From: a virus
Strand: one strand, 5' to 3'
Length of the DNA stretch: 64,000 nt
IMG/VR virus record: IMGVR_UViG_3300021139_000002
Span: 42,022 to 106,021 of that record
This document shows positions 1 through 64,000 of the stretch, piece after piece. Positions within the stretch are counted from its first letter, which is position 1, and every line of letters begins with the position of its first letter. Both the position numbers and the translations under genes were made by a program. The notes below the pieces were generated by a model. That model saw nothing but the letters and a program-made list of their open reading frames with translations. It did not search any database and was not told the DNA's origin.

Positions 1-67
1 AGACAGCCAAACTCTTGTAACTAAAAAGCCTACAACAACCAAAGCAAAAAAGACAACAGATGAGTGA
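1..67 (+). CDS. 3' end of a gene entering from the left (partial)
   Basis: From base 2 a frame stays open to a TGA at 65-67 and encodes a Lys/Thr-rich tail ending KAKKTTDE. The next gene's ATG at 60 lies inside this end, a short overlap typical of phage operons. Only about 21 codons are in the window, so the product cannot be named. The lysine-rich composition resembles a flexible basic C-terminus. It could be chance, but the overlap geometry supports a real gene end. Confidence 0.45.
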   Translation, partial: DSQTLVTKKPTTTKAKKTTDE

Positions 68-443
68 ACTATCAATGATTTGGGTTACCTTCCAGAAAGA
101 AGGTATCCACTGCTACCCTGCCGCGGCAACTGATCCTAAACTTGCCACAGGCGATGAGTATGATGTTAGTTTCTTAGGAACACCGCATCGTCATATCTTT
201 CACTTCAAAGTTTCTATTGAAGTCTTTCAAGATGATCGTGATATCGAATTTATCCAGTTTAAGCGTTGGCTTGAAAAGTGCTACAGCGATGGCACATTAG
301 AGCTTAACCACAAATCCTGTGAGATGATTGCTCGTGATCTTAACACGACAATTACCGCAAGATATCCAGGTCGTAAGACCTCGATTGAAGTAAGTGAGGA
401 TGGCGAGAATGGCGCTACCCTTGCATTTTTTAACCAAACCTAA
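60..443 (+). CDS. Conserved phage protein, possible QueD/6-pyruvoyl-tetrahydropterin synthase-like T-fold
   Basis: 127 residues. Seen: an N-terminal GIHCYPAA stretch, then GTPHRHIFHFKV near residues 40-51, a central NDR-like acidic segment with EFIQFKRWL, then LNHKSCEMIARDL and a C-terminal IEVSEDGENGA. The order (His-x-His strand, Ser/Glu helix, final beta strand ending in a conserved Glu) resembles the QueD/6-PTPS tunnelling fold, where LHGH, PTAEN and VxET occupy these places. That homology is inferred and the canonical motifs are altered, so catalytic activity is uncertain. If right, it would fit with the QueE-like gene about 3 kb downstream in a 7-deazaguanine route. The ATG at 60 overlaps the previous gene's stop. 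Confidence 0.6.
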   Translation: MSELSMIWVTFQKEGIHCYPAAATDPKLATGDEYDVSFLGTPHRHIFHFKVSIEVFQDDRDIEFIQFKRWLEKCYSDGTLELNHKSCEMIARDLNTTITARYPGRKTSIEVSEDGENGATLAFFNQT

Positions 444-460
444 TATTAGGAAATAATAAA

Positions 461-703
461 ATGGCACAACCCGCCTACATTCAAAAAACCCTTCGTATGA
501 AACCCGAAGTCGAAAAAATCTTCGATGACCTCGATGCATGGCTTGACCATTGCCGTTTCAACCTGTTGGATTTTAATCCAGCAGACTTGTATCGCTCGCA
601 AGAGTATCGATACTTTGCCAATCGCGGCAAACCACGCGAAGGATACAAGGGTAAAAATCCTCGTTACGAGAATCGAAACAATGGCGAACGTTTTTCTCGT
701 TGA
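461..703 (+). CDS. Small conserved phage protein of unknown function
   Basis: 80 residues, preceded by an AGGAAAT Shine-Dalgarno-like sequence about 8 bases before the ATG. The N-terminal half is acidic and helical (KPEVEKIFDDLDAWLDHCRF); the C-terminus is basic and rich in Arg, Gly and Asn (RGKPREGYKGKNPRYENRN). This polarity suggests a nucleic-acid- or protein-binding tail, but no domain is recognised. The end overlaps the next gene's ATG (681) by 23 bases, so the two are probably translationally linked. Confidence 0.7.
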   Translation: MAQPAYIQKTLRMKPEVEKIFDDLDAWLDHCRFNLLDFNPADLYRSQEYRYFANRGKPREGYKGKNPRYENRNNGERFSR

Positions 704-1754
704 TCTTGAAAGCGTAGAAACAAGGTACACGGGTCAATGGAAGGCCCATGTACCTAATCTACTTTCAAAAGCAGGACATAATGTTCAAGTTATATCTGGC
801 CCTACTGATATCCCTAGTGCTACTACCCCTGGTGCTTTTCTTAATTTTGGCGGCACCAATATCTACAAAGCAAATCAAGTCGAGCAGATTGGACGGTTAT
901 TTTGCTCCGGAGCAGTTAAACCTGGCGATCATTTTTTGTTTACTGACGCTTGGCATCCTGGCATCATTAATTTAAAGTACATGAGTCAATTACTAGGCAT
1001 CCCAGTAATTACACATGGACTATGGCATGCCGGGTCATACGACCCTCAAGACTTTTTAGGTCGTCTTGTTGGAGATACTCCTTGGGTTAGACATGCTGAA
1101 AAGAGTTTCTATCATTCGTTTGATCATAATCACTTTGCTACAGAATTTCACATCGAGATGTTCTGTAAAAATTTGTTAGATTATGTAAACTCAGATGTTG
1201 TTCGTCAATTTGCACCAACTAAAATTGTACGCACAGGTTGGCCAATGGAATATATGGTTGATACACTTTCTTCATACAAGGGTATGAATAAACGAGATCT
1301 AATCTTGTTCCCACATCGCATCGCACCTGAAAAACAAGTCGATATTTTCCGAGACTTAAAAGAACACTTATCACAATACGAGTTTGTTGTATGTCAGGAT
1401 CAGCAACTAACTAAAAATGAATATCATAATTTGTTAGGTGAAGCAAAACTGGTATTCAGTGCAAACTTGCAAGAAACATTGGGTATCAGTTGGTACGAAG
1501 GTGCTATTGTAGGTGCTATTCCAATGGTGCCAGATCGTTTAAGTTATAGCGAAATGGCATTTGATACATTTAAGTATCCTAGTGCGTGGACTGAAAATTT
1601 TAATTCATACGCATTTCATAGGCCGGAATTATGCAGTAAAATTATCCAATACATGGATAATTATGAAAAATTCTTACCTACGTTGAATAAGCAGGTCGAT
1701 TCTTTAACTGAAAATTTCTTTAGTGCAACTACATTGGTGGAGATGATTAAATGA
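681..1754 (+). CDS. GT-B glycosyltransferase (GT4-like)
   Basis: 357 residues. The frame is open further upstream (an ATG at 525), but that part overlaps the preceding gene, and homology-like sequence starts at MANVFLVDLESVETR, so the ATG at 681 is chosen. The N-terminal half looks like a Rossmann acceptor domain. The C-terminal half has FPHRIAPEKQ and then ETLGISWYE at about residues 265-273, matching the EX7E motif of retaining GT4-type enzymes that bind nucleotide sugars. T4-like phages use glycosyltransferases to modify DNA bases or virion/host surface glycans; which applies here cannot be told. The stop overlaps the next gene's start (ATGA), so it is co-expressed with the cupin-like protein. 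Confidence 0.75.
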   Translation: MANVFLVDLESVETRYTGQWKAHVPNLLSKAGHNVQVISGPTDIPSATTPGAFLNFGGTNIYKANQVEQIGRLFCSGAVKPGDHFLFTDAWHPGIINLKYMSQLLGIPVITHGLWHAGSYDPQDFLGRLVGDTPWVRHAEKSFYHSFDHNHFATEFHIEMFCKNLLDYVNSDVVRQFAPTKIVRTGWPMEYMVDTLSSYKGMNKRDLILFPHRIAPEKQVDIFRDLKEHLSQYEFVVCQDQQLTKNEYHNLLGEAKLVFSANLQETLGISWYEGAIVGAIPMVPDRLSYSEMAFDTFKYPSAWTENFNSYAFHRPELCSKIIQYMDNYEKFLPTLNKQVDSLTENFFSATTLVEMIK

Positions 1755-2215
1755 AATGGTTATTAAATACACTCGAGCGTTTAGGTCGTAAACGTGTTGT
1801 GATGGATAGAATTAACGATGAACCTTATCTTGAACGTTATTACCTTTTTCTTAAAGATAGAAAGCGGTTCCCTTTCAATATGTTTCTTCACCGTTTCCTT
1901 AAGTCAGATCCCGATGATGTGCATGATCATCCATGGCCTTACGCTACACTTATCTTAAAAGGTGGTTATTATGAATGGACTCCTATATTCGACGGAGAAA
2001 ACAAAAAAATCGGAGAAGTACGAAAATGGAAGGGCGCTGGACACTTTCGTACTTGTAGTGCTCGCTCTTATCATCGTATTGAGCTTGACCCTAGCGTAGA
2101 ATGCTGGACATTGTTTATGCCTGGTCCACAAACCCGTGAATGGGGATTCTTATACAAGAATAAGTGGATGCACAACGACGAATATCTTAAAGGTCGAGCT
2201 GAGAGAATTTTGTAA
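1751..2215 (+). CDS. Cupin-like protein
   Basis: 154 residues; its ATG overlaps the glycosyltransferase stop by four bases. The core HDHPWPYATLILKGGYYEW and, later, SYHRIELDP plus CWTLFMPG look like a single cupin barrel, with His residues at HDH and YHR as possible metal ligands. Small cupins of this type are common in aquatic T4-like phages, without assigned function. Possible roles are a sugar epimerase/isomerase-like step or an Fe-dependent oxygenase acting with the adjacent glycosyltransferase; both are inference. Its 3' end overlaps, tail to tail, the minus-strand radical SAM gene by 29 bases. Confidence 0.65.
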   Translation: MKWLLNTLERLGRKRVVMDRINDEPYLERYYLFLKDRKRFPFNMFLHRFLKSDPDDVHDHPWPYATLILKGGYYEWTPIFDGENKKIGEVRKWKGAGHFRTCSARSYHRIELDPSVECWTLFMPGPQTREWGFLYKNKWMHNDEYLKGRAERIL

Positions 2216-3224
2216 TTCTCTGATCATCTTCATTAATGCAGGAAATCATTCCGCATTTTTGAGGACCTTGAGGGGGCATCCATCCAGGATGCCATATATT
2301 GCCTAATGCAATGTTATTGCAATTACTGCCGGATACCCAACCTTGTCCGCCTATATTCAATCTTTCAACTCCAGCATTACATAGTTGTCCTACGTAACTA
2401 GGATGCTTACTATAGGTATCTTCATACCTTTCATCCCAAGTAGTTTCTTGAAAGTAAATCTTTTCTTCTACTAATTTACTTGTCTCCACGGGCGGTGGCG
2501 GTGGCGGTGGTGGGGGAGGAGGTTCCGGAGGCGGTGCTTCTGCTAGTCTACGTCGCATTTCTTCTTCGCGACGTTTTTGTTCTTCAATACGTTTTGCACG
2601 TTCTTCTAAAGTACGTTGACGCATTTCTTTAGACATGTTATAAAAATCAATTTTTTGCAAATCTTCGTATGAATATTTGAGCATACCTGCACTAGGATCT
2701 GCATTAAAATACAATTGAGTTTTCGAAACCAACATATCAATTGTATCTTCTAACTCAAGCACTCTATCAATATCTTCTTGTACATTGGTATTTCTTATAG
2801 GCGCACTAATTGTAAATTTTTTACCTTTGGCATTAAATGTATCTACAATATATTTTATCAATGCAGGATTTTGCCAATGGTGATATGTTAGCACTAAGTT
2901 ATCTACATACGGTTCTAACGCCCACCAATCTAACCAAAGTTTACCGCCATTAGTATGTAGTGTAACACTATCGCCGTTTGCTCTACATAATTTTAAAAAT
3001 TGAGCAATATAATCCATATCTAACGGTTCGCCGCCGTTAAAAATCCATTCTATACTTCTGCCCTGTTTCTCTTTATAAGAATCTATAAGTAATTGAGCAA
3101 TACGTAGATATTCGTTTATTTCGGGAGGAAGGCCGCCTCCCCTAGAATGAGTTGGACAATACTCACATTGGGCTTTGCAGTAATCGTTTAATGTCCAAGA
3201 TATAATTGTTTTTAAATTGTCCAT
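2187..3224 (-). CDS. Radical SAM protein with SPASM-like C-terminus and polyproline insert
   Basis: 345 residues. CKAQCEYC (C16, C20, C23) gives the CX3CX2C motif for the radical SAM [4Fe-4S] cluster, followed by NGGEP at about 63-67 and a TIM-barrel-like region to about residue 190. A charged, probably coiled-coil segment (about 198-229) leads into a near-continuous proline run (231-245). The C-terminus has cysteines C282, C302, C324 and C329 in a SPASM-like context (LCNAGVERLNIGGQGWV, NIALGNI). SPASM enzymes usually modify peptides or proteins; the substrate here is unknown. It is the only minus-strand gene in the left arm and converges on the cupin gene. The long charged/proline linker is not normal for the family. 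Confidence 0.8.
   Translation of the reverse strand: MDNLKTIISWTLNDYCKAQCEYCPTHSRGGGLPPEINEYLRIAQLLIDSYKEKQGRSIEWIFNGGEPLDMDYIAQFLKLCRANGDSVTLHTNGGKLWLDWWALEPYVDNLVLTYHHWQNPALIKYIVDTFNAKGKKFTISAPIRNTNVQEDIDRVLELEDTIDMLVSKTQLYFNADPSAGMLKYSYEDLQKIDFYNMSKEMRQRTLEERAKRIEEQKRREEEMRRRLAEAPPPEPPPPPPPPPPPVETSKLVEEKIYFQETTWDERYEDTYSKHPSYVGQLCNAGVERLNIGGQGWVSGSNCNNIALGNIWHPGWMPPQGPQKCGMISCINEDDQRITKFSQLDL
2202..2221. terminator. Inverted repeat at a convergent gene junction
   Basis: AGAGAATT (2202-2209), loop TTGT, AATTCTCT (2214-2221) form a perfect 8-bp stem at the stop codon of the cupin-like gene and within the end of the minus-strand radical SAM gene. The position suits a bidirectional terminator, but the stem is AT-rich and no strong T-run follows, so function is uncertain. 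Confidence 0.3.
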
Positions 3225-3231
3225 ACGGTCC

Positions 3232-3260
3232 TTGACAAGTCTAAATAAAGTATGTATAAT
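3232..3260 (+). promoter_or_regulatory. Consensus sigma70-type promoter for mazG/queE
   Basis: TTGACA at 3232-3237, a 17-base spacer, then TATAAT at 3255-3260: a full match to the bacterial housekeeping consensus at optimal spacing. It sits 24 bases before the MazG ATG at 3285 and lies just behind the 5' end of the divergent radical SAM gene. Expected to be read by unmodified host RNA polymerase early in infection. Confidence 0.88.
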
Positions 3261-3284
3261 GTACTTATCTTATCAAGGCGTACA

Positions 3285-3569
3285 ATGGATTTAGACTCAA
3301 AAACTAAAGAAGTAATGGACATTCTACAAGAAGAATGTGCAGAGGTTATACAGGCAGTTAGTAAAATTAGCCGATTTGGAATTGATAACCTTAAACCAGG
3401 CAAACCAAAAACTAATCGAGAACATCTCGAGGAAGAACTCGGAGACATGTTGGCTATGATCGATATCTTAAAAGAAAAAGGTATCGTGTCCGGCGCTTGT
3501 TTAGAAGCAGCCAAATATGCCAAAATTGAAAAACTAAAAAAATGGTCAAACATATATGAGCAAAATTAA
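3285..3569 (+). CDS. mazG: MazG-like nucleotide pyrophosphohydrolase
   Basis: 94 residues from the ATG at 3285; the in-frame ATG at 3252 lies inside the promoter, so it is not used. EECAEVI near residue 17 and EELGDML near 51 give the EExxE...ExxD metal-binding helices of the all-alpha MazG/dUTPase superfamily, which hydrolyse NTPs or dNTPs to monophosphates. In phages these enzymes are proposed to adjust nucleotide pools or (p)ppGpp-related signalling during infection. It is a single-domain form, as in other phages. It overlaps the QueE-like gene by 14 bases and is first in that transcript. Confidence 0.85.
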   Translation: MDLDSKTKEVMDILQEECAEVIQAVSKISRFGIDNLKPGKPKTNREHLEEELGDMLAMIDILKEKGIVSGACLEAAKYAKIEKLKKWSNIYEQN

Positions 3570-4410
3570 AATCGCAGAACTCTTTTACTCAATACAGGGC
3601 GAAGGTCGCTATATGGGCGTTCCCTCTGTATTTCTTCGCACCTTCGGGTGTAACTTTAAATGCCAAGGGTTTGGCATGCCTCGTGGAGAACTTAGCAATG
3701 AAGCAGAAAATATTGACCCGTCTAAGTACACCGAGTACAAATCGTTACCTTTGGTTAGTACAGGTTGTGATAGTTACGCTTCTTGGGATCCTCGCTTTAA
3801 GCATCTATCTCCCCTTCTTTCTACTGATGCGATTGCCACTGCTATTGTTGATACGCTACCGTACAAGGAATGGCGGGACGAACATCTCGTAATCACAGGC
3901 GGCGAGCCATTGCTAGGTTGGCAAAAGCAATATCCAGATTTACTCAATCACGAAAAGATGCGTGGCTTAAAAGAAATTACTTTTGAGACAAACGGCACAA
4001 TGCGTCTAACCTCAGACTTCACACAATTCATAAAAGACTGGGCATGGGATCATGAAAAATCACTAATGCGACAGGTGACATTCAGTGTTAGTGCTAAACT
4101 TCCATGTAGCGGTGAGCCATGGAAAGATGCTATTAAACCAGAGGTTGTTAAATCATATCAAGATACTGGTTCATATGTTTATTTGAAATTTGTTATTAGC
4201 ACAGAGGAGGACCTTAAAGATGCTGAACGAGCAGTTGAAGAATATCGTGCGGCGGGCTTTACTGGTCCTGTGTACATTATGCCTGTTGGTGGCGTTGAAC
4301 GGGTGTACACTCTTAATAATAGATCAGTAGCAGAGATGGCAATGCGAAAAGGATGGAGGTATTCAGACCGACTTCAAGTGCCACTATTTAAAAACGAATG
4401 GGGAACCTAA
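3556..4410 (+). CDS. queE: 7-carboxy-7-deazaguanine synthase-like radical SAM enzyme (QueE) with split cysteine motif
   Basis: 284 residues. YSIQGEGRYMGVPSVFLR is the QueE hallmark, and VITGGEPLLGW is the SAM-binding GGEP strand. The usual CX3CX2C is altered: C32 and C36 are present (CNFKC), but the third cysteine appears only at C71 (TGCDSYASW), separated by a 34-residue segment starting QGFGMPRGELS. The cysteines and the following aspartate are otherwise as in QueE. QueE converts carboxytetrahydropterin to CDG, on the route to preQ0/queuosine and to 7-deazaguanine DNA modifications that protect phage DNA from restriction. No QueC or DpdA-like gene is visible in this window. Confidence 0.82.
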   Translation: MSKIKIAELFYSIQGEGRYMGVPSVFLRTFGCNFKCQGFGMPRGELSNEAENIDPSKYTEYKSLPLVSTGCDSYASWDPRFKHLSPLLSTDAIATAIVDTLPYKEWRDEHLVITGGEPLLGWQKQYPDLLNHEKMRGLKEITFETNGTMRLTSDFTQFIKDWAWDHEKSLMRQVTFSVSAKLPCSGEPWKDAIKPEVVKSYQDTGSYVYLKFVISTEEDLKDAERAVEEYRAAGFTGPVYIMPVGGVERVYTLNNRSVAEMAMRKGWRYSDRLQVPLFKNEWGT

Positions 4411-4589
4411 TGGAAACTCATAAAAGAACTATTGCTAGAACACTTAGCTATAGATTCACAGCATTACTTATAACTGCGTTATGGACAGGTTTAGGCGAAG
4501 CCGTTGCTATTCATTTTGTACTTGCATTGTGGCAATATTTTATAGAAAGAATCTGGCTTAAAATTAAATGGGGGAAGGTGAATGAATAA
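4410..4589 (+). CDS. Small membrane protein, DUF2061 family
   Basis: 59 residues from the ATG at 4410, which overlaps the QueE stop (TAATG); an upstream in-frame ATG at 4398 is inside QueE and less likely. METHKRTIARTLSYRFTALL followed by LWTGLGEAVAIHFVLALWQYFIERIW matches the DUF2061 pattern: a basic N-terminus, two hydrophobic helices and a closing ERIW. Family members are predicted inner-membrane proteins of unknown function. Seven bases overlap the next gene, so it is translationally coupled on both sides. Confidence 0.7.
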   Translation: METHKRTIARTLSYRFTALLITALWTGLGEAVAIHFVLALWQYFIERIWLKIKWGKVNE

Positions 4590-5028
4590 ATTTATTAAAA
4601 AAATATTTGGCATAGATAAAATCGAAGCCGCAACAGAACATGCAATCTCACAAGGCGAAGCAGCCGCAAGGTTAGCCAAAGAAGCATTAGATGCCGCAGA
4701 AGCCGCAAAAGAGCAAGAACGCCTTGCTAAACTTAGTCCAAAAGAATTGGCTACAGAAAAGAAAGAGCCTTGGATTGCTGTAACTAATACCCACGTAAAT
4801 AAAGATAACCTACGAAATGGATTTTTTGAACTTGATTGGAACGAGTATTTTGTGTTACAATTAAGGAGTGCAGGTTATATCGGTGAAACTGAAGAAGAAG
4901 TTGTAGACGAATGGTTCAGCGAACTATGTCGAAATTTGGGCAATGAAGAAGGTATCGATATGAGCCGCCGCGGTGCCGGTTACGTCAATCGTGCGTTACG
5001 TGATGATGGAAGATCTGAGGTCAGCTAA
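4582..5028 (+). CDS. Conserved phage protein of unknown function
   Basis: 148 residues. Residues 13-60 are Ala/Glu/Lys-rich with no helix breakers (EAATEHAISQGEAAARLAKEALDAAEAA in pieces), predicting a long helix or coiled coil. The C-terminal half is a compact domain with FFELDWNEYFVLQLRSAGY and VDEWFSELCRNLG, of a kind seen in other marine T4-like phages without assigned function. ATG at 4582 after GGGGGAAGGTGA; the stop overlaps the exonuclease gene start by one base. Confidence 0.7.
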   Translation: MNKFIKKIFGIDKIEAATEHAISQGEAAARLAKEALDAAEAAKEQERLAKLSPKELATEKKEPWIAVTNTHVNKDNLRNGFFELDWNEYFVLQLRSAGYIGETEEEVVDEWFSELCRNLGNEEGIDMSRRGAGYVNRALRDDGRSEVS

Positions 5029-6020
5029 TGAACAAAACATACATTCTTGTAGATACTGCTAATACATTCTTTAGGGCTAGACACGTTATTCGTGGTAGCC
5101 TAGAAGATAAAGTTGGTATGAGTATTCACACCACTTTGAGTAGTATTCGCAAGGCATGGCGAGATTTTAACGGCAGTCATATTGTGTTCTGTTTAGAAGG
5201 TCGGTCGTGGCGCAAGGATCATTATGCTCCTTACAAGCGTAACCGCACCGACGCTCGGGCCGCGCAGAGCCCTCGCGAGGCTGAAGAAGATCGCGTATTT
5301 TGGGAAACATTTGATCAGTTCAAAGACTTCGTTATCAACAAAACAAATTGCACCGTATTACAACATCCGCAACTTGAAGCAGATGATTTAATTGCAGGTT
5401 TTATCCAAAGTCACCCTAACGACAATCACGTGATTATTTCAACAGATGGAGATTTTGCACAATTGATTTCTCCTAATGTTCGGCAATATAATGGTGTAAT
5501 GGAAATTACAACTACACACGAAGGATACTTTGATGCAAAAGGTAAGCGTGTCATTGATAAGAAAACTAAGCAAGAAAAGCCCGCTCCGGACCCACAATGG
5601 TTACTCTTTGAGAAGTGTATGCGTGGCGACACCTCCGACAATATCTTCTCTGCATATCCGGGAGTACGTGAGAAAGGCACAAAGAATAAGGTTGGTCTCC
5701 GTGAGGCCTTTGCCGATAGAGACAGCAAAGGATGGTCTTGGAACAATCTCATGTTGCAACGTTGGACTGACCACGAAGGTGTCGAACATCGTGTACTAGA
5801 CGATTATTATCGAAATGTTAAGTTGTGCGACCTTTCAGCACAACCTGATGAGATTAGAAAGATAATCGATGAGACAATCACTGCGGCAACTACAGCAGAG
5901 AAGAATATTCCACAGGTTGGCATACGCCTGCTAAAATTCTGTGCAGAGTACAACATGGTTAAAATTAGTGAGCAAGTACAAAGTTATGCAGATCCACTTA
6001 ATGCGAGGTACGTAGCATGA
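5028..6020 (+). CDS. rnh: T4 RNase H-type 5'-3' exonuclease (FEN-1 family)
   Basis: 330 residues. ILVDTANTFFRARH at the N-terminus has the first catalytic Asp; LEADDLIAG (about 116-124), STDGDFAQLI (about 139-148) and RGDTSDNIF with YPGVREKG supply the remaining acidic metal-binding residues and the helix-hairpin-helix region of the 5' nuclease family. T4 RNase H removes RNA primers and adjacent DNA from lagging-strand fragments; length is close to the T4 enzyme (305). It lies in a coupled gene string; its end overlaps the next ATG (ATGA). Confidence 0.88.
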   Translation: MNKTYILVDTANTFFRARHVIRGSLEDKVGMSIHTTLSSIRKAWRDFNGSHIVFCLEGRSWRKDHYAPYKRNRTDARAAQSPREAEEDRVFWETFDQFKDFVINKTNCTVLQHPQLEADDLIAGFIQSHPNDNHVIISTDGDFAQLISPNVRQYNGVMEITTTHEGYFDAKGKRVIDKKTKQEKPAPDPQWLLFEKCMRGDTSDNIFSAYPGVREKGTKNKVGLREAFADRDSKGWSWNNLMLQRWTDHEGVEHRVLDDYYRNVKLCDLSAQPDEIRKIIDETITAATTAEKNIPQVGIRLLKFCAEYNMVKISEQVQSYADPLNARYVA

Positions 6021-6499
6021 ATTCAACAGCCAAAGTATTAGTTCCAAATAAAGAATGGCTAGTTACTGATAACAATCAGAAAATTGGTGCCATCACAAAA
6101 AACAAAAAAGGTTATATCTTTACTAGAAAAGGAAAAGCCATAGGATTTAAAAATCTAAATGACTTAAAAAGTCAATTAGGTATTGAGTTGTTTGAAGAAG
6201 GCATTAAAAAAATTACAGCCGATCCCGATAACAAAAACTATGCAATATACGATTTTCCGTGCAGTTCAAAACCTTATGAACCTGTATATAGTGTAAAAGA
6301 AAAACTTCCATTGTTTGCAAAAAGTGCCAAGAGTAAAAGCCGTTATTGTGCAGGTTATTACACAATCAAATTCCGCAAAGGATGGGTCAAATCATTCTGT
6401 CCTAAATTGATTACGTTACAACGATATGCCTATTACGGTCCTTTCAAAACTGAAACTGAAATGAAAGTTACATTAAATAATGTGAACAAATATGAGTAA
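6017..6499 (+). CDS. Unknown phage protein
   Basis: 160 residues, basic (many Lys), starting at an ATG that overlaps the exonuclease stop. Visible elements: NKEWLVTDNNQKIGAITKNKKGYIF, beta-rich, with two aromatic-rich segments (RYCAGYYTIKFRKGWVKSFCP, in pieces, and LQRYAYYGPFKTETEM). The basic, beta-rich character hints at nucleic-acid binding, but no family is recognised. Seven bases overlap the next gene. Confidence 0.65.
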   Translation: MNSTAKVLVPNKEWLVTDNNQKIGAITKNKKGYIFTRKGKAIGFKNLNDLKSQLGIELFEEGIKKITADPDNKNYAIYDFPCSSKPYEPVYSVKEKLPLFAKSAKSKSRYCAGYYTIKFRKGWVKSFCPKLITLQRYAYYGPFKTETEMKVTLNNVNKYE

Positions 6500-6701
6500 T
6501 CTTAATACATTTCCAATCGAAGATTTCCTAAATAAGGCAAGATTAGCAATTAAAACTAATCAAAAAAACCTTACCTTGACTATTAAAGAAGTGACAGATT
6601 TACAAAATAGTCTTAGTGTTGTAATGACTAGAATTGCAGGTGAATCCAATTCTGATACACAAGAGGACATTGTTATCAAATTGAACGGTGGTACTTTTTA
6701 A
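6492..6701 (+). CDS. Small unknown phage protein
   Basis: 69 residues beginning MSNLNTFPIEDFLNKARLAIKTNQKNLTL. A predicted amphipathic helix covers LTIKEVTDLQNSLSVVMTRIAG. No domain is recognised. Position and overlap with the upstream gene support that it is real; function unknown. Confidence 0.6.
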   Translation: MSNLNTFPIEDFLNKARLAIKTNQKNLTLTIKEVTDLQNSLSVVMTRIAGESNSDTQEDIVIKLNGGTF

Positions 6702-6716
6702 ATAACTTTGGTAAAT

Positions 6717-6746
6717 ATATACGCACTTATCGGAGCAAGCGTATAT
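6717..6746 (+). promoter_or_regulatory. Hairpin holding the Shine-Dalgarno sequence of the next gene
   Basis: ATATACGC (6717-6724) and GCGTATAT (6739-6746) form a perfect 8-bp stem; the 14-base loop contains CGGAG, the only plausible ribosome-binding site for the ATG at 6748. The stem ends one base before that ATG. A GGTAAATA sequence (6710-6717) abuts its 5' side. The geometry suggests control of translation through loop presentation of the SD sequence; experimental proof is absent. Confidence 0.5.
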
Positions 6747-6747
6747 C

Positions 6748-7047
6748 ATGAGCAGACCAAAGCCAACCGTGTTATTAGAGATAACAAATAAGAAAACATA
6801 TAAAACAGAACAGGTTTTAGATGCAGAGGCCATTTGGGCTGTGTTTTACAAAGACAAGCCTATAAATTTGAAAACCAGTAGTATGTTAGGACAACAACTA
6901 GGTCCAAAATATAAAAAAGTCAGTTTTTCAAATGCCGGCCATGCACATAATCTTGCTGAAAAGTTGAACAAAATGTTTAACTCCGAAGACTTCTCTGTTT
7001 TTAAACTAACTACCGGCGAGAAGTTATTAAATGACTCAAAAGAGTGA
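6748..7047 (+). CDS. Conserved phage protein of unknown function
   Basis: 99 residues: MSRPKPTVLLEITNKKTYKTEQVLDAEAIWAVFYKDKPINLK, then KYKKVSFSNAGHAHNLAEKLNKMF. The central GHAHNLAEKLN helix and the flanking strands look like a small alpha/beta fold common in aquatic T4-like phages; no biochemical role is known to me. Start follows the SD-containing hairpin. It overlaps the next gene by 17 bases. Confidence 0.65.
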   Translation: MSRPKPTVLLEITNKKTYKTEQVLDAEAIWAVFYKDKPINLKTSSMLGQQLGPKYKKVSFSNAGHAHNLAEKLNKMFNSEDFSVFKLTTGEKLLNDSKE

Positions 7048-7423
7048 CATTACCAAATATGTAGCAGAACAAGAAGGGCTTTCCGTAGAGGAACCGCATC
7101 TTAAAAAATTGTTACCCGTTTGGTGGCAAAATCCTAGAAATAAACCAGTAGGAGGCCTACGTCTTACCGACGAAGGCTTTGCCCGATTGTCCAAATATTT
7201 TACAGCACTTCAAGTTAGATTTGAAGAAAAGTACGAAGACTTAAACTTTACAAACCAAATGATTCTCCGTTTGGATAACTTTATTACATGCCCTTGGTAC
7301 ATTACCAAAAAAGGTATGTGGGTTTTCGATGATAAAATGGCTGTCCAATTAGTGTTGTTTTCCGGCAACATTGAAAAATTTACATCTGCAAAAGCAAGAT
7401 CGCTTGACAAATCCGCAAAATAA
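7031..7423 (+). CDS. Conserved phage protein of unknown function
   Basis: 130 residues. Features: PVWWQNPRNKPVGGLRLTDEGFARLSKYF in the middle, then a hydrophobic segment ILRLDNFITCPWYITKKGMWVFDDKMAVQLVLFSGN (quoted in pieces by position 75-112). The GGLRLT and WYI...FDD elements suggest a compact fold of about 100 residues. No enzyme motif is recognised. A sigma70 promoter for the MoxR gene overlaps its last codons. Confidence 0.65.
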   Translation: MTQKSDITKYVAEQEGLSVEEPHLKKLLPVWWQNPRNKPVGGLRLTDEGFARLSKYFTALQVRFEEKYEDLNFTNQMILRLDNFITCPWYITKKGMWVFDDKMAVQLVLFSGNIEKFTSAKARSLDKSAK

Positions 7424-7432
7424 GCGTATAAT
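7404..7432 (+). promoter_or_regulatory. Consensus sigma70-type promoter for the MoxR ATPase gene
   Basis: TTGACA at 7404-7409, a 17-base spacer and TATAAT at 7427-7432: again the perfect consensus. It overlaps the end of the upstream gene and leaves a leader of roughly 55 bases before the ATG at 7494. With the terminator after the ATPase gene it makes a self-contained transcription unit. Confidence 0.87.
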
Positions 7433-7493
7433 CAATACATATTGAAGCACACGGCATTCAATATTTTTTAATCTAAATTTTTGAAAGCGTAAC

Positions 7494-8576
7494 ATGGCAG
7501 AGCAAATTTCAACTAGTCGCACCGTCACTCCTAACGAAGCTAAACGTGCTCTTCGTAAGTGTGTAAAAATCCAACGTCCAGTGTTCATGTGGGGTCCTCC
7601 CGGCATTGGCAAATCTGATATCGTTAAACAAATTGGCGATGAACAAGAACGTGAAGTTATTGACGTTCGTTTGAGCTTGTGGGAACCTACAGACATTAAA
7701 GGTATTCCTTACTTTGACTCAAATGCAAATACAATGACGTGGGCTCCTCCAGCAGAATTGCCTACAGATCCAAATTCTACTGCTATCCTGTTCTTAGACG
7801 AACTTAACTCTGCGGCTCCTGCTACTCAAGCGGCTGCTTTCCAGTTAGTGCTTAACCGCCGTGTTGGTACTTATCAACTTCCAAAAGGTGTTTCAATTGT
7901 TGCCGCAGGTAACCGTGAAACTGACAAAGGTGTTACTTATCGTATGCCTGCTCCGTTGGCTAACCGTTTCGTTCACATTGAACTTAAAACTGATTACGAA
8001 GATTGGTTGGAATGGGCTGTTACTAATAAAGTGCATGAGCAGGTTGTAGGTTATGTTGGCTTTGCCAAACAAGACTTGTATGACTTTGATCCAAAATCTA
8101 GCTCACGTGCCTTTGCTACTCCACGTAGCTGGTCATTTGTTTCCGAGTTGCTCAAAGATGACGACTTGCCAGAAAACACTTTGACTGATTTGGTTGCAGG
8201 TGCTATTGGCGAAGGTCTTGCTGTTAAGTTTATGGCACACCGCAAGGTTGCTAAACAAATGCCTAAGCCAGAAGATATCTTGGCAGGTAAAGTTAAGAAG
8301 TGCGACATCAAAGAAATCTCAGCGATGTATTCTTTGACCGTGTCAATGTGCTATGAACTTCAAACTGCTTATGAGAAGAAAGTTAAAGATTGGGATCCAA
8401 TGGCAGATAACTTCTTTGCGTTCATGATGGACAATTTCCCAACTGAACTAGTTGTTATGGGTGCCAAGGTTGCTCTTACTAACTATAACTTGCCATTCGA
8501 TGCAAGCAAACTTAACCACTTTGATCGTTTCCACGACAAATACGGTAAGTTCATTATCACTGCAATGGAAGGTTAA
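7494..8576 (+). CDS. MoxR-type AAA+ ATPase
   Basis: 360 residues. Walker A is GPPGIGKS (34-41), Walker B ILFLDE (D102, E103), then a sensor-1-like AAGNRETD and arginine-rich APLANRFVHIEL. These place it with MoxR/RavA-like AAA+ proteins, which act as chaperones or remodelling factors, usually with a von Willebrand A (VWA) partner. The very next gene encodes such a partner, so the two probably work as a pair in the cytoplasm; the target is unknown. It has its own consensus promoter and is followed by a strong intrinsic terminator, so its expression can be set separately from its neighbours. Confidence 0.85.
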   Translation: MAEQISTSRTVTPNEAKRALRKCVKIQRPVFMWGPPGIGKSDIVKQIGDEQEREVIDVRLSLWEPTDIKGIPYFDSNANTMTWAPPAELPTDPNSTAILFLDELNSAAPATQAAAFQLVLNRRVGTYQLPKGVSIVAAGNRETDKGVTYRMPAPLANRFVHIELKTDYEDWLEWAVTNKVHEQVVGYVGFAKQDLYDFDPKSSSRAFATPRSWSFVSELLKDDDLPENTLTDLVAGAIGEGLAVKFMAHRKVAKQMPKPEDILAGKVKKCDIKEISAMYSLTVSMCYELQTAYEKKVKDWDPMADNFFAFMMDNFPTELVVMGAKVALTNYNLPFDASKLNHFDRFHDKYGKFIITAMEG

Positions 8577-8580
8577 AATT

Positions 8581-8602
8581 GGGCCCTTAGGGGCCCTTTT
8601 TT
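8581..8602 (+). terminator. Rho-independent terminator after the MoxR gene
   Basis: GGGCCC (8581-8586), loop TTAG, GGGCCC (8591-8596), then six Ts. The stem is all G-C and starts four bases after the TAA stop region of the ATPase gene. Confidence 0.88.
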
Positions 8603-8604
8603 AC

Positions 8605-8633
8605 TTGCATTATTTCTTATTTGAGTGTATAAT
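8605..8633 (+). promoter_or_regulatory. Probable sigma70-type promoter for the VWA gene
   Basis: TATAAT at 8628-8633 with a weak -35 (TTGCAT, 8605-8610) at 17-base spacing, placed directly after the terminator and 31 bases before the TTG start at 8664. The -10 is perfect and the -35 poor. Confidence 0.6.
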
Positions 8634-8663
8634 TGTATATATACATGAAACAGGAGCATTAAA

Positions 8664-9926
8664 TTGTCTGCAAAATCTTCTACAGCAACTAAACAAAAGC
8701 AAATCCAAAAACAAGAATTTACTCAAGATCAAAAAAATAAGATCGTTGAGAAATTGATTACAGCCCGTATTGGCTTGCTGTTGCGTCATCCGTTTTTTGG
8801 CAACCTTGCAACACGCCTTAAACTTGTTGATGCCACAGATTGGTGTGGTACATTGGCTACAGATGGTCGCCACTTTTATTACAATAACGACTTCGTTCAC
8901 GCACTAACTCCTAAAGAATGTGAATTTGGCTTTGCACACGAAGTTCTTCACAATGTGTTTGATCACATGGGACGTCGCGAACATCGTGATCCTAAACTAT
9001 CAAACATTGCCGCAGACTACGCCGCTAATCAAATTCTTAAAGATGAGCGCATCGGTGATGTACCTAGTTTCATTCAAATTTATCAAGACAACAAATATCG
9101 CGGATGGAGCTACGAGCAAATCTACGAAGAAATTGAAAAGAACGCAATTAAAATTGACATGAGCCAACTCGGCGAATTGTTGGACGAACACTTAGATGGC
9201 GAGGGCGACGACAACGGGGAAGGTGAAGACGGAGATGAAAAAGACGGTAAAGGTCGTCCGAAACTAACACCCGAGGAAAAGAAAGCTATTCGTGATGAGA
9301 TCAAGGAAGCAATGGTAGCGGCGGCGCAAGCGGCTGGTGCTGGTAAAGTGCCTGCAGGTGTTGCACGTATGATTCAAAGCTTCACTGAACCTAAAATGGA
9401 TTGGCGTCAGATGTTGCGTATGAACATCCAAAGTATCTTCAAAAGCAATTTCAGTTTTACTCGTCCTAATCGTAAGTCACAACATTGCGGTGCAGTATTG
9501 CCCGGTATGATGAACGAAGAAACAATTGATGTGTCTGTGTGTATTGACATGTCAGGTTCTATTAGCGATGCTATGGCACGTGACTTCTTAAGTGAAGTTA
9601 AAGGTATTATGGAAGAATACAAAGACTTCAAACTAGATTTGTGGTGCTTTGATACAGAAATCTATAACTATCAAAAGTTCACAGGCGATACTGCTGACGA
9701 GATTAACGACTATAAATGCATGGGTGGTGGTGGAACTGATTTCGATGTCAACTATCAGTTTATGAAAGACAACGATATTAACCCTAAAAAGTTTATCATG
9801 TTTACAGACGGATATCCATGTGGTAGTTGGGGTGACGAGGACTATTGCGATAGCCTGTTTATTATCCATGGTAATGACAGCATTATTGCACCATTTGGGC
9901 AAACTGCACATTATGAGTCTAAGTAG
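8664..9926 (+). CDS. VWA/metallopeptidase-like protein (DUF2201-type), MoxR partner
   Basis: 420 residues from a TTG codon with AGGAG eight bases upstream. The N-terminal domain contains HEVLH (92-96), a metallopeptidase-like HExxH motif, in GFAHEVLHNVFDHMGRREH. A very acidic linker (about 170-200) follows, then a VWA-like domain with a MIDAS motif DMSGS (D295, S297, S299) and later GGGGTDF and FTDGYP. This is the layout of DUF2201-type proteins paired with MoxR ATPases. Whether the HExxH is proteolytic is not known. The stop overlaps the next gene's start. Confidence 0.82.
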   Translation: MSAKSSTATKQKQIQKQEFTQDQKNKIVEKLITARIGLLLRHPFFGNLATRLKLVDATDWCGTLATDGRHFYYNNDFVHALTPKECEFGFAHEVLHNVFDHMGRREHRDPKLSNIAADYAANQILKDERIGDVPSFIQIYQDNKYRGWSYEQIYEEIEKNAIKIDMSQLGELLDEHLDGEGDDNGEGEDGDEKDGKGRPKLTPEEKKAIRDEIKEAMVAAAQAAGAGKVPAGVARMIQSFTEPKMDWRQMLRMNIQSIFKSNFSFTRPNRKSQHCGAVLPGMMNEETIDVSVCIDMSGSISDAMARDFLSEVKGIMEEYKDFKLDLWCFDTEIYNYQKFTGDTADEINDYKCMGGGGTDFDVNYQFMKDNDINPKKFIMFTDGYPCGSWGDEDYCDSLFIIHGNDSIIAPFGQTAHYESK

Positions 9927-10194
9927 AAACGAAGTAAATCCGTTAGGAGTCTTGGGGGTAAGGAAATTATCCTTTATCCCCGAGCACTTTACTAAACTAG
10001 CAGTATCAAATCCTGTCGATATCAAATTATTAGACCACTGGATTAACTACCACTTAAATAGTAGGTACGCAATCAAGAAGACATTATCACTGGATAGCAA
10101 TAATAAAACATCCGAAGTGGTAGAAATTGGTATAGAGGATCCCCGGGAGATTACTATGCTAACTTTAGGTTGTCCGTATATACATAGAAAATAA
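9913..10194 (+). CDS. Small unknown phage protein
   Basis: 93 residues from the ATG at 9913, which overlaps the VWA gene's TAG by 14 bases; longer upstream starts lie inside that gene and are not favoured. Sequence MSLSRNEVNPLGVLGVRKLSFIPEHFTKLAV, then DHWINYHLNSRYAIKKTLSLD. No family recognised. The overlap suggests it is expressed with the MoxR/VWA pair. Confidence 0.55.
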   Translation: MSLSRNEVNPLGVLGVRKLSFIPEHFTKLAVSNPVDIKLLDHWINYHLNSRYAIKKTLSLDSNNKTSEVVEIGIEDPREITMLTLGCPYIHRK

Positions 10195-10208
10195 AAGGAC
10201 TTTTTAAA

Positions 10209-10454
10209 ATGGAAAACCAAGATCAAGCACAAGTACCTAGCCAAGACGTTGGCGGTGCCGCAACTGCTCAACCAGAATTAAACATTAACGACTTACAAAA
10301 TATTCGTGCCGTTATTGATACCGCTGTACGTCGCGGTGCATTTGGTGCTGGAGAAATGACCGCAGTTGGTGGAGTATTCGATCGTTTGAATACTTTCTTA
10401 AATGCAGTAACACCTGCACCTGCACCAGCGGCCGCTGATCAAACAGCAGAATAA
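10209..10454 (+). CDS. Small conserved phage protein of unknown function
   Basis: 81 residues with an AAAGGAC ribosome-binding site. The core LNINDLQNIRAVIDTAVRRGAFGAGEMTAVGGVFDRLNTFL is a helical pair seen in many T4-like aquatic phages; the C-terminus is an Ala/Pro-rich tail. No function is assigned. Confidence 0.7.
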   Translation: MENQDQAQVPSQDVGGAATAQPELNINDLQNIRAVIDTAVRRGAFGAGEMTAVGGVFDRLNTFLNAVTPAPAPAAADQTAE

Positions 10455-10466
10455 GGAAAAATTAAT

Positions 10467-11135
10467 ATGAAACACGTAGGCAAAATGAAAAACAATGGGG
10501 CTAGAATTGCTGTAGCCTACAGAACATTGCCAGGCGATTCTGGTAGTGCATTGGTAATCGGTACCGGTAACTTACCCCCATCCTGGCATGACTCATTAAT
10601 GAGTCTTATTCAAGATCCAAGCGGACAACAAGCAAACGAACTTGCAGACATTCTTTCTGTTCGTCGTTTCCCAGACGGCAATAACATGCTACAGGCATTA
10701 CACGCAGGTGGACATCTTAAGAAAGTTCCAACAAGCGGTGTGTTAATGACTCCAACTGGTAATCAAAACGTTACCGTTGTACTAAGTGAACTTAATCAGA
10801 TCATTGCTGAACAACGAGGTGTTAGTGTTGACGATCTTGCTATCAAAGATGGCAGTGTAGATACTAATCCAAAGACAAGTAAAAAGGTCGATGAAGAACT
10901 TTCTGCTGTTAACAACCAGTCTAACGCATTAAACGATCCAGGAAAAACAACTTCTTCTTCAGTAAATTATGAAGAACCAGCAGTTAACGTTCCTACAGAA
11001 CCGTTGACTCCTACTCAGTTACGTAGCAAAGCAGATGCTTTGTTTAAAGAAGCACAGGCTCTACGTAAACAAGCAGACGCAGTTGATCCTCCAAAAAGCA
11101 AAAAGAAACAAGTAGCAGACGCAGATGCATCCTGA
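10467..11135 (+). CDS. Conserved phage protein of unknown function
   Basis: 222 residues. The N-terminal domain MKHVGKMKNNGARIAVAYRTL, PGDSGSALVIGTGNLPPSWHDSLMSLIQ and the segment QQANELADILSVRRFPDGNNML are strongly patterned and resemble a protein conserved beside thymidylate synthase or replication genes in marine T4-like phages. From about residue 125 the chain is Ser/Thr/Pro-rich, and the C-terminus is a helical, Lys/Ala-rich segment (LRSKADALFKEAQALRKQADAV). Overlaps thyA by 11 bases. Function unknown. Confidence 0.7.
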   Translation: MKHVGKMKNNGARIAVAYRTLPGDSGSALVIGTGNLPPSWHDSLMSLIQDPSGQQANELADILSVRRFPDGNNMLQALHAGGHLKKVPTSGVLMTPTGNQNVTVVLSELNQIIAEQRGVSVDDLAIKDGSVDTNPKTSKKVDEELSAVNNQSNALNDPGKTTSSSVNYEEPAVNVPTEPLTPTQLRSKADALFKEAQALRKQADAVDPPKSKKKQVADADAS

Positions 11136-12006
11136 TTTAGTCTATCTCAACGCATTAAAAGATATCTTAGAAAATGGCGAGGACCGTCCTGATCGTACAG
11201 GAACTGGTACTCGCAGTATCTTTGGTATGCAGATGCGATTCGATCTCACAGAAGGTTTCCCTGCTATTACTACAAAGAAGTTAGCATGGAAGGCCTGTAT
11301 TAGCGAACTATTATGGTTTATTGAAGGAAGCGGCGATGAACGACGGCTCGCTGAGATTCTACATGGAACTCGTGACACTAGCAAGAAGACTATCTGGACC
11401 GATAACGTTACAGCGGATTATTGGATTGCTAGACGCCATCAACGGAACGCAGGAGACCTCGGAAGAGTCTACGGAGTCCAATGGCGTAGATGGCGCAAAC
11501 CACTAATTCGTATTAACAAGGTTGTGTTACAAAATCACGATCAGTTAATCGAATTAATCAATGGTATTAAAGAAGATCCATACAGCCGTAGACATATCAT
11601 TACAGCATGGAATCCTGGTGAACTTGATTTAATGGCGTTGCCTCCATGTCACATGATGGCGCAGTTTTACGTTTCGAATGGTAAACTGAGTTGCCAAATG
11701 TATCAGCGTAGTGCGGATATGTTTCTTGGAGTGCCTTTTAACATTGCAAGTTACGCATTGTTCACGCACATGATTGCACAGGTATGTAATTTAGAAGTAG
11801 GTGATTTGATTATTACTATTGGCGATGCACACATCTATAACAATCACTTTGAACAAGTAAAGGAGCAATTAACTCGCAAACCTTTACCACTACCTACATT
11901 AAAATTGAATCCTGATATTTCAGTTATTATGGATTTTGAAATGGAAGATGTTGAGTTAGTAGGTTATCAAAGCCACGATGCAATTAAAGCACCAATGGCT
12001 GTTTAA
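11125..12006 (+). CDS. thyA: Thymidylate synthase
   Basis: 293 residues. RPDRTGTGTRSIFG and FPAITTKKLAWKACISELLWF are the ThyA N-terminal signatures; the catalytic cysteine is C175 in ALPPCHM, followed by SADMFLGVPFNIASYALF. N206 in PFN is the residue that distinguishes thymidylate synthase from dCMP hydroxymethylase (Asp there), so dUMP to dTMP is the expected reaction with methylene-tetrahydrofolate. T4 has the same activity (td, intron-containing); here the gene is uninterrupted. It is the last + gene before the convergent minus-strand fibre block and overlaps it by four bases. Confidence 0.93.
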   Translation: MHPDLVYLNALKDILENGEDRPDRTGTGTRSIFGMQMRFDLTEGFPAITTKKLAWKACISELLWFIEGSGDERRLAEILHGTRDTSKKTIWTDNVTADYWIARRHQRNAGDLGRVYGVQWRRWRKPLIRINKVVLQNHDQLIELINGIKEDPYSRRHIITAWNPGELDLMALPPCHMMAQFYVSNGKLSCQMYQRSADMFLGVPFNIASYALFTHMIAQVCNLEVGDLIITIGDAHIYNNHFEQVKEQLTRKPLPLPTLKLNPDISVIMDFEMEDVELVGYQSHDAIKAPMAV

Positions 12007-13193
12007 ACTTTAACTTCAATAACTGCAAAGCCTTCGGAGTTCGCTTCGAGGGCTTTTCCAATTATAGCTCCCGAATGTACAGAGCTAGCCGCTGTGGCAT
12101 ATCCCGGATGTGCGCTTGTAACTAGTAGGTCACCCTTTTTAATATAGCCCACAACTTTGCAAGGAACACGACCTTTTAAGGCAATATAGGGGTGAGTTTC
12201 GTCGGTTCCGGCGTCGGAATTCATCATATATGCCGGGTTTTTACTCACTATACCCGCTACCCGTGTATCTGCGAATTGATCAGTAGTAGTAACTTCTTTT
12301 TCGCCGCCGATTACTAATACGGTTCCAACTTCGTATTCTTGATCTGCTTCATATCGTTCAGCAATATCTGCATACAATGCACTAGATGCCGTAATGTTTA
12401 AAATGTTAGTAGACGGATCATAAGAAAAAGTACTGGTTGTAGATAATATATTTTGACCAGTTTCATTAGCAACAAACGGTACATATTGAGTTTGAGAACC
12501 AGTAAGATTATGAGTTATTACTGATTGTGCTTGCAATGAATCAGATGCAGTTCCCCACAACAAATAACCAGTTGTTGTACTACTTGCACTAACACCTGTT
12601 ATAGGATCAGTATTGTATAAATTAATACCTTTCTTAATTAGAGGAAATTGTGTAAGATTTTCTGAAGAGTCTGGAGTGTATGCTGTGTTAGAAATTTCAA
12701 CAACCGATACTCCTCCTAATAATCCTTGAATAGCATATTCTTCTGTTAAAGAGGAATCAAGTACTCTAGAAAAATCCCAAGAGCTTCCGCCGCCGCCGTT
12801 TGCTTGGCTTGCAGACCATGTTCCACTTACTGATTCATATACCTTGATTTGACCATTAACACTATCCCACCATAAGTCACCTGTAGTTGCATTCTTTGGA
12901 GCAGATGAACTATACGGAACGTTTGCTAAATCTCTAAAATTATTACCGTCATATGAAACCAATAAACGTCTAGAATTTGGATTACTATTAAACCATAACT
13001 GACCTTGTATAGGTTTAGTAGGTTGCGAAGTATTAGCAAAGTTTTCTAATAACTTAACAAAGTTTTCTTCAATAGTTTGTCCGTAACCAGAATAGTTTCT
13101 TCCAACAAATGTTAAACTTGTTGAATTGTCTACACTAGCATCTTGTACCGTTGCTAATGTTGTTCCGTTAGTTTTCTTTAAAATATATGGCAT
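12003..13193 (-). CDS. Tail fibre / virion protein with C-terminal G2-peptidase-like domain
   Basis: 396 residues. The N-terminal 120 residues (TSLTFVGRNYSGYGQTIEEN, QGQLWFNSN, GDLWWDS) form a baseplate-attachment-like module also present in the next gene upstream. The C-terminal region ALYADIAERYEADQEYEVG, then VAGIVSKNPAYMMNS, GRVPCKVVG and VIGKALE-like elements resemble the terminal beta domain seen in fibre proteins of T4-like aquatic phages and related to self-processing G2-type tail domains. Probably the distal-most protein in this minus operon. Start at 13193 has no obvious Shine-Dalgarno sequence. Confidence 0.7.
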   Translation of the reverse strand: MPYILKKTNGTTLATVQDASVDNSTSLTFVGRNYSGYGQTIEENFVKLLENFANTSQPTKPIQGQLWFNSNPNSRRLLVSYDGNNFRDLANVPYSSSAPKNATTGDLWWDSVNGQIKVYESVSGTWSASQANGGGGSSWDFSRVLDSSLTEEYAIQGLLGGVSVVEISNTAYTPDSSENLTQFPLIKKGINLYNTDPITGVSASSTTTGYLLWGTASDSLQAQSVITHNLTGSQTQYVPFVANETGQNILSTTSTFSYDPSTNILNITASSALYADIAERYEADQEYEVGTVLVIGGEKEVTTTDQFADTRVAGIVSKNPAYMMNSDAGTDETHPYIALKGRVPCKVVGYIKKGDLLVTSAHPGYATAASSVHSGAIIGKALEANSEGFAVIEVKV

Positions 13194-13199
13194 AGTGTA

Positions 13200-13937
13200 T
13201 TATTGATATAAAGGTAGATAATAATTAGACCCGCCAACATCAACTTTTAACCAAGAAGCAGGAGTGGACGAATTAGTAGGTGTACCAGTTGTATGACCAA
13301 CATGTAGGTTACCAGTTGCTTTGATATCTCCAATAATAGTCAGGCCGGCAGCAATTGCAAATGAACTAGTACCAGCGTTAACAAATGTACTAGTGGATGT
13401 AGCAGTATTGGCAACAAAAGACGATGTGGTTATTGCACCAATTACATCACCATAACTTTTTAATAATGTTACATTTTTTGCATTAGAACTTTGATCTACT
13501 ATCGTAGTTAGAGAGGGTTGCCAACCACTAACATCGTACATAGGAAATGATGTTAGAGAACGATATTGTCCTGTATCATCTAGAAAGTTTAAAGATGCGT
13601 TAGTAGGGTTATACCAAAACTCTCCAGGAACTTGTCCAATAGGTTGTGATGTAGAAATTGTAGGTGAATTAACTGGAGTAAATCCAGTATCATTATCAAA
13701 GACTTTTAAAACACCATAGGTAGCATCATACCAAAGTTGCCCTTGCAGAGGATTATTAGGAGGAATACTATTAGTAGAAAAATTACTCAACATATCAACC
13801 AAGTTTTGATTGATATATCTTCCGTAGTTGTTAACATCTCTGCCAATTAAGGCGATGCTGGTTGTAGCTGTATTAATTTTACCTGTTGCTACCGTAGTTA
13901 ATATTGTTCCGCTGCTGGTGTAGATAATATATGACAT
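13200..13937 (-). CDS. Tail fibre-associated protein, paralogue of the neighbouring fibre N-terminus
   Basis: 245 residues. IALIGRDVNNYGRYINQNLVDML, PLQGQLWYDA and GEFWYNPTN repeat the N-terminal pattern of the adjacent 396-residue protein (GRNYSGYG.TIEEN, IQGQLWFNS, GDLWWDS). The C-terminus is a short Ser/Thr-rich beta segment ending in VDVGGSNYYLPLYQ. The two probably arose by duplication and may bind the same baseplate site or a common fibre stalk. Preceded by an AGGTGT ribosome-binding-like sequence. Confidence 0.65.
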   Translation of the reverse strand: MSYIIYTSSGTILTTVATGKINTATTSIALIGRDVNNYGRYINQNLVDMLSNFSTNSIPPNNPLQGQLWYDATYGVLKVFDNDTGFTPVNSPTISTSQPIGQVPGEFWYNPTNASLNFLDDTGQYRSLTSFPMYDVSGWQPSLTTIVDQSSNAKNVTLLKSYGDVIGAITTSSFVANTATSTSTFVNAGTSSFAIAAGLTIIGDIKATGNLHVGHTTGTPTNSSTPASWLKVDVGGSNYYLPLYQ

Positions 13938-13947
13938 TTTACACCTC

Positions 13948-14565
13948 TTAACTTGTTAGACTTTGTACACGAACGGTATAGTCAATCTGAATTAATCGAT
14001 TCAAGCTCTTTTGCACAGGATGGAAAATAACATGAGTAAGTAAAGATCCCATGCCAGGACCGTCTGGTGTATAAGCTCTTAAACCTAACTCGTCAAATAC
14101 ATAAGATTCATTAGAGTTAGCCGCAGTATCAAAAGCATCTTGTCCGGAAGGCTCTCCAAAATCTAATAAACAACTTACTAAAATATCTGTGTAGTATGCT
14201 CCTGCAACGTGTCTAACTTCCATAAAGTTTCTAGCAGGGTTTAAATCTCCAGGACGATTTGCATCAACCTGTTTAATATATGTTTGGTTATATAAACTAG
14301 CGGAACTATCAATTACGTTTGGAGTTAGATATGTGATAATACCTGTATCATCTACGCGAGTACCTCCGTTACCAAAACACATTTCAGCAATCATTCCAAA
14401 TCCTTGATTGCTGATACTTTGTGCTAATGCCAAACTAAAATTTTCATAGTGAATAGCGTTGTCTTTGTCTATTAAGACTTCTCCAGAAACTGGATCGTAA
14501 ATTTTGATATGGCCTTTCACTGAAAAAGCACCTTTATCTTTTGGATTTGTAAAAGTTTGACTCAT
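13948..14565 (-). CDS. Virion/tail-fibre-associated protein of unknown function
   Basis: 205 residues from ATG 14565 (MSQTFTNPKDKGAFSV). A longer TTG start at 14598 is rejected because a TATAAATA late promoter (14593-14586) lies between, and the RNA would begin after it. The sequence KGHIKIYDPVSGEVLIDKDNAIHYENFSLALAQSI followed by CFGNGGTRVD (in pieces) resembles proteins found beside fibre genes in T4-like marine phages. No enzymatic motif. Probably a fibre adaptor or tip component. Confidence 0.65.
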   Translation of the reverse strand: MSQTFTNPKDKGAFSVKGHIKIYDPVSGEVLIDKDNAIHYENFSLALAQSISNQGFGMIAEMCFGNGGTRVDDTGIITYLTPNVIDSSASLYNQTYIKQVDANRPGDLNPARNFMEVRHVAGAYYTDILVSCLLDFGEPSGQDAFDTAANSNESYVFDELGLRAYTPDGPGMGSLLTHVIFHPVQKSLNRLIQIDYTVRVQSLTS

Positions 14566-14585
14566 TTTTTTATGTTCCGATATGC

Positions 14586-14593
14586 TATTTATA
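14586..14593 (-). promoter_or_regulatory. T4-type late promoter (TATAAATA)
   Basis: The minus strand reads TATAAATA, the exact element bound by T4 gp55. It lies immediately after the stop of the upstream fibre gene and about 21 bases before the ATG at 14565, and it decides that start. The phage encodes its own gp55 (38670-39590). Confidence 0.6.
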
Positions 14594-14598
14594 CTCAA

Positions 14599-15840
14599 TT
14601 AAAGAGAGGCTATCCTTGCCTGAAAGTCTGAGAAACTGGTACTTGCGGCTACTACTGCTTGAAGTGTTGCTTTACTTATGTAAGATGTTGCTGTAAACGC
14701 AGTAGTTTGTACTGAAGTGTCTGGAAATTTCAATCCAGTATTGTCTAACTGATATCCTAAAATAGTAGCAGTTGATGTTGATAATGTTGCAATATGACTT
14801 TGATTAGAATTACTAATTATATGCAGATCGCTATTGTAATGATTTTCAGTAGGTTCTAAAACCAAACTTCTAATAGTACTAGATGTATATGTAGCACTGG
14901 ACATTGTATAGAAAACCATTTCTGATCCAGCTTGGGTGCCACTATAATCAGAACTTGCATGTACCTGAATGCTCGCTACGTTGACGCCATTGTTAGAAGC
15001 GTCTGTTTGATTTATTCCGTTAAACCCAATATAACCTACGGTGTCCTGATGTGCTAATGGTTGTTTAAATCCGTTATATGTATTGCTTCTACTGGTAACA
15101 AAGATATAAGCATTGGTAGATGTTAAAGTAGCATTCGGTGCTGTATTATCTTGTGTCGGTAATCCGTATTGTACTAGTTGCGAGTTAACAAAACTAACCT
15201 GCGCTCTACCAGGACCCATAAATGTGTGAACACCGTCGGTGGTTGTGTTAATATCCATCGGAGTGTTAGACATAGCACCAATTTGAATTATGTTTAAAGA
15301 GGGTAACGCAGGATTGCCTGTCGAGGTGCTGGTAACTATAATATTTCTAACTTTGCTGTTTATAGAAAGTTGAGTATTGTTAGGCTGATGATAAATGAAC
15401 CATCCGGCTCCGGCGGCGGTAGTTTTAGTTCCGTTGTTGGCCCAATTTTCAGAAGCAAACCCTGCGAATGCCACACTAGGTATCTTCTCTCCCTGGACAA
15501 TATCTTCATTACCATCAAATCCGCCAAATCTTAAAGAACCAATACCATCATTTGTTTGTAATGCAGTTCCGTCAGAATGATAAAAGTCTGTTTGAAATCC
15601 GTGCTGTGATTCGCCATTAGAATCTGGTGCAAAGTCTTGTATAGTAACACTTCTAAATGTTACGTCAGTAGTCGTAAACAAGTTTTGATCAGTTTTAAGG
15701 GTAGCAGGCAATGTTGCTTCTAATTGCGACACTAATTGTCCATAGCTAAATCTTCTCGCCAGCCCTTGATCAGACAAAATAAAATAAGATTGCTGATCGG
15801 TTGCTGTTGTAATTGTTTGTAATAAATTTATATTTGGCAT
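14599..15840 (-). CDS. Tail fibre-like virion protein
   Basis: 413 residues, Ser/Thr/Asn/Gln-rich and predicted mostly beta. The N-terminus ILSDQGLARRFSYGQLVSQLEATLP and TTDVTFRSVTIQ resemble the attachment parts of fibre proteins. The C-terminal end (LQAVVAASTSFSDFQARIASL) is a short helical tail, as in trimeric fibres. ATG follows the giant gene's TAA directly (TAAATG), so it is co-translated. Role in adsorption is inferred from composition and context. Confidence 0.65.
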   Translation of the reverse strand: MPNINLLQTITTATDQQSYFILSDQGLARRFSYGQLVSQLEATLPATLKTDQNLFTTTDVTFRSVTIQDFAPDSNGESQHGFQTDFYHSDGTALQTNDGIGSLRFGGFDGNEDIVQGEKIPSVAFAGFASENWANNGTKTTAAGAGWFIYHQPNNTQLSINSKVRNIIVTSTSTGNPALPSLNIIQIGAMSNTPMDINTTTDGVHTFMGPGRAQVSFVNSQLVQYGLPTQDNTAPNATLTSTNAYIFVTSRSNTYNGFKQPLAHQDTVGYIGFNGINQTDASNNGVNVASIQVHASSDYSGTQAGSEMVFYTMSSATYTSSTIRSLVLEPTENHYNSDLHIISNSNQSHIATLSTSTATILGYQLDNTGLKFPDTSVQTTAFTATSYISKATLQAVVAASTSFSDFQARIASL

Positions 15841-18800
15841 TTAAGTTCTTCCTGTTAAAATGCTACCATTTTCATCTGTCAATGGAACACCATTTTGATC
15901 TCTTAGTACGATATCACCTTCATAGTAATACGAGTTAGGCAATTCAGTAGGGAATTGTTTCAATTGACCTGCTATCGTTGTGCTACTTTCCCATAGAGGT
16001 AATGTTACACCCGGGCTAACTACCGTATTAAATGTATTACTTAAAGCAGATTTTTTAACAATTGCTAATTCTATATTGCTTTCGACTACAATATTTAATT
16101 GAATAGTTTGTGTGTTATTATGTGCAACGGTAAATTCTTGAGGTAATTCAGTTAAACCAGTATATACCCATCCTGGATATTGTACGTTTGTTGATCTATT
16201 TCCTACATACTGCCATACTTGACCAGATGATACAAGTATGTAAGCATCATTTAACATTGCTGATTGTGTAGACAGGTCACTGGTTGTTCCTTGAATGTAC
16301 GACTCGTCTATACTATCATATGCAATGGTTGTATCATGTACAAATATAGGAGATTTTCTAAGTTGACGGCCGCCGTAATACACTTCTAATTGATCGTTAT
16401 ATGGTAGAGAATCTACTAATTTAATACCTGCAGATGCAATTGTAGCTGTAGTTCCTGGAACTGGCGAAGTATAAGACGAAGTACTTATATGATAAACAGA
16501 ATTTGTAGCCGTAGTAAAAATATATTGAATACTTACCGCTTCTGGATTTCCAAGAACTTGTAACGTTCCTTGATCAACAACCTTCGATCCATATAATAAG
16601 TGCGGCGATACTCCAGTTCCGAGTGTACCTCTTGTTATTTCGTCTAATTTATAGCCGCCTGATGCTACGGTAATTTGATTAAATTCAATTCTTTCTGCGT
16701 TGATCAGCACCACACCAGGTGTAGTTTCAGTAGGAGCAGTAAGAACCGTAGCATCTGCAACATAGATTTCAGTATCATCAGGCGCTAATGGTTTGGTTAG
16801 ATATGTTGTATTTGCTTTACTTAATCTAGTAAACGTTGTATGTCCTAACAAGTCATTAAAGATTCTGTAGCCAAGAACCGTATCAATATATTGGGGACTC
16901 TTGAAGCTGATAATTTCTACCGTATCTAAATTTGAAATATTCCAACTATCGCTAATTTGAACCGTAACGTTATCATCTAATAAAATGTAATCAATACCGT
17001 TTATCAATCCAGAAACCGTATCATTTTGATGTATGATCGAAACCCACATGTAGATATCATTGCTAACAGGTCTGTTCATAATGAATCGCCTGTTTGGATT
17101 TCCTACAAAGTTTTCTATGTCAACGCCCATCTTACCTGTAGTGTCTATAAAAGTAACAACTTTAATTAAATCACCGGGGTTCAAATGTACAGAAATTGTT
17201 AGTGTAGACCCAACAATTGTGTATTCGTTCTTAGAAGTCAATAGTCTATTAGCAACTCCATTAACAATTTTTTCTACAATATAATCACCTTCCACATTTA
17301 ATGTAAACGTAGTCATCGAAGAAGTAGAAGAAGCAACAAATTGTTGATCAATTATTTGATTAAAATTACTATGAGATTCTGTAAAGAACCAGGCTTGGAC
17401 AGCATTACCTTGAGATGAATCTAACCCGTTAACGGTGACTACAGCAGGTCCTCGATTATTTGCAGAAACATCTAGAACATAATCAGATGTAGGAATTCCG
17501 TTAACCGTTACGTATACATCTTTTACAATATTAGCAAGATATCCACTGCTAACAATACCAACTGAGCTGTTTGTTGTAATAACAGATTCGCTGTCAATTA
17601 ATCCAAAATTGTTTGTGCCGCCTCCAACACCCACCATGCTGTAACTTAATTTTCCAGACGATACTTGAGGCGGAATTATTAATCGTTGTCCTACCCAATC
17701 AATTTCAAAACTAAGAGCGCCAGGCATTATTGGCGCACACTCTAATATAGTACCGTTTAGGATAACAGAAATACTATCAACCGTAACCGGCAACATAGGT
17801 AACGGATAATATTGCAAATCAGCACTAGGAGAAACATCAAAATATCCTGTTACTATTGTAGGTGCTTGAGCAGGACCTTGTGTATATACGTTAATTCCTA
17901 GCGTATCAATTGCAAAACCTGGAAGTAATTCTTCAGGTGCGTGACCAGATGCTGTGTTAATAAAACCTAACTCGCCACTTAATGTAATATCTTCAGGATT
18001 AGTTCCTAATGCAGATACTCTACCATCTGCATTCCAGGTACCACCTTCAATATTGCTATAAGGGTAAACACCGCCATACGGGTTTACAAATCTTTGACCG
18101 TCGACTAAGGTACCTGGATAACTTATTCCATCCATTAAGACCGTTAGGTCGAGACCAATCATGCCGTTTGTAGCCGTATAATATGCCAGTATGCGATCAG
18201 TTGCATTAAGAATGTCTGCACTCTTCTTATACTTAATTGTAATTGTTGCATTATTTGCAGGAGCATTATTAACAAAAACAAGTTTAGCAAACTTTTTAGA
18301 ATAACCGTTATAAGGTTGTTCATAATAATCAATAGTCCATTCACTACTTAAGGAAATGACGCTGTTTATTTTTACAGAAATTCCTGTTTTATTAAATGCA
18401 GGAACCCAACCTAAAACAAACTCAGATGTAATACCGTCTGCTATGAATGTATCAACTACTTCAAATCCACCAGATTGTCCTACATAACTAGTCCTATCAA
18501 ATTTTAATTCAATAGTAGAAACTCTGTCTTGTTCGATAATATCAGTGTATGTAGGCTCTAACACTGAATATTCAGTTGTAAAGTTTCTAATCTGCGTATG
18601 ATAAGGTTTAACTTCGTTGATATAATCTTCAAAGAAAGAACTATCGTTTAATTTATACACAGGAGGCTGATACAATTCACCAGATGTATTTGTTACATTG
18701 ATGAATGATGTTTTAAAAGCCCAATCTAAAAGTTTTTGTTCTGTTAAAGCGTACTTAACTGCCTTGAAGAACAACAGGTTCCAATTTATTTTTAGCTCGT

Positions 18801-21800
18801 TAATAAACAAATCGTTCTTCAATGCTTTAATAATGTATTCAAGTTCTGTGTCAGGTGTTTGATCATACAATGTTTGATCATAGGTATTAAGATTATCCCA
18901 ATTTAGCAAGCTGTTTGAAACATCCCAAATATCACTATTAAACTGGATTGTTCCATTTTGTTTATAGACTAAATCGTATCCATCTCCATAACTACCTAAG
19001 ACACCATCGGCGGCTTTTCTTAGCACAATATAATTGCCGTCACCGCCATTGTTAACTTTAACATATTGGCCTTCGACCGTAGATACAGAACTAAGTTCAT
19101 AAGGACTACCGATGACCGCAGTATAAATTTGATATTGATTATAATCTACACTTGCATAGTCAACATAGTCCCAATACAATGTTGTATCATAGCTTTGTGT
19201 ATGGGCCCTGTTCCAAGAATAGGTTACATAATCCCATTCGTATTGAGACCACTTACCATTATAAGTATCATCACTTTGTACAATAACCGTTTGAGGACGA
19301 GCAATTAATCTAAATTTAGAACTGAATCCGTTACCAGGATGTATAATTGATGCACTTATGATGCTACCGTGTTCGTTGACAACGGTTTTCATTTCAAATC
19401 CAGAACTATATGTATTAGGAACATCGCGGGTAAGGAAACGAGTTCTTAAATCATCAAACGTAGTCGTTGCATTGTCGAATATAGTTTCATACAAGTCGTT
19501 AGCAATAGTAAATGTAGGTCCTTCGTAACCAATAACGGTCCCTGTTGAACTATATACAGGATTTAGTGTTCCATATCCGTATCCAGCATCTGCAATTTGT
19601 ACAAGCTCAATAGATCCATTTGCATTTGGTGTGCAGTTAATTATAGCCTGTCTATATCCAGATGTATCAATTGATGTTAAAGATGCATTATCTTCTACCA
19701 AATTATCGTATGTATTCCCGTATTGGTTAGGAATTTCTTCCTGTGCATTTAAGTTTTTAAAACTATACTTGCCAGTAACAGGAATATTAATTAAAACATT
19801 ATTTGAAAATTCAATAATATTTCTTAATGCCGCATGTCTATCGTTAAACATTGTTTGACGAGGACGAACTGATGTTCCGTAACGTGTTCTTTCAGATAAT
19901 GCAATATCAGGAACTATGTTACCAAACTTGTCATGACCTAACAAGCTATCTATCAGTTTCTGTTCAAGACTTAACGGTGGCATGTTAACTGCATCGCCTT
20001 CTTGAAGCAATTTCCATTGAGTGTGTCTCGGTGTAACTACAGAAGAACTAGAAGAATCTTGTGCAATATTAATACTGATAGTATTTCCTACTGGAATATT
20101 TCCTACGTTGCTCAACATAATAGCATCTTTTGAAATAATAGATGCAAAACTTAAACCATAAGCTGATGGATCTGCAATAGCAGATGCTACTGCATACGAA
20201 CTTAGTCGTCTATCTTTATGTAAAGGTACCGTTACTTTATTCTTAACCCAGAAATAATAAACATTACTAAAAGTATTTGTTATTGTATCGTAAACTTGCT
20301 TAACAGAAATAACACTATTATCAACAAACTTAGGCTGACCACTAATTCCTTTTGCAAGACCTGCTGGAGTATCCGCAATAGCTGCCCAAGCACTAGGCAA
20401 CATTGTAGAGCTTACCCATTCATATACGTCGATGGTTGCTCCTGGGAATAATTTACCCCAATTGTTTTTACGATATTCAAGGTCTCCTTGTTCATACCAA
20501 ACGTATTTGGCTGTACTCAAATCCCACCATAATTCGCCAACATGGTCATCTAACCAATTTTTGTCTGTGTTGTTATTTGTTCCAGCAACACCAATAGAGT
20601 AAATTGCAGGATCGCTGATAAGTTTATATGTTAACTCTTGTTCTGCAATGCCTGGAATCTTACCTTTCAGAGGATCAAACAGATCTAGATAGTTAATTAT
20701 TTTTTCTTTTTCAGTATCAATAATTGCTATTCTACTTATAGGACTGATATCAGTAAACGTATCTTGTTCTACAATTTTGCTTAGACTATTTGTGGTTGTA
20801 TCAATTTTATCAAATACAAAGAATCCAGATGAGATACTAGTATTGTCAATTGCAGGAGCACCAGCAATTACTTCAGTATCGTCAACGACAATAGATTTTG
20901 CAAAATTATTACCATGAGTCGTTAAAATATAAGAATCAGTTAGTTCTTGACTATATACAAACCTAGCAGACTTTTTGTAATAAACATAGATAGTTCCTGA
21001 TCCTACTTCAGTTCCTTTTATCTTTGTAATATTGCCGTCAAACGTCATATTACTACTATCAAATGTTGTGTTTAATGTACGATTAATACCGGTTGCAGAA
21101 ACAATCAGTGTATCATTTCCTATTGTAATATCCATCGAAGAACCAAAGTGCATACCTTGCCCTGCTACAGGATTATATAATGTTTGATCTAAAACAAATG
21201 TACCATTAACATTTTTATATACTGAAACTTGCCCGTACGATCCGTCAGCATTACCTACAAACATATACGTGCCATCAGGGCTAACATTAATAGAAGTATT
21301 AGCAATATTAATTGTTTGAATGTTGGTTAAAGATTTGTTATAAATTTTAACCAAATCACCATTACCAATTGCAATAATTGTTGCATCTTCGGAACCAGAC
21401 AAGGCAGTAATGTTTAATTCAGATGCTACCTTTGACAGATATGTTACTGATATAGTTCCCCCATTGTCTTTAATTTCATATGCATATACTGCATTATTTG
21501 CACCAATCAATACAAGTTTATTTTTTGTATTTCTTTCAACAAAAATAAATTTTCCAAAATTAGTCGAGTTATTGTAATCTGGGTTTCCTACATAAGCAAA
21601 TACACCTTCTGAGAATATATTTGTATTAATGGAACTTATTTTTACAATACCATGAGTTACTAATGGAGCACCTACAAATACCAATCCGTATCTTGTTCCA
21701 GTAAAAGGAGTATCATCATAAACTATCGTACTGCCGAAACCGGTAGGTACATAAGAATAACTTGTACCAATTCTCCATCTAGCTATTTCTTGGTATGAAC

Positions 21801-24800
21801 CGTCAGCTTTTTCATATAAACGACAAATTCCGTAGTATAAAGAATTATAATTAACAGGATCGCCTACGACCAATACATTATCGCCTTTTCTCTTGCTGAT
21901 TGCATATCCAAGTTGTTCGTGTGAAGATAATGACAATGTAGGAGTTGTATTATAATTATTAATTTTTTCGTATACCTCCCAGTTAGTTGTGTCAGAACCA
22001 TCTATCCAAAATTTTGTTCCGTTTGAAAATCTAAACAGCACATTATCGGCAGGCAAATTATCAAAACTAGTTTTTCTTACACTTTCAAAAACATAAAGCT
22101 GTCCCGGAGTAGGTAATGGTGCATCAGTAATGCTTGCTAATGTACTTGGTACCGTAAATTGTCTTGCATTATCAACGCTGGTTATTCTGTATATTCCGTC
22201 GACCTGTGAGTTAAATTGATTGATACCAACTAATTGTCCAACAGATAGTCCGTGAGGGTATTGTGTTGTAAATGTTATACTGCTCACTGGAGCACTTACA
22301 TAGACACCAACTACGCCCACTGGGTAGTATGTATAACGGTATACATCCCAATCACCGTCTTGTTTGAATCCTAACCAAATAGTATCACCGTCTTTTAACT
22401 GACTGCTATTTGCAATATCTAGTAAACTATTTTCGTTATAAGCAGTTGCAGTAACATCGCTTAAACGTACATAGCCTGAATGTTGTAACAATAATGAATC
22501 AATGCTAGATGTTGTTGCAAATGTTGCTAACGGATCGTAATTGTTAGGTGTTATAGTAAGATCACTAGGCAACACATAATGAATTAAATCATTTGCATGA
22601 GCAGTAGGCAGCTCAGATACAAAGTTAATGATTTGGGGATTTTCTAAGAATGTTCCTTCAATTAATGGTGTTTCTAATTCTTGATAAGTTGGATAAGATC
22701 CGAACTCACCAACTCTAAATGCCCATTCTTCTGTATAACTTATGTCGCCCTTTAATGACTGAATGCTAGACTTTGAAAGTCTGTTAATAGCATTTTGCGT
22801 TCCCTTTTCTCTAATGAATCCTTGATAGAATTTATATTGTGCAACAGGGTCAGTAAAAATATTGTTTAGATAAGGGCGAGGAGTATAACCTGTCAAATGC
22901 TGTGCCATTTTTTGCTGACCGGCATCAAAGTTATCAGTATCGAGACTATAGAAATCTTCAAATTGTCCAATCTTATAATCAAAGTTTGGAAGTAGACCAG
23001 CTACAGGTTTTTCGTTTAAAATATCCCATTTTGTAAAATCAAAAGCAGAAGCACGTTCTACATTTTGATTTGCAGAATAATAGTTACCATTGAATCGAAC
23101 AGCAGTACCGACATAATATGCGGTATTAGGAGTCCAGTCAAATACTTCGCCAGTGTCATAAACAAATCCAGGACTTGCAAAATCACCAGCCCAGTTGGCT
23201 GTTCTAAAACCAGATAATTTTACTCGACGTTGACGACTTCCTGTTTCAGGATTAAAAATGACATCATTAAAGATTGTGTAATTATTAAAAACAATAACGT
23301 GTTCTTTTTGTACTAGGTTTAGTCTTACAAAATATACCCCGTCGGTATTAGGATTTGTAGCAACCGTACAGATACCGTCAGTTCTAGAAATGTTTAAATC
23401 AGACTGAGGGTACGCAGTTGCATCAGCTCTTAAAACGCTGTATTCATAAAATCTATCAAATAGATTATCAACTACTGCATTAGTTCCTTTGTACTTTAAT
23501 GTATTTGCAAAAGGGCTTAATGTTAAGACGCTGCCGGTTGCCCATGCTTGGGTAGACCAGAATAAAAATTCACTGGCGGTTAAATTCCAATCTAGTGTTG
23601 TTCCTAAATCAGCATTGTATTCGTCAAATATAAAACCTTGGCTCTCTAACCAACGTCCGTAACCTATAATCAAATCATACACATCTTGTAAATTAGTGTA
23701 TGTTGTTCCGTATAGAACTTTTGTTACAGATGTGTCAAATGCTGCCGCTGCCTGAACGGTTGCGCCGCCTGTTGTAGGTAATCTAGGTACAGACTGGAAG
23801 TAAGAACTTTCAAATGTAGAACCAGAATTATGAGATACTAAAACTTTGTAAAATTTACTACCATACTGGACATATTGTCCTTTTTGGTAGAAATGTCCAG
23901 TTGCTGCCGCTGATGCAGTAACCGTATCACTGATGCTTAGACCTGATGTCGCTGGTGTTCCGCTCGGTGTCCATACTACATATTTTTCAGATACGCCACC
24001 TACGGTAATCGAAGGTGTGCCTAAATTTCTTAAAGGTTTGAATACATTAAAGTAAGCATCTTGCTTATCATAGCCTCTTACAGAATAGCCGTTGTTTAAT
24101 TTCTGAACAATTAAACCAGATGCCGCAATAGATAATATAGGATTGCTTGTATTAAATTTTAATGTATAATCTTGTAAAGGTAGAATAGCACCGGGTGCAT
24201 TTGATGTAGGATCATATGCATCAATTACAATTTGTAAAGTACTCTTATCAGCAAAGCCATTTAATTTATAAAATAAGTTATAGTTTGCATAACTCAAATC
24301 TTGTCTTAATTGACTGATGTAATCTTTGTCTCTTGCTTGTCCTATTTCAGAAACAAATACACTATATCCGCTAGTTAGTGTTTGATTTTCTCCGTGGATA
24401 GGTAAGTTACTTAATTTAAAAAACGAATCGTCTGTGGTAGAAATCCATTGCCCTGAAAGATTCTTAATAACTCTGCTAACGTCGTAAAGTTTAGATGCGT
24501 AGGTAGCAGGCTTTGTTAATGCCAATAGTCGTTGAATTGCAAATGGGTAGTAACTACTTCTGTACCAAGCAGTCTCTGCTGGGCCAAGGTCTCCCACTTC
24601 CCAAGATTGACGTTTAGTTTCTTCAGTAATGTTAGTAACAAATTCTGTAGGATTTCTTAAACTACCTTCTGCATCAACAGGAATTATATTAGACAATCCC
24701 GGACGAGCATATAGTGAATTAACAACTCCGTTGATACTACCTGCTTCTAAATCTGTCCACAATGCTGTATTGGCGTTTGTATAAGGAGCAGCCCCATACA

Positions 24801-27624
24801 ATGTTTCCCACCATGTTGGTTTTTCACTTAATCCTAACATCTCCCAAGGAGCTAGGTTAGGTTTATCTGTGTCGTACAACCAGCGTAACAATCCTTTATA
24901 AGATCCAGACACCGGTGTATCTAGACTAGAGATATATCCATTATAAAAATTCCAAGTCTTAGATTGTGCAGGATCAAATGTATTGTTTGAAACATAGTCA
25001 ATACTAAATTTTGCAGCCCATCTTACAAAGTCGCCATCTAATATACCACTGACTTCGTCTTTAGAATAATCTGTAGTTCTAAATTGTCCAGGAATAGCTG
25101 AGTCAATATTAAACAATTCAGGACGGTAAGTTGCCTTAATGTTATTGTAGACACGTTTTTCAAACTCTAAAATAATAGCATCTCTATAGTCGTTATAAGC
25201 AAGCATTATGCTGCCATCATGTCCTTGAATAACACGTTGTGGAACTACATAACTTGTATCCATAAAGATAGACGGAATGAACTTAGGATACAGGCCTAAT
25301 TTTGTAGGAGTTGGAGGAATGTAAGAACCAGTAGTATCGGTATAGTCGTTGACAACTAATACATCACCAATTGCTAATGGTGCTAAAATTTCAATACTAG
25401 TTGTAGCAGTATTGAATACATAATCTTGTCCATAGACTAATTGTGTTCCATTTAGATATGGGTATACTGCACGTAGACTTAAAGATGTTAAATCAAAATC
25501 GCTATCTAATGGAAAAGAATTATTGTTTAAGTTAGCAATAGTCCATGTTCTAACTTTTTCTGCTGTCCCAAAACCAACCATGTCAGATAGGTAATAAGAA
25601 TCTGCATTTATTTTATTTTGATTTAGATCAAATAATACTTGGTCAATTACTTCAGCAGGAGATGTTTGTTCGCTTACTGAAATAATGCTATTCAATAAAG
25701 ACAATTTAAATGTATTATAGCTATCTGCAGATTTTATAATTGCATCTACTAAATTGTGTTCTTTTTTCCCAATGAACATCTGTGCGAAAGAGATAGGGTT
25801 TTCGTTAGATATTAACCGTGTTCCTAAATCAGTGTAATCTGCTCTATCGCGTACTGGAGTGATATCAAATAGCGGCGGCAATCTATCAATCATAGATTGT
25901 ACATGTTCAGACAATTCGCTGATGGTAAATTCTGATACAAGGCCGTTTAATGGATTGTTGGTTAAACTTAATGGCTCTTCATAATAACTATATACACCTG
26001 TTGCTGTTGAAGATATTACAGGAATAGAATAATCTTGTGCCAAAGTCCAAGAGTTTTCATATTGACCGTCAATCTTAACATAAGAAATATTTGAAGAAAT
26101 AGTATATGTAGGTTTAGAAATCTGACTCACAACAATTGTATCAGTTGCTAAATTGTTTTCAAACAGAATACTACCTACGGTTTCAATATTTCTATATGCA
26201 ATAGGAAAGCCTAAATAGGTATCGTTTGCTCCTGTGCCTGGTGCATAACTAAAAATTTTGTTACCTATAAAGTTACTCAAATAATAATCTTTATCGCCGT
26301 AGCTGTGTCCATCTTGGTCAAATAAGTCAAATAATGGCGGTTGATTTAAAGTAGTTCTTTGTTGAGAAAATACCCAACCAGATCCATTATACCACCAGTC
26401 AGTGCTATTATTGTTATCGCCTAACAAAATAGTAATAGCAGCTCCGGTGCTGGGATTATGATCGTTAGCAGATTGTAATGTTAATGTACGGACTCCGTTA
26501 ATAACAACAAAATGTATTTGATAAATTTTTCCTTTAACGGCTGTATTCGTAGCGGCATTAAAAATAACACGCAAGCCTTCTTCTAATTCTACACCATCAA
26601 CATACACAGGAGTTGTAGAACCTTCAATAGAATTATAAGGATCTAATGTAGTTGTATCAAGCAAATCAACTGGAAATAATCCTGTTGTACCAAAATTAAA
26701 CAATTGGATATCTGCTTTAAATTCAATAATAGGACGTTGGGCTCTACCTGTAGAAAAATTAGGAATAACGCCGTTTAAAGTTGCACTAGTTCTAATAACA
26801 TCTTTGTGGACCCAACGGTTGTATCGAGACCAAGGATTTAAATCTGCACTGGCTCTGTTAATAGTAATGTATTCTTGATCTAAGATAGGTAGTTCTCTAT
26901 CGTTATCAAACGGTAAACTCTCAAAAGCTGAAGAGTCAAAGCCGTCTGGAGTAGGCGATAAGAAATTTTCAGAAATAAGTAGACTATCGTAAGGTACTAA
27001 TTTAATAGCTGTGCCTACACCTTCTACAAAAAAACTTTTGTCATAAAAAGTAGGGTTTACATTATTTCCACTAAACTCTAATAACATTCCGTTTGAAAGA
27101 TTTGTAGAAGTAGTTGTACCGTCCGGTAGCAACACATCAACAGAGGCAGTAGCGTGTCCTATTATGTTGTTAGCAACATCTAAATTTGCGGTAACAACTT
27201 CAAGAAGTTCTGGGCCAGATGGCATCCAGTAATAATCTTGATAATTTACTAACTTGTCCCAATCGATATGAGAATTGTATGAATAGAATTCTGTTCTAAA
27301 TAATCTATCTAAATTGTCTGTTGAGCCGCCCTTGGCTGCAATTTCGTTAATTAAATCGTCGTAACCTTGTGTGGTTTGAATGTTGCCTAAACTATCATAG
27401 GTTATAAGAGCAGGATCTAATTGATAAGGATTTCCGTTGCTGATATAGATATCAGCCGTAGAATTATATGTAGGTGTTTGTGTACTGCCTACGTATCCAC
27501 TTAATCTTTCTATCTGTGGTTTCTGTATTAATTGATCAAGTGTGCTCGATAAGAATTTATTATTTCTATCTGTTCTTAGGTATTCTGGTAATAAATTAAC
27601 CGAACTAATTTTGTTATTTGCCAT
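15841..27624 (-). CDS. Giant virion structural protein (baseplate/tail fibre region)
   Basis: 3927 residues from ATG 27624 (MANNKISSVNLLPEYLR), preceded by AAGAGAAA; an earlier in-frame TTG at 27642 lies in gp6 and is not favoured. The N-terminal region has SHIDWDKLVNYQDYYWMPSG, a motif of very large virion proteins in marine T4-like phages. Residues about 1910-2260 hold repeated FG-GAP-like blades (VLVVGDPV, LVFVGAPL, MFVGNADGSYGQVSVYKN, FGSSMDITIGNDTLIVSA), suggesting a beta-propeller. The C-terminus has LTKPLAPDDTEIYVADATVL. No catalytic motif is seen. Its place between gp6 and the fibres argues for a baseplate-linked, host-contacting component. Codon use matches its neighbours. Confidence 0.8.
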   Translation of the reverse strand: MANNKISSVNLLPEYLRTDRNNKFLSSTLDQLIQKPQIERLSGYVGSTQTPTYNSTADIYISNGNPYQLDPALITYDSLGNIQTTQGYDDLINEIAAKGGSTDNLDRLFRTEFYSYNSHIDWDKLVNYQDYYWMPSGPELLEVVTANLDVANNIIGHATASVDVLLPDGTTTSTNLSNGMLLEFSGNNVNPTFYDKSFFVEGVGTAIKLVPYDSLLISENFLSPTPDGFDSSAFESLPFDNDRELPILDQEYITINRASADLNPWSRYNRWVHKDVIRTSATLNGVIPNFSTGRAQRPIIEFKADIQLFNFGTTGLFPVDLLDTTTLDPYNSIEGSTTPVYVDGVELEEGLRVIFNAATNTAVKGKIYQIHFVVINGVRTLTLQSANDHNPSTGAAITILLGDNNNSTDWWYNGSGWVFSQQRTTLNQPPLFDLFDQDGHSYGDKDYYLSNFIGNKIFSYAPGTGANDTYLGFPIAYRNIETVGSILFENNLATDTIVVSQISKPTYTISSNISYVKIDGQYENSWTLAQDYSIPVISSTATGVYSYYEEPLSLTNNPLNGLVSEFTISELSEHVQSMIDRLPPLFDITPVRDRADYTDLGTRLISNENPISFAQMFIGKKEHNLVDAIIKSADSYNTFKLSLLNSIISVSEQTSPAEVIDQVLFDLNQNKINADSYYLSDMVGFGTAEKVRTWTIANLNNNSFPLDSDFDLTSLSLRAVYPYLNGTQLVYGQDYVFNTATTSIEILAPLAIGDVLVVNDYTDTTGSYIPPTPTKLGLYPKFIPSIFMDTSYVVPQRVIQGHDGSIMLAYNDYRDAIILEFEKRVYNNIKATYRPELFNIDSAIPGQFRTTDYSKDEVSGILDGDFVRWAAKFSIDYVSNNTFDPAQSKTWNFYNGYISSLDTPVSGSYKGLLRWLYDTDKPNLAPWEMLGLSEKPTWWETLYGAAPYTNANTALWTDLEAGSINGVVNSLYARPGLSNIIPVDAEGSLRNPTEFVTNITEETKRQSWEVGDLGPAETAWYRSSYYPFAIQRLLALTKPATYASKLYDVSRVIKNLSGQWISTTDDSFFKLSNLPIHGENQTLTSGYSVFVSEIGQARDKDYISQLRQDLSYANYNLFYKLNGFADKSTLQIVIDAYDPTSNAPGAILPLQDYTLKFNTSNPILSIAASGLIVQKLNNGYSVRGYDKQDAYFNVFKPLRNLGTPSITVGGVSEKYVVWTPSGTPATSGLSISDTVTASAAATGHFYQKGQYVQYGSKFYKVLVSHNSGSTFESSYFQSVPRLPTTGGATVQAAAAFDTSVTKVLYGTTYTNLQDVYDLIIGYGRWLESQGFIFDEYNADLGTTLDWNLTASEFLFWSTQAWATGSVLTLSPFANTLKYKGTNAVVDNLFDRFYEYSVLRADATAYPQSDLNISRTDGICTVATNPNTDGVYFVRLNLVQKEHVIVFNNYTIFNDVIFNPETGSRQRRVKLSGFRTANWAGDFASPGFVYDTGEVFDWTPNTAYYVGTAVRFNGNYYSANQNVERASAFDFTKWDILNEKPVAGLLPNFDYKIGQFEDFYSLDTDNFDAGQQKMAQHLTGYTPRPYLNNIFTDPVAQYKFYQGFIREKGTQNAINRLSKSSIQSLKGDISYTEEWAFRVGEFGSYPTYQELETPLIEGTFLENPQIINFVSELPTAHANDLIHYVLPSDLTITPNNYDPLATFATTSSIDSLLLQHSGYVRLSDVTATAYNENSLLDIANSSQLKDGDTIWLGFKQDGDWDVYRYTYYPVGVVGVYVSAPVSSITFTTQYPHGLSVGQLVGINQFNSQVDGIYRITSVDNARQFTVPSTLASITDAPLPTPGQLYVFESVRKTSFDNLPADNVLFRFSNGTKFWIDGSDTTNWEVYEKINNYNTTPTLSLSSHEQLGYAISKRKGDNVLVVGDPVNYNSLYYGICRLYEKADGSYQEIARWRIGTSYSYVPTGFGSTIVYDDTPFTGTRYGLVFVGAPLVTHGIVKISSINTNIFSEGVFAYVGNPDYNNSTNFGKFIFVERNTKNKLVLIGANNAVYAYEIKDNGGTISVTYLSKVASELNITALSGSEDATIIAIGNGDLVKIYNKSLTNIQTINIANTSINVSPDGTYMFVGNADGSYGQVSVYKNVNGTFVLDQTLYNPVAGQGMHFGSSMDITIGNDTLIVSATGINRTLNTTFDSSNMTFDGNITKIKGTEVGSGTIYVYYKKSARFVYSQELTDSYILTTHGNNFAKSIVVDDTEVIAGAPAIDNTSISSGFFVFDKIDTTTNSLSKIVEQDTFTDISPISRIAIIDTEKEKIINYLDLFDPLKGKIPGIAEQELTYKLISDPAIYSIGVAGTNNNTDKNWLDDHVGELWWDLSTAKYVWYEQGDLEYRKNNWGKLFPGATIDVYEWVSSTMLPSAWAAIADTPAGLAKGISGQPKFVDNSVISVKQVYDTITNTFSNVYYFWVKNKVTVPLHKDRRLSSYAVASAIADPSAYGLSFASIISKDAIMLSNVGNIPVGNTISINIAQDSSSSSVVTPRHTQWKLLQEGDAVNMPPLSLEQKLIDSLLGHDKFGNIVPDIALSERTRYGTSVRPRQTMFNDRHAALRNIIEFSNNVLINIPVTGKYSFKNLNAQEEIPNQYGNTYDNLVEDNASLTSIDTSGYRQAIINCTPNANGSIELVQIADAGYGYGTLNPVYSSTGTVIGYEGPTFTIANDLYETIFDNATTTFDDLRTRFLTRDVPNTYSSGFEMKTVVNEHGSIISASIIHPGNGFSSKFRLIARPQTVIVQSDDTYNGKWSQYEWDYVTYSWNRAHTQSYDTTLYWDYVDYASVDYNQYQIYTAVIGSPYELSSVSTVEGQYVKVNNGGDGNYIVLRKAADGVLGSYGDGYDLVYKQNGTIQFNSDIWDVSNSLLNWDNLNTYDQTLYDQTPDTELEYIIKALKNDLFINELKINWNLLFFKAVKYALTEQKLLDWAFKTSFINVTNTSGELYQPPVYKLNDSSFFEDYINEVKPYHTQIRNFTTEYSVLEPTYTDIIEQDRVSTIELKFDRTSYVGQSGGFEVVDTFIADGITSEFVLGWVPAFNKTGISVKINSVISLSSEWTIDYYEQPYNGYSKKFAKLVFVNNAPANNATITIKYKKSADILNATDRILAYYTATNGMIGLDLTVLMDGISYPGTLVDGQRFVNPYGGVYPYSNIEGGTWNADGRVSALGTNPEDITLSGELGFINTASGHAPEELLPGFAIDTLGINVYTQGPAQAPTIVTGYFDVSPSADLQYYPLPMLPVTVDSISVILNGTILECAPIMPGALSFEIDWVGQRLIIPPQVSSGKLSYSMVGVGGGTNNFGLIDSESVITTNSSVGIVSSGYLANIVKDVYVTVNGIPTSDYVLDVSANNRGPAVVTVNGLDSSQGNAVQAWFFTESHSNFNQIIDQQFVASSTSSMTTFTLNVEGDYIVEKIVNGVANRLLTSKNEYTIVGSTLTISVHLNPGDLIKVVTFIDTTGKMGVDIENFVGNPNRRFIMNRPVSNDIYMWVSIIHQNDTVSGLINGIDYILLDDNVTVQISDSWNISNLDTVEIISFKSPQYIDTVLGYRIFNDLLGHTTFTRLSKANTTYLTKPLAPDDTEIYVADATVLTAPTETTPGVVLINAERIEFNQITVASGGYKLDEITRGTLGTGVSPHLLYGSKVVDQGTLQVLGNPEAVSIQYIFTTATNSVYHISTSSYTSPVPGTTATIASAGIKLVDSLPYNDQLEVYYGGRQLRKSPIFVHDTTIAYDSIDESYIQGTTSDLSTQSAMLNDAYILVSSGQVWQYVGNRSTNVQYPGWVYTGLTELPQEFTVAHNNTQTIQLNIVVESNIELAIVKKSALSNTFNTVVSPGVTLPLWESSTTIAGQLKQFPTELPNSYYYEGDIVLRDQNGVPLTDENGSILTGRT

Positions 27625-27631
27625 ATTTCTC

Positions 27632-30600
27632 TTATCCAGCAATTAAGGTTGTATTCAATTGTGCGGCTGTGATAGCATCGATTACTGCAATATCTGATGC
27701 TCGGGCACCGCTTATAAAAATTTCATTACTTTGACATGTAACTTCGTATAAACTACCAAAGTTATTAACAACAGGAACAATGACAAAGTTTGTAATATCA
27801 GGAGTTAACAAATTCATGATATAAGTCGACAACTCACTAAAGTGGAAACTTTGTCCAAAATCCCAGTTTTCTAATGCAAAGAAATTATTAATACCTTCTA
27901 GTATTTTAGAAATAATCTCGTTGTCACTGATTGTACTAGAAGAACTCTTAACCGCTTTAAACTTAGCCTGTAAGTTAATATCGGCGGAGGTTCCAAATAA
28001 TACCTTATATGTAACTGGTTGATATATTATTTCATCACTAATTGATTTAATAGGATCAAGTATATTTGCATAGTTATTATCAAGACTTTGACTAGATGGT
28101 GGTAGTGGTTTGCTACCCGATCCTGTTAGTAACCAATTTCTAAAACTTGTATCGTAATCACTAGTAAGCATATAGACATCTATTAAATTACTCTTGCTAG
28201 GATCAATTCTGTATTCTTCTCCACTATTATGTTGGTAGTGAAAACTTAAATCAGCACGACCGGGGTATGCTACATAGTTACTGGCCAAGACAAATTCATT
28301 AAAAGAATCTACCGTCTTAACGGTATTTGTATCAACAAAATAGTAAAGGTATTCAGTATCTAATATGTTACTATAATGTCCTCTTGCCGCATTCTCGGAT
28401 GAAAAAACAACATATTGATCAGTACTAACTGGAGTTAAACTCATGCCATCAGTTGTAAACTCAAACACCGCATAACCGTCCGACGTTCCAAGGTCATTAG
28501 AACTTCCTACAATATTTGCAAAGATATCAGGGTCTACTAATTGTCCTACGGTGCCGCTATCTTGATGGTTATAAAAACTTACTTCGACTCTAGATGGATC
28601 AACATATCCGTCTACTTCTATAATAGGTCCATTAATTTGCCAAACATAATCAGAACCTAAAGATTCGTTAGTTCCAGTTTTTGTATTAATAGACAACACC
28701 GTAATTTTATCTTTAACTACAGAATTATTGGTATAGTCAAAATTAACATCATTAGGATCGCTGTAGAAACCTGTTTGATTTACACTTTGGAAAATAAAAG
28801 ATGTTGTTCTATATCTAACTTTATATTCAGCTCCAGTCCATGTAAATGCAACCATCCAACTTGAATCTTTGTTTGCGTTGGTAACATCTCCTTGATATTC
28901 AAAACTAAAATCATTTACTAGATCTAAGTTTGTATCTTCAATAATCATCCAAGATCTTAAAGAAGAATCAAATCGTAAACCAAAATTTCTTTGTGTTAGG
29001 CATAGGTTAACTAGATCATTTTCAAAGGTATATGACAAAGTGTTAACAAACGCAGGAACAATTTCAACAGGAATAGATCCTTGGCCAGGTCGACTTCCTA
29101 GAATAATAGGGCCGGTGCCATCGGATAAATTTCCTTGTCCAACATTTGAACCATCCCCTATTACTTGTAATACCGTAGCCCAAATATAATCAACGGTCTT
29201 GTTTGTTTGTTGAGGAACAATTTTTCCGTTTGGTAAGAAATATTGCTGTGCTCCAGACGATGTCTTAGGAGGAACAAATTTTATAATAGCACCAGCAGTG
29301 ATATATTGTAGTACAGAACTCGTATACGTACCTACACTTTGTGGAACATTAACATTTAATCTTCTATTTTTAGAATAGAAAAATCCTCGACCTTGACCAG
29401 TTACTACATTTGACGAATTCCACTCATATGTAGGATCAATTAAATCAGAATTTAATGTGATCGATGCCATTCCTCTATAATGATCTAAGTAAAAATTTAA
29501 GAAGTAGTTAGAATCAATTATAGGTTCCAATTGTTGTTTAACAACAGAAAAAATATCATTCCTAGAAGAGTATGTAAATGTAAAATTCTTTTCTGTATTA
29601 TCTTTATAAACAATACCGTCTATTCCAAATATATTTGTAGAACTATATTTTCCGCTCACATCACTTAATTCGAAATACTTGCTTACACCGCTAGATTCTC
29701 TGTTAACACTTTTTACTTTTAAGATATTACTGGTCAACGTCAACGGTGCAATATTATAATCCTCTCCTGTTACCATACGATTCTGTGTATAATATGTTTG
29801 AGGAGCGTTCTTCTGTATGCTGGCATTTGTTTCCGGACCAGAACTATTAGAAATTGTATATTGTAAAGAGAATGTCACGGTCAACACATGATTTTGACCG
29901 CTCTTATTAGCATACGGAATACTAACAACAATCCCTGACATTTGGTCAGGCTTGATAGAATATGTCATTCCATTACTTTGACGATAAAATAATTGAAAAT
30001 TACCTTTAGGTAAATTTCCAAAAGTACCGTCTGCAAAAGTTAAATCAATCTGATCGTTATCTCGACTGGTTACGCTATAAAGATTTCTAATTGTTTGATT
30101 TAAACTATTATAGATAACATTGTTGCCTACAAGCGCAGGAACTTTAGTCCAAGGTGCAGATGGGTAAGATCCGCTAGGATCTAACTGCCATAACCATACA
30201 TCAGTATCATTAATGTTGTTGATATTGATACCAATAATCTCGTTAGGTACAGGATTACTAATATTAAAACTAGTAACACCTATGCTACCCTGTTTGAATA
30301 AGGCAAAAAATCCTGTGTTAGCACTTCCTGAACCCTGATTATCATTTTGAAATATGACTGAGAATTGTTCAGCTGGTTTTGGTGCTGTCTCATAAACATA
30401 GGGTTGGCCGCTAAACGTAGCAGGCACAATTTCAAAATTCATAGGAGTACCGTTGATGTTTTTTAAAAAACTAAAAACAGGTACATCTTGGTTTGTTGTG
30501 TTTAATTGGTATTGTTCTGTTAGTATGCCGTTTAATGTATTACGATCATTTGGTTTACCAAAAATTGTTACGCTCGGCATAGCAGAATTAAAAATGTTTG

Positions 30601-31069
30601 TAAATTGCTCGTACCAATTAGAATTAGATGGATCGTTCCACGCGATTGTTGTATTGGCTAAATTAACACCTGTACTATCAGTAACGCTGTCTGTTGTACT
30701 GACCGCTGTTACTTTTAACAGACCGTTAGCTGTACGGTTTCTTTTAGGAACATAGCTGATTAATTGTGCTAAACGTAAAATGCTATCACGACGCTGTGCT
30801 GTTTCTAAAAAGTTTTCACGAGCATTTAAATCAATACGGAAGGATAAGTTCTGTCCTAGGTAAGCAATGACATCAACTAATGCAACAAATTCACTACTAT
30901 CAATATAATCGTTGAAATCTTCAGGATAATTTTCTTGAAGATAGCCAATTAAAATGCGACGAATTGTTTCAAAGTCATAGCTCTGAAAGTCTGCATTTTT
31001 AAAAGATTGGTATATCTTTGTCCAATCTTCTGTTACCAGTAATTTTTTATTTGTTGATGGGATAGTCAT
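27632..31069 (-). CDS. 6: Baseplate wedge protein gp6
   Basis: 1145 residues; T4 gp6 has 660, so this is a long variant. The N-terminal portion (DWTKIYQSFKNADFQSYDFETIRRILIGYL, in pieces, then PEDFNDYIDSSEFVALVDVIAYLGQNLSFRIDLNARE) is the best conserved gp6 signature. The C-terminal part has FHFSELSTYIMNLL and TNFVIVPVV typical of the baseplate J/gp6 fold. gp6 forms the ring that joins wedges around the hub and tail tube. The extra length sits mainly in the middle. Followed directly by the giant protein gene. Confidence 0.9.
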   Translation of the reverse strand: MTIPSTNKKLLVTEDWTKIYQSFKNADFQSYDFETIRRILIGYLQENYPEDFNDYIDSSEFVALVDVIAYLGQNLSFRIDLNARENFLETAQRRDSILRLAQLISYVPKRNRTANGLLKVTAVSTTDSVTDSTGVNLANTTIAWNDPSNSNWYEQFTNIFNSAMPSVTIFGKPNDRNTLNGILTEQYQLNTTNQDVPVFSFLKNINGTPMNFEIVPATFSGQPYVYETAPKPAEQFSVIFQNDNQGSGSANTGFFALFKQGSIGVTSFNISNPVPNEIIGININNINDTDVWLWQLDPSGSYPSAPWTKVPALVGNNVIYNSLNQTIRNLYSVTSRDNDQIDLTFADGTFGNLPKGNFQLFYRQSNGMTYSIKPDQMSGIVVSIPYANKSGQNHVLTVTFSLQYTISNSSGPETNASIQKNAPQTYYTQNRMVTGEDYNIAPLTLTSNILKVKSVNRESSGVSKYFELSDVSGKYSSTNIFGIDGIVYKDNTEKNFTFTYSSRNDIFSVVKQQLEPIIDSNYFLNFYLDHYRGMASITLNSDLIDPTYEWNSSNVVTGQGRGFFYSKNRRLNVNVPQSVGTYTSSVLQYITAGAIIKFVPPKTSSGAQQYFLPNGKIVPQQTNKTVDYIWATVLQVIGDGSNVGQGNLSDGTGPIILGSRPGQGSIPVEIVPAFVNTLSYTFENDLVNLCLTQRNFGLRFDSSLRSWMIIEDTNLDLVNDFSFEYQGDVTNANKDSSWMVAFTWTGAEYKVRYRTTSFIFQSVNQTGFYSDPNDVNFDYTNNSVVKDKITVLSINTKTGTNESLGSDYVWQINGPIIEVDGYVDPSRVEVSFYNHQDSGTVGQLVDPDIFANIVGSSNDLGTSDGYAVFEFTTDGMSLTPVSTDQYVVFSSENAARGHYSNILDTEYLYYFVDTNTVKTVDSFNEFVLASNYVAYPGRADLSFHYQHNSGEEYRIDPSKSNLIDVYMLTSDYDTSFRNWLLTGSGSKPLPPSSQSLDNNYANILDPIKSISDEIIYQPVTYKVLFGTSADINLQAKFKAVKSSSSTISDNEIISKILEGINNFFALENWDFGQSFHFSELSTYIMNLLTPDITNFVIVPVVNNFGSLYEVTCQSNEIFISGARASDIAVIDAITAAQLNTTLIAG

Positions 31070-31086
31070 AATATTGTTCTACACCG

Positions 31087-31094
31087 TATTTATT
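31087..31094 (-). promoter_or_regulatory. Candidate late promoter before gp6
   Basis: The minus strand reads AATAAATA (7 of 8 to TATAAATA) in the 44-base gap between gp25 and gp6, about 18 bases before the gp6 ATG. Spacing allows a short leader. Function unproven. Confidence 0.35.
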
Positions 31095-31113
31095 TTATCT
31101 ATAAACCACATAC

Positions 31114-31551
31114 TTAATGTGAGAGTAATCCGATTTCCTGATCAAAAGTTAATTTTAAATTAGTCGATTGATCAGTGCCTTTTAGTTTAAGAGTAGCTTC
31201 AACTATAAAACCTGTAGGATATTCTGTGACATTTATTCTAGTCGGTGTTACCCTTGGATCACTATTACAAATACCTGTTATATCTTTATTCAGTGCTTCT
31301 CTAACATCAGGAGTCATTGGCTCCATTAATAGATCCCATACAATACTTCCAAACTGAGGATTCATCACTCGCTCACCTTTGCGAGTATTGAATTGGTTGA
31401 TGATATCTTGCTTGATTAAATCTAAATCAAATAATTTTGCCGTAGGATTTAAAGGGTCAACGCTACTATAACCTTTATAAAATTGAGTTGTTTTTAAAGG
31501 TTGTTCTAGTACTGCATTGGCTGTGGTAATTTCTATTGACTTGTATGGCAT
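31114..31551 (-). CDS. 25: Baseplate wedge protein gp25
   Basis: 145 residues; T4 gp25 has 132. RKGERVMNPQFGSIVWDLLMEP is the conserved gp25 core, including the EP motif, followed by PRVTPTRINVTEY and a terminal LKLTFDQEI. gp25 belongs to the lysozyme-like-fold sheath-initiator family and holds the first sheath ring on the baseplate. Flanked by gp5 and gp6, as expected for a wedge/hub gene cluster. Confidence 0.92.
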   Translation of the reverse strand: MPYKSIEITTANAVLEQPLKTTQFYKGYSSVDPLNPTAKLFDLDLIKQDIINQFNTRKGERVMNPQFGSIVWDLLMEPMTPDVREALNKDITGICNSDPRVTPTRINVTEYPTGFIVEATLKLKGTDQSTNLKLTFDQEIGLLSH

Positions 31552-31558
31552 AGTGTAT

Positions 31559-33874
31559 TTATTGTCCGGACTTAACTGGGTTTCCTTGACTATCAGTTAG
31601 GATGGTTCCTCCGCCAGTGGTAACGTTTGTTGAGGAATTAGCCGAGATTGTACTCTTTAATTGTCCTAAGAAACATTCGTAATATCCCTTTTTCTTAGCA
31701 TAGATATCAGGTGTACATAATCCTACCGCTTTGTACGCGGCTTCAAAATATGCAGGACTATTTTGATCAACTTTACATCTATCTTTCAAATACCAAACAC
31801 TAACTTCTGCTGCCACTGCTGGGTCATTTAATAATTTTGGATTGTTTACAAGGTCGTATCCTGAAAGGTTTCCGTACTTGGTATAGTTTGCTCTACCAGT
31901 TAATTGAATATACCCTCTACCAATAAATGCCGCGCCGTCTCCAGGTTGAGTATTTCCTAATCCTCTACCTTTAGAAGTGTTGTAGCCATACAAGAATTCA
32001 GGAAGACTATTGTTAGGATTACCGGCATATTGCTGAGCCAGTGCTTGGTCGCCTTTGAATACACTTGGAAATACTTGTAATAGTCTAGCGGCAGAATAAT
32101 TAAATCCTTCCTCAACGGTTTTCCATCCGCTCTCTCCGCCCGCAATTCCTAACAATGCGGCTTGAGCATAAGGACTTGTAAATCCTAATTTTGCACACGC
32201 AGTTTTAATAGCTGCTTGTCCAGCTTTGCCAGCAGGTGCATTAATTTCAGCCGCCCTCTTAGGATCGCAAGTTCCGGGAACAATGTCTGGTTGGTTGGCA
32301 GGATCTTGGACTCCTGAGTTAGGGTTAATCTCAGCGCCGGCGGCTGCTCTTGCAGAGCCCGGGCCAGTACTCAAAGTAGCGTCTGTTGCTTGTGAACTAA
32401 ATTTTGATGGATTAACGTTCTCGTGCTGAGGCCAAGGTTCATGTGTTGGCACACGTTGCATAATTGAGGTAATTGTTCCTGTGTTATAAAACTTATCAGG
32501 ACCCCAACCGTAATTTACATCTCTGTTAGGCAAGCTATGAATATCTAATAGTGGAGGTGCTTCTGCACTTTCTGGAGAAGTAGGCGCACTAGCCGGAGGA
32601 CCGTTAAAGTGAACTTGAGCTCCTACCATTACAATATTGCCGTTGGCATCAACACTAAACACTCCGCCAGATCCTACCATAACACTTTCGCCACCAATAA
32701 GGTTCATGCCATTTGAGGCAGCGGCCATGATATCTTTTCCAACATTTAAATGGAAGTCACTTAGTACGGTCATCTTTGCAACATCACCGATTGCTAAATC
32801 GTAATTACTTTTAACAGATATCTTACTATAATCGTCGATAGCAAGGTAATGATATCCGCCAATATTTGTTTCCATATTTTTAACTGATCTCATATGGATA
32901 TCTCGACCTGCTTCAATATTAACATCTCGACCTGCTCGGAAGTTAAAATCTTGTTCAGTGTGTATACTCACGCTGTCAGCCGCATACATATCAATTTTAC
33001 CATTACTGGTTAGTTCAATCCATGCAGACCCTTTGCTATTGCCGATATAAATTAAATCTTGGCTATTGTGCAACAATATTTGATGACCGGTTCTTGTTCT
33101 TATTCTAACAAGTTCGTTCTGTCCGTTGATGTCCCCGTCGTCCATGACAAACGTACTGCCACCTAATCTACTAACAGGTGCAATACGTTTGCTTTCATAA
33201 CCTATTTGTGCAGTTTTTCCGCCAGGGCTTGTATCTAATGGGCCTGGAGTACTAATACCAAACACACCGCTTGGAACTTCTCGTCTGGCGCTACTTGATG
33301 TAACACCTCTAGTAGTATCTAACAACAATCCTTGTTGTACTAATCTATCTGCAAAGGGATGTACTGGTTTTTTTATTACGTTCGGATCTGGCACATCGTT
33401 TGTTTGTGTGCTTTTTAAAAATTCTGCAACAGGTAGATATGTTGTACCATATCTTTGTATCTGTTCAGGAGTCATTGATGTTTGTTGACTGGCAGCAATC
33501 CCGGGTATCATGTGATTCTGAAACTGATCAGGAACACACCCCATCCAGTAACCTTGGTTAGGATCTCCATCAATAAAAATAACCAGCACAACGGTTCCAA
33601 TATCAGGAGGAACCATCCACATACCGTATGACTTTTGTACGTCATTAAAGTTACTGCTATTATTACCTTCGTATCTAATAGATGTAACTCCGTAGAAAGG
33701 ACTTAGATAACGAACAATATACGTGTCTGTTTGATAGTCAATAGAGTTTTGTAGTGTTTTTATTAAAGACACTTCTAAACTTCCCATATATGTAGGATCA
33801 AGGTTATTGGTTATCTCAGCTAGGAACGGACCTGCTGAGGGTAACTTGCCTCTCGCTCTTTTCTCAACTGCCAT
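31559..33874 (-). CDS. 5: Baseplate hub/spike gp5 with C-terminal GH19-like muramidase domain
   Basis: 771 residues. The N-terminal 150 residues (GSLEVSLIKTL, MWMVPPDIGTVVLVIFIDGDPNQGYWMG) are the OB-fold domain of gp5/VgrG-type spikes. Residues about 270-420 are the repetitive beta-helical needle (KIDMYAADSVSIHTEQ, FRAGRDVNIEAGRDIHM). Residues about 535-745 form a GH19-like chitinase/endolysin domain: LLGIAGGESGWKT with the candidate catalytic Glu, and FIGRGYIQLTGRANYTKYG. T4 gp5 carries an unrelated lysozyme between OB fold and needle, so both the enzyme class and its position differ. The domain would cut peptidoglycan during injection. Confidence 0.88.
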   Translation of the reverse strand: MAVEKRARGKLPSAGPFLAEITNNLDPTYMGSLEVSLIKTLQNSIDYQTDTYIVRYLSPFYGVTSIRYEGNNSSNFNDVQKSYGMWMVPPDIGTVVLVIFIDGDPNQGYWMGCVPDQFQNHMIPGIAASQQTSMTPEQIQRYGTTYLPVAEFLKSTQTNDVPDPNVIKKPVHPFADRLVQQGLLLDTTRGVTSSSARREVPSGVFGISTPGPLDTSPGGKTAQIGYESKRIAPVSRLGGSTFVMDDGDINGQNELVRIRTRTGHQILLHNSQDLIYIGNSKGSAWIELTSNGKIDMYAADSVSIHTEQDFNFRAGRDVNIEAGRDIHMRSVKNMETNIGGYHYLAIDDYSKISVKSNYDLAIGDVAKMTVLSDFHLNVGKDIMAAASNGMNLIGGESVMVGSGGVFSVDANGNIVMVGAQVHFNGPPASAPTSPESAEAPPLLDIHSLPNRDVNYGWGPDKFYNTGTITSIMQRVPTHEPWPQHENVNPSKFSSQATDATLSTGPGSARAAAGAEINPNSGVQDPANQPDIVPGTCDPKRAAEINAPAGKAGQAAIKTACAKLGFTSPYAQAALLGIAGGESGWKTVEEGFNYSAARLLQVFPSVFKGDQALAQQYAGNPNNSLPEFLYGYNTSKGRGLGNTQPGDGAAFIGRGYIQLTGRANYTKYGNLSGYDLVNNPKLLNDPAVAAEVSVWYLKDRCKVDQNSPAYFEAAYKAVGLCTPDIYAKKKGYYECFLGQLKSTISANSSTNVTTGGGTILTDSQGNPVKSGQ

Positions 33875-33879
33875 TTATA

Positions 33880-36800
33880 TTACCTTATCATTATTTTATC
33901 TAAAGGACTTGTTCCTGCAGATTTACTACCAAATTTGTTAACTACAGAACTGCCCAAGTCTCCCACAATATTAACTGGGCCTAATTGGTTTCTAACTCCT
34001 ATGAAGTTTCCTTCTAAAGATCCCGGTATTCCTGTTGGACCCATTAACGAATTTCTTTCTGCATATAATTTAGCACCAAGTACTAAAGCATCTGTACTAT
34101 TGTTAATGCCTAATTTGCTTAGGTAATTGTTAAGAACAGACGGAGAGTTTGAAGCCGCAGTTTGTGCAGAGTCAGTGGGCAATTGATCTTGAGAAACATC
34201 TCGAACATTATTTGCTCCATAGGTCCTAGCCAGTGCTTGCAATCCTCCACGTGCTGTTAGTTGATTTAAGAAAGATTGATCCGGCGCAGGGTTAGGAGCA
34301 GTATTGTACGGTGTTGTAGGTGGCAAATTAGCAATCCCATTAGCGCCCAATCCGTTTAAGTTTATACCCTGAGCAGATGCAATACCAAGATCAGTATTTT
34401 CTGGAGTACTACTTACTATGTTTTCTAGTTGTCCAACAACTTTACTTTGTAGGTTAGGACTTAGACCAGATAACTGACTTTGATTAACACCAAATAAAGA
34501 TGCTATTGCTAGAGGATCTGCTTTGTTTCCTTGTAAAGCAGATTGTATATTAGTGCCTGCGTTGTTTATTAAACTTGCACCACTATCAGGCATATTCGAT
34601 ACTGCGGATAGCGCATTTGTATTAAGTCCTGTGGCAATACCTGTTGTAGGTATCGCTGACGGCGGTGTTGCTAATTGTTGAGATCTAATACCGTATGCCG
34701 TTGTAGAATCTGTATTATTTTGTACAAGTTGTAGAACTGCTCCAACACCTATGCCGGATCCTACAGCAGTGGCTTGATTAATTTTTCTACCTTGTTCACC
34801 TAAGAACTGATTTAACAATTGAGCAGCAGGTCCTTTGACACCAAAACTATTTGCTAGTTGCATACCCATTGCTTGTACATATCCGCCAGGACTATATACT
34901 CGTTGTTGTAGACCAACTGCGGCTTTGCTAGGTAGTGGCATTCCAAATGCAGGTTGGTATTGCCCGCCTGGTATAGAACCACCAAATACTTGAGTAGACA
35001 ATCTGGTCATACCTGCTAAATTAGAAGTTGCACCGCTGACATTAACTACTCCAACGGTTCCGCCTAAGCCTCCTGTCGCATTTGTAAAATTACTCAATTG
35101 TCCAGGAAGTCCGGGACTAGGTAGTCCTCGATCAAGTTGTGACCATAAGTTTAATTCATCTGGTCGTTGTCCCGGAGCTTCATCAACTGCTGGTGTTTGG
35201 TCAGCGGTAACTGCATCAGATCTATTAGGAGTTAGTCGTGTATGTTTAGAAGGATCAGTTGGTGCAAATTGACCTTCGTTACTAGGAACTTTTTTAGCAG
35301 GTAGCTGTCCAGGTTGTCTTATCACTTCTAACGATTGTTTAAACACACCGTCTTTAATTTTACTATTACATTTTGTAACTCTGTAAACACCACTAAATGG
35401 AACTAACTCTGCATCAAATTGCATTGCACCAGTTGGTCCTATATCTACTGGATTTAAAAAATTCAAAGTTACTAAGACCTCGCCATAGGTATGCGCTGCC
35501 TCCCCGTTTTCTAATTGTCTAGGAGTATTAGAAGTTGGTTTTATATTTTGATTACCAATGCCTCCGGTACATAGATAAAACGGATCTCCTAGAATTTCTA
35601 ATTCTCCCTGAATTAAGTTAGCCTTGCTATCTGTAATTGCATTATGCATGGCTTTGGCCATCGCATAGTAAGGATCTCGTTGTGTTTGGCCCCCGTTATC
35701 TTTTTGCTGGTCAGTTAATTCTGCCGTAGACATCGTAGGTGCAGTAGGTAACCCGCTTTTATTATAAAGGTCAAGAGAGGCAGCAGCCTTTTTTCCTGAG
35801 TCAGTAAGCGGAGTTACGTTGCCCAAATCAACCTTGTTTGATTTAGCACCTGCTTCTCTTGCTGGAGCACTATTAATAGCACTACCTAATACTTTAGGAA
35901 TTGCTTCAAAATATAATAAATCAAATTTTAACTTAAAATTAAGAATATCTATATTTTGTCCAGAATAGATGTAATTGTATTCACGAAGACTCATCTTGAC
36001 TAAGGCGGTAGAATCAACTACTTGTTTTCCATAGTTAGGAATTCGTGTATATAAAATTTTATAAGGTGTGATTACATAGGTATAAGTTTGATATGGTTTA
36101 TTCTTGTCAGGATCGATTGCATCTTGATTTTCGACTTCTACCTTAATTAAAAAATAATCAACTAATCCATCTTTAACAACAGACTTCCATTCTGATTGAG
36201 AACTTAATTTTCTAAGTATTTCTCGAACATAATGACTATCTCTAATAATTGCTGTTATACATTCGTTTATGCTTTTACCTTCAGGAAATTGAACTACAGG
36301 ATTACTAGGAGATATTTTATAAAACTCAGGATTCTTAGCGTTCTGTTCAGGAGTCGGCTTAGTTTGATCAGTTGGCTGGTTTGCTGTAGGTTTAGTATTA
36401 GTACCAGCGTCAGGAAATTTATATAAAGTATTGTCTTTTAATATTTCAGTAACTTTACTTTTAGAAATATCATTTCCACCATCAACCCAGCCTTTAGCAT
36501 CATCCCAAGAAGGAAATTTAATTTTGTAAATATCATATCCCTTGCCTGCACCTGCGTTCTTTGCTTCTTCTTGAACTTGTTTATTAACACCATCAATTAG
36601 GTTAGATAAGATTCCTTCAACGGTATTGCCGTTGATACTGATAGGTCTTTTAATTTCGCTAGGATTTCCTAATATACGTTCAGTATTAGGAACTGCTTTG
36701 ACAGAATATTTTGTTCCTTTTTCGTCAACATTGATATCCATTTCTGTTATGGTTATTGTAAAATATCTTGTTGATTGGTCTACGGTTGAAGGTTCTGGTA

Positions 36801-37350
36801 AATCTGCATCATCAGTATACCCTTTAAATTCTATTCGAAGAACAAGAGTTGCACCAGAATAACTAGGATATCCGGCAGCAATAGATGCAACACTTAACGC
36901 TTCTAAAAATCCGTTTATACTATAAGGCTCAAATACGGTAAACGAAATATTTGTAGCCATGGTCATGCCAGTTCGATTGTCCGGAGTCATCAATGTTTCA
37001 ATTTCAACATCGTCTATAAACAAATCAAATCTGCCAGGACTATGTTCGTTGAAGCCACCGACTAATCCTGCTACCATAGTGGCATTTGTGTTTGAACTAA
37101 CAGCTCCGCCTGTGTACTGAATTCCTGTGCTACCTTTGCCGCCAGATTTTAAAATCACATAATCTAAATTATCTTTGGCCCATTTTTTAGGATCGCCTAC
37201 ATCTGCTTTGCTAACTGCTGCTAATGTAAAAATAGGCGTAACAGATCTATACTTGTTAAGGACGTTAGAACCTTTACCCTGAATAAGTTTAGGATCTCTA
37301 TTAGGGTTTGACGGTTTTTCTGTTTTATTTTCTACAGCTGAATCTGCCAT
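33880..37350 (-). CDS. Large baseplate hub-region structural protein (gp27 position)
   Basis: 1156 residues. N-terminal region RFDLFIDDVEIETLMTP, NISFTVFEPYSINGFLEAL and LVLRIEFKGYTD resembles tail-hub proteins of marine T4-like phages. A central region has VYRVTKCNSKIKDGVFKQSLEVIRQPG, a common ending of hub beta domains. The last 450 residues are low-complexity Ala/Asn/Gly/Ser, interrupted by many short hydrophobic stretches. Immediately upstream of gp5 in the operon, where a gp27-like partner of the spike would be expected; that assignment is by position and fold impression only. The long disordered tail is unusual. Confidence 0.62.
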   Translation of the reverse strand: MADSAVENKTEKPSNPNRDPKLIQGKGSNVLNKYRSVTPIFTLAAVSKADVGDPKKWAKDNLDYVILKSGGKGSTGIQYTGGAVSSNTNATMVAGLVGGFNEHSPGRFDLFIDDVEIETLMTPDNRTGMTMATNISFTVFEPYSINGFLEALSVASIAAGYPSYSGATLVLRIEFKGYTDDADLPEPSTVDQSTRYFTITITEMDINVDEKGTKYSVKAVPNTERILGNPSEIKRPISINGNTVEGILSNLIDGVNKQVQEEAKNAGAGKGYDIYKIKFPSWDDAKGWVDGGNDISKSKVTEILKDNTLYKFPDAGTNTKPTANQPTDQTKPTPEQNAKNPEFYKISPSNPVVQFPEGKSINECITAIIRDSHYVREILRKLSSQSEWKSVVKDGLVDYFLIKVEVENQDAIDPDKNKPYQTYTYVITPYKILYTRIPNYGKQVVDSTALVKMSLREYNYIYSGQNIDILNFKLKFDLLYFEAIPKVLGSAINSAPAREAGAKSNKVDLGNVTPLTDSGKKAAASLDLYNKSGLPTAPTMSTAELTDQQKDNGGQTQRDPYYAMAKAMHNAITDSKANLIQGELEILGDPFYLCTGGIGNQNIKPTSNTPRQLENGEAAHTYGEVLVTLNFLNPVDIGPTGAMQFDAELVPFSGVYRVTKCNSKIKDGVFKQSLEVIRQPGQLPAKKVPSNEGQFAPTDPSKHTRLTPNRSDAVTADQTPAVDEAPGQRPDELNLWSQLDRGLPSPGLPGQLSNFTNATGGLGGTVGVVNVSGATSNLAGMTRLSTQVFGGSIPGGQYQPAFGMPLPSKAAVGLQQRVYSPGGYVQAMGMQLANSFGVKGPAAQLLNQFLGEQGRKINQATAVGSGIGVGAVLQLVQNNTDSTTAYGIRSQQLATPPSAIPTTGIATGLNTNALSAVSNMPDSGASLINNAGTNIQSALQGNKADPLAIASLFGVNQSQLSGLSPNLQSKVVGQLENIVSSTPENTDLGIASAQGINLNGLGANGIANLPPTTPYNTAPNPAPDQSFLNQLTARGGLQALARTYGANNVRDVSQDQLPTDSAQTAASNSPSVLNNYLSKLGINNSTDALVLGAKLYAERNSLMGPTGIPGSLEGNFIGVRNQLGPVNIVGDLGSSVVNKFGSKSAGTSPLDKIMIR

Positions 37351-37351
37351 T

Positions 37352-37651
37352 TTAAATTCCTAATGTTTTTTTCATTGCACTCATTTTAGGAATGTATATC
37401 TTAACTCCTGGTACCATGTCATATGTAGGATCTTTTAGTATAGATGGATTACGGGCAGCAAATACCCACCATAAATTTGCATCGTTATATAAATCGTATG
37501 CTAATAAATCTGGTCTATTTTCGTAACTCTTTGTAATTGTAAAAACAACATCATCACTTTCAGCAGGAACCTGACGCCAGGTCATGACATCTAAGTAACC
37601 TAGACTTTGATCTGTATTGTAATACGGACTTGTGCTATTGTATTCAGCCAT
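37352..37651 (-). CDS. 53: Baseplate wedge protein gp53
   Basis: 99 residues. YENRPDLLAYDLYNDANLWWVFAARNPSILKDPTYDM (in pieces) and PGVKIYIPK are the LysM-like region of gp53. T4 gp53 is about twice this length, so only the core is present. gp53 adds to the wedge before hub-wedge joining. ATG overlaps the gp48-like stop by one base. Confidence 0.82.
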   Translation of the reverse strand: MAEYNSTSPYYNTDQSLGYLDVMTWRQVPAESDDVVFTITKSYENRPDLLAYDLYNDANLWWVFAARNPSILKDPTYDMVPGVKIYIPKMSAMKKTLGI

Positions 37652-38562
37652 TATAAGAATCCTCTACCTTTAAAAGAACCATTTAAATATCCTGCTACAG
37701 AAATTTGTTGCATCTCTGCTCTGCTGTACATTGGTTTTAATATAACCGTTAATGTTGCACTTGTAGGAACACTTGCAGCACCAAACGGTTGTGAAGATTC
37801 AGAGAGTGTATAAAAATCTACTTGGTCAGGTAAATCGTGTTTAAAACTTGTAATTGCTACTGGAACATTTTTTAACATATATTCCCCATAAGCATCTAAT
37901 CTGCAGATAGGTGGCGGAGTTCCTGCGTCACCATCTGGTCCAAATTTCATTTTAGTAAGAGATGCTAACAACCTTATTGTTGATAACCAAATAATTGCAT
38001 CAGTCTCGTTCTGTACCGTGAATTTTCCTGTAATTGTTATATCGGAAACTGAACTACCTTTATAAAAATTAATTGTATAGTTCGAATGAATTGGATTTTG
38101 GCTTGTATAATCAGCCTTGTGTTCCATTGTAATTTGAGGAGTATAGGGGAAAATTATTCCTCCTAGATTAGAACCGCCTAATTCTGAGTAACTGGTTCCC
38201 TGTGTAAGGTCTGTAATGTAATTCGAAGGAACTCGAATACGCACTCTCATATCAGTACCGCTGTCTGACGATGTAACATTGCCCTCGTCATTTACCGTAA
38301 TATTAGTAACGTTAGTTACTGGTGAATCTGGTATAGGATCTCCTCCCGGTGGGACATCGCCGGTATCACGAATTGGGCCGTTATTTAAATCAACACGGCG
38401 AGGATCTTGTGCGGCAAAATCTGCAGACCCAGGACCGGAGCCACCGTGACCAGTACCGCGACGAGGATTTCTGTATACCACGGTTCCGCCTGAGTTTAAG
38501 TTAACTCCTGTAAACCCATTCTGGGAATAAATATTTGATTCACCTAATATATTGCCCGGCAT
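37651..38562 (-). CDS. 48: Baseplate tube-cap protein, gp48-like
   Basis: 303 residues. After a Gly/Asn/Pro-rich first 100 residues the folded part has RVRIRVPSNYIT, GGIIFPYTPQITMEHKADY, KMKFGPDGDAGTPPPICRLDAYGEYML and NVPVAITSFKHDLPD. This pattern is that of gp48-annotated tube-cap proteins in marine T4-like phages; gp54 is a related alternative. The tube cap sits on the hub and starts tail-tube polymerisation. ATG 38562 has AAGGAAAA upstream; a GGTAAATA sequence (38588-38581) could be a weak late promoter. Confidence 0.75.
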   Translation of the reverse strand: MPGNILGESNIYSQNGFTGVNLNSGGTVVYRNPRRGTGHGGSGPGSADFAAQDPRRVDLNNGPIRDTGDVPPGGDPIPDSPVTNVTNITVNDEGNVTSSDSGTDMRVRIRVPSNYITDLTQGTSYSELGGSNLGGIIFPYTPQITMEHKADYTSQNPIHSNYTINFYKGSSVSDITITGKFTVQNETDAIIWLSTIRLLASLTKMKFGPDGDAGTPPPICRLDAYGEYMLKNVPVAITSFKHDLPDQVDFYTLSESSQPFGAASVPTSATLTVILKPMYSRAEMQQISVAGYLNGSFKGRGFL

Positions 38563-38616
38563 ATTATTTTCCTTATACGTTATTTACCCATTAAATAAAA
38601 TGCTTACTTAATCTGG

Positions 38617-38644
38617 TTGACACATGTTACTTGTGTGTTATACT
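38617..38644 (+). promoter_or_regulatory. Probable sigma70-type promoter for the gp55 gene
   Basis: TTGACA (38617-38622), a 16-base spacer and TATACT (38639-38644), 25 bases before the ATG at 38670. It lies in the divergent gap between the gp48-like gene and gp55 and would give host-polymerase-driven gp55 synthesis before late transcription. Confidence 0.75.
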
Positions 38645-38669
38645 ATCCATAAAGGACCTCCATTTCAAC

Positions 38670-39590
38670 ATGACACTCGGTTTAACAACAACAAGAAAAA
38701 CAAAATACCTAAACAATAGAGACTTATTAGCAGAAATACATCGAAGTAAATGTTCGTTTTCAAGTTTTACCAAACCTGAATACAGCCAATACGATGTTAT
38801 TTTACCAAGTCTAGATAAAGTTAATATAAGAACTATTGCTGAAGCAAAGCGCAATAAAGCAAAGCGTATAGGATTACACGCATTTACTGCTGCCAGACTA
38901 GCAGGTGATAAGAAAACAAAACTAGCAGAGCTAACTCCTGACTATACTAGCATTGCCAAGACTGATGTTATTATACGAATAATGACATTTGATCATATTC
39001 CACTTGCACCCGGACGCAAGAAAACTACCAGGACAACCGCAGATGCCCACGATAAAGTTAACTTTCCTCCCTTCCAACATTGGAAGTTTAACAATGAAGA
39101 TGAACTTGTTTGCGTAGGAAAAAGCCATTGGAAAGGCACCGTAGATAAAGGGCATTTTAGCAAAGATCACGGACGTATTACTGAGAATTTAGGTAAGATG
39201 TTTATTAAATTATCTGAACGTTACGCACAAAGATCCAACTGGCGCGGATATACTTACGTTGACGAAATGAAGGGACAGGCTATCCTACAACTAAGTCAAA
39301 TCGGTTTGCAGTTTGATGAATCCAAGTCGGAAAATCCATTTGCATATTATACTGCGGCAGTCACAAATAGCTTCACTCGTATATTGAACTTGGAGAAAAA
39401 GAGCCAAAATATCCGTGATGATTTACTTGAAAGCGCAGGGCTAACCCCAAGTCTTACAAGACAAAACCAACAAGAATACGCAGAAGAGACTGCACGTCAA
39501 GCAGAATTATATAAAAATATGCGTATGCCTAAGAGTGAAGAGGTAGGCATAGAAGAAGAGTTCGGCGAAGATGAAGCCGCAGATGCTTGA
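38670..39590 (+). CDS. 55: Late-transcription sigma factor gp55
   Basis: 306 residues from ATG 38670 (AAAGGAC upstream); an earlier GTG/ATG lies in the promoter. The sigma-like core is at about residues 175-250: SNWRGYTYVDEMKGQAILQL, ENPFAYYTAAVTNSF and LNLEKKSQNIRDDLLE, matching the gp55 region-2-like segment that recognises TATAAATA. The N-terminal KTKYLNNRDLLAEIHRSK is typical of marine T4-like gp55. The protein is longer than T4 gp55 (185); an extra basic segment (about 100-160, PLAPGRKKTTRTT) and an acidic tail account for it. In T4, gp55 works with gp33 and the gp45 clamp; neither is in this window. Confidence 0.88.
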   Translation: MTLGLTTTRKTKYLNNRDLLAEIHRSKCSFSSFTKPEYSQYDVILPSLDKVNIRTIAEAKRNKAKRIGLHAFTAARLAGDKKTKLAELTPDYTSIAKTDVIIRIMTFDHIPLAPGRKKTTRTTADAHDKVNFPPFQHWKFNNEDELVCVGKSHWKGTVDKGHFSKDHGRITENLGKMFIKLSERYAQRSNWRGYTYVDEMKGQAILQLSQIGLQFDESKSENPFAYYTAAVTNSFTRILNLEKKSQNIRDDLLESAGLTPSLTRQNQQEYAEETARQAELYKNMRMPKSEEVGIEEEFGEDEAADA

Positions 39591-39615
39591 CCTTTGTATT
39601 TTTATACACTATACT
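39587..39615 (+). promoter_or_regulatory. Probable sigma70-type promoter for gp47/gp46
   Basis: TTGACC (39587-39592), a 17-base spacer and TATACT (39610-39615); the -35 overlaps the gp55 stop codon. The gp47 ATG is at 39639, with AGGAGAA before it. Its TATACT -10 is the same as in the gp55 promoter. Confidence 0.75.
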
Positions 39616-39638
39616 TTTAGTAGGAGAATTATAACTAT

Positions 39639-40652
39639 ATGAGCCTATTTAAAAAGGTAGCATGTTTTACAGACATACATTTTGGACTCAAATCTAACTC
39701 AGCAACACACTTAAAAGATTGCGAGGAATTTGTAGATTGGTTTATTGAAACTGCAAAGAAAGAAGGTTGCGAAACTGCAATCTTCTTAGGAGACTGGAGT
39801 CACAATCGTAATAGTTTAAATCTGTTTACATTAGACTCTAGCCTACGTTGTTTGGAAAAACTAGGCGCAGCATTTGAACAATTTTTCTGGTTCCCAGGAA
39901 ATCACGACTTGTTCTACAAAGACAAGCGTGATATTCATAGCTCTGCATTTGGAAGACATATTCCAGGAGTCACCGTGGTCGAAGAAGTAACTACCATAGG
40001 TGATGTGACCTTAGTACCGTGGTTGGTAGGTGACGAATGGAAAAATATTAGCAAAGTAAAGAGCAAATACATGTTCGGACACTTTGAATTGCCCTTGTTC
40101 TACATGAACGCAATGGTACAGATGCCCGATCACGGTGAATTGCAGGCCAATCACTTTGTACATCAAGACTATGTGTTCAGCGGACACTTCCATAAACGTC
40201 AAAGTCGTGATAAGATTCATTATATAGGTAATGCATTTCCGCATAACTTTGCGGATACATGGGATGATGCTCGCGGCATGATGGTCATGGATTGGGGCGG
40301 CACACCAAAATACATTGACTGGGAAAATTGCCCTAAGTATAGAGTAATTAAATTATCAGAGCTTATTGATAAAAAAGATGCAATTATGAAAAGTAAGATG
40401 CATATCAAAGTTAATCTAGATATCGATATTAGTTTTGAAGAAGCAAACTTTATCAAAGAAACGTTTGTTGCAGATTATGACATACGAGAAATTAGTCTAA
40501 TTCAAGATAAGACTAATCTTGATGGAACTATCGACGACAACCCAGATGCTAAATTCGAATCTGTTGATCAAATTGTCACTGAGCAATTAGTCAATATCGA
40601 ATCTAAAGAATTTGAAAAAACAACTCTTCTAGAAATTTATAATAATCTATAA
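39639..40652 (+). CDS. 47: Recombination endonuclease subunit gp47 (Mre11/SbcD-like)
   Basis: 337 residues. Metallophosphoesterase motifs in order: TDIHFG (D12, H14), GDWSHNR (D52), PGNHD (N88, H89, D90), a later FGHFELP, and SGHFHKRQ near residue 182. It forms the nuclease half of the gp46/47 complex, which resects DNA ends for recombination-dependent replication and helps degrade host DNA. Length matches T4 gp47 (339). Stop and next start overlap (TAATG), giving coupled synthesis with gp46. Confidence 0.94.
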   Translation: MSLFKKVACFTDIHFGLKSNSATHLKDCEEFVDWFIETAKKEGCETAIFLGDWSHNRNSLNLFTLDSSLRCLEKLGAAFEQFFWFPGNHDLFYKDKRDIHSSAFGRHIPGVTVVEEVTTIGDVTLVPWLVGDEWKNISKVKSKYMFGHFELPLFYMNAMVQMPDHGELQANHFVHQDYVFSGHFHKRQSRDKIHYIGNAFPHNFADTWDDARGMMVMDWGGTPKYIDWENCPKYRVIKLSELIDKKDAIMKSKMHIKVNLDIDISFEEANFIKETFVADYDIREISLIQDKTNLDGTIDDNPDAKFESVDQIVTEQLVNIESKEFEKTTLLEIYNNL

Positions 40653-42430
40653 TGTTTCAACTTAAAAATTTAACCGTTAAAAACTTCATGAGCGTTGGTG
40701 CTCAGACCCAGGCTGTTGACTTTGACAAAGAACATCTCACGTTGGTACTAGGTTCTAACTTAGATTTAGGTGGCGATGATACAGGTTCACGTAACGGTAC
40801 TGGCAAAACTACAATGATCAACGCATTGAGTTATGCTTTGTACGGGCAAGCCCTTACTAACATTAAAAAAGAAAACTTAATCAATAAGATTAACGGTAAA
40901 GCTATGTTAGTTACCGTAGAGTTTGAAAAGGGCGGAAACAAATATCGCATCGAACGCGGACGAAAACCCAACGTACTTAAATTGTTTGTCAACGATAATC
41001 AATTAAAGACTGAAGAAAAAGAAGACGAGAGTCAAGGTGACAGCCGAGAAACTCAAAAGGCTATTGAGGAAATGCTTGAAATGAGTCATACCATGTTCAA
41101 GCACCTTGTTGCATTGAATACGTATACTGAGCCATTCCTAAGTATGCGAGCAGCTGACCAACGTGAAGTTATTGAACAACTACTTGGCATTACTCTGTTG
41201 AGTACAAAGGCAGAAGCACTTAAAGTTCAAGTCAAAGAAACCAAGGATGCTATTACCGCAGAAGAATTTAAAATTGCAGGTATTAAAACTGCAAACGAAA
41301 ATGTACAAAAAAGCATTGATAGTTTGCACTTAAAAAGCAATGCTTGGGAAAACAAACAACAACAAGAGTTAGAAAACTTAGGTCGTGCTATTGTAAACTT
41401 AGAATCAGTTGATATCGAAGCAGAACTCAAAGCGCACTCTGCTCTGAAGTGGTGGGATGAAGAAAATACACGCATTAGAAATTTGAATAAACAGAAGTCT
41501 ACACTAGAAACAGCAGTTATTCAAGCAGAAAAAACTCTAAACAAGTACAAACGAGAGTTAGAAAGTCTAGCAAATAAAACTTGTCACGCCTGTGAACAAC
41601 AACTTCATGATCACAAACATGAAGAAATGACTGCTACCGCTACACAGCATCTAAAAGAAGCAGAAGATTACTTTCAAAAAGTAAGCACTCAGCTTACCCA
41701 AATTATATATGATGTAGGTGACGGTACATTGCCAGACAAGCCTACTACCTTTTATGATACAGAAGCAGAAGCTCTTGGACATAAAAACAATTTAGCCGGA
41801 TTAGAGAAATCGTTAATTTCAAAAGCAGAAGAAAAAAATCCGTATGCTGAACAAATTGAAGAATTAAAGAAAACTGCTATCCAAGAAATCAATTGGGAAG
41901 GTATCAACACGTTAACAAAGTACAAAGACCATCAGGAGTTTTTGCATAAACTATTAACCAATAAAGATAGTTTCATTCGTAAAAAGATTATTGATCAAAA
42001 TTTAGCATACTTAAACAAGCGTCTAACTTATTACATTGACAAATTAGGACTTCCTCATCAAGTTGTATTCCAGAACGACTTAACCGTTATGATTACACAA
42101 CTAGGACAGGATCTAGATTTTGATAACTTATCACGTGGTGAGCGCAACCGTTTAATTCTTTCTATGAGTTTTGCATTCCGCGATGTATGGGAAGGCCTGT
42201 ATCAAAGTATTAATTTGTTGTTTATTGATGAACTTGTAGATGCAGGCATGGATAGTGCAGGTGTTGAAAGTGCATTAGGTGTATTGAAGAAAATGGCTCG
42301 TGAAAGAAACAAGAACATTTATCTTATTTCACACAAAGATGAATTAGTAGGCCGTGTTAATAATGTATTAAGAGTTGTTAAAGAAAACGGTTTTACCAGT
42401 TATAGCAACGATATAGAGTATGTTAGTTAA
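40652..42430 (+). CDS. 46: Recombination endonuclease subunit gp46 (Rad50/SbcC-like ATPase)
   Basis: 592 residues. Walker A GSRNGTGKTT (45-54), a long coiled coil with a zinc hook CHAC (C311, C314) at its apex, an ABC signature LSRGERNRL at about 493, Walker B LLFIDELVD at about 523, and LISHKDEL after it. This is a complete Rad50/SMC-type ATPase close in length to T4 gp46 (560). It regulates the gp47 nuclease at DNA ends. Its 3' end overlaps the next small gene by 11 bases. Confidence 0.94.
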   Translation: MFQLKNLTVKNFMSVGAQTQAVDFDKEHLTLVLGSNLDLGGDDTGSRNGTGKTTMINALSYALYGQALTNIKKENLINKINGKAMLVTVEFEKGGNKYRIERGRKPNVLKLFVNDNQLKTEEKEDESQGDSRETQKAIEEMLEMSHTMFKHLVALNTYTEPFLSMRAADQREVIEQLLGITLLSTKAEALKVQVKETKDAITAEEFKIAGIKTANENVQKSIDSLHLKSNAWENKQQQELENLGRAIVNLESVDIEAELKAHSALKWWDEENTRIRNLNKQKSTLETAVIQAEKTLNKYKRELESLANKTCHACEQQLHDHKHEEMTATATQHLKEAEDYFQKVSTQLTQIIYDVGDGTLPDKPTTFYDTEAEALGHKNNLAGLEKSLISKAEEKNPYAEQIEELKKTAIQEINWEGINTLTKYKDHQEFLHKLLTNKDSFIRKKIIDQNLAYLNKRLTYYIDKLGLPHQVVFQNDLTVMITQLGQDLDFDNLSRGERNRLILSMSFAFRDVWEGLYQSINLLFIDELVDAGMDSAGVESALGVLKKMARERNKNIYLISHKDELVGRVNNVLRVVKENGFTSYSNDIEYVS

Positions 42431-42680
42431 TAAATCATTAGAACGATACAAAGAAATTTATTCAGAATACGTTGAATGTAGGGTTACTCTACATAACTAC
42501 CATGTGAATTTTTTAAGTTTCATTGGCAGAGAGTCTTACTACAAGGTAAGAAAAACTTTAGCAAGGATGCCAAAGTTAGAACGTGACTTAAGACTAGCAG
42601 CCAAGGCAGCATATGAAGAACAATTAAAGCTGAATGTAATCATTAGAGAAGAAAAAAGAAATAGCAAAAAGAAAAAATAA
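42420..42680 (+). CDS. Small helical phage protein of unknown function
   Basis: 86 residues, starting inside the end of gp46. It is entirely helical in pattern: KSLERYKEIYSEYVECRVTLHNYHVNFLSF, then ARMPKLERDLRLAAKAAYEEQLKLN, ending in a basic tail EEKRNSKKKK. Small genes occupy this slot in several T4-like phages. The basic end suggests DNA or gp46/47 binding, but this is inference. Confidence 0.65.
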   Translation: MLVNKSLERYKEIYSEYVECRVTLHNYHVNFLSFIGRESYYKVRKTLARMPKLERDLRLAAKAAYEEQLKLNVIIREEKRNSKKKK

Positions 42681-42723
42681 CCAGAAATTAGGACTATGTT
42701 TTTTAGTTGTTACTAATTAAAGT

Positions 42724-43158
42724 ATGTCCTGGTTCTATGAAAATAAAGAAATAACAGCATTGCCTGAAGATTGTGTAGGATTTGTATATCTTATAACAAA
42801 CACAATTGATGGACGTATGTATATAGGCAAAAAATTAGCAAAATTTAGTAAAACGACCTACAAAACTATTAAGTTGAAGAACGGCAACAAAAAGAAAAAG
42901 AAAATTAGAACTAAGATTGACAGCGACTGGCAGGAATATTACGGGTCCAGCACTGAACTAACGGCGGATATCGCTAAACTAGGCACACAAAATTTTAAAA
43001 GAGAAATACTTTATTATTGCAAATCTAAGGCAGAATGTAGTTACATTGAGGCAAGAGAACAATTTACCCGCAAAGTATTAGAATCAAACGAATATTATAA
43101 CGGACAGATTTCTGTTCGTGTCCATGGCTCCCATATAAAAAACAAATTAAACGGTTAA
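42724..43158 (+). CDS. GIY-YIG endonuclease (Seg-like)
   Basis: 144 residues. GFVYLITNTIDGRMYIGKK supplies the GIY-YIG pair in the form VYL...YIG; EYYGSSTEL and a later IEAREQF give the typical second half with the catalytic Glu. A Lys-rich insert (residues about 45-65, KLKNGNKKKKKIRTK) separates them. T4 has related free-standing Seg homing endonucleases. Here the gene is followed by a 466-base non-coding structured segment, so it might be mobile together with that segment. It could also be a domesticated nuclease. Confidence 0.8.
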   Translation: MSWFYENKEITALPEDCVGFVYLITNTIDGRMYIGKKLAKFSKTTYKTIKLKNGNKKKKKIRTKIDSDWQEYYGSSTELTADIAKLGTQNFKREILYYCKSKAECSYIEAREQFTRKVLESNEYYNGQISVRVHGSHIKNKLNG

Positions 43159-43587
43159 TAAGCAAGCACAAGCTAACATCGTGTGCCCTAAACCTGGATC
43201 TCGGATCGCAGGGATGGAAACCTCTCGCCGTTAAGAGTACTCAATCACTACCCGAAAGGATGAAGATCGCTAATAAGACCTGCGATTTGGTTGTTTGAAA
43301 ATAGATAAATAGGCAAAATGAAGGGTTAGAGACGCCCTACGTTTGTATATATGTTAGCGTATGTATGCAAACCGCCGCTGGAATAAGACGCTGCTCGAGG
43401 TACAGGCCAACCGCCTCTGTAATGCAGTAACGCTAAGTGACATATGTTCGACTCGAATAATGTTTCTTTGCCCTTCCTGGGCAAAGTGTGACTGAACGAT
43501 CTGAATAATATTTAAACTACTTCGTAGTATCAGTATGAAATCAATTGCTTCGAGTGCGAGCGAAGAAGCAAACGAACGCAGTTCGTT
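43159..43587 (+). ncRNA. Candidate structured non-coding RNA segment
   Basis: About 430 bases without a convincing gene, unusually rich in inverted repeats. Seen: GCACA/TGTGC (43166-43170 / 43182-43186); a 9-bp long-range stem joining GATCGCAGG near 43194 with CCTGCGATT near 43280, enclosing CTCT/AGAG and CC-GAAA-GG hairpins; a 12-bp hairpin 43342-43371 with loop TTAGCG, whose exact complement CGCTAA occurs at 43431-43436 (possible pseudoknot); CTTTGCCC/GGGCAAAG (43466-43486); ACTAC/GTAGT (43516-43528); TTGCTTC/GAAGCAA near 43545-43571; and AAACGAA/TTCGTTT (43570-43588), the last running into a late promoter. AATAAGAC occurs twice. No tRNA, tmRNA or group I core could be fitted. Exact ends and strand are unproven. 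Confidence 0.45.
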
Positions 43588-43595
43588 TATAAATA
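43588..43595 (+). promoter_or_regulatory. T4-type late promoter (TATAAATA)
   Basis: Exact TATAAATA, 30 bases before the ATG at 43625, with AGGA at 43611-43614 as ribosome-binding site. It overlaps the last base of the AAACGAA/TTCGTTT hairpin. A second near-match, GATAAATA, is at 43304-43311. Confidence 0.6.
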
Positions 43596-43624
43596 AACAA
43601 TAATAAATTTAGGAATTTCCTGTT

Positions 43625-44257
43625 ATGCGTATCAATGAATTAATATTAGAACAACAACTTGATGAACTTAATCTTAAAGGGTTAGGAACAGGTTTAGGTA
43701 AGGCTGCTGGTGCAGTAGCCGGAGGTGTAGTTCAAGGTGCTAAAAATATGTGGGCTGGTGCAAAACAGGGATACGATGCAGCTCAACAAGCATTAAAACC
43801 AGATGGTACGCCAGCTACATCTGCTCCTACACAACAACCAAATACTTCTACTGCTCCTGCTAGCCCACAACAACCAGCTGGTGGAGAAGTTGCATCTAAT
43901 AACTTACTTCAAAGAGCACAGCAAGGAACTACTCAAGATCTTAATGCACAGCCAGCTACTCAAGCACCTACAGCTGGTACAACTCCTCAACAAGCAGCCG
44001 CACAGGATCAACAGGCAAAAATAGGAGTAGGACAGATCAATAAGATTATTCCTACTTTAAGAACACGTGATTTACAAAGTGTTAAGAAAAATGTTGATGC
44101 AACTATTGCTAAAAAGTCTAAACAACCAGCAGCTCCTGTTCAACCGCCAGCTCCGACACAAGCTGAATTAGATGCTGACCATGCAAGAATGGCCAGCGGA
44201 ACAAATGAAAGTAAAGTTATTCAATTCCGCAGTAAGTTTTTAGGGATAGATATTTAA
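43625..44257 (+). CDS. Putative internal head/virion protein with capsid-targeting-like N-terminus
   Basis: 210 residues. The N-terminus MRINELILEQQLDEL carries I-L-E at 7-9, fitting the (I/L)xE cleavage rule of the gp21 prohead protease and resembling the capsid-targeting leader of T4 internal proteins (MKTYQEFIAE). A Gly/Ala-rich helix follows (GLGKAAGAVAGGVVQGAKNMW), then a long Pro/Gln/Thr/Ala-rich disordered section (about 55-140), and a basic part (TRDLQSVKKNVDATIAKKSK). It is preceded by an exact late promoter. A packaged, DNA-associated protein is inferred; a tail-associated protein is the alternative. Its stop overlaps the minus-strand gp51-like end by four bases. Confidence 0.6.
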   Translation: MRINELILEQQLDELNLKGLGTGLGKAAGAVAGGVVQGAKNMWAGAKQGYDAAQQALKPDGTPATSAPTQQPNTSTAPASPQQPAGGEVASNNLLQRAQQGTTQDLNAQPATQAPTAGTTPQQAAAQDQQAKIGVGQINKIIPTLRTRDLQSVKKNVDATIAKKSKQPAAPVQPPAPTQAELDADHARMASGTNESKVIQFRSKFLGIDI

Positions 44258-44481
44258 AAGAACGGCTGTCCAGTTTCTTTAGCAATTTCAAGATTCTTTT
44301 CAATAATCTTACCAATTACTTCTCTATCTTCAAATGATAACATGAATGCCTCCGATGGAGGCATTCCTCTCATGTACCAACAGATTCTAAATACTTCGTC
44401 TTTTAAGGCTTTTGACTCTTGTTCATAATCCCTAACGAGCCTGTTGATGCCCTCAAGGTCAAGGGTTAAAAGCCTTAGACG
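44254..44481 (-). CDS. 51: gp51-like frame reached by -1 frameshift from gp26
   Basis: A -1 frame open from the gp26 end to a TAA at 44256-44254 encodes 75 residues after the shift: RLVRDYEQESKALKDEV, FRICWYMRGMPPSEAFM, LSFEDREVIGKIIEKNLEIA and an ending KETGQPFF. This resembles the small hub-assembly protein found after gp26 in marine T4-like phages. It has no ATG, GTG or TTG at its head: the first Met is about residue 37, inside the conserved part, and a stop (44526-44524) closes the frame shortly before the shift site. Translation is therefore expected only as a gp26-gp51 fusion of about 359 residues (44254-45332). In T4 gene 51 directly follows gene 26 as a separate gene. Confidence 0.75.
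   Translation of the reverse strand, partial: RLRLLTLDLEGINRLVRDYEQESKALKDEVFRICWYMRGMPPSEAFMLSFEDREVIGKIIEKNLEIAKETGQPFF
44404..44477 (-). other. Stem-loop stimulating the gp26/gp51 frameshift
   Basis: On the minus strand TAAGGCTTTT (44477-44468) pairs perfectly with AAAAGCCTTA (44413-44404), a 10-bp stem starting at the gp26 stop codon, three bases after the slippery site. A smaller hairpin CCCTT/GAGGG lies just inside it. Confidence 0.65.
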
Positions 44482-52756: not shown

Positions 52757-53938
52757 ATGTCACAACTATTAAATGAAAGATGGTCAGAGACCAAAGAAAC
52801 TCTGCTTGAAGGCCTACAAGGTACACGTCGTTCTTCTATGGCAGTTTGCTTAGAAAACACACGTAAGTACTTGGCTGAAAGCGCCACAGCTGGTGCAACA
52901 AGCGCAGGTAACGTAGCAACACTTAACCGTGTTATTCTTCCAGTTATCCGCCGTGTTATGCCTACGGTTATTGCTAACGAGATCATCGGTGTTCAACCTA
53001 TGACTGGTCCAGTTGGTCAAATCCATACACTACGTGTACGTTATGCAGATAACGGAAGCGATGTTGTAGCTGGTGAAGAAGCATTGAGCCCATTCAAGAT
53101 CGCTCAAGCATATTCTGGTAACGACGGTACAGGTGGTGCATATAAAGCTGCTGCTACAAGTACTTTAGAAGGTACACCAGGTAAGCGTATGAGCATCCAA
53201 ATCTTGAAAGCTCCAGTCGAAGCTAAGTCTCGTAAACTAAGCGCTCGTTGGACTTTCGAGGCTGCACAAGATGCACAAGCTCAACAAGGTATTGATATCG
53301 AAGCAGAAATCATGGCCGCTTTAGCTCAAGAAATTACAGCTGAAATCGACCAAGAAATCCTAGCTTCTCTACGTAACTTAGCAACCGTAGAAGAAACATA
53401 TGACCAGTCATTAGTTTCTGGTACAGCTACATTCGTCGGTGACGAACACGCTGCTCTAGCTATCCAAATCAACCGTGTAAGCAACTTGATTGCTCAACGT
53501 ACACGTCGTGGTTCTGGTAACTGGGCTGTTGTTTCTAACCAAGCATTGACAATTCTTCAATCTGCTACAACTAGTGCGTTTGCTCGTACTACAGAAGGCA
53601 CATTTGAAGCTCCAACAAACACCAAGTTTGTTGGTACATTGAACGGTGCTATGCGTGTTTATGTAGATGCATATCTACCAGACACAGGATACGACAACAA
53701 CCAAGTTCTAGTTGGATACAAAGGTTCTAGCGAAGCTGATGCGGCTGCGTTCTATTGCCCATACATTCCTCTAATGTCTTCTGGTGTTGTTCTAGATCCA
53801 GCAACATTTGAACCAGTAGTTGGTTTCTTAACTCGTTACGGATACGTCGAGTTAAGCAACACAGCATCTAGCTTAGGCAATGCTGCTGACTACCTAGGTA
53901 AAGTTGCTATCACTAGCGCAAACGTAAGCTTCAAGTAA
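52757..53938 (+). CDS. 23: Major capsid protein gp23
   Basis: 393 residues (T4: 521), so a compact form. L-A-E at 39-41 in RKYLAESATAG gives the gp21 cleavage point; mature protein would start at Ser42. VILPVIRRVMPTVIANEIIGVQPM, GPVGQIHTLRVRY, AKSRKLSARWTFEAAQD and VSNQALTILQSATTSAF (in short pieces) are standard gp23 blocks of the HK97-fold shell. The ending ...GYVELSNTASSLGNAADYLGKV is typical of aquatic T4-like phages. Strong AAGGAGA ribosome site and strongly biased codons suit a very abundant protein. A terminator follows. No separate gp24 vertex gene is visible. Confidence 0.95.
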   Translation: MSQLLNERWSETKETLLEGLQGTRRSSMAVCLENTRKYLAESATAGATSAGNVATLNRVILPVIRRVMPTVIANEIIGVQPMTGPVGQIHTLRVRYADNGSDVVAGEEALSPFKIAQAYSGNDGTGGAYKAAATSTLEGTPGKRMSIQILKAPVEAKSRKLSARWTFEAAQDAQAQQGIDIEAEIMAALAQEITAEIDQEILASLRNLATVEETYDQSLVSGTATFVGDEHAALAIQINRVSNLIAQRTRRGSGNWAVVSNQALTILQSATTSAFARTTEGTFEAPTNTKFVGTLNGAMRVYVDAYLPDTGYDNNQVLVGYKGSSEADAAAFYCPYIPLMSSGVVLDPATFEPVVGFLTRYGYVELSNTASSLGNAADYLGKVAITSANVSFK

Positions 53939-53969
53939 TCAAATACTTGGCTTAAAAAGCAAAACAAAA

Positions 53970-53990
53970 ACGCCCTTCGGGGCGTTTTTT
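53970..53990 (+). terminator. Rho-independent terminator after gp23
   Basis: ACGCCC (53970-53975), loop TTCG, GGGCGT (53980-53985), followed by Ts to 53990, with As on the 5' side extending the stem. UUCG-capped GC stem with U-run: a textbook terminator 32 bases after the gp23 stop. Confidence 0.92.
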
Positions 53991-53998
53991 GTTAAATA
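53991..53998 (+). promoter_or_regulatory. Possible late promoter after the gp23 terminator
   Basis: GTTAAATA keeps the TAAATA core of the late element (6 of 8) directly downstream of the terminator and 69 bases before the next ATG at 54067. The placement fits renewed late transcription; the match is weak. Confidence 0.3.
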
Positions 53999-54066
53999 CT
54001 ATTCTATGTATTATGCAGTTCCATCTGCGTAGACCTAGAACGTCATATATTTTAAGGAGAAACAAA

Positions 54067-54987
54067 ATGGGACGTCCAATTAAAGCCAAATTTTTTGGTA
54101 ACTTAAACAACGAACAATTTAAAAATGTTGGTGTCAACAGCGGTATCGGTGGTGAAGGTGTTGCAGGTGTAAGTATTAGCAACACTGGTACAGGATATTC
54201 GAGAGGTGCTTTTATAACTTTTTCAGCACCAGACGAGCCAACAGGTGTAACAGCCCAAGGCCATCCAGTGTTTACAACTGACGGTGCTGGCCGTTTTGGT
54301 ATTACTAGCATTGTTATTGATACAGCAGGTAGCGGATATAATTCAGCACCTACAATTACCGTAACAACTGCAACAAGAGTTAATAGTGTTGCTAACAGCG
54401 GTATCGGTGGTCTTAACACATTTACGGTTACAACAGCGACTGGTATTGCAATCGGTATGACTATTTCTGGTGGTTCTACCGGTATTAACGGTAAAGTTAC
54501 AGGAGTTAGCGGTAATATTATTACAAGTACCGTAAACAACAGCGGTACATGGACTAACGCAACTAACTTATTCTTTGCTGACTATGGTTACGGATTTGCT
54601 GATACCGTTACTTTAACTTCAAGTCAAAAGTATTCTGCAATCAAAGGTAATGCTTATATTCCAACAGCCGCAGGCGGTTCTAGCGCAGTTGAATACGACA
54701 TTATCAAACAAGAAGCAAGTCATCGCTATCTTGTAAAAACAGCACAAGGTGTTGGTCAATGCCGTTTGGTATCAACAAGCACAATGACTTCAGGTCAAAT
54801 GAACATCATTGCTACTGATGCTAATGGTAACACATATTATGTTACAAAATTAACTGCTCACAAAGCTCTGTTAACTCGTCAAACACAAAGCGGTTCAAAT
54901 GCTTGGTTATATACAACTGGCCAAACAGCTAAATGGACTATCGGTTCAGCCGCAAGTGGTGTGGTAAGTATTACACATACAATCTAA
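54067..54987 (+). CDS. Virion structural protein (MGRPIKAKFFG family)
   Basis: 306 residues from ATG 54067 with AAGGAG upstream; a longer frame begins inside the preceding terminator and is not used. MGRPIKAKFFGNLN is a frequent start of virion proteins in marine T4-like phages. The middle is repetitive beta (VSISNTGTGYSRGAFITFSAP; IVIDTAGSGYNSAPTITVTTA), with GTGYS/GSGYN repeats, then a compact C-terminal domain (EYDIIKQEASHRYLVKT, QCRLVSTSTM, YVTKLTAHKALLTRQT). Being monocistronic between two terminators beside gp23 suggests an abundant head decoration or accessory protein; this is inferred. Confidence 0.7.
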   Translation: MGRPIKAKFFGNLNNEQFKNVGVNSGIGGEGVAGVSISNTGTGYSRGAFITFSAPDEPTGVTAQGHPVFTTDGAGRFGITSIVIDTAGSGYNSAPTITVTTATRVNSVANSGIGGLNTFTVTTATGIAIGMTISGGSTGINGKVTGVSGNIITSTVNNSGTWTNATNLFFADYGYGFADTVTLTSSQKYSAIKGNAYIPTAAGGSSAVEYDIIKQEASHRYLVKTAQGVGQCRLVSTSTMTSGQMNIIATDANGNTYYVTKLTAHKALLTRQTQSGSNAWLYTTGQTAKWTIGSAASGVVSITHTI

Positions 54988-55006
54988 TTAATTTAGATCT
55001 CAATAG

Positions 55007-55031
55007 AAAGGACTCTTCGGAGTCCTTTTTT
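55007..55031 (+). terminator. Rho-independent terminator
   Basis: AAAGGACTC (55007-55015), loop TTCG, GAGTCCTTT (55020-55028), continuing into Ts to 55031. A 9-bp stem with UUCG loop 20 bases after the virion gene stop. Confidence 0.9.
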
Positions 55032-55048
55032 ATTATGGTAAATATGTG

Positions 55049-55558
55049 ATGAGCACCAAATGGTATACCCCAAATAACTTTATTCAATATGCAGAAGATG
55101 AGTCACATATTCGTTGGAATACAGCCGACTTCGAAGTTGTTAAAACATTAAACGGCGGAGTTCCTTTATCTGCACCGTTGTTACACATTGCTAGACAACC
55201 AAGAAACGATATAACAATGAAAACTTGGTATATACGTGCAACAAATTTTAATTTTCAAAATTTACCACACACAATTTCCGGAATACAATTTAAGTTTGAC
55301 GTTGATAGAGTAGGTCGTGTATTTGACGAAACGATTCAATTGACCTTTAACGAAGAATTAATAGGTGAAAATAAATGTTCTATGATTGTAGATCCTACAC
55401 AAATATATGGAAGCGCTACTGATACGTGGAAGGTTGGAAATATTAATAGCATTGTACAAGATCCTACATTTGGAATAGTAGTAAGATTAAAAAGTCATCC
55501 TCAGTGGCCGCATAAGACTGCTCCTATTTTAAGAGGCATGGCATTGCAGATCTACTAA
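55049..55558 (+). CDS. Conserved virion-region protein of unknown function
   Basis: 169 residues from ATG 55049; a GTG one codon upstream is also possible. SKWYTP-like start MSTKWYTPNNFIQYAEDE, then MKTWYIRATNFNFQNLPHTISGIQFKFDVDRVGRVFDETIQL (in pieces) and a final HKTAPILRGMALQIY. The beta-rich pattern suits a virion or fibre-base protein; homologues are found near fibre genes of T4-like aquatic phages. No clear ribosome-binding site. Confidence 0.62.
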   Translation: MSTKWYTPNNFIQYAEDESHIRWNTADFEVVKTLNGGVPLSAPLLHIARQPRNDITMKTWYIRATNFNFQNLPHTISGIQFKFDVDRVGRVFDETIQLTFNEELIGENKCSMIVDPTQIYGSATDTWKVGNINSIVQDPTFGIVVRLKSHPQWPHKTAPILRGMALQIY

Positions 55559-55561
55559 ACG

Positions 55562-55569
55562 AATAAATA
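55562..55569 (+). promoter_or_regulatory. Candidate late promoter before the 2113-residue gene
   Basis: AATAAATA (7 of 8 to TATAAATA) within CGAATAAATA, the same ten bases as at 45345-45354. It is 20 bases before the ATG at 55590, with AAAGGAA between. Confidence 0.45.
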
Positions 55570-55589
55570 CCCTAAAGGAATCTAGAATA

Positions 55590-58500
55590 ATGACGGGAAT
55601 AAGAAAATCAGGTACACGATCATTAGCACCAACTAATGGAGCAATACAATCAAGCAGTGGTGTACCATCTTTATCACAGAAAGATAACGGCGTTACTTTA
55701 ATCCTATCGTCGGCAACTCAAGTTGGCGGATACTTACAATTGGTGAACAAAACTTCACCTAACCCTGTAATTGTTTTTAAAAATAATACACAGAACGTTG
55801 GAAATACTAACAATCCTACCGCGACTGACCCTGTTTCCATTGACCAGACAATATTCAGTAACACGGCAGAACGTCAATTAGCCGGTGCATATTTTTCTGG
55901 TGGGGTAGGTATTGAGAAAGATTTAGCGGTAGGTGGATTTATCTACGGTCGTATTGCGTCTGCAAACTCTGCCACCACAAGTAGTAATATTGTAGTTCTT
56001 AAAACAAATGAAAATGCCACTTACTATCCATTGATGACTGATAGTTCGGGTATTATTCAACAAGGTGCTAACTTATATGCTGACATTTTAAATCAAGATG
56101 CTACAGCAGGCGGTTTTAAATATAATCCGTATCTTGGAAAATTAACAACTGAAAGAATCCATGTTGACGGTACAGATAATTCTACCGGCATAACATCTGG
56201 CGCATTAGTAGTTGATGGTGGTGTAGGTATTGCATATGACCTTAACATAGGTGGCAACATATTACCCGCCGCAGCAGATGCTACAACAATCGGTGCTGAC
56301 GGTCTTGAATGGGCTGATGCATACCTTAATAAAGTATACTCAAAATTTGTTGGTAGTACAGCAAGCAACCTAACACTTGCACCGGGCGCAGGATTAACTG
56401 ATGTGTTTGGTGATATACGTGTACGTGGTCAAAATCCAATTGGTACTGCTCCTATCATTACAAACACATTGTATGTTACTATGGACGGCGACGATACTAA
56501 CGACGGTCGTGCTCAAGATGCTAGCCGTGCTTGCCGTACTATTGGTGGTGCAATGAAGTCACCTTACTATCAACCAGGAACACAAATCCTTGTAAGCCCT
56601 GGTAGATATTTAGAAAACAATCCTTTAGAAATGAAGCCATATACTTCTGTTAGAGGCAGTGACATTCGTACAACATTTATTGAACCTATTAACAAGACAC
56701 AAGATTTATTCCACGTAAACAGCGGATGCTACTTAAACTACATGAACTTCTTAAACGGACGTAGTGGTCGTTTAGAAGGTGCATATGATCAAAGATTTAA
56801 CCGTGGTGCATATTGTGCAACATTTCCTCCACAAACTGGAGACAATAGAATTGACGTATTCCAATCTCCGTACATTCAAAACTGCACAAACCAAAGTGGT
56901 CCGTGGTTAAAAGATGGAACAATGTTCTTACCGAACAACACGGTACAAGTTCCTGCGGCAGTTGGTATAGCGTCTTGGCCTGCTAATACAACAACCATTG
57001 TTGTTTCTATGTCAACTGGTACATTAAGTATCGGACAAAGTATCAACGTTGGTCAACAAAATCCAGGATTCTTTAATGCTCGTACATTGTTGTTGGCCAA
57101 CAAACCGTTCATTCAAAGTCAAACGGTCGCATGGGTTGATGCAACATTTAACAGCGGATCCTTTACATACGATCAGGCTAAATGTGCTCGAGACACTGGT
57201 CTAATTGTTGATGCAATTGCAACAGATATGTTGTACAATAGCACCAGCGATAGTATGTTTGCAGGTATACAATACTGGAATCAAGATACTTATACTGGAA
57301 ATATTTCTTCAGAGATAACAGCAACCATTGCGGCTATTAATCATCTTAAAGGAATTGTATTAAGTGAGATAAGCAGTGGTAATCAATCAGCAGTTACTAC
57401 ATTGTTTAACGACATAACAGGTATTTTAACATCTGGTACTTCCGGAATAACTGATCAAATAGTTTACGGCGGCCTGCCTACAACTAATGCAACAACCGTA
57501 AACGATTATAATACATTACAAACAAATAGATCTTCTATACAAGACAGCGTTATTTCTTGGATCAACTCAACATATCCTGGATTAGATTATAATCAAGATA
57601 CCTGCCGAAGAGATACTGGTTTTATTCTAGATAGTGTATGTTTTGATTTGTTGCATGGCGGTAATGTTCAAAGTATCAAGAGCGGTGTATATTACTACGG
57701 ATACAGCAACGTAAACACGTTAGCTGGAACTAATGAGGTTCCTGCGACTACAGCGGCTTACAATTTTATCAAGAGTATTATTCCTAACATCGTCGAAGGT
57801 AACCAATTATTAAAAACTTATCAGTTCAGTGTAAGTCAAGTTACAAACTTGCCTGCTGGTACAGCGCATGAAGTTACTACGCTACAAAATAACATTGATG
57901 TCATAACTGGTATTATTAGAAATGGTCCTGACTATGCTGGACCAAAAACACCTATCAACTTAACTGAGAATACTTCTGTTGGTGTTCTTAACGCTTACAA
58001 TTTATTAAAAGCTAACCTTAATTTTATCAAGGCAGAAGTTGTTGCATTCATTAATCAAACAATGAATAATTTTGATTATAACAGACAACTTTGCTACAGA
58101 GATGCAGGTATTATTGTAGAGAACATGGCTTACGACATGACATTTGGTGGAAACCAAAAGAGTGTTGAAAGTGGTTTAGCATACTACCGCGGCGTAACAA
58201 GTGTTATTGCTGGACAAGAAACACAGACAATAGGTGCAATTGATTATATTGGATACCTATGCAAGCTAATTGTACAAAATCAAACATGTCCAATTTTAAT
58301 TCCTCCTGCAAATATCCCTACGGCTACACAGGTAATTAACACAGCACTAACTGGTGGCGATATTGTATTGCCTTCAATTGGCAAGTTGTTTAATATTACA
58401 ACTAACATTATTGAGAATGGACCAAGTGCGGCACCTGACATCTTTATTAGTACAGGTCCTGATGCCGCATTTGTCAGCGCAGAAGTATTGTTACATGCTA

Positions 58501-61500
58501 ATCGTACATTTATTCAAGAAAACGTTGTTAACTATATCAACTATAACTTATGCAATCCTCCTAAAGCACTTCCTTATAATCAGATTAAGTGTCGTAGAGA
58601 TGCAGGAGTTATTCTTGATAGTGTAGCAATTGACTTGTTATTCTCAACTCCTACTAACACACAAGCTACCTTCTCTGGATTACAATATTTTAATCAAGGC
58701 GGCTATACTGGACAAATTTCTCAAGAAATTAATCCTACAATTGATGCAGTAACATACCTAAGAGATTTAAGTGTTAAGGTTGTACAAAATATTACTACAG
58801 CCACTGATGCCTTAATCGGTGTTACTCGTTATAGCAATGGTGTTCAGACAACATCTAGCAACTATGCAAGTAGTGCAGAAGTTGCTACGCTTCGCAGTGA
58901 ATTTGGAATCATCTTAACTATACTTAACGGACAGACAACTGGATGGACTGATCAAATTGTTCCAAACGGCGGAACTGCAAGTGATTTAACCAGTGTTCAA
59001 AATACCGTAAATCTACTGCAAGAAAATAAAACTTACATGGCGCAAGAAGTTACTGCTTATGTAAATGCTAATAATCCAGGATTTACATATTCAACAAGTA
59101 CATGTCAGCGAGATGTAGGATATATTATTGATAGTTTATGTTTTGATTTACTATACGGCGGTAACCGTCAAGCAATTCAATCTGGTCTAAGTTATTACAC
59201 CAGTGCAATTGATACCACGGTAATTCCTAACGAAACTACTGCTACGGTTGATGCATTTACATTTATGGGCAACGTGGCTTCTTCATTAATACAAGGTATT
59301 CCGTACACTCCTTTACAGACCAAAGTTAAACCTGTATTAACGTTACCTGCTAGTGATAGTGTAAACGCCGGAGTTGTAACAACAATTATCAGCACAATTA
59401 CAAATATTGTTGCAAATGGTCCTAGTGTAGCAGCTACACTTGTTCCTGTAACACTATCTCGTTCTACTGCAAGTGCTACAATATCTGCATTTGAAATATT
59501 AACTGCTAACCGTAACTTTATTGTAGAAGAAACTATTTCTTACTTAGACCAAACTTACAATGCTGGATCTTTCAACTATAATCAAGAATTATGTTTTAGA
59601 GATACAGGATTAATTATTGATGCAGTAAGTCAAGATATATTACTTGGCGGCAATCGCAAGTCTATTGAAGCAGGTTTAAGTTACTGGAATCAAGGTTATA
59701 ACTATGTTACAGGCCAAGAGACAACTACTACAGCGGCTATTAATTATGCTAGAGATTTAGCACTACAAGTAATTGCCAATGTGTCAGTTACTCCTGTTAC
59801 TGGTACGGTGGCAACACAAGTTATTAATCCGTTCTACCAATACGGTAGCGACTATATGCCGCAACAGGCCGTTGCTCGTAACTTTAATATTATAACTAAT
59901 ATCATCGAAAACGGTCCAAGCGTAACTCCGCCAGTTTACATAGGAGGCGGAATTTATCCGTTGACAGGTCCTAACGGTGATATTGTAACGGTTGCACCTA
60001 CCGTTACTTACATCAATAAAGTCTCTACAGGAACTTATGTAGTTGGTTTGAACACAAGTACTATTGGATTTGGTGATAATGCAACTATATACTTTGGAAA
60101 AACTTACGTTTATCCTTTACAAGATCCGCAAGTCGAAGCATTGAGCTTACAATTAACTGGCAACACAAGCACTTGGAACATTCGTAAAGTTGATCCAATC
60201 GGCGCAATGGGTGGAGCATTAGTTGACGGTGCTGTAGTTAGCGATCGTAGTCCGATTCAATCGTTTGTTTTTGATGCGTTCACACAATTGAACCAAGGCG
60301 GTATTGGTGTTAAAGTTACCAACAACGGATACGCACAGCTAGTTTCTGTGTTCACAATCTTCTGTTCAGTTGGTGTACAATGTGATAACGGCGGTATTGC
60401 TTCTATCACAAACTCCAATTGTAACTTTGGTGATATCTCGTTGTTGGCCAAAGGCTATGGTACTAGATCGTTTAGCGGTACGGTATTCAACCCTGCATAT
60501 CGTTCATACCCATTTAGCCCACAGGGCACTGATGGTAACGGAAATCCGTTACCATACTTAGACCAATTCTACCCAACAGGCTATTGGCCAAACAACGGTG
60601 GTAAAGTTGAAATATTTGTACCAGACGATGCTAATAGACCACATATTGGTCAGGTTATGGAAATTATTCCTCCAGAAGGACATGTTAACGAACAGGGTTT
60701 CTCTGGATTCTTAAACACGCAACCTAGCACCAGCACAATTACAACAGGTACAATTAACTTATCGAGTATTGATACCACAGATGTATTTGTAGGAAATACC
60801 GTTTATATTCGAGATCAATTTGGTCGTCAATGGGACGATAATGGTGTATGGTATGCAGCCACAGGAACCGTAGTTGCCGATGTTAACTATAACAGCATCA
60901 GTTTGAATAAATCGTTAACCAGTGGCGGCGGTGATCCTCTAAATCCAACATACTTTACAATATACTTCTGCGGAAATAGTTACTACACCGTACAAACAAG
61001 TCAGATTGCAGATCAACCTTATGCACCTAACACTAATATCTTAAGTGCAAATAGTAATTCTTCCTATCAAGGACCTGCAACAAGTCAAATTTCTGCACAC
61101 ATCTCTGCTGTAAATTATCTACAAACCGTTGTTGACAAAGTTATTGCTAATATTCCTGTAACAAAAACTTCAGGAAATACTAGCACACAAGTAATTAATG
61201 CAACCGTTGTCGGTGGAGCAGCCGCACAACCATTCATTGACTTGCGATTCAAGTACATGACTGACATTATTGGCGCCGCAAACATTACCGCCGCTGAAGC
61301 GGTAGTTCCACAAAGTCAAATTACAACTTCAGGTACGGTTCCGACAGGTGCAGGTAATGCAGTTGTGTTGATAACCAGTAACATCGATTTCATTGCACAA
61401 GAAGTAGCCGCTTATGTTGCAATAAATCTTGCAGGCGGGTTAGGTGACTATAACACTGACAAATGTAATCGAGATATTAAATTAATTTTACAACAACTAA

Positions 61501-61931
61501 TTTATGATCTACAATCTGGTGGAAACTACAATAGTGTTTACAGCGGATTAAGTTATTGGAGTCGTCTGGGTACTTACCACATTGTTGAATTAGGTGAAGC
61601 AGTTAACCGACCAGACTTATTCCCAGACGGATCAACAGCTAACTTCTATCAACGTAGTTACATTTCAGCATCTGGTTACTTGTTCGAATATGTAGGTGCT
61701 GGAACTAACTATGGTGCATTGCCTCAACGAGGCGTTGCTGATCCTGTACAATCTAAAGAAACCGTTCAGTTAAATGCAGGTAAAGTATTCTTTACAAGTA
61801 CTGACCAAAACGGTGACTTCCGAATTGGTCCAGGATTGGTTATTAGTCAAGCAACAGGTGTTCTAAGCGGTAGAACATTTGTACAATCATTATATGCAAA
61901 TATGACACCGTTCATATTGGCAATTGAATAA
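55590..61931 (+). CDS. Large virion/fibre protein with beta-helix and seven internal CRD repeats
   Basis: 2113 residues. N-terminus: fibre-like, with GALVVDGGVGIAYDLNIGG near 205-225. From about 290 a right-handed beta-helix-like segment starts (YVTMDGDDTNDGRAQDASRACRTIGGA, ILVSPGRYLENNP, in pieces). Then seven copies of a roughly 70-residue module share FI..E...Y(I/V), Y....C.RD.G.I(I/V)D and GGN..S..SGL.Y(Y/W); their C-R-D points fall near residues 531, 671, 834, 1000, 1171, 1335 and 1958. Between the sixth and seventh the beta-helix resumes (about 1490-1740). Probably a host-contacting fibre or tailspike-like protein; no catalytic site is recognised. Confidence 0.72.
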   Translation: MTGIRKSGTRSLAPTNGAIQSSSGVPSLSQKDNGVTLILSSATQVGGYLQLVNKTSPNPVIVFKNNTQNVGNTNNPTATDPVSIDQTIFSNTAERQLAGAYFSGGVGIEKDLAVGGFIYGRIASANSATTSSNIVVLKTNENATYYPLMTDSSGIIQQGANLYADILNQDATAGGFKYNPYLGKLTTERIHVDGTDNSTGITSGALVVDGGVGIAYDLNIGGNILPAAADATTIGADGLEWADAYLNKVYSKFVGSTASNLTLAPGAGLTDVFGDIRVRGQNPIGTAPIITNTLYVTMDGDDTNDGRAQDASRACRTIGGAMKSPYYQPGTQILVSPGRYLENNPLEMKPYTSVRGSDIRTTFIEPINKTQDLFHVNSGCYLNYMNFLNGRSGRLEGAYDQRFNRGAYCATFPPQTGDNRIDVFQSPYIQNCTNQSGPWLKDGTMFLPNNTVQVPAAVGIASWPANTTTIVVSMSTGTLSIGQSINVGQQNPGFFNARTLLLANKPFIQSQTVAWVDATFNSGSFTYDQAKCARDTGLIVDAIATDMLYNSTSDSMFAGIQYWNQDTYTGNISSEITATIAAINHLKGIVLSEISSGNQSAVTTLFNDITGILTSGTSGITDQIVYGGLPTTNATTVNDYNTLQTNRSSIQDSVISWINSTYPGLDYNQDTCRRDTGFILDSVCFDLLHGGNVQSIKSGVYYYGYSNVNTLAGTNEVPATTAAYNFIKSIIPNIVEGNQLLKTYQFSVSQVTNLPAGTAHEVTTLQNNIDVITGIIRNGPDYAGPKTPINLTENTSVGVLNAYNLLKANLNFIKAEVVAFINQTMNNFDYNRQLCYRDAGIIVENMAYDMTFGGNQKSVESGLAYYRGVTSVIAGQETQTIGAIDYIGYLCKLIVQNQTCPILIPPANIPTATQVINTALTGGDIVLPSIGKLFNITTNIIENGPSAAPDIFISTGPDAAFVSAEVLLHANRTFIQENVVNYINYNLCNPPKALPYNQIKCRRDAGVILDSVAIDLLFSTPTNTQATFSGLQYFNQGGYTGQISQEINPTIDAVTYLRDLSVKVVQNITTATDALIGVTRYSNGVQTTSSNYASSAEVATLRSEFGIILTILNGQTTGWTDQIVPNGGTASDLTSVQNTVNLLQENKTYMAQEVTAYVNANNPGFTYSTSTCQRDVGYIIDSLCFDLLYGGNRQAIQSGLSYYTSAIDTTVIPNETTATVDAFTFMGNVASSLIQGIPYTPLQTKVKPVLTLPASDSVNAGVVTTIISTITNIVANGPSVAATLVPVTLSRSTASATISAFEILTANRNFIVEETISYLDQTYNAGSFNYNQELCFRDTGLIIDAVSQDILLGGNRKSIEAGLSYWNQGYNYVTGQETTTTAAINYARDLALQVIANVSVTPVTGTVATQVINPFYQYGSDYMPQQAVARNFNIITNIIENGPSVTPPVYIGGGIYPLTGPNGDIVTVAPTVTYINKVSTGTYVVGLNTSTIGFGDNATIYFGKTYVYPLQDPQVEALSLQLTGNTSTWNIRKVDPIGAMGGALVDGAVVSDRSPIQSFVFDAFTQLNQGGIGVKVTNNGYAQLVSVFTIFCSVGVQCDNGGIASITNSNCNFGDISLLAKGYGTRSFSGTVFNPAYRSYPFSPQGTDGNGNPLPYLDQFYPTGYWPNNGGKVEIFVPDDANRPHIGQVMEIIPPEGHVNEQGFSGFLNTQPSTSTITTGTINLSSIDTTDVFVGNTVYIRDQFGRQWDDNGVWYAATGTVVADVNYNSISLNKSLTSGGGDPLNPTYFTIYFCGNSYYTVQTSQIADQPYAPNTNILSANSNSSYQGPATSQISAHISAVNYLQTVVDKVIANIPVTKTSGNTSTQVINATVVGGAAAQPFIDLRFKYMTDIIGAANITAAEAVVPQSQITTSGTVPTGAGNAVVLITSNIDFIAQEVAAYVAINLAGGLGDYNTDKCNRDIKLILQQLIYDLQSGGNYNSVYSGLSYWSRLGTYHIVELGEAVNRPDLFPDGSTANFYQRSYISASGYLFEYVGAGTNYGALPQRGVADPVQSKETVQLNAGKVFFTSTDQNGDFRIGPGLVISQATGVLSGRTFVQSLYANMTPFILAIE

Positions 61932-61942
61932 CAGGAAAGATT

Positions 61943-62326
61943 ATGGCACAATTACCATTAAATAAATTTTTAACAAAGACAGCATTGTTATCCACTAGCA
62001 CAACTGCTACGGTTTACACAGCACCGATTGGTGTAACCGCTATTGTGTTAATGGCGCAAGTTGCTAACTTAGACACAAACCCACATGCTGTAACTTTTGT
62101 TCATCATAGATACAAGACTATTCTTCCTGATGCTCAAGGATTTGGCGGACAACCGGGAAACACGGATAGCATGTTAGTTAGTCAATATGCTATTCCGCCA
62201 AATGATGCAGGAACACCACTAAGTGGAAAATTAATCATCGAAGAATTAGATAGTATTCGTGCGTATGCAGATACAACGGGGACAATGCAACTAGTATTAA
62301 GTATACTACAGACAGCAAATAGTTAA
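61943..62326 (+). CDS. Small virion protein of unknown function
   Basis: 127 residues, AGGAAAG ribosome site. MAQLPLNKFLTKTALLSTSTTATVYTAPIGVTAIVLMAQVAN (in pieces) and a C-terminal SGKLIIEELDSIRAYADTTGTMQLVLSILQTANS form a likely jelly-roll-like or beta-sandwich domain. It resembles small proteins that cap or connect fibres in T4-like aquatic phages. Lies between two fibre genes, 11 bases after the first. Confidence 0.6.
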   Translation: MAQLPLNKFLTKTALLSTSTTATVYTAPIGVTAIVLMAQVANLDTNPHAVTFVHHRYKTILPDAQGFGGQPGNTDSMLVSQYAIPPNDAGTPLSGKLIIEELDSIRAYADTTGTMQLVLSILQTANS

Positions 62327-62340
62327 TAGGACAATATATA

Positions 62341-64000: not shown

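Follow-up and report, generated by a model that had tools for sequence, protein, structure and literature searches.

The Polynucleobacter-1 motif is the first third of a free-standing, pseudoknotted RNA of about 440 nt carried by giant freshwater phages and bacterial mobile elements

We analyzed a 64-kb window, meaning the whole stretch of DNA considered here, which is part of a 106-kb virus record, and found that the space behind a nuclease gene holds a genuine structured RNA, free-standing and about 440 nt long. The 5' part of this RNA is Rfam family RF01718, Polynucleobacter-1, which a 2010 table gives as probably an RNA, probably cis-regulatory, with riboswitch function unclear, from Burkholderiales and fresh water (PMC2864571). 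In place of the leader guessed at in that table, we describe an RNA of three domains: the 5' one is RF01718, the middle one is pseudoknotted, and the 3' one bears two putative recognition units, U1 and U2, together with a terminal hairpin. Hundreds of giant freshwater phages, of the jumbo T4-like kind, carry it, and it also occurs in integrase-bearing mobile elements of Betaproteobacteria; this second home and the paired identical heptamers of U1 and U2 are the features we rank as most important. The RNA is probably part of a working machinery rather than a switch before a gene. Its setting in the window is as follows:

42724..43158, plus strand: GIY-YIG nuclease gene of the SegE family, directly upstream (PF19835, E 3e-33)
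43150..43588, plus strand: whole RNA, about 440 nt, conserved end to end in 127 non-redundant viral homologues, with covarying pairs from 43151 to 43587
43161..43296, plus strand: 5' domain, RF01718 Polynucleobacter-1 (114.6 bits, gathering cut-off 37, E 4e-24, full model 1–141)
43588..43595, plus strand: TATAAATA, late-promoter-like by sequence, for the next gene
43625..44257, plus strand: downstream ORF of 210 aa that varies between phages (no Pfam or PHROG match)

Membership in RF01718 is clear, by score and structure, for the 5' domain alone: the cmscan alignment marks 0 broken pairs among the consensus helices, and helices P2, P3, P4, and P5 covary or hold across the 127 sequences. The Rfam entry covers just the first third of the full-length RNA, and the remainder of 43159–43587 had no Rfam match in a covariance scan of the 64-kb window, which found only RF01718 here even at E up to 1. 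The preliminary description had offered a new class or a smaller GOLLD/ROOL relative; the covariance search argues against the former, since the 5' third is a known family, and against the latter, since RF01718 alone matches and the window contains no tRNA. Its failure to fit a tRNA, tmRNA, group I core, or standard ribozyme was borne out, in that Rfam and ARAGORN scans yielded no tRNA or tmRNA and introns and ribozymes were rejected for lack of an Rfam match. The interval it delimited proved to be a discrete unit with a terminator-like end, conservation among the 127 viral sequences dropping beyond about 43590, but with a true start near 43150, slightly 5' of the position 43159 that had been given. 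As had been suspected, it is non-coding; the homologues contain no conserved internal gene, the longest ATG frame having a median of 41 aa. Elsewhere in the window, right after gp23, a second RNA of unknown function, Rfam RF02980 freshwater-2, lies at 53993–54069 on the plus strand (51.8 bits, cut-off 49.9).

Homologues were gathered with two patterns. An exact 5'-domain pattern returned 77 viral contigs and 4 genome contigs, three loci (L043, L080, and L082) being rejected as chance matches, and a middle-domain pattern returned at least 120 viral contigs; the latter fixes parts of 43399–43415 and 43429–43435, which inflates conservation there for that set. Of 20 divergent middle-pattern loci that were scanned, 19 pass the RF01718 cut-off, which places the middle domain in the same RNA. 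Removal of near-duplicates left 127 non-redundant viral sequences among the matches listed. These were aligned with MAFFT, uncurated by hand, and covariation was scored with our own R-scape-like script, which applies a G-test with background correction to all column pairs against a null in which substitutions are re-placed on the tree. Per-helix counts were checked against slid and shuffled controls, and covariance models were built per domain (R1 and R2) in place of full length. No isolated phage in INPHARED gave a BLAST match to the RNA, and 2.275, Phosso, GAP32, XbC2, Melnitz, and ACP17 contain no credible relative of it, two weak matches sitting inside genes.

The all-pairs test (n = 127) yielded 36 column pairs at E<0.05; 26 of them, Watson-Crick in >85% of sequences, run from 43151-43231 to 43571-43587. 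This substantiates the pseudoknotted non-coding RNA of the preliminary description, all of whose named features (stems, a 9-bp long-range helix, and hairpins) are present in the sequence. The 429-nt fold itself beats shuffles (z −2.28), with 3 of 100 shuffles equally good; chance folding is rejected by the covariation across homologues. The helices, all on the plus strand, are these:

43150-43154/43228-43232, plus: helix P1 (pair 43151-43231 covaries, E 2e-4)
43166-43170/43182-43186, plus: hairpin P2, with pseudoknot PK1 at 43161-43163/43172-43174 (pairs 43168-43184, 43170-43182, and 43162-43173 covary)
43242-43247/43288-43293, plus: P4, enclosing the CC-GAAA-GG hairpin and P5 (43265-43270/43282-43287); 43245-43290, 43246-43289, and 43248-43262 covary
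43342..43371, plus: P7, a 12-bp hairpin with loop TTAGCG at 43354-43359 (92% canonical, two-sided changes in 11 of 12 pairs)
43354-43359 with 43431-43436, plus: pseudoknot PK2 (96% canonical, two-sided changes in 7 of 7 counted pairs)
43377-43381/43407-43411, plus: P8, which in pseudoknot PK3 crosses P9 (43390-43394/43424-43428) and P10 (43397-43400/43414-43417)
43467..43485, plus: P12, hairpin UUUGCCC..GGGCAAA between U1 and U2 (92% canonical, two-sided changes in 2 of 7 pairs)
43546..43570, plus: stem-loop P14 (pair 43549-43567 covaries)
43571..43587, plus: P15, the 3'-terminal hairpin, followed by TTTATAAA and terminator-like (97% canonical, two-sided changes in 6 of 6 pairs)

Three pseudoknots are backed by covariation or compensatory changes. 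For PK1 this is a single covarying pair. PK2, the exact complementarity between the TTAGCG loop and CGCTAA noted in the preliminary description, is kept through compensatory alleles such as UUAGUG/CACUAA, AUAACG/CGUUAU, and UUAGCAG/CUGCUAG, which come mostly from contigs found with the 5' pattern, a pattern that left the PK2 bases free. PK3 shows covariation at 43379-43409, 43380-43408, 43391-43427, 43392-43426, 43393-43425, and 43398-43416, and P8, P9, and P10 are canonical in 98%, 95%, and 98% of cases, respectively. The CC-GAAA-GG hairpin is present as described, at 43252-43259, and P1 reaches into the last codons of the upstream nuclease ORF. Support for P6 and P12 is weak because both hardly vary, and P15 was missed by a simple terminator scan because its T run is short. 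The AATAAGAC repeat that had been noted in two domains is indeed found at 43272 and 43382; it is mostly coincidence, the copy at 43272 lying in a variable loop and that at 43382 in a conserved linker.

The 3' domain carries a different kind of regularity, in two short units on the plus strand:

43449..43462, plus: recognition unit U1, CGA-CUC-GAAUAAU-G
43497..43510, plus: recognition unit U2, CGA-UCU-GAAUAAU-A

Their general forms are NNA-CUC-heptamer-G and NNA-UCU-heptamer-A. The triplets CUC in U1 and UCU in U2 are fixed in 127 of 127 non-redundant sequences, the heptamers occur in about 10 alleles across the RNAs, and within one RNA the U1 heptamer equals the U2 heptamer in 126 of 127 non-redundant sequences (164 of 165 listed loci by direct pattern search), against an identity of about 20% expected by chance from allele frequencies. 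On a tree made without the heptamer columns we counted at least 39 heptamer changes, joint in both copies, part of which could reflect exchange of whole 3' modules between phages. Inside the RNA no third segment forms a covarying Watson-Crick partner for the heptamers. A wobble-tolerant scan found only GUUGUUU at 43290-43296, beside P4, which is no specific pairing signal, as it pairs with 87% of its own heptamers and 83% of foreign ones, and heptamer complements in flanking genes numbered 6, as against 1–9 in controls. The heptamer was also considered as a phage promoter word and rejected, since it is not enriched before ORFs. Because the two heptamers are identical without being complementary, they look like a binding site present twice, for one partner, protein or nucleic acid, that differs between phages. 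The identity points to this arrangement, which is the least sure step of our account; we know of no precedent for a rule of two identical heptamers.

The window phage is, judged by its sequence, related to jumbo T4-like phages, its gp23 major capsid protein being 68–70% identical to those of Vibrio phage 2.275, Phosso, and GAP32. A GIY-YIG nuclease is the upstream neighbor of the RNA in 168 of 191 listed loci, most of the others ending at a contig edge. In three loci (L041, L092, and L176) an unrelated PDDEXK_15 nuclease occupies the same position with no visible change in the RNA, and one locus (L097) has neither nuclease upstream. On the other side, the first genes are unrelated to one another; among 163 listed loci, 106 have a codirectional gene there and 57 a convergent one. 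A TAAATA-type late promoter follows the RNA within 145 nt in 94 of 163 listed loci and precedes it in 2 of 173. Because a late promoter so seldom precedes it, the phage RNA probably arises through transcription that runs on out of the gp46-nuclease unit. Together, the convergent downstream genes, the covarying 3' hairpin, and a divergent gene upstream of all bacterial copies (below) indicate that the RNA is no 5' leader.

Several observations concern the surrounding phage sequence in its own right. The region upstream of gp23 in the window phage contains CTAAATAA, and ATAAATA is 28-fold enriched before the ORFs of this phage, whose late promoter word seems to be NTAAATA and not the T4 octamer, the exact TATAAATA occurring only three times. 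The unrelated proteins encoded downstream of the RNA, at 43625-44257 and in many other loci, share an N-terminal M(K/R)(I/V)xE(I/L), perhaps a targeting signal. Two ORFs, at 3556-4410 and 2187-3224, look radical-SAM-like by eye, and one resembles QueE, a likeness that would suggest modification of phage DNA or of tRNA. Finally, at the corresponding place, between gp46 and the baseplate hub gene, the isolated jumbo phages PA5oct (75849-76799; L223 4850-5800) and Phosso (229839-230659; L224 4840-5660) have 0.8–1 kb that folds much better than shuffled sequence (z −3.4 and −5.1, respectively). The PA5oct interval is annotated with tiny ORFs; neither interval has an Rfam match or similarity to the present RNA.

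RF01718 is also present in bacterial genomes: within the family of a lake betaproteobacterium MAG, 6 of the 299 genomes drawn carry it, one of the six being a weak match that falls short of the cut-off, and an Aquabacterium MAG has it as well. The carriers appear to be Polynucleobacter-like and are probable hosts of these phages. In all seven bacterial copies a divergent DUF6641 gene lies just upstream of the RNA. Most copies are surrounded by integrases, and four are followed by a T4-type clamp loader (phrog_168, E 3e-21). The exact CTAAATAA occurs once or twice per 11–12 kb bacterial locus, and in all seven one copy precedes the RNA by 26–69 nt. The two heptamers are identical in six of these seven RNAs and differ by one letter in the seventh, and the bacterial versions (AGCGAAA, AACAAAA) match no phage allele, so a partner common to phage and element would need flexibility. 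No GIY-YIG or PDDEXK nuclease was seen beside the bacterial copies, and no DUF6641 homologue was found in viral contigs or phages; a single-sequence structure model of DUF6641 (pLDDT 45) was too poor for use. Because the R1 domain model does not detect the bacterial copies, homology of the phage and bacterial middle domains rests on the order of elements and on motifs, not on score. Six of the loci (L203-L206, L208, and L209) are compact integrase elements with DUF6641 and CTAAATAA, four of them with a T4-type clamp-loader-like ATPase, and from this gene content they are probably new phage satellites of Betaproteobacteria. More generally, the bacterial elements appear to be small and phage-responsive, probably satellites of these same phages.

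These observations lead us to a tentative model, which we regard as quite possible, though short of probable, in which full-length Polynucleobacter-1, at about 440 nt, acts in trans as a free-standing RNA and grips one partner twice during infection, and the copy on the element uses or diverts the same machinery. In the phage, the RNA would be transcribed as the tail end of the gp46-nuclease unit, with release or termination at the terminal hairpin. On the bacterial element, the late transcription machinery of an infecting phage may switch the RNA on via the CTAAATAA promoter. The RNA, or an RNA-protein complex, would then hold the same partner through both U1 and U2, and partner and RNA would change together, such that both heptamers drift yet stay identical. 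The element, probably a phage satellite, would carry its own copy of the RNA to use or divert this machinery. A more specific version, a bivalent RNA with two identical changeable words on a fixed scaffold, whose specificity is rewritten in step and with which phage and satellite contest the same target, is in our view doubtful.

The place of the RNA in phages would also suit a structured 3' UTR of the gp46-nuclease mRNA, one that ends transcription and protects or regulates the message in cis: it comes directly behind the nuclease stop codon, P1 overlaps the ORF end, and a late promoter just upstream is found in only 2 of 173 copies. We consider this improbable, as 440 nt and three pseudoknots go far beyond the needs of a terminator, the upstream gene can be swapped for an unrelated nuclease with the RNA showing no visible change, and the bacterial copies have their own promoter-like CTAAATAA and lie divergent from DUF6641. 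That a SegE-type GIY-YIG enzyme or PDDEXK_15 sits in the same place while farther genes vary might instead reflect a mobile cassette, in which a homing endonuclease parasitizes or targets a conserved RNA gene and the job of the RNA is separate. Homing genes typically settle next to conserved genes, a habit this arrangement would match. We judge the cassette unlikely; the nuclease is a near-constant feature of the phages, not a patchy one, it is absent from the bacterial copies, and the idea accounts for the neighbor gene but not for the RNA. A guide RNA of the nuclease (OMEGA/HEARO-like) was rejected on the exchange of GIY-YIG for PDDEXK in L041, L092, and L176 and the absence of a nuclease beside bacterial copies; known guide-RNA families gave no Rfam match.

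Large pseudoknotted phage RNAs are known to form homo-oligomers (PMC12286853), and the phage and mobile-element setting resembles that of ROOL and GOLLD, so the RNA could assemble into a multimer or cage with no protein partner. We find this quite improbable, given that there is no sequence or covariance-model relation to ROOL or GOLLD, that identical heptamers cannot pair mutually, and that a complementary loop was not found. If the RNA were a riboswitch or 5' leader acting on the downstream gene, in line with the 2010 table, the codirectional gene in 106 of 163 loci would be expected; convergent genes in the other 57, the unrelated identities of the downstream genes across loci, and a terminal hairpin with a separate late promoter behind it make this reading highly improbable. 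The cis-regulatory position in that table is a guess at function and not part of the RF01718 covariance model.

Our preferred reading, the trans-acting RNA with one partner held twice, can be set beside described systems. The 5' 141 positions match RF01718 as reported by Weinberg in 2010 (PMC2864571), as do fresh water and Burkholderiales; the present RNA differs in extending another 290 nt or so, over two further pseudoknots, U1/U2, and the terminal hairpin, and in being an RNA of phages and mobile elements, not a probable cis-regulator. With GOLLD and ROOL (PMC12286853) it shares the character of large pseudoknotted non-coding RNAs of phages and prophages of unknown function, but it is shorter, matches none of their Rfam covariance models, has no tRNA neighbors in the 64-kb window, and is tied to a nuclease gene next to gp46. 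That gene belongs to the family of the T4-like SegE GIY-YIG endonucleases (PF19835), whereas the segE genes of Melnitz and ACP17 have no room behind them for such an RNA. A further likeness is to the lytic Vibrio phage ICP1 and its satellite PLE, both of which make abundant large non-coding RNAs (PMC7567579); theirs are not described as relatives, whereas here phage and element share one RNA family.

This work extends a 141-nt database motif to its full 440 nt, defines the ends, hosts, and neighboring genes of the RNA, and relabels Polynucleobacter-1 as free-standing instead of as a leader. Giant phages and elements in bacterial chromosomes are linked by a single RNA and a single promoter word. 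For this member of the class of large phage RNAs, the heptamer identity rule, a sharp and testable property, offers a direct handle on the binding partner.
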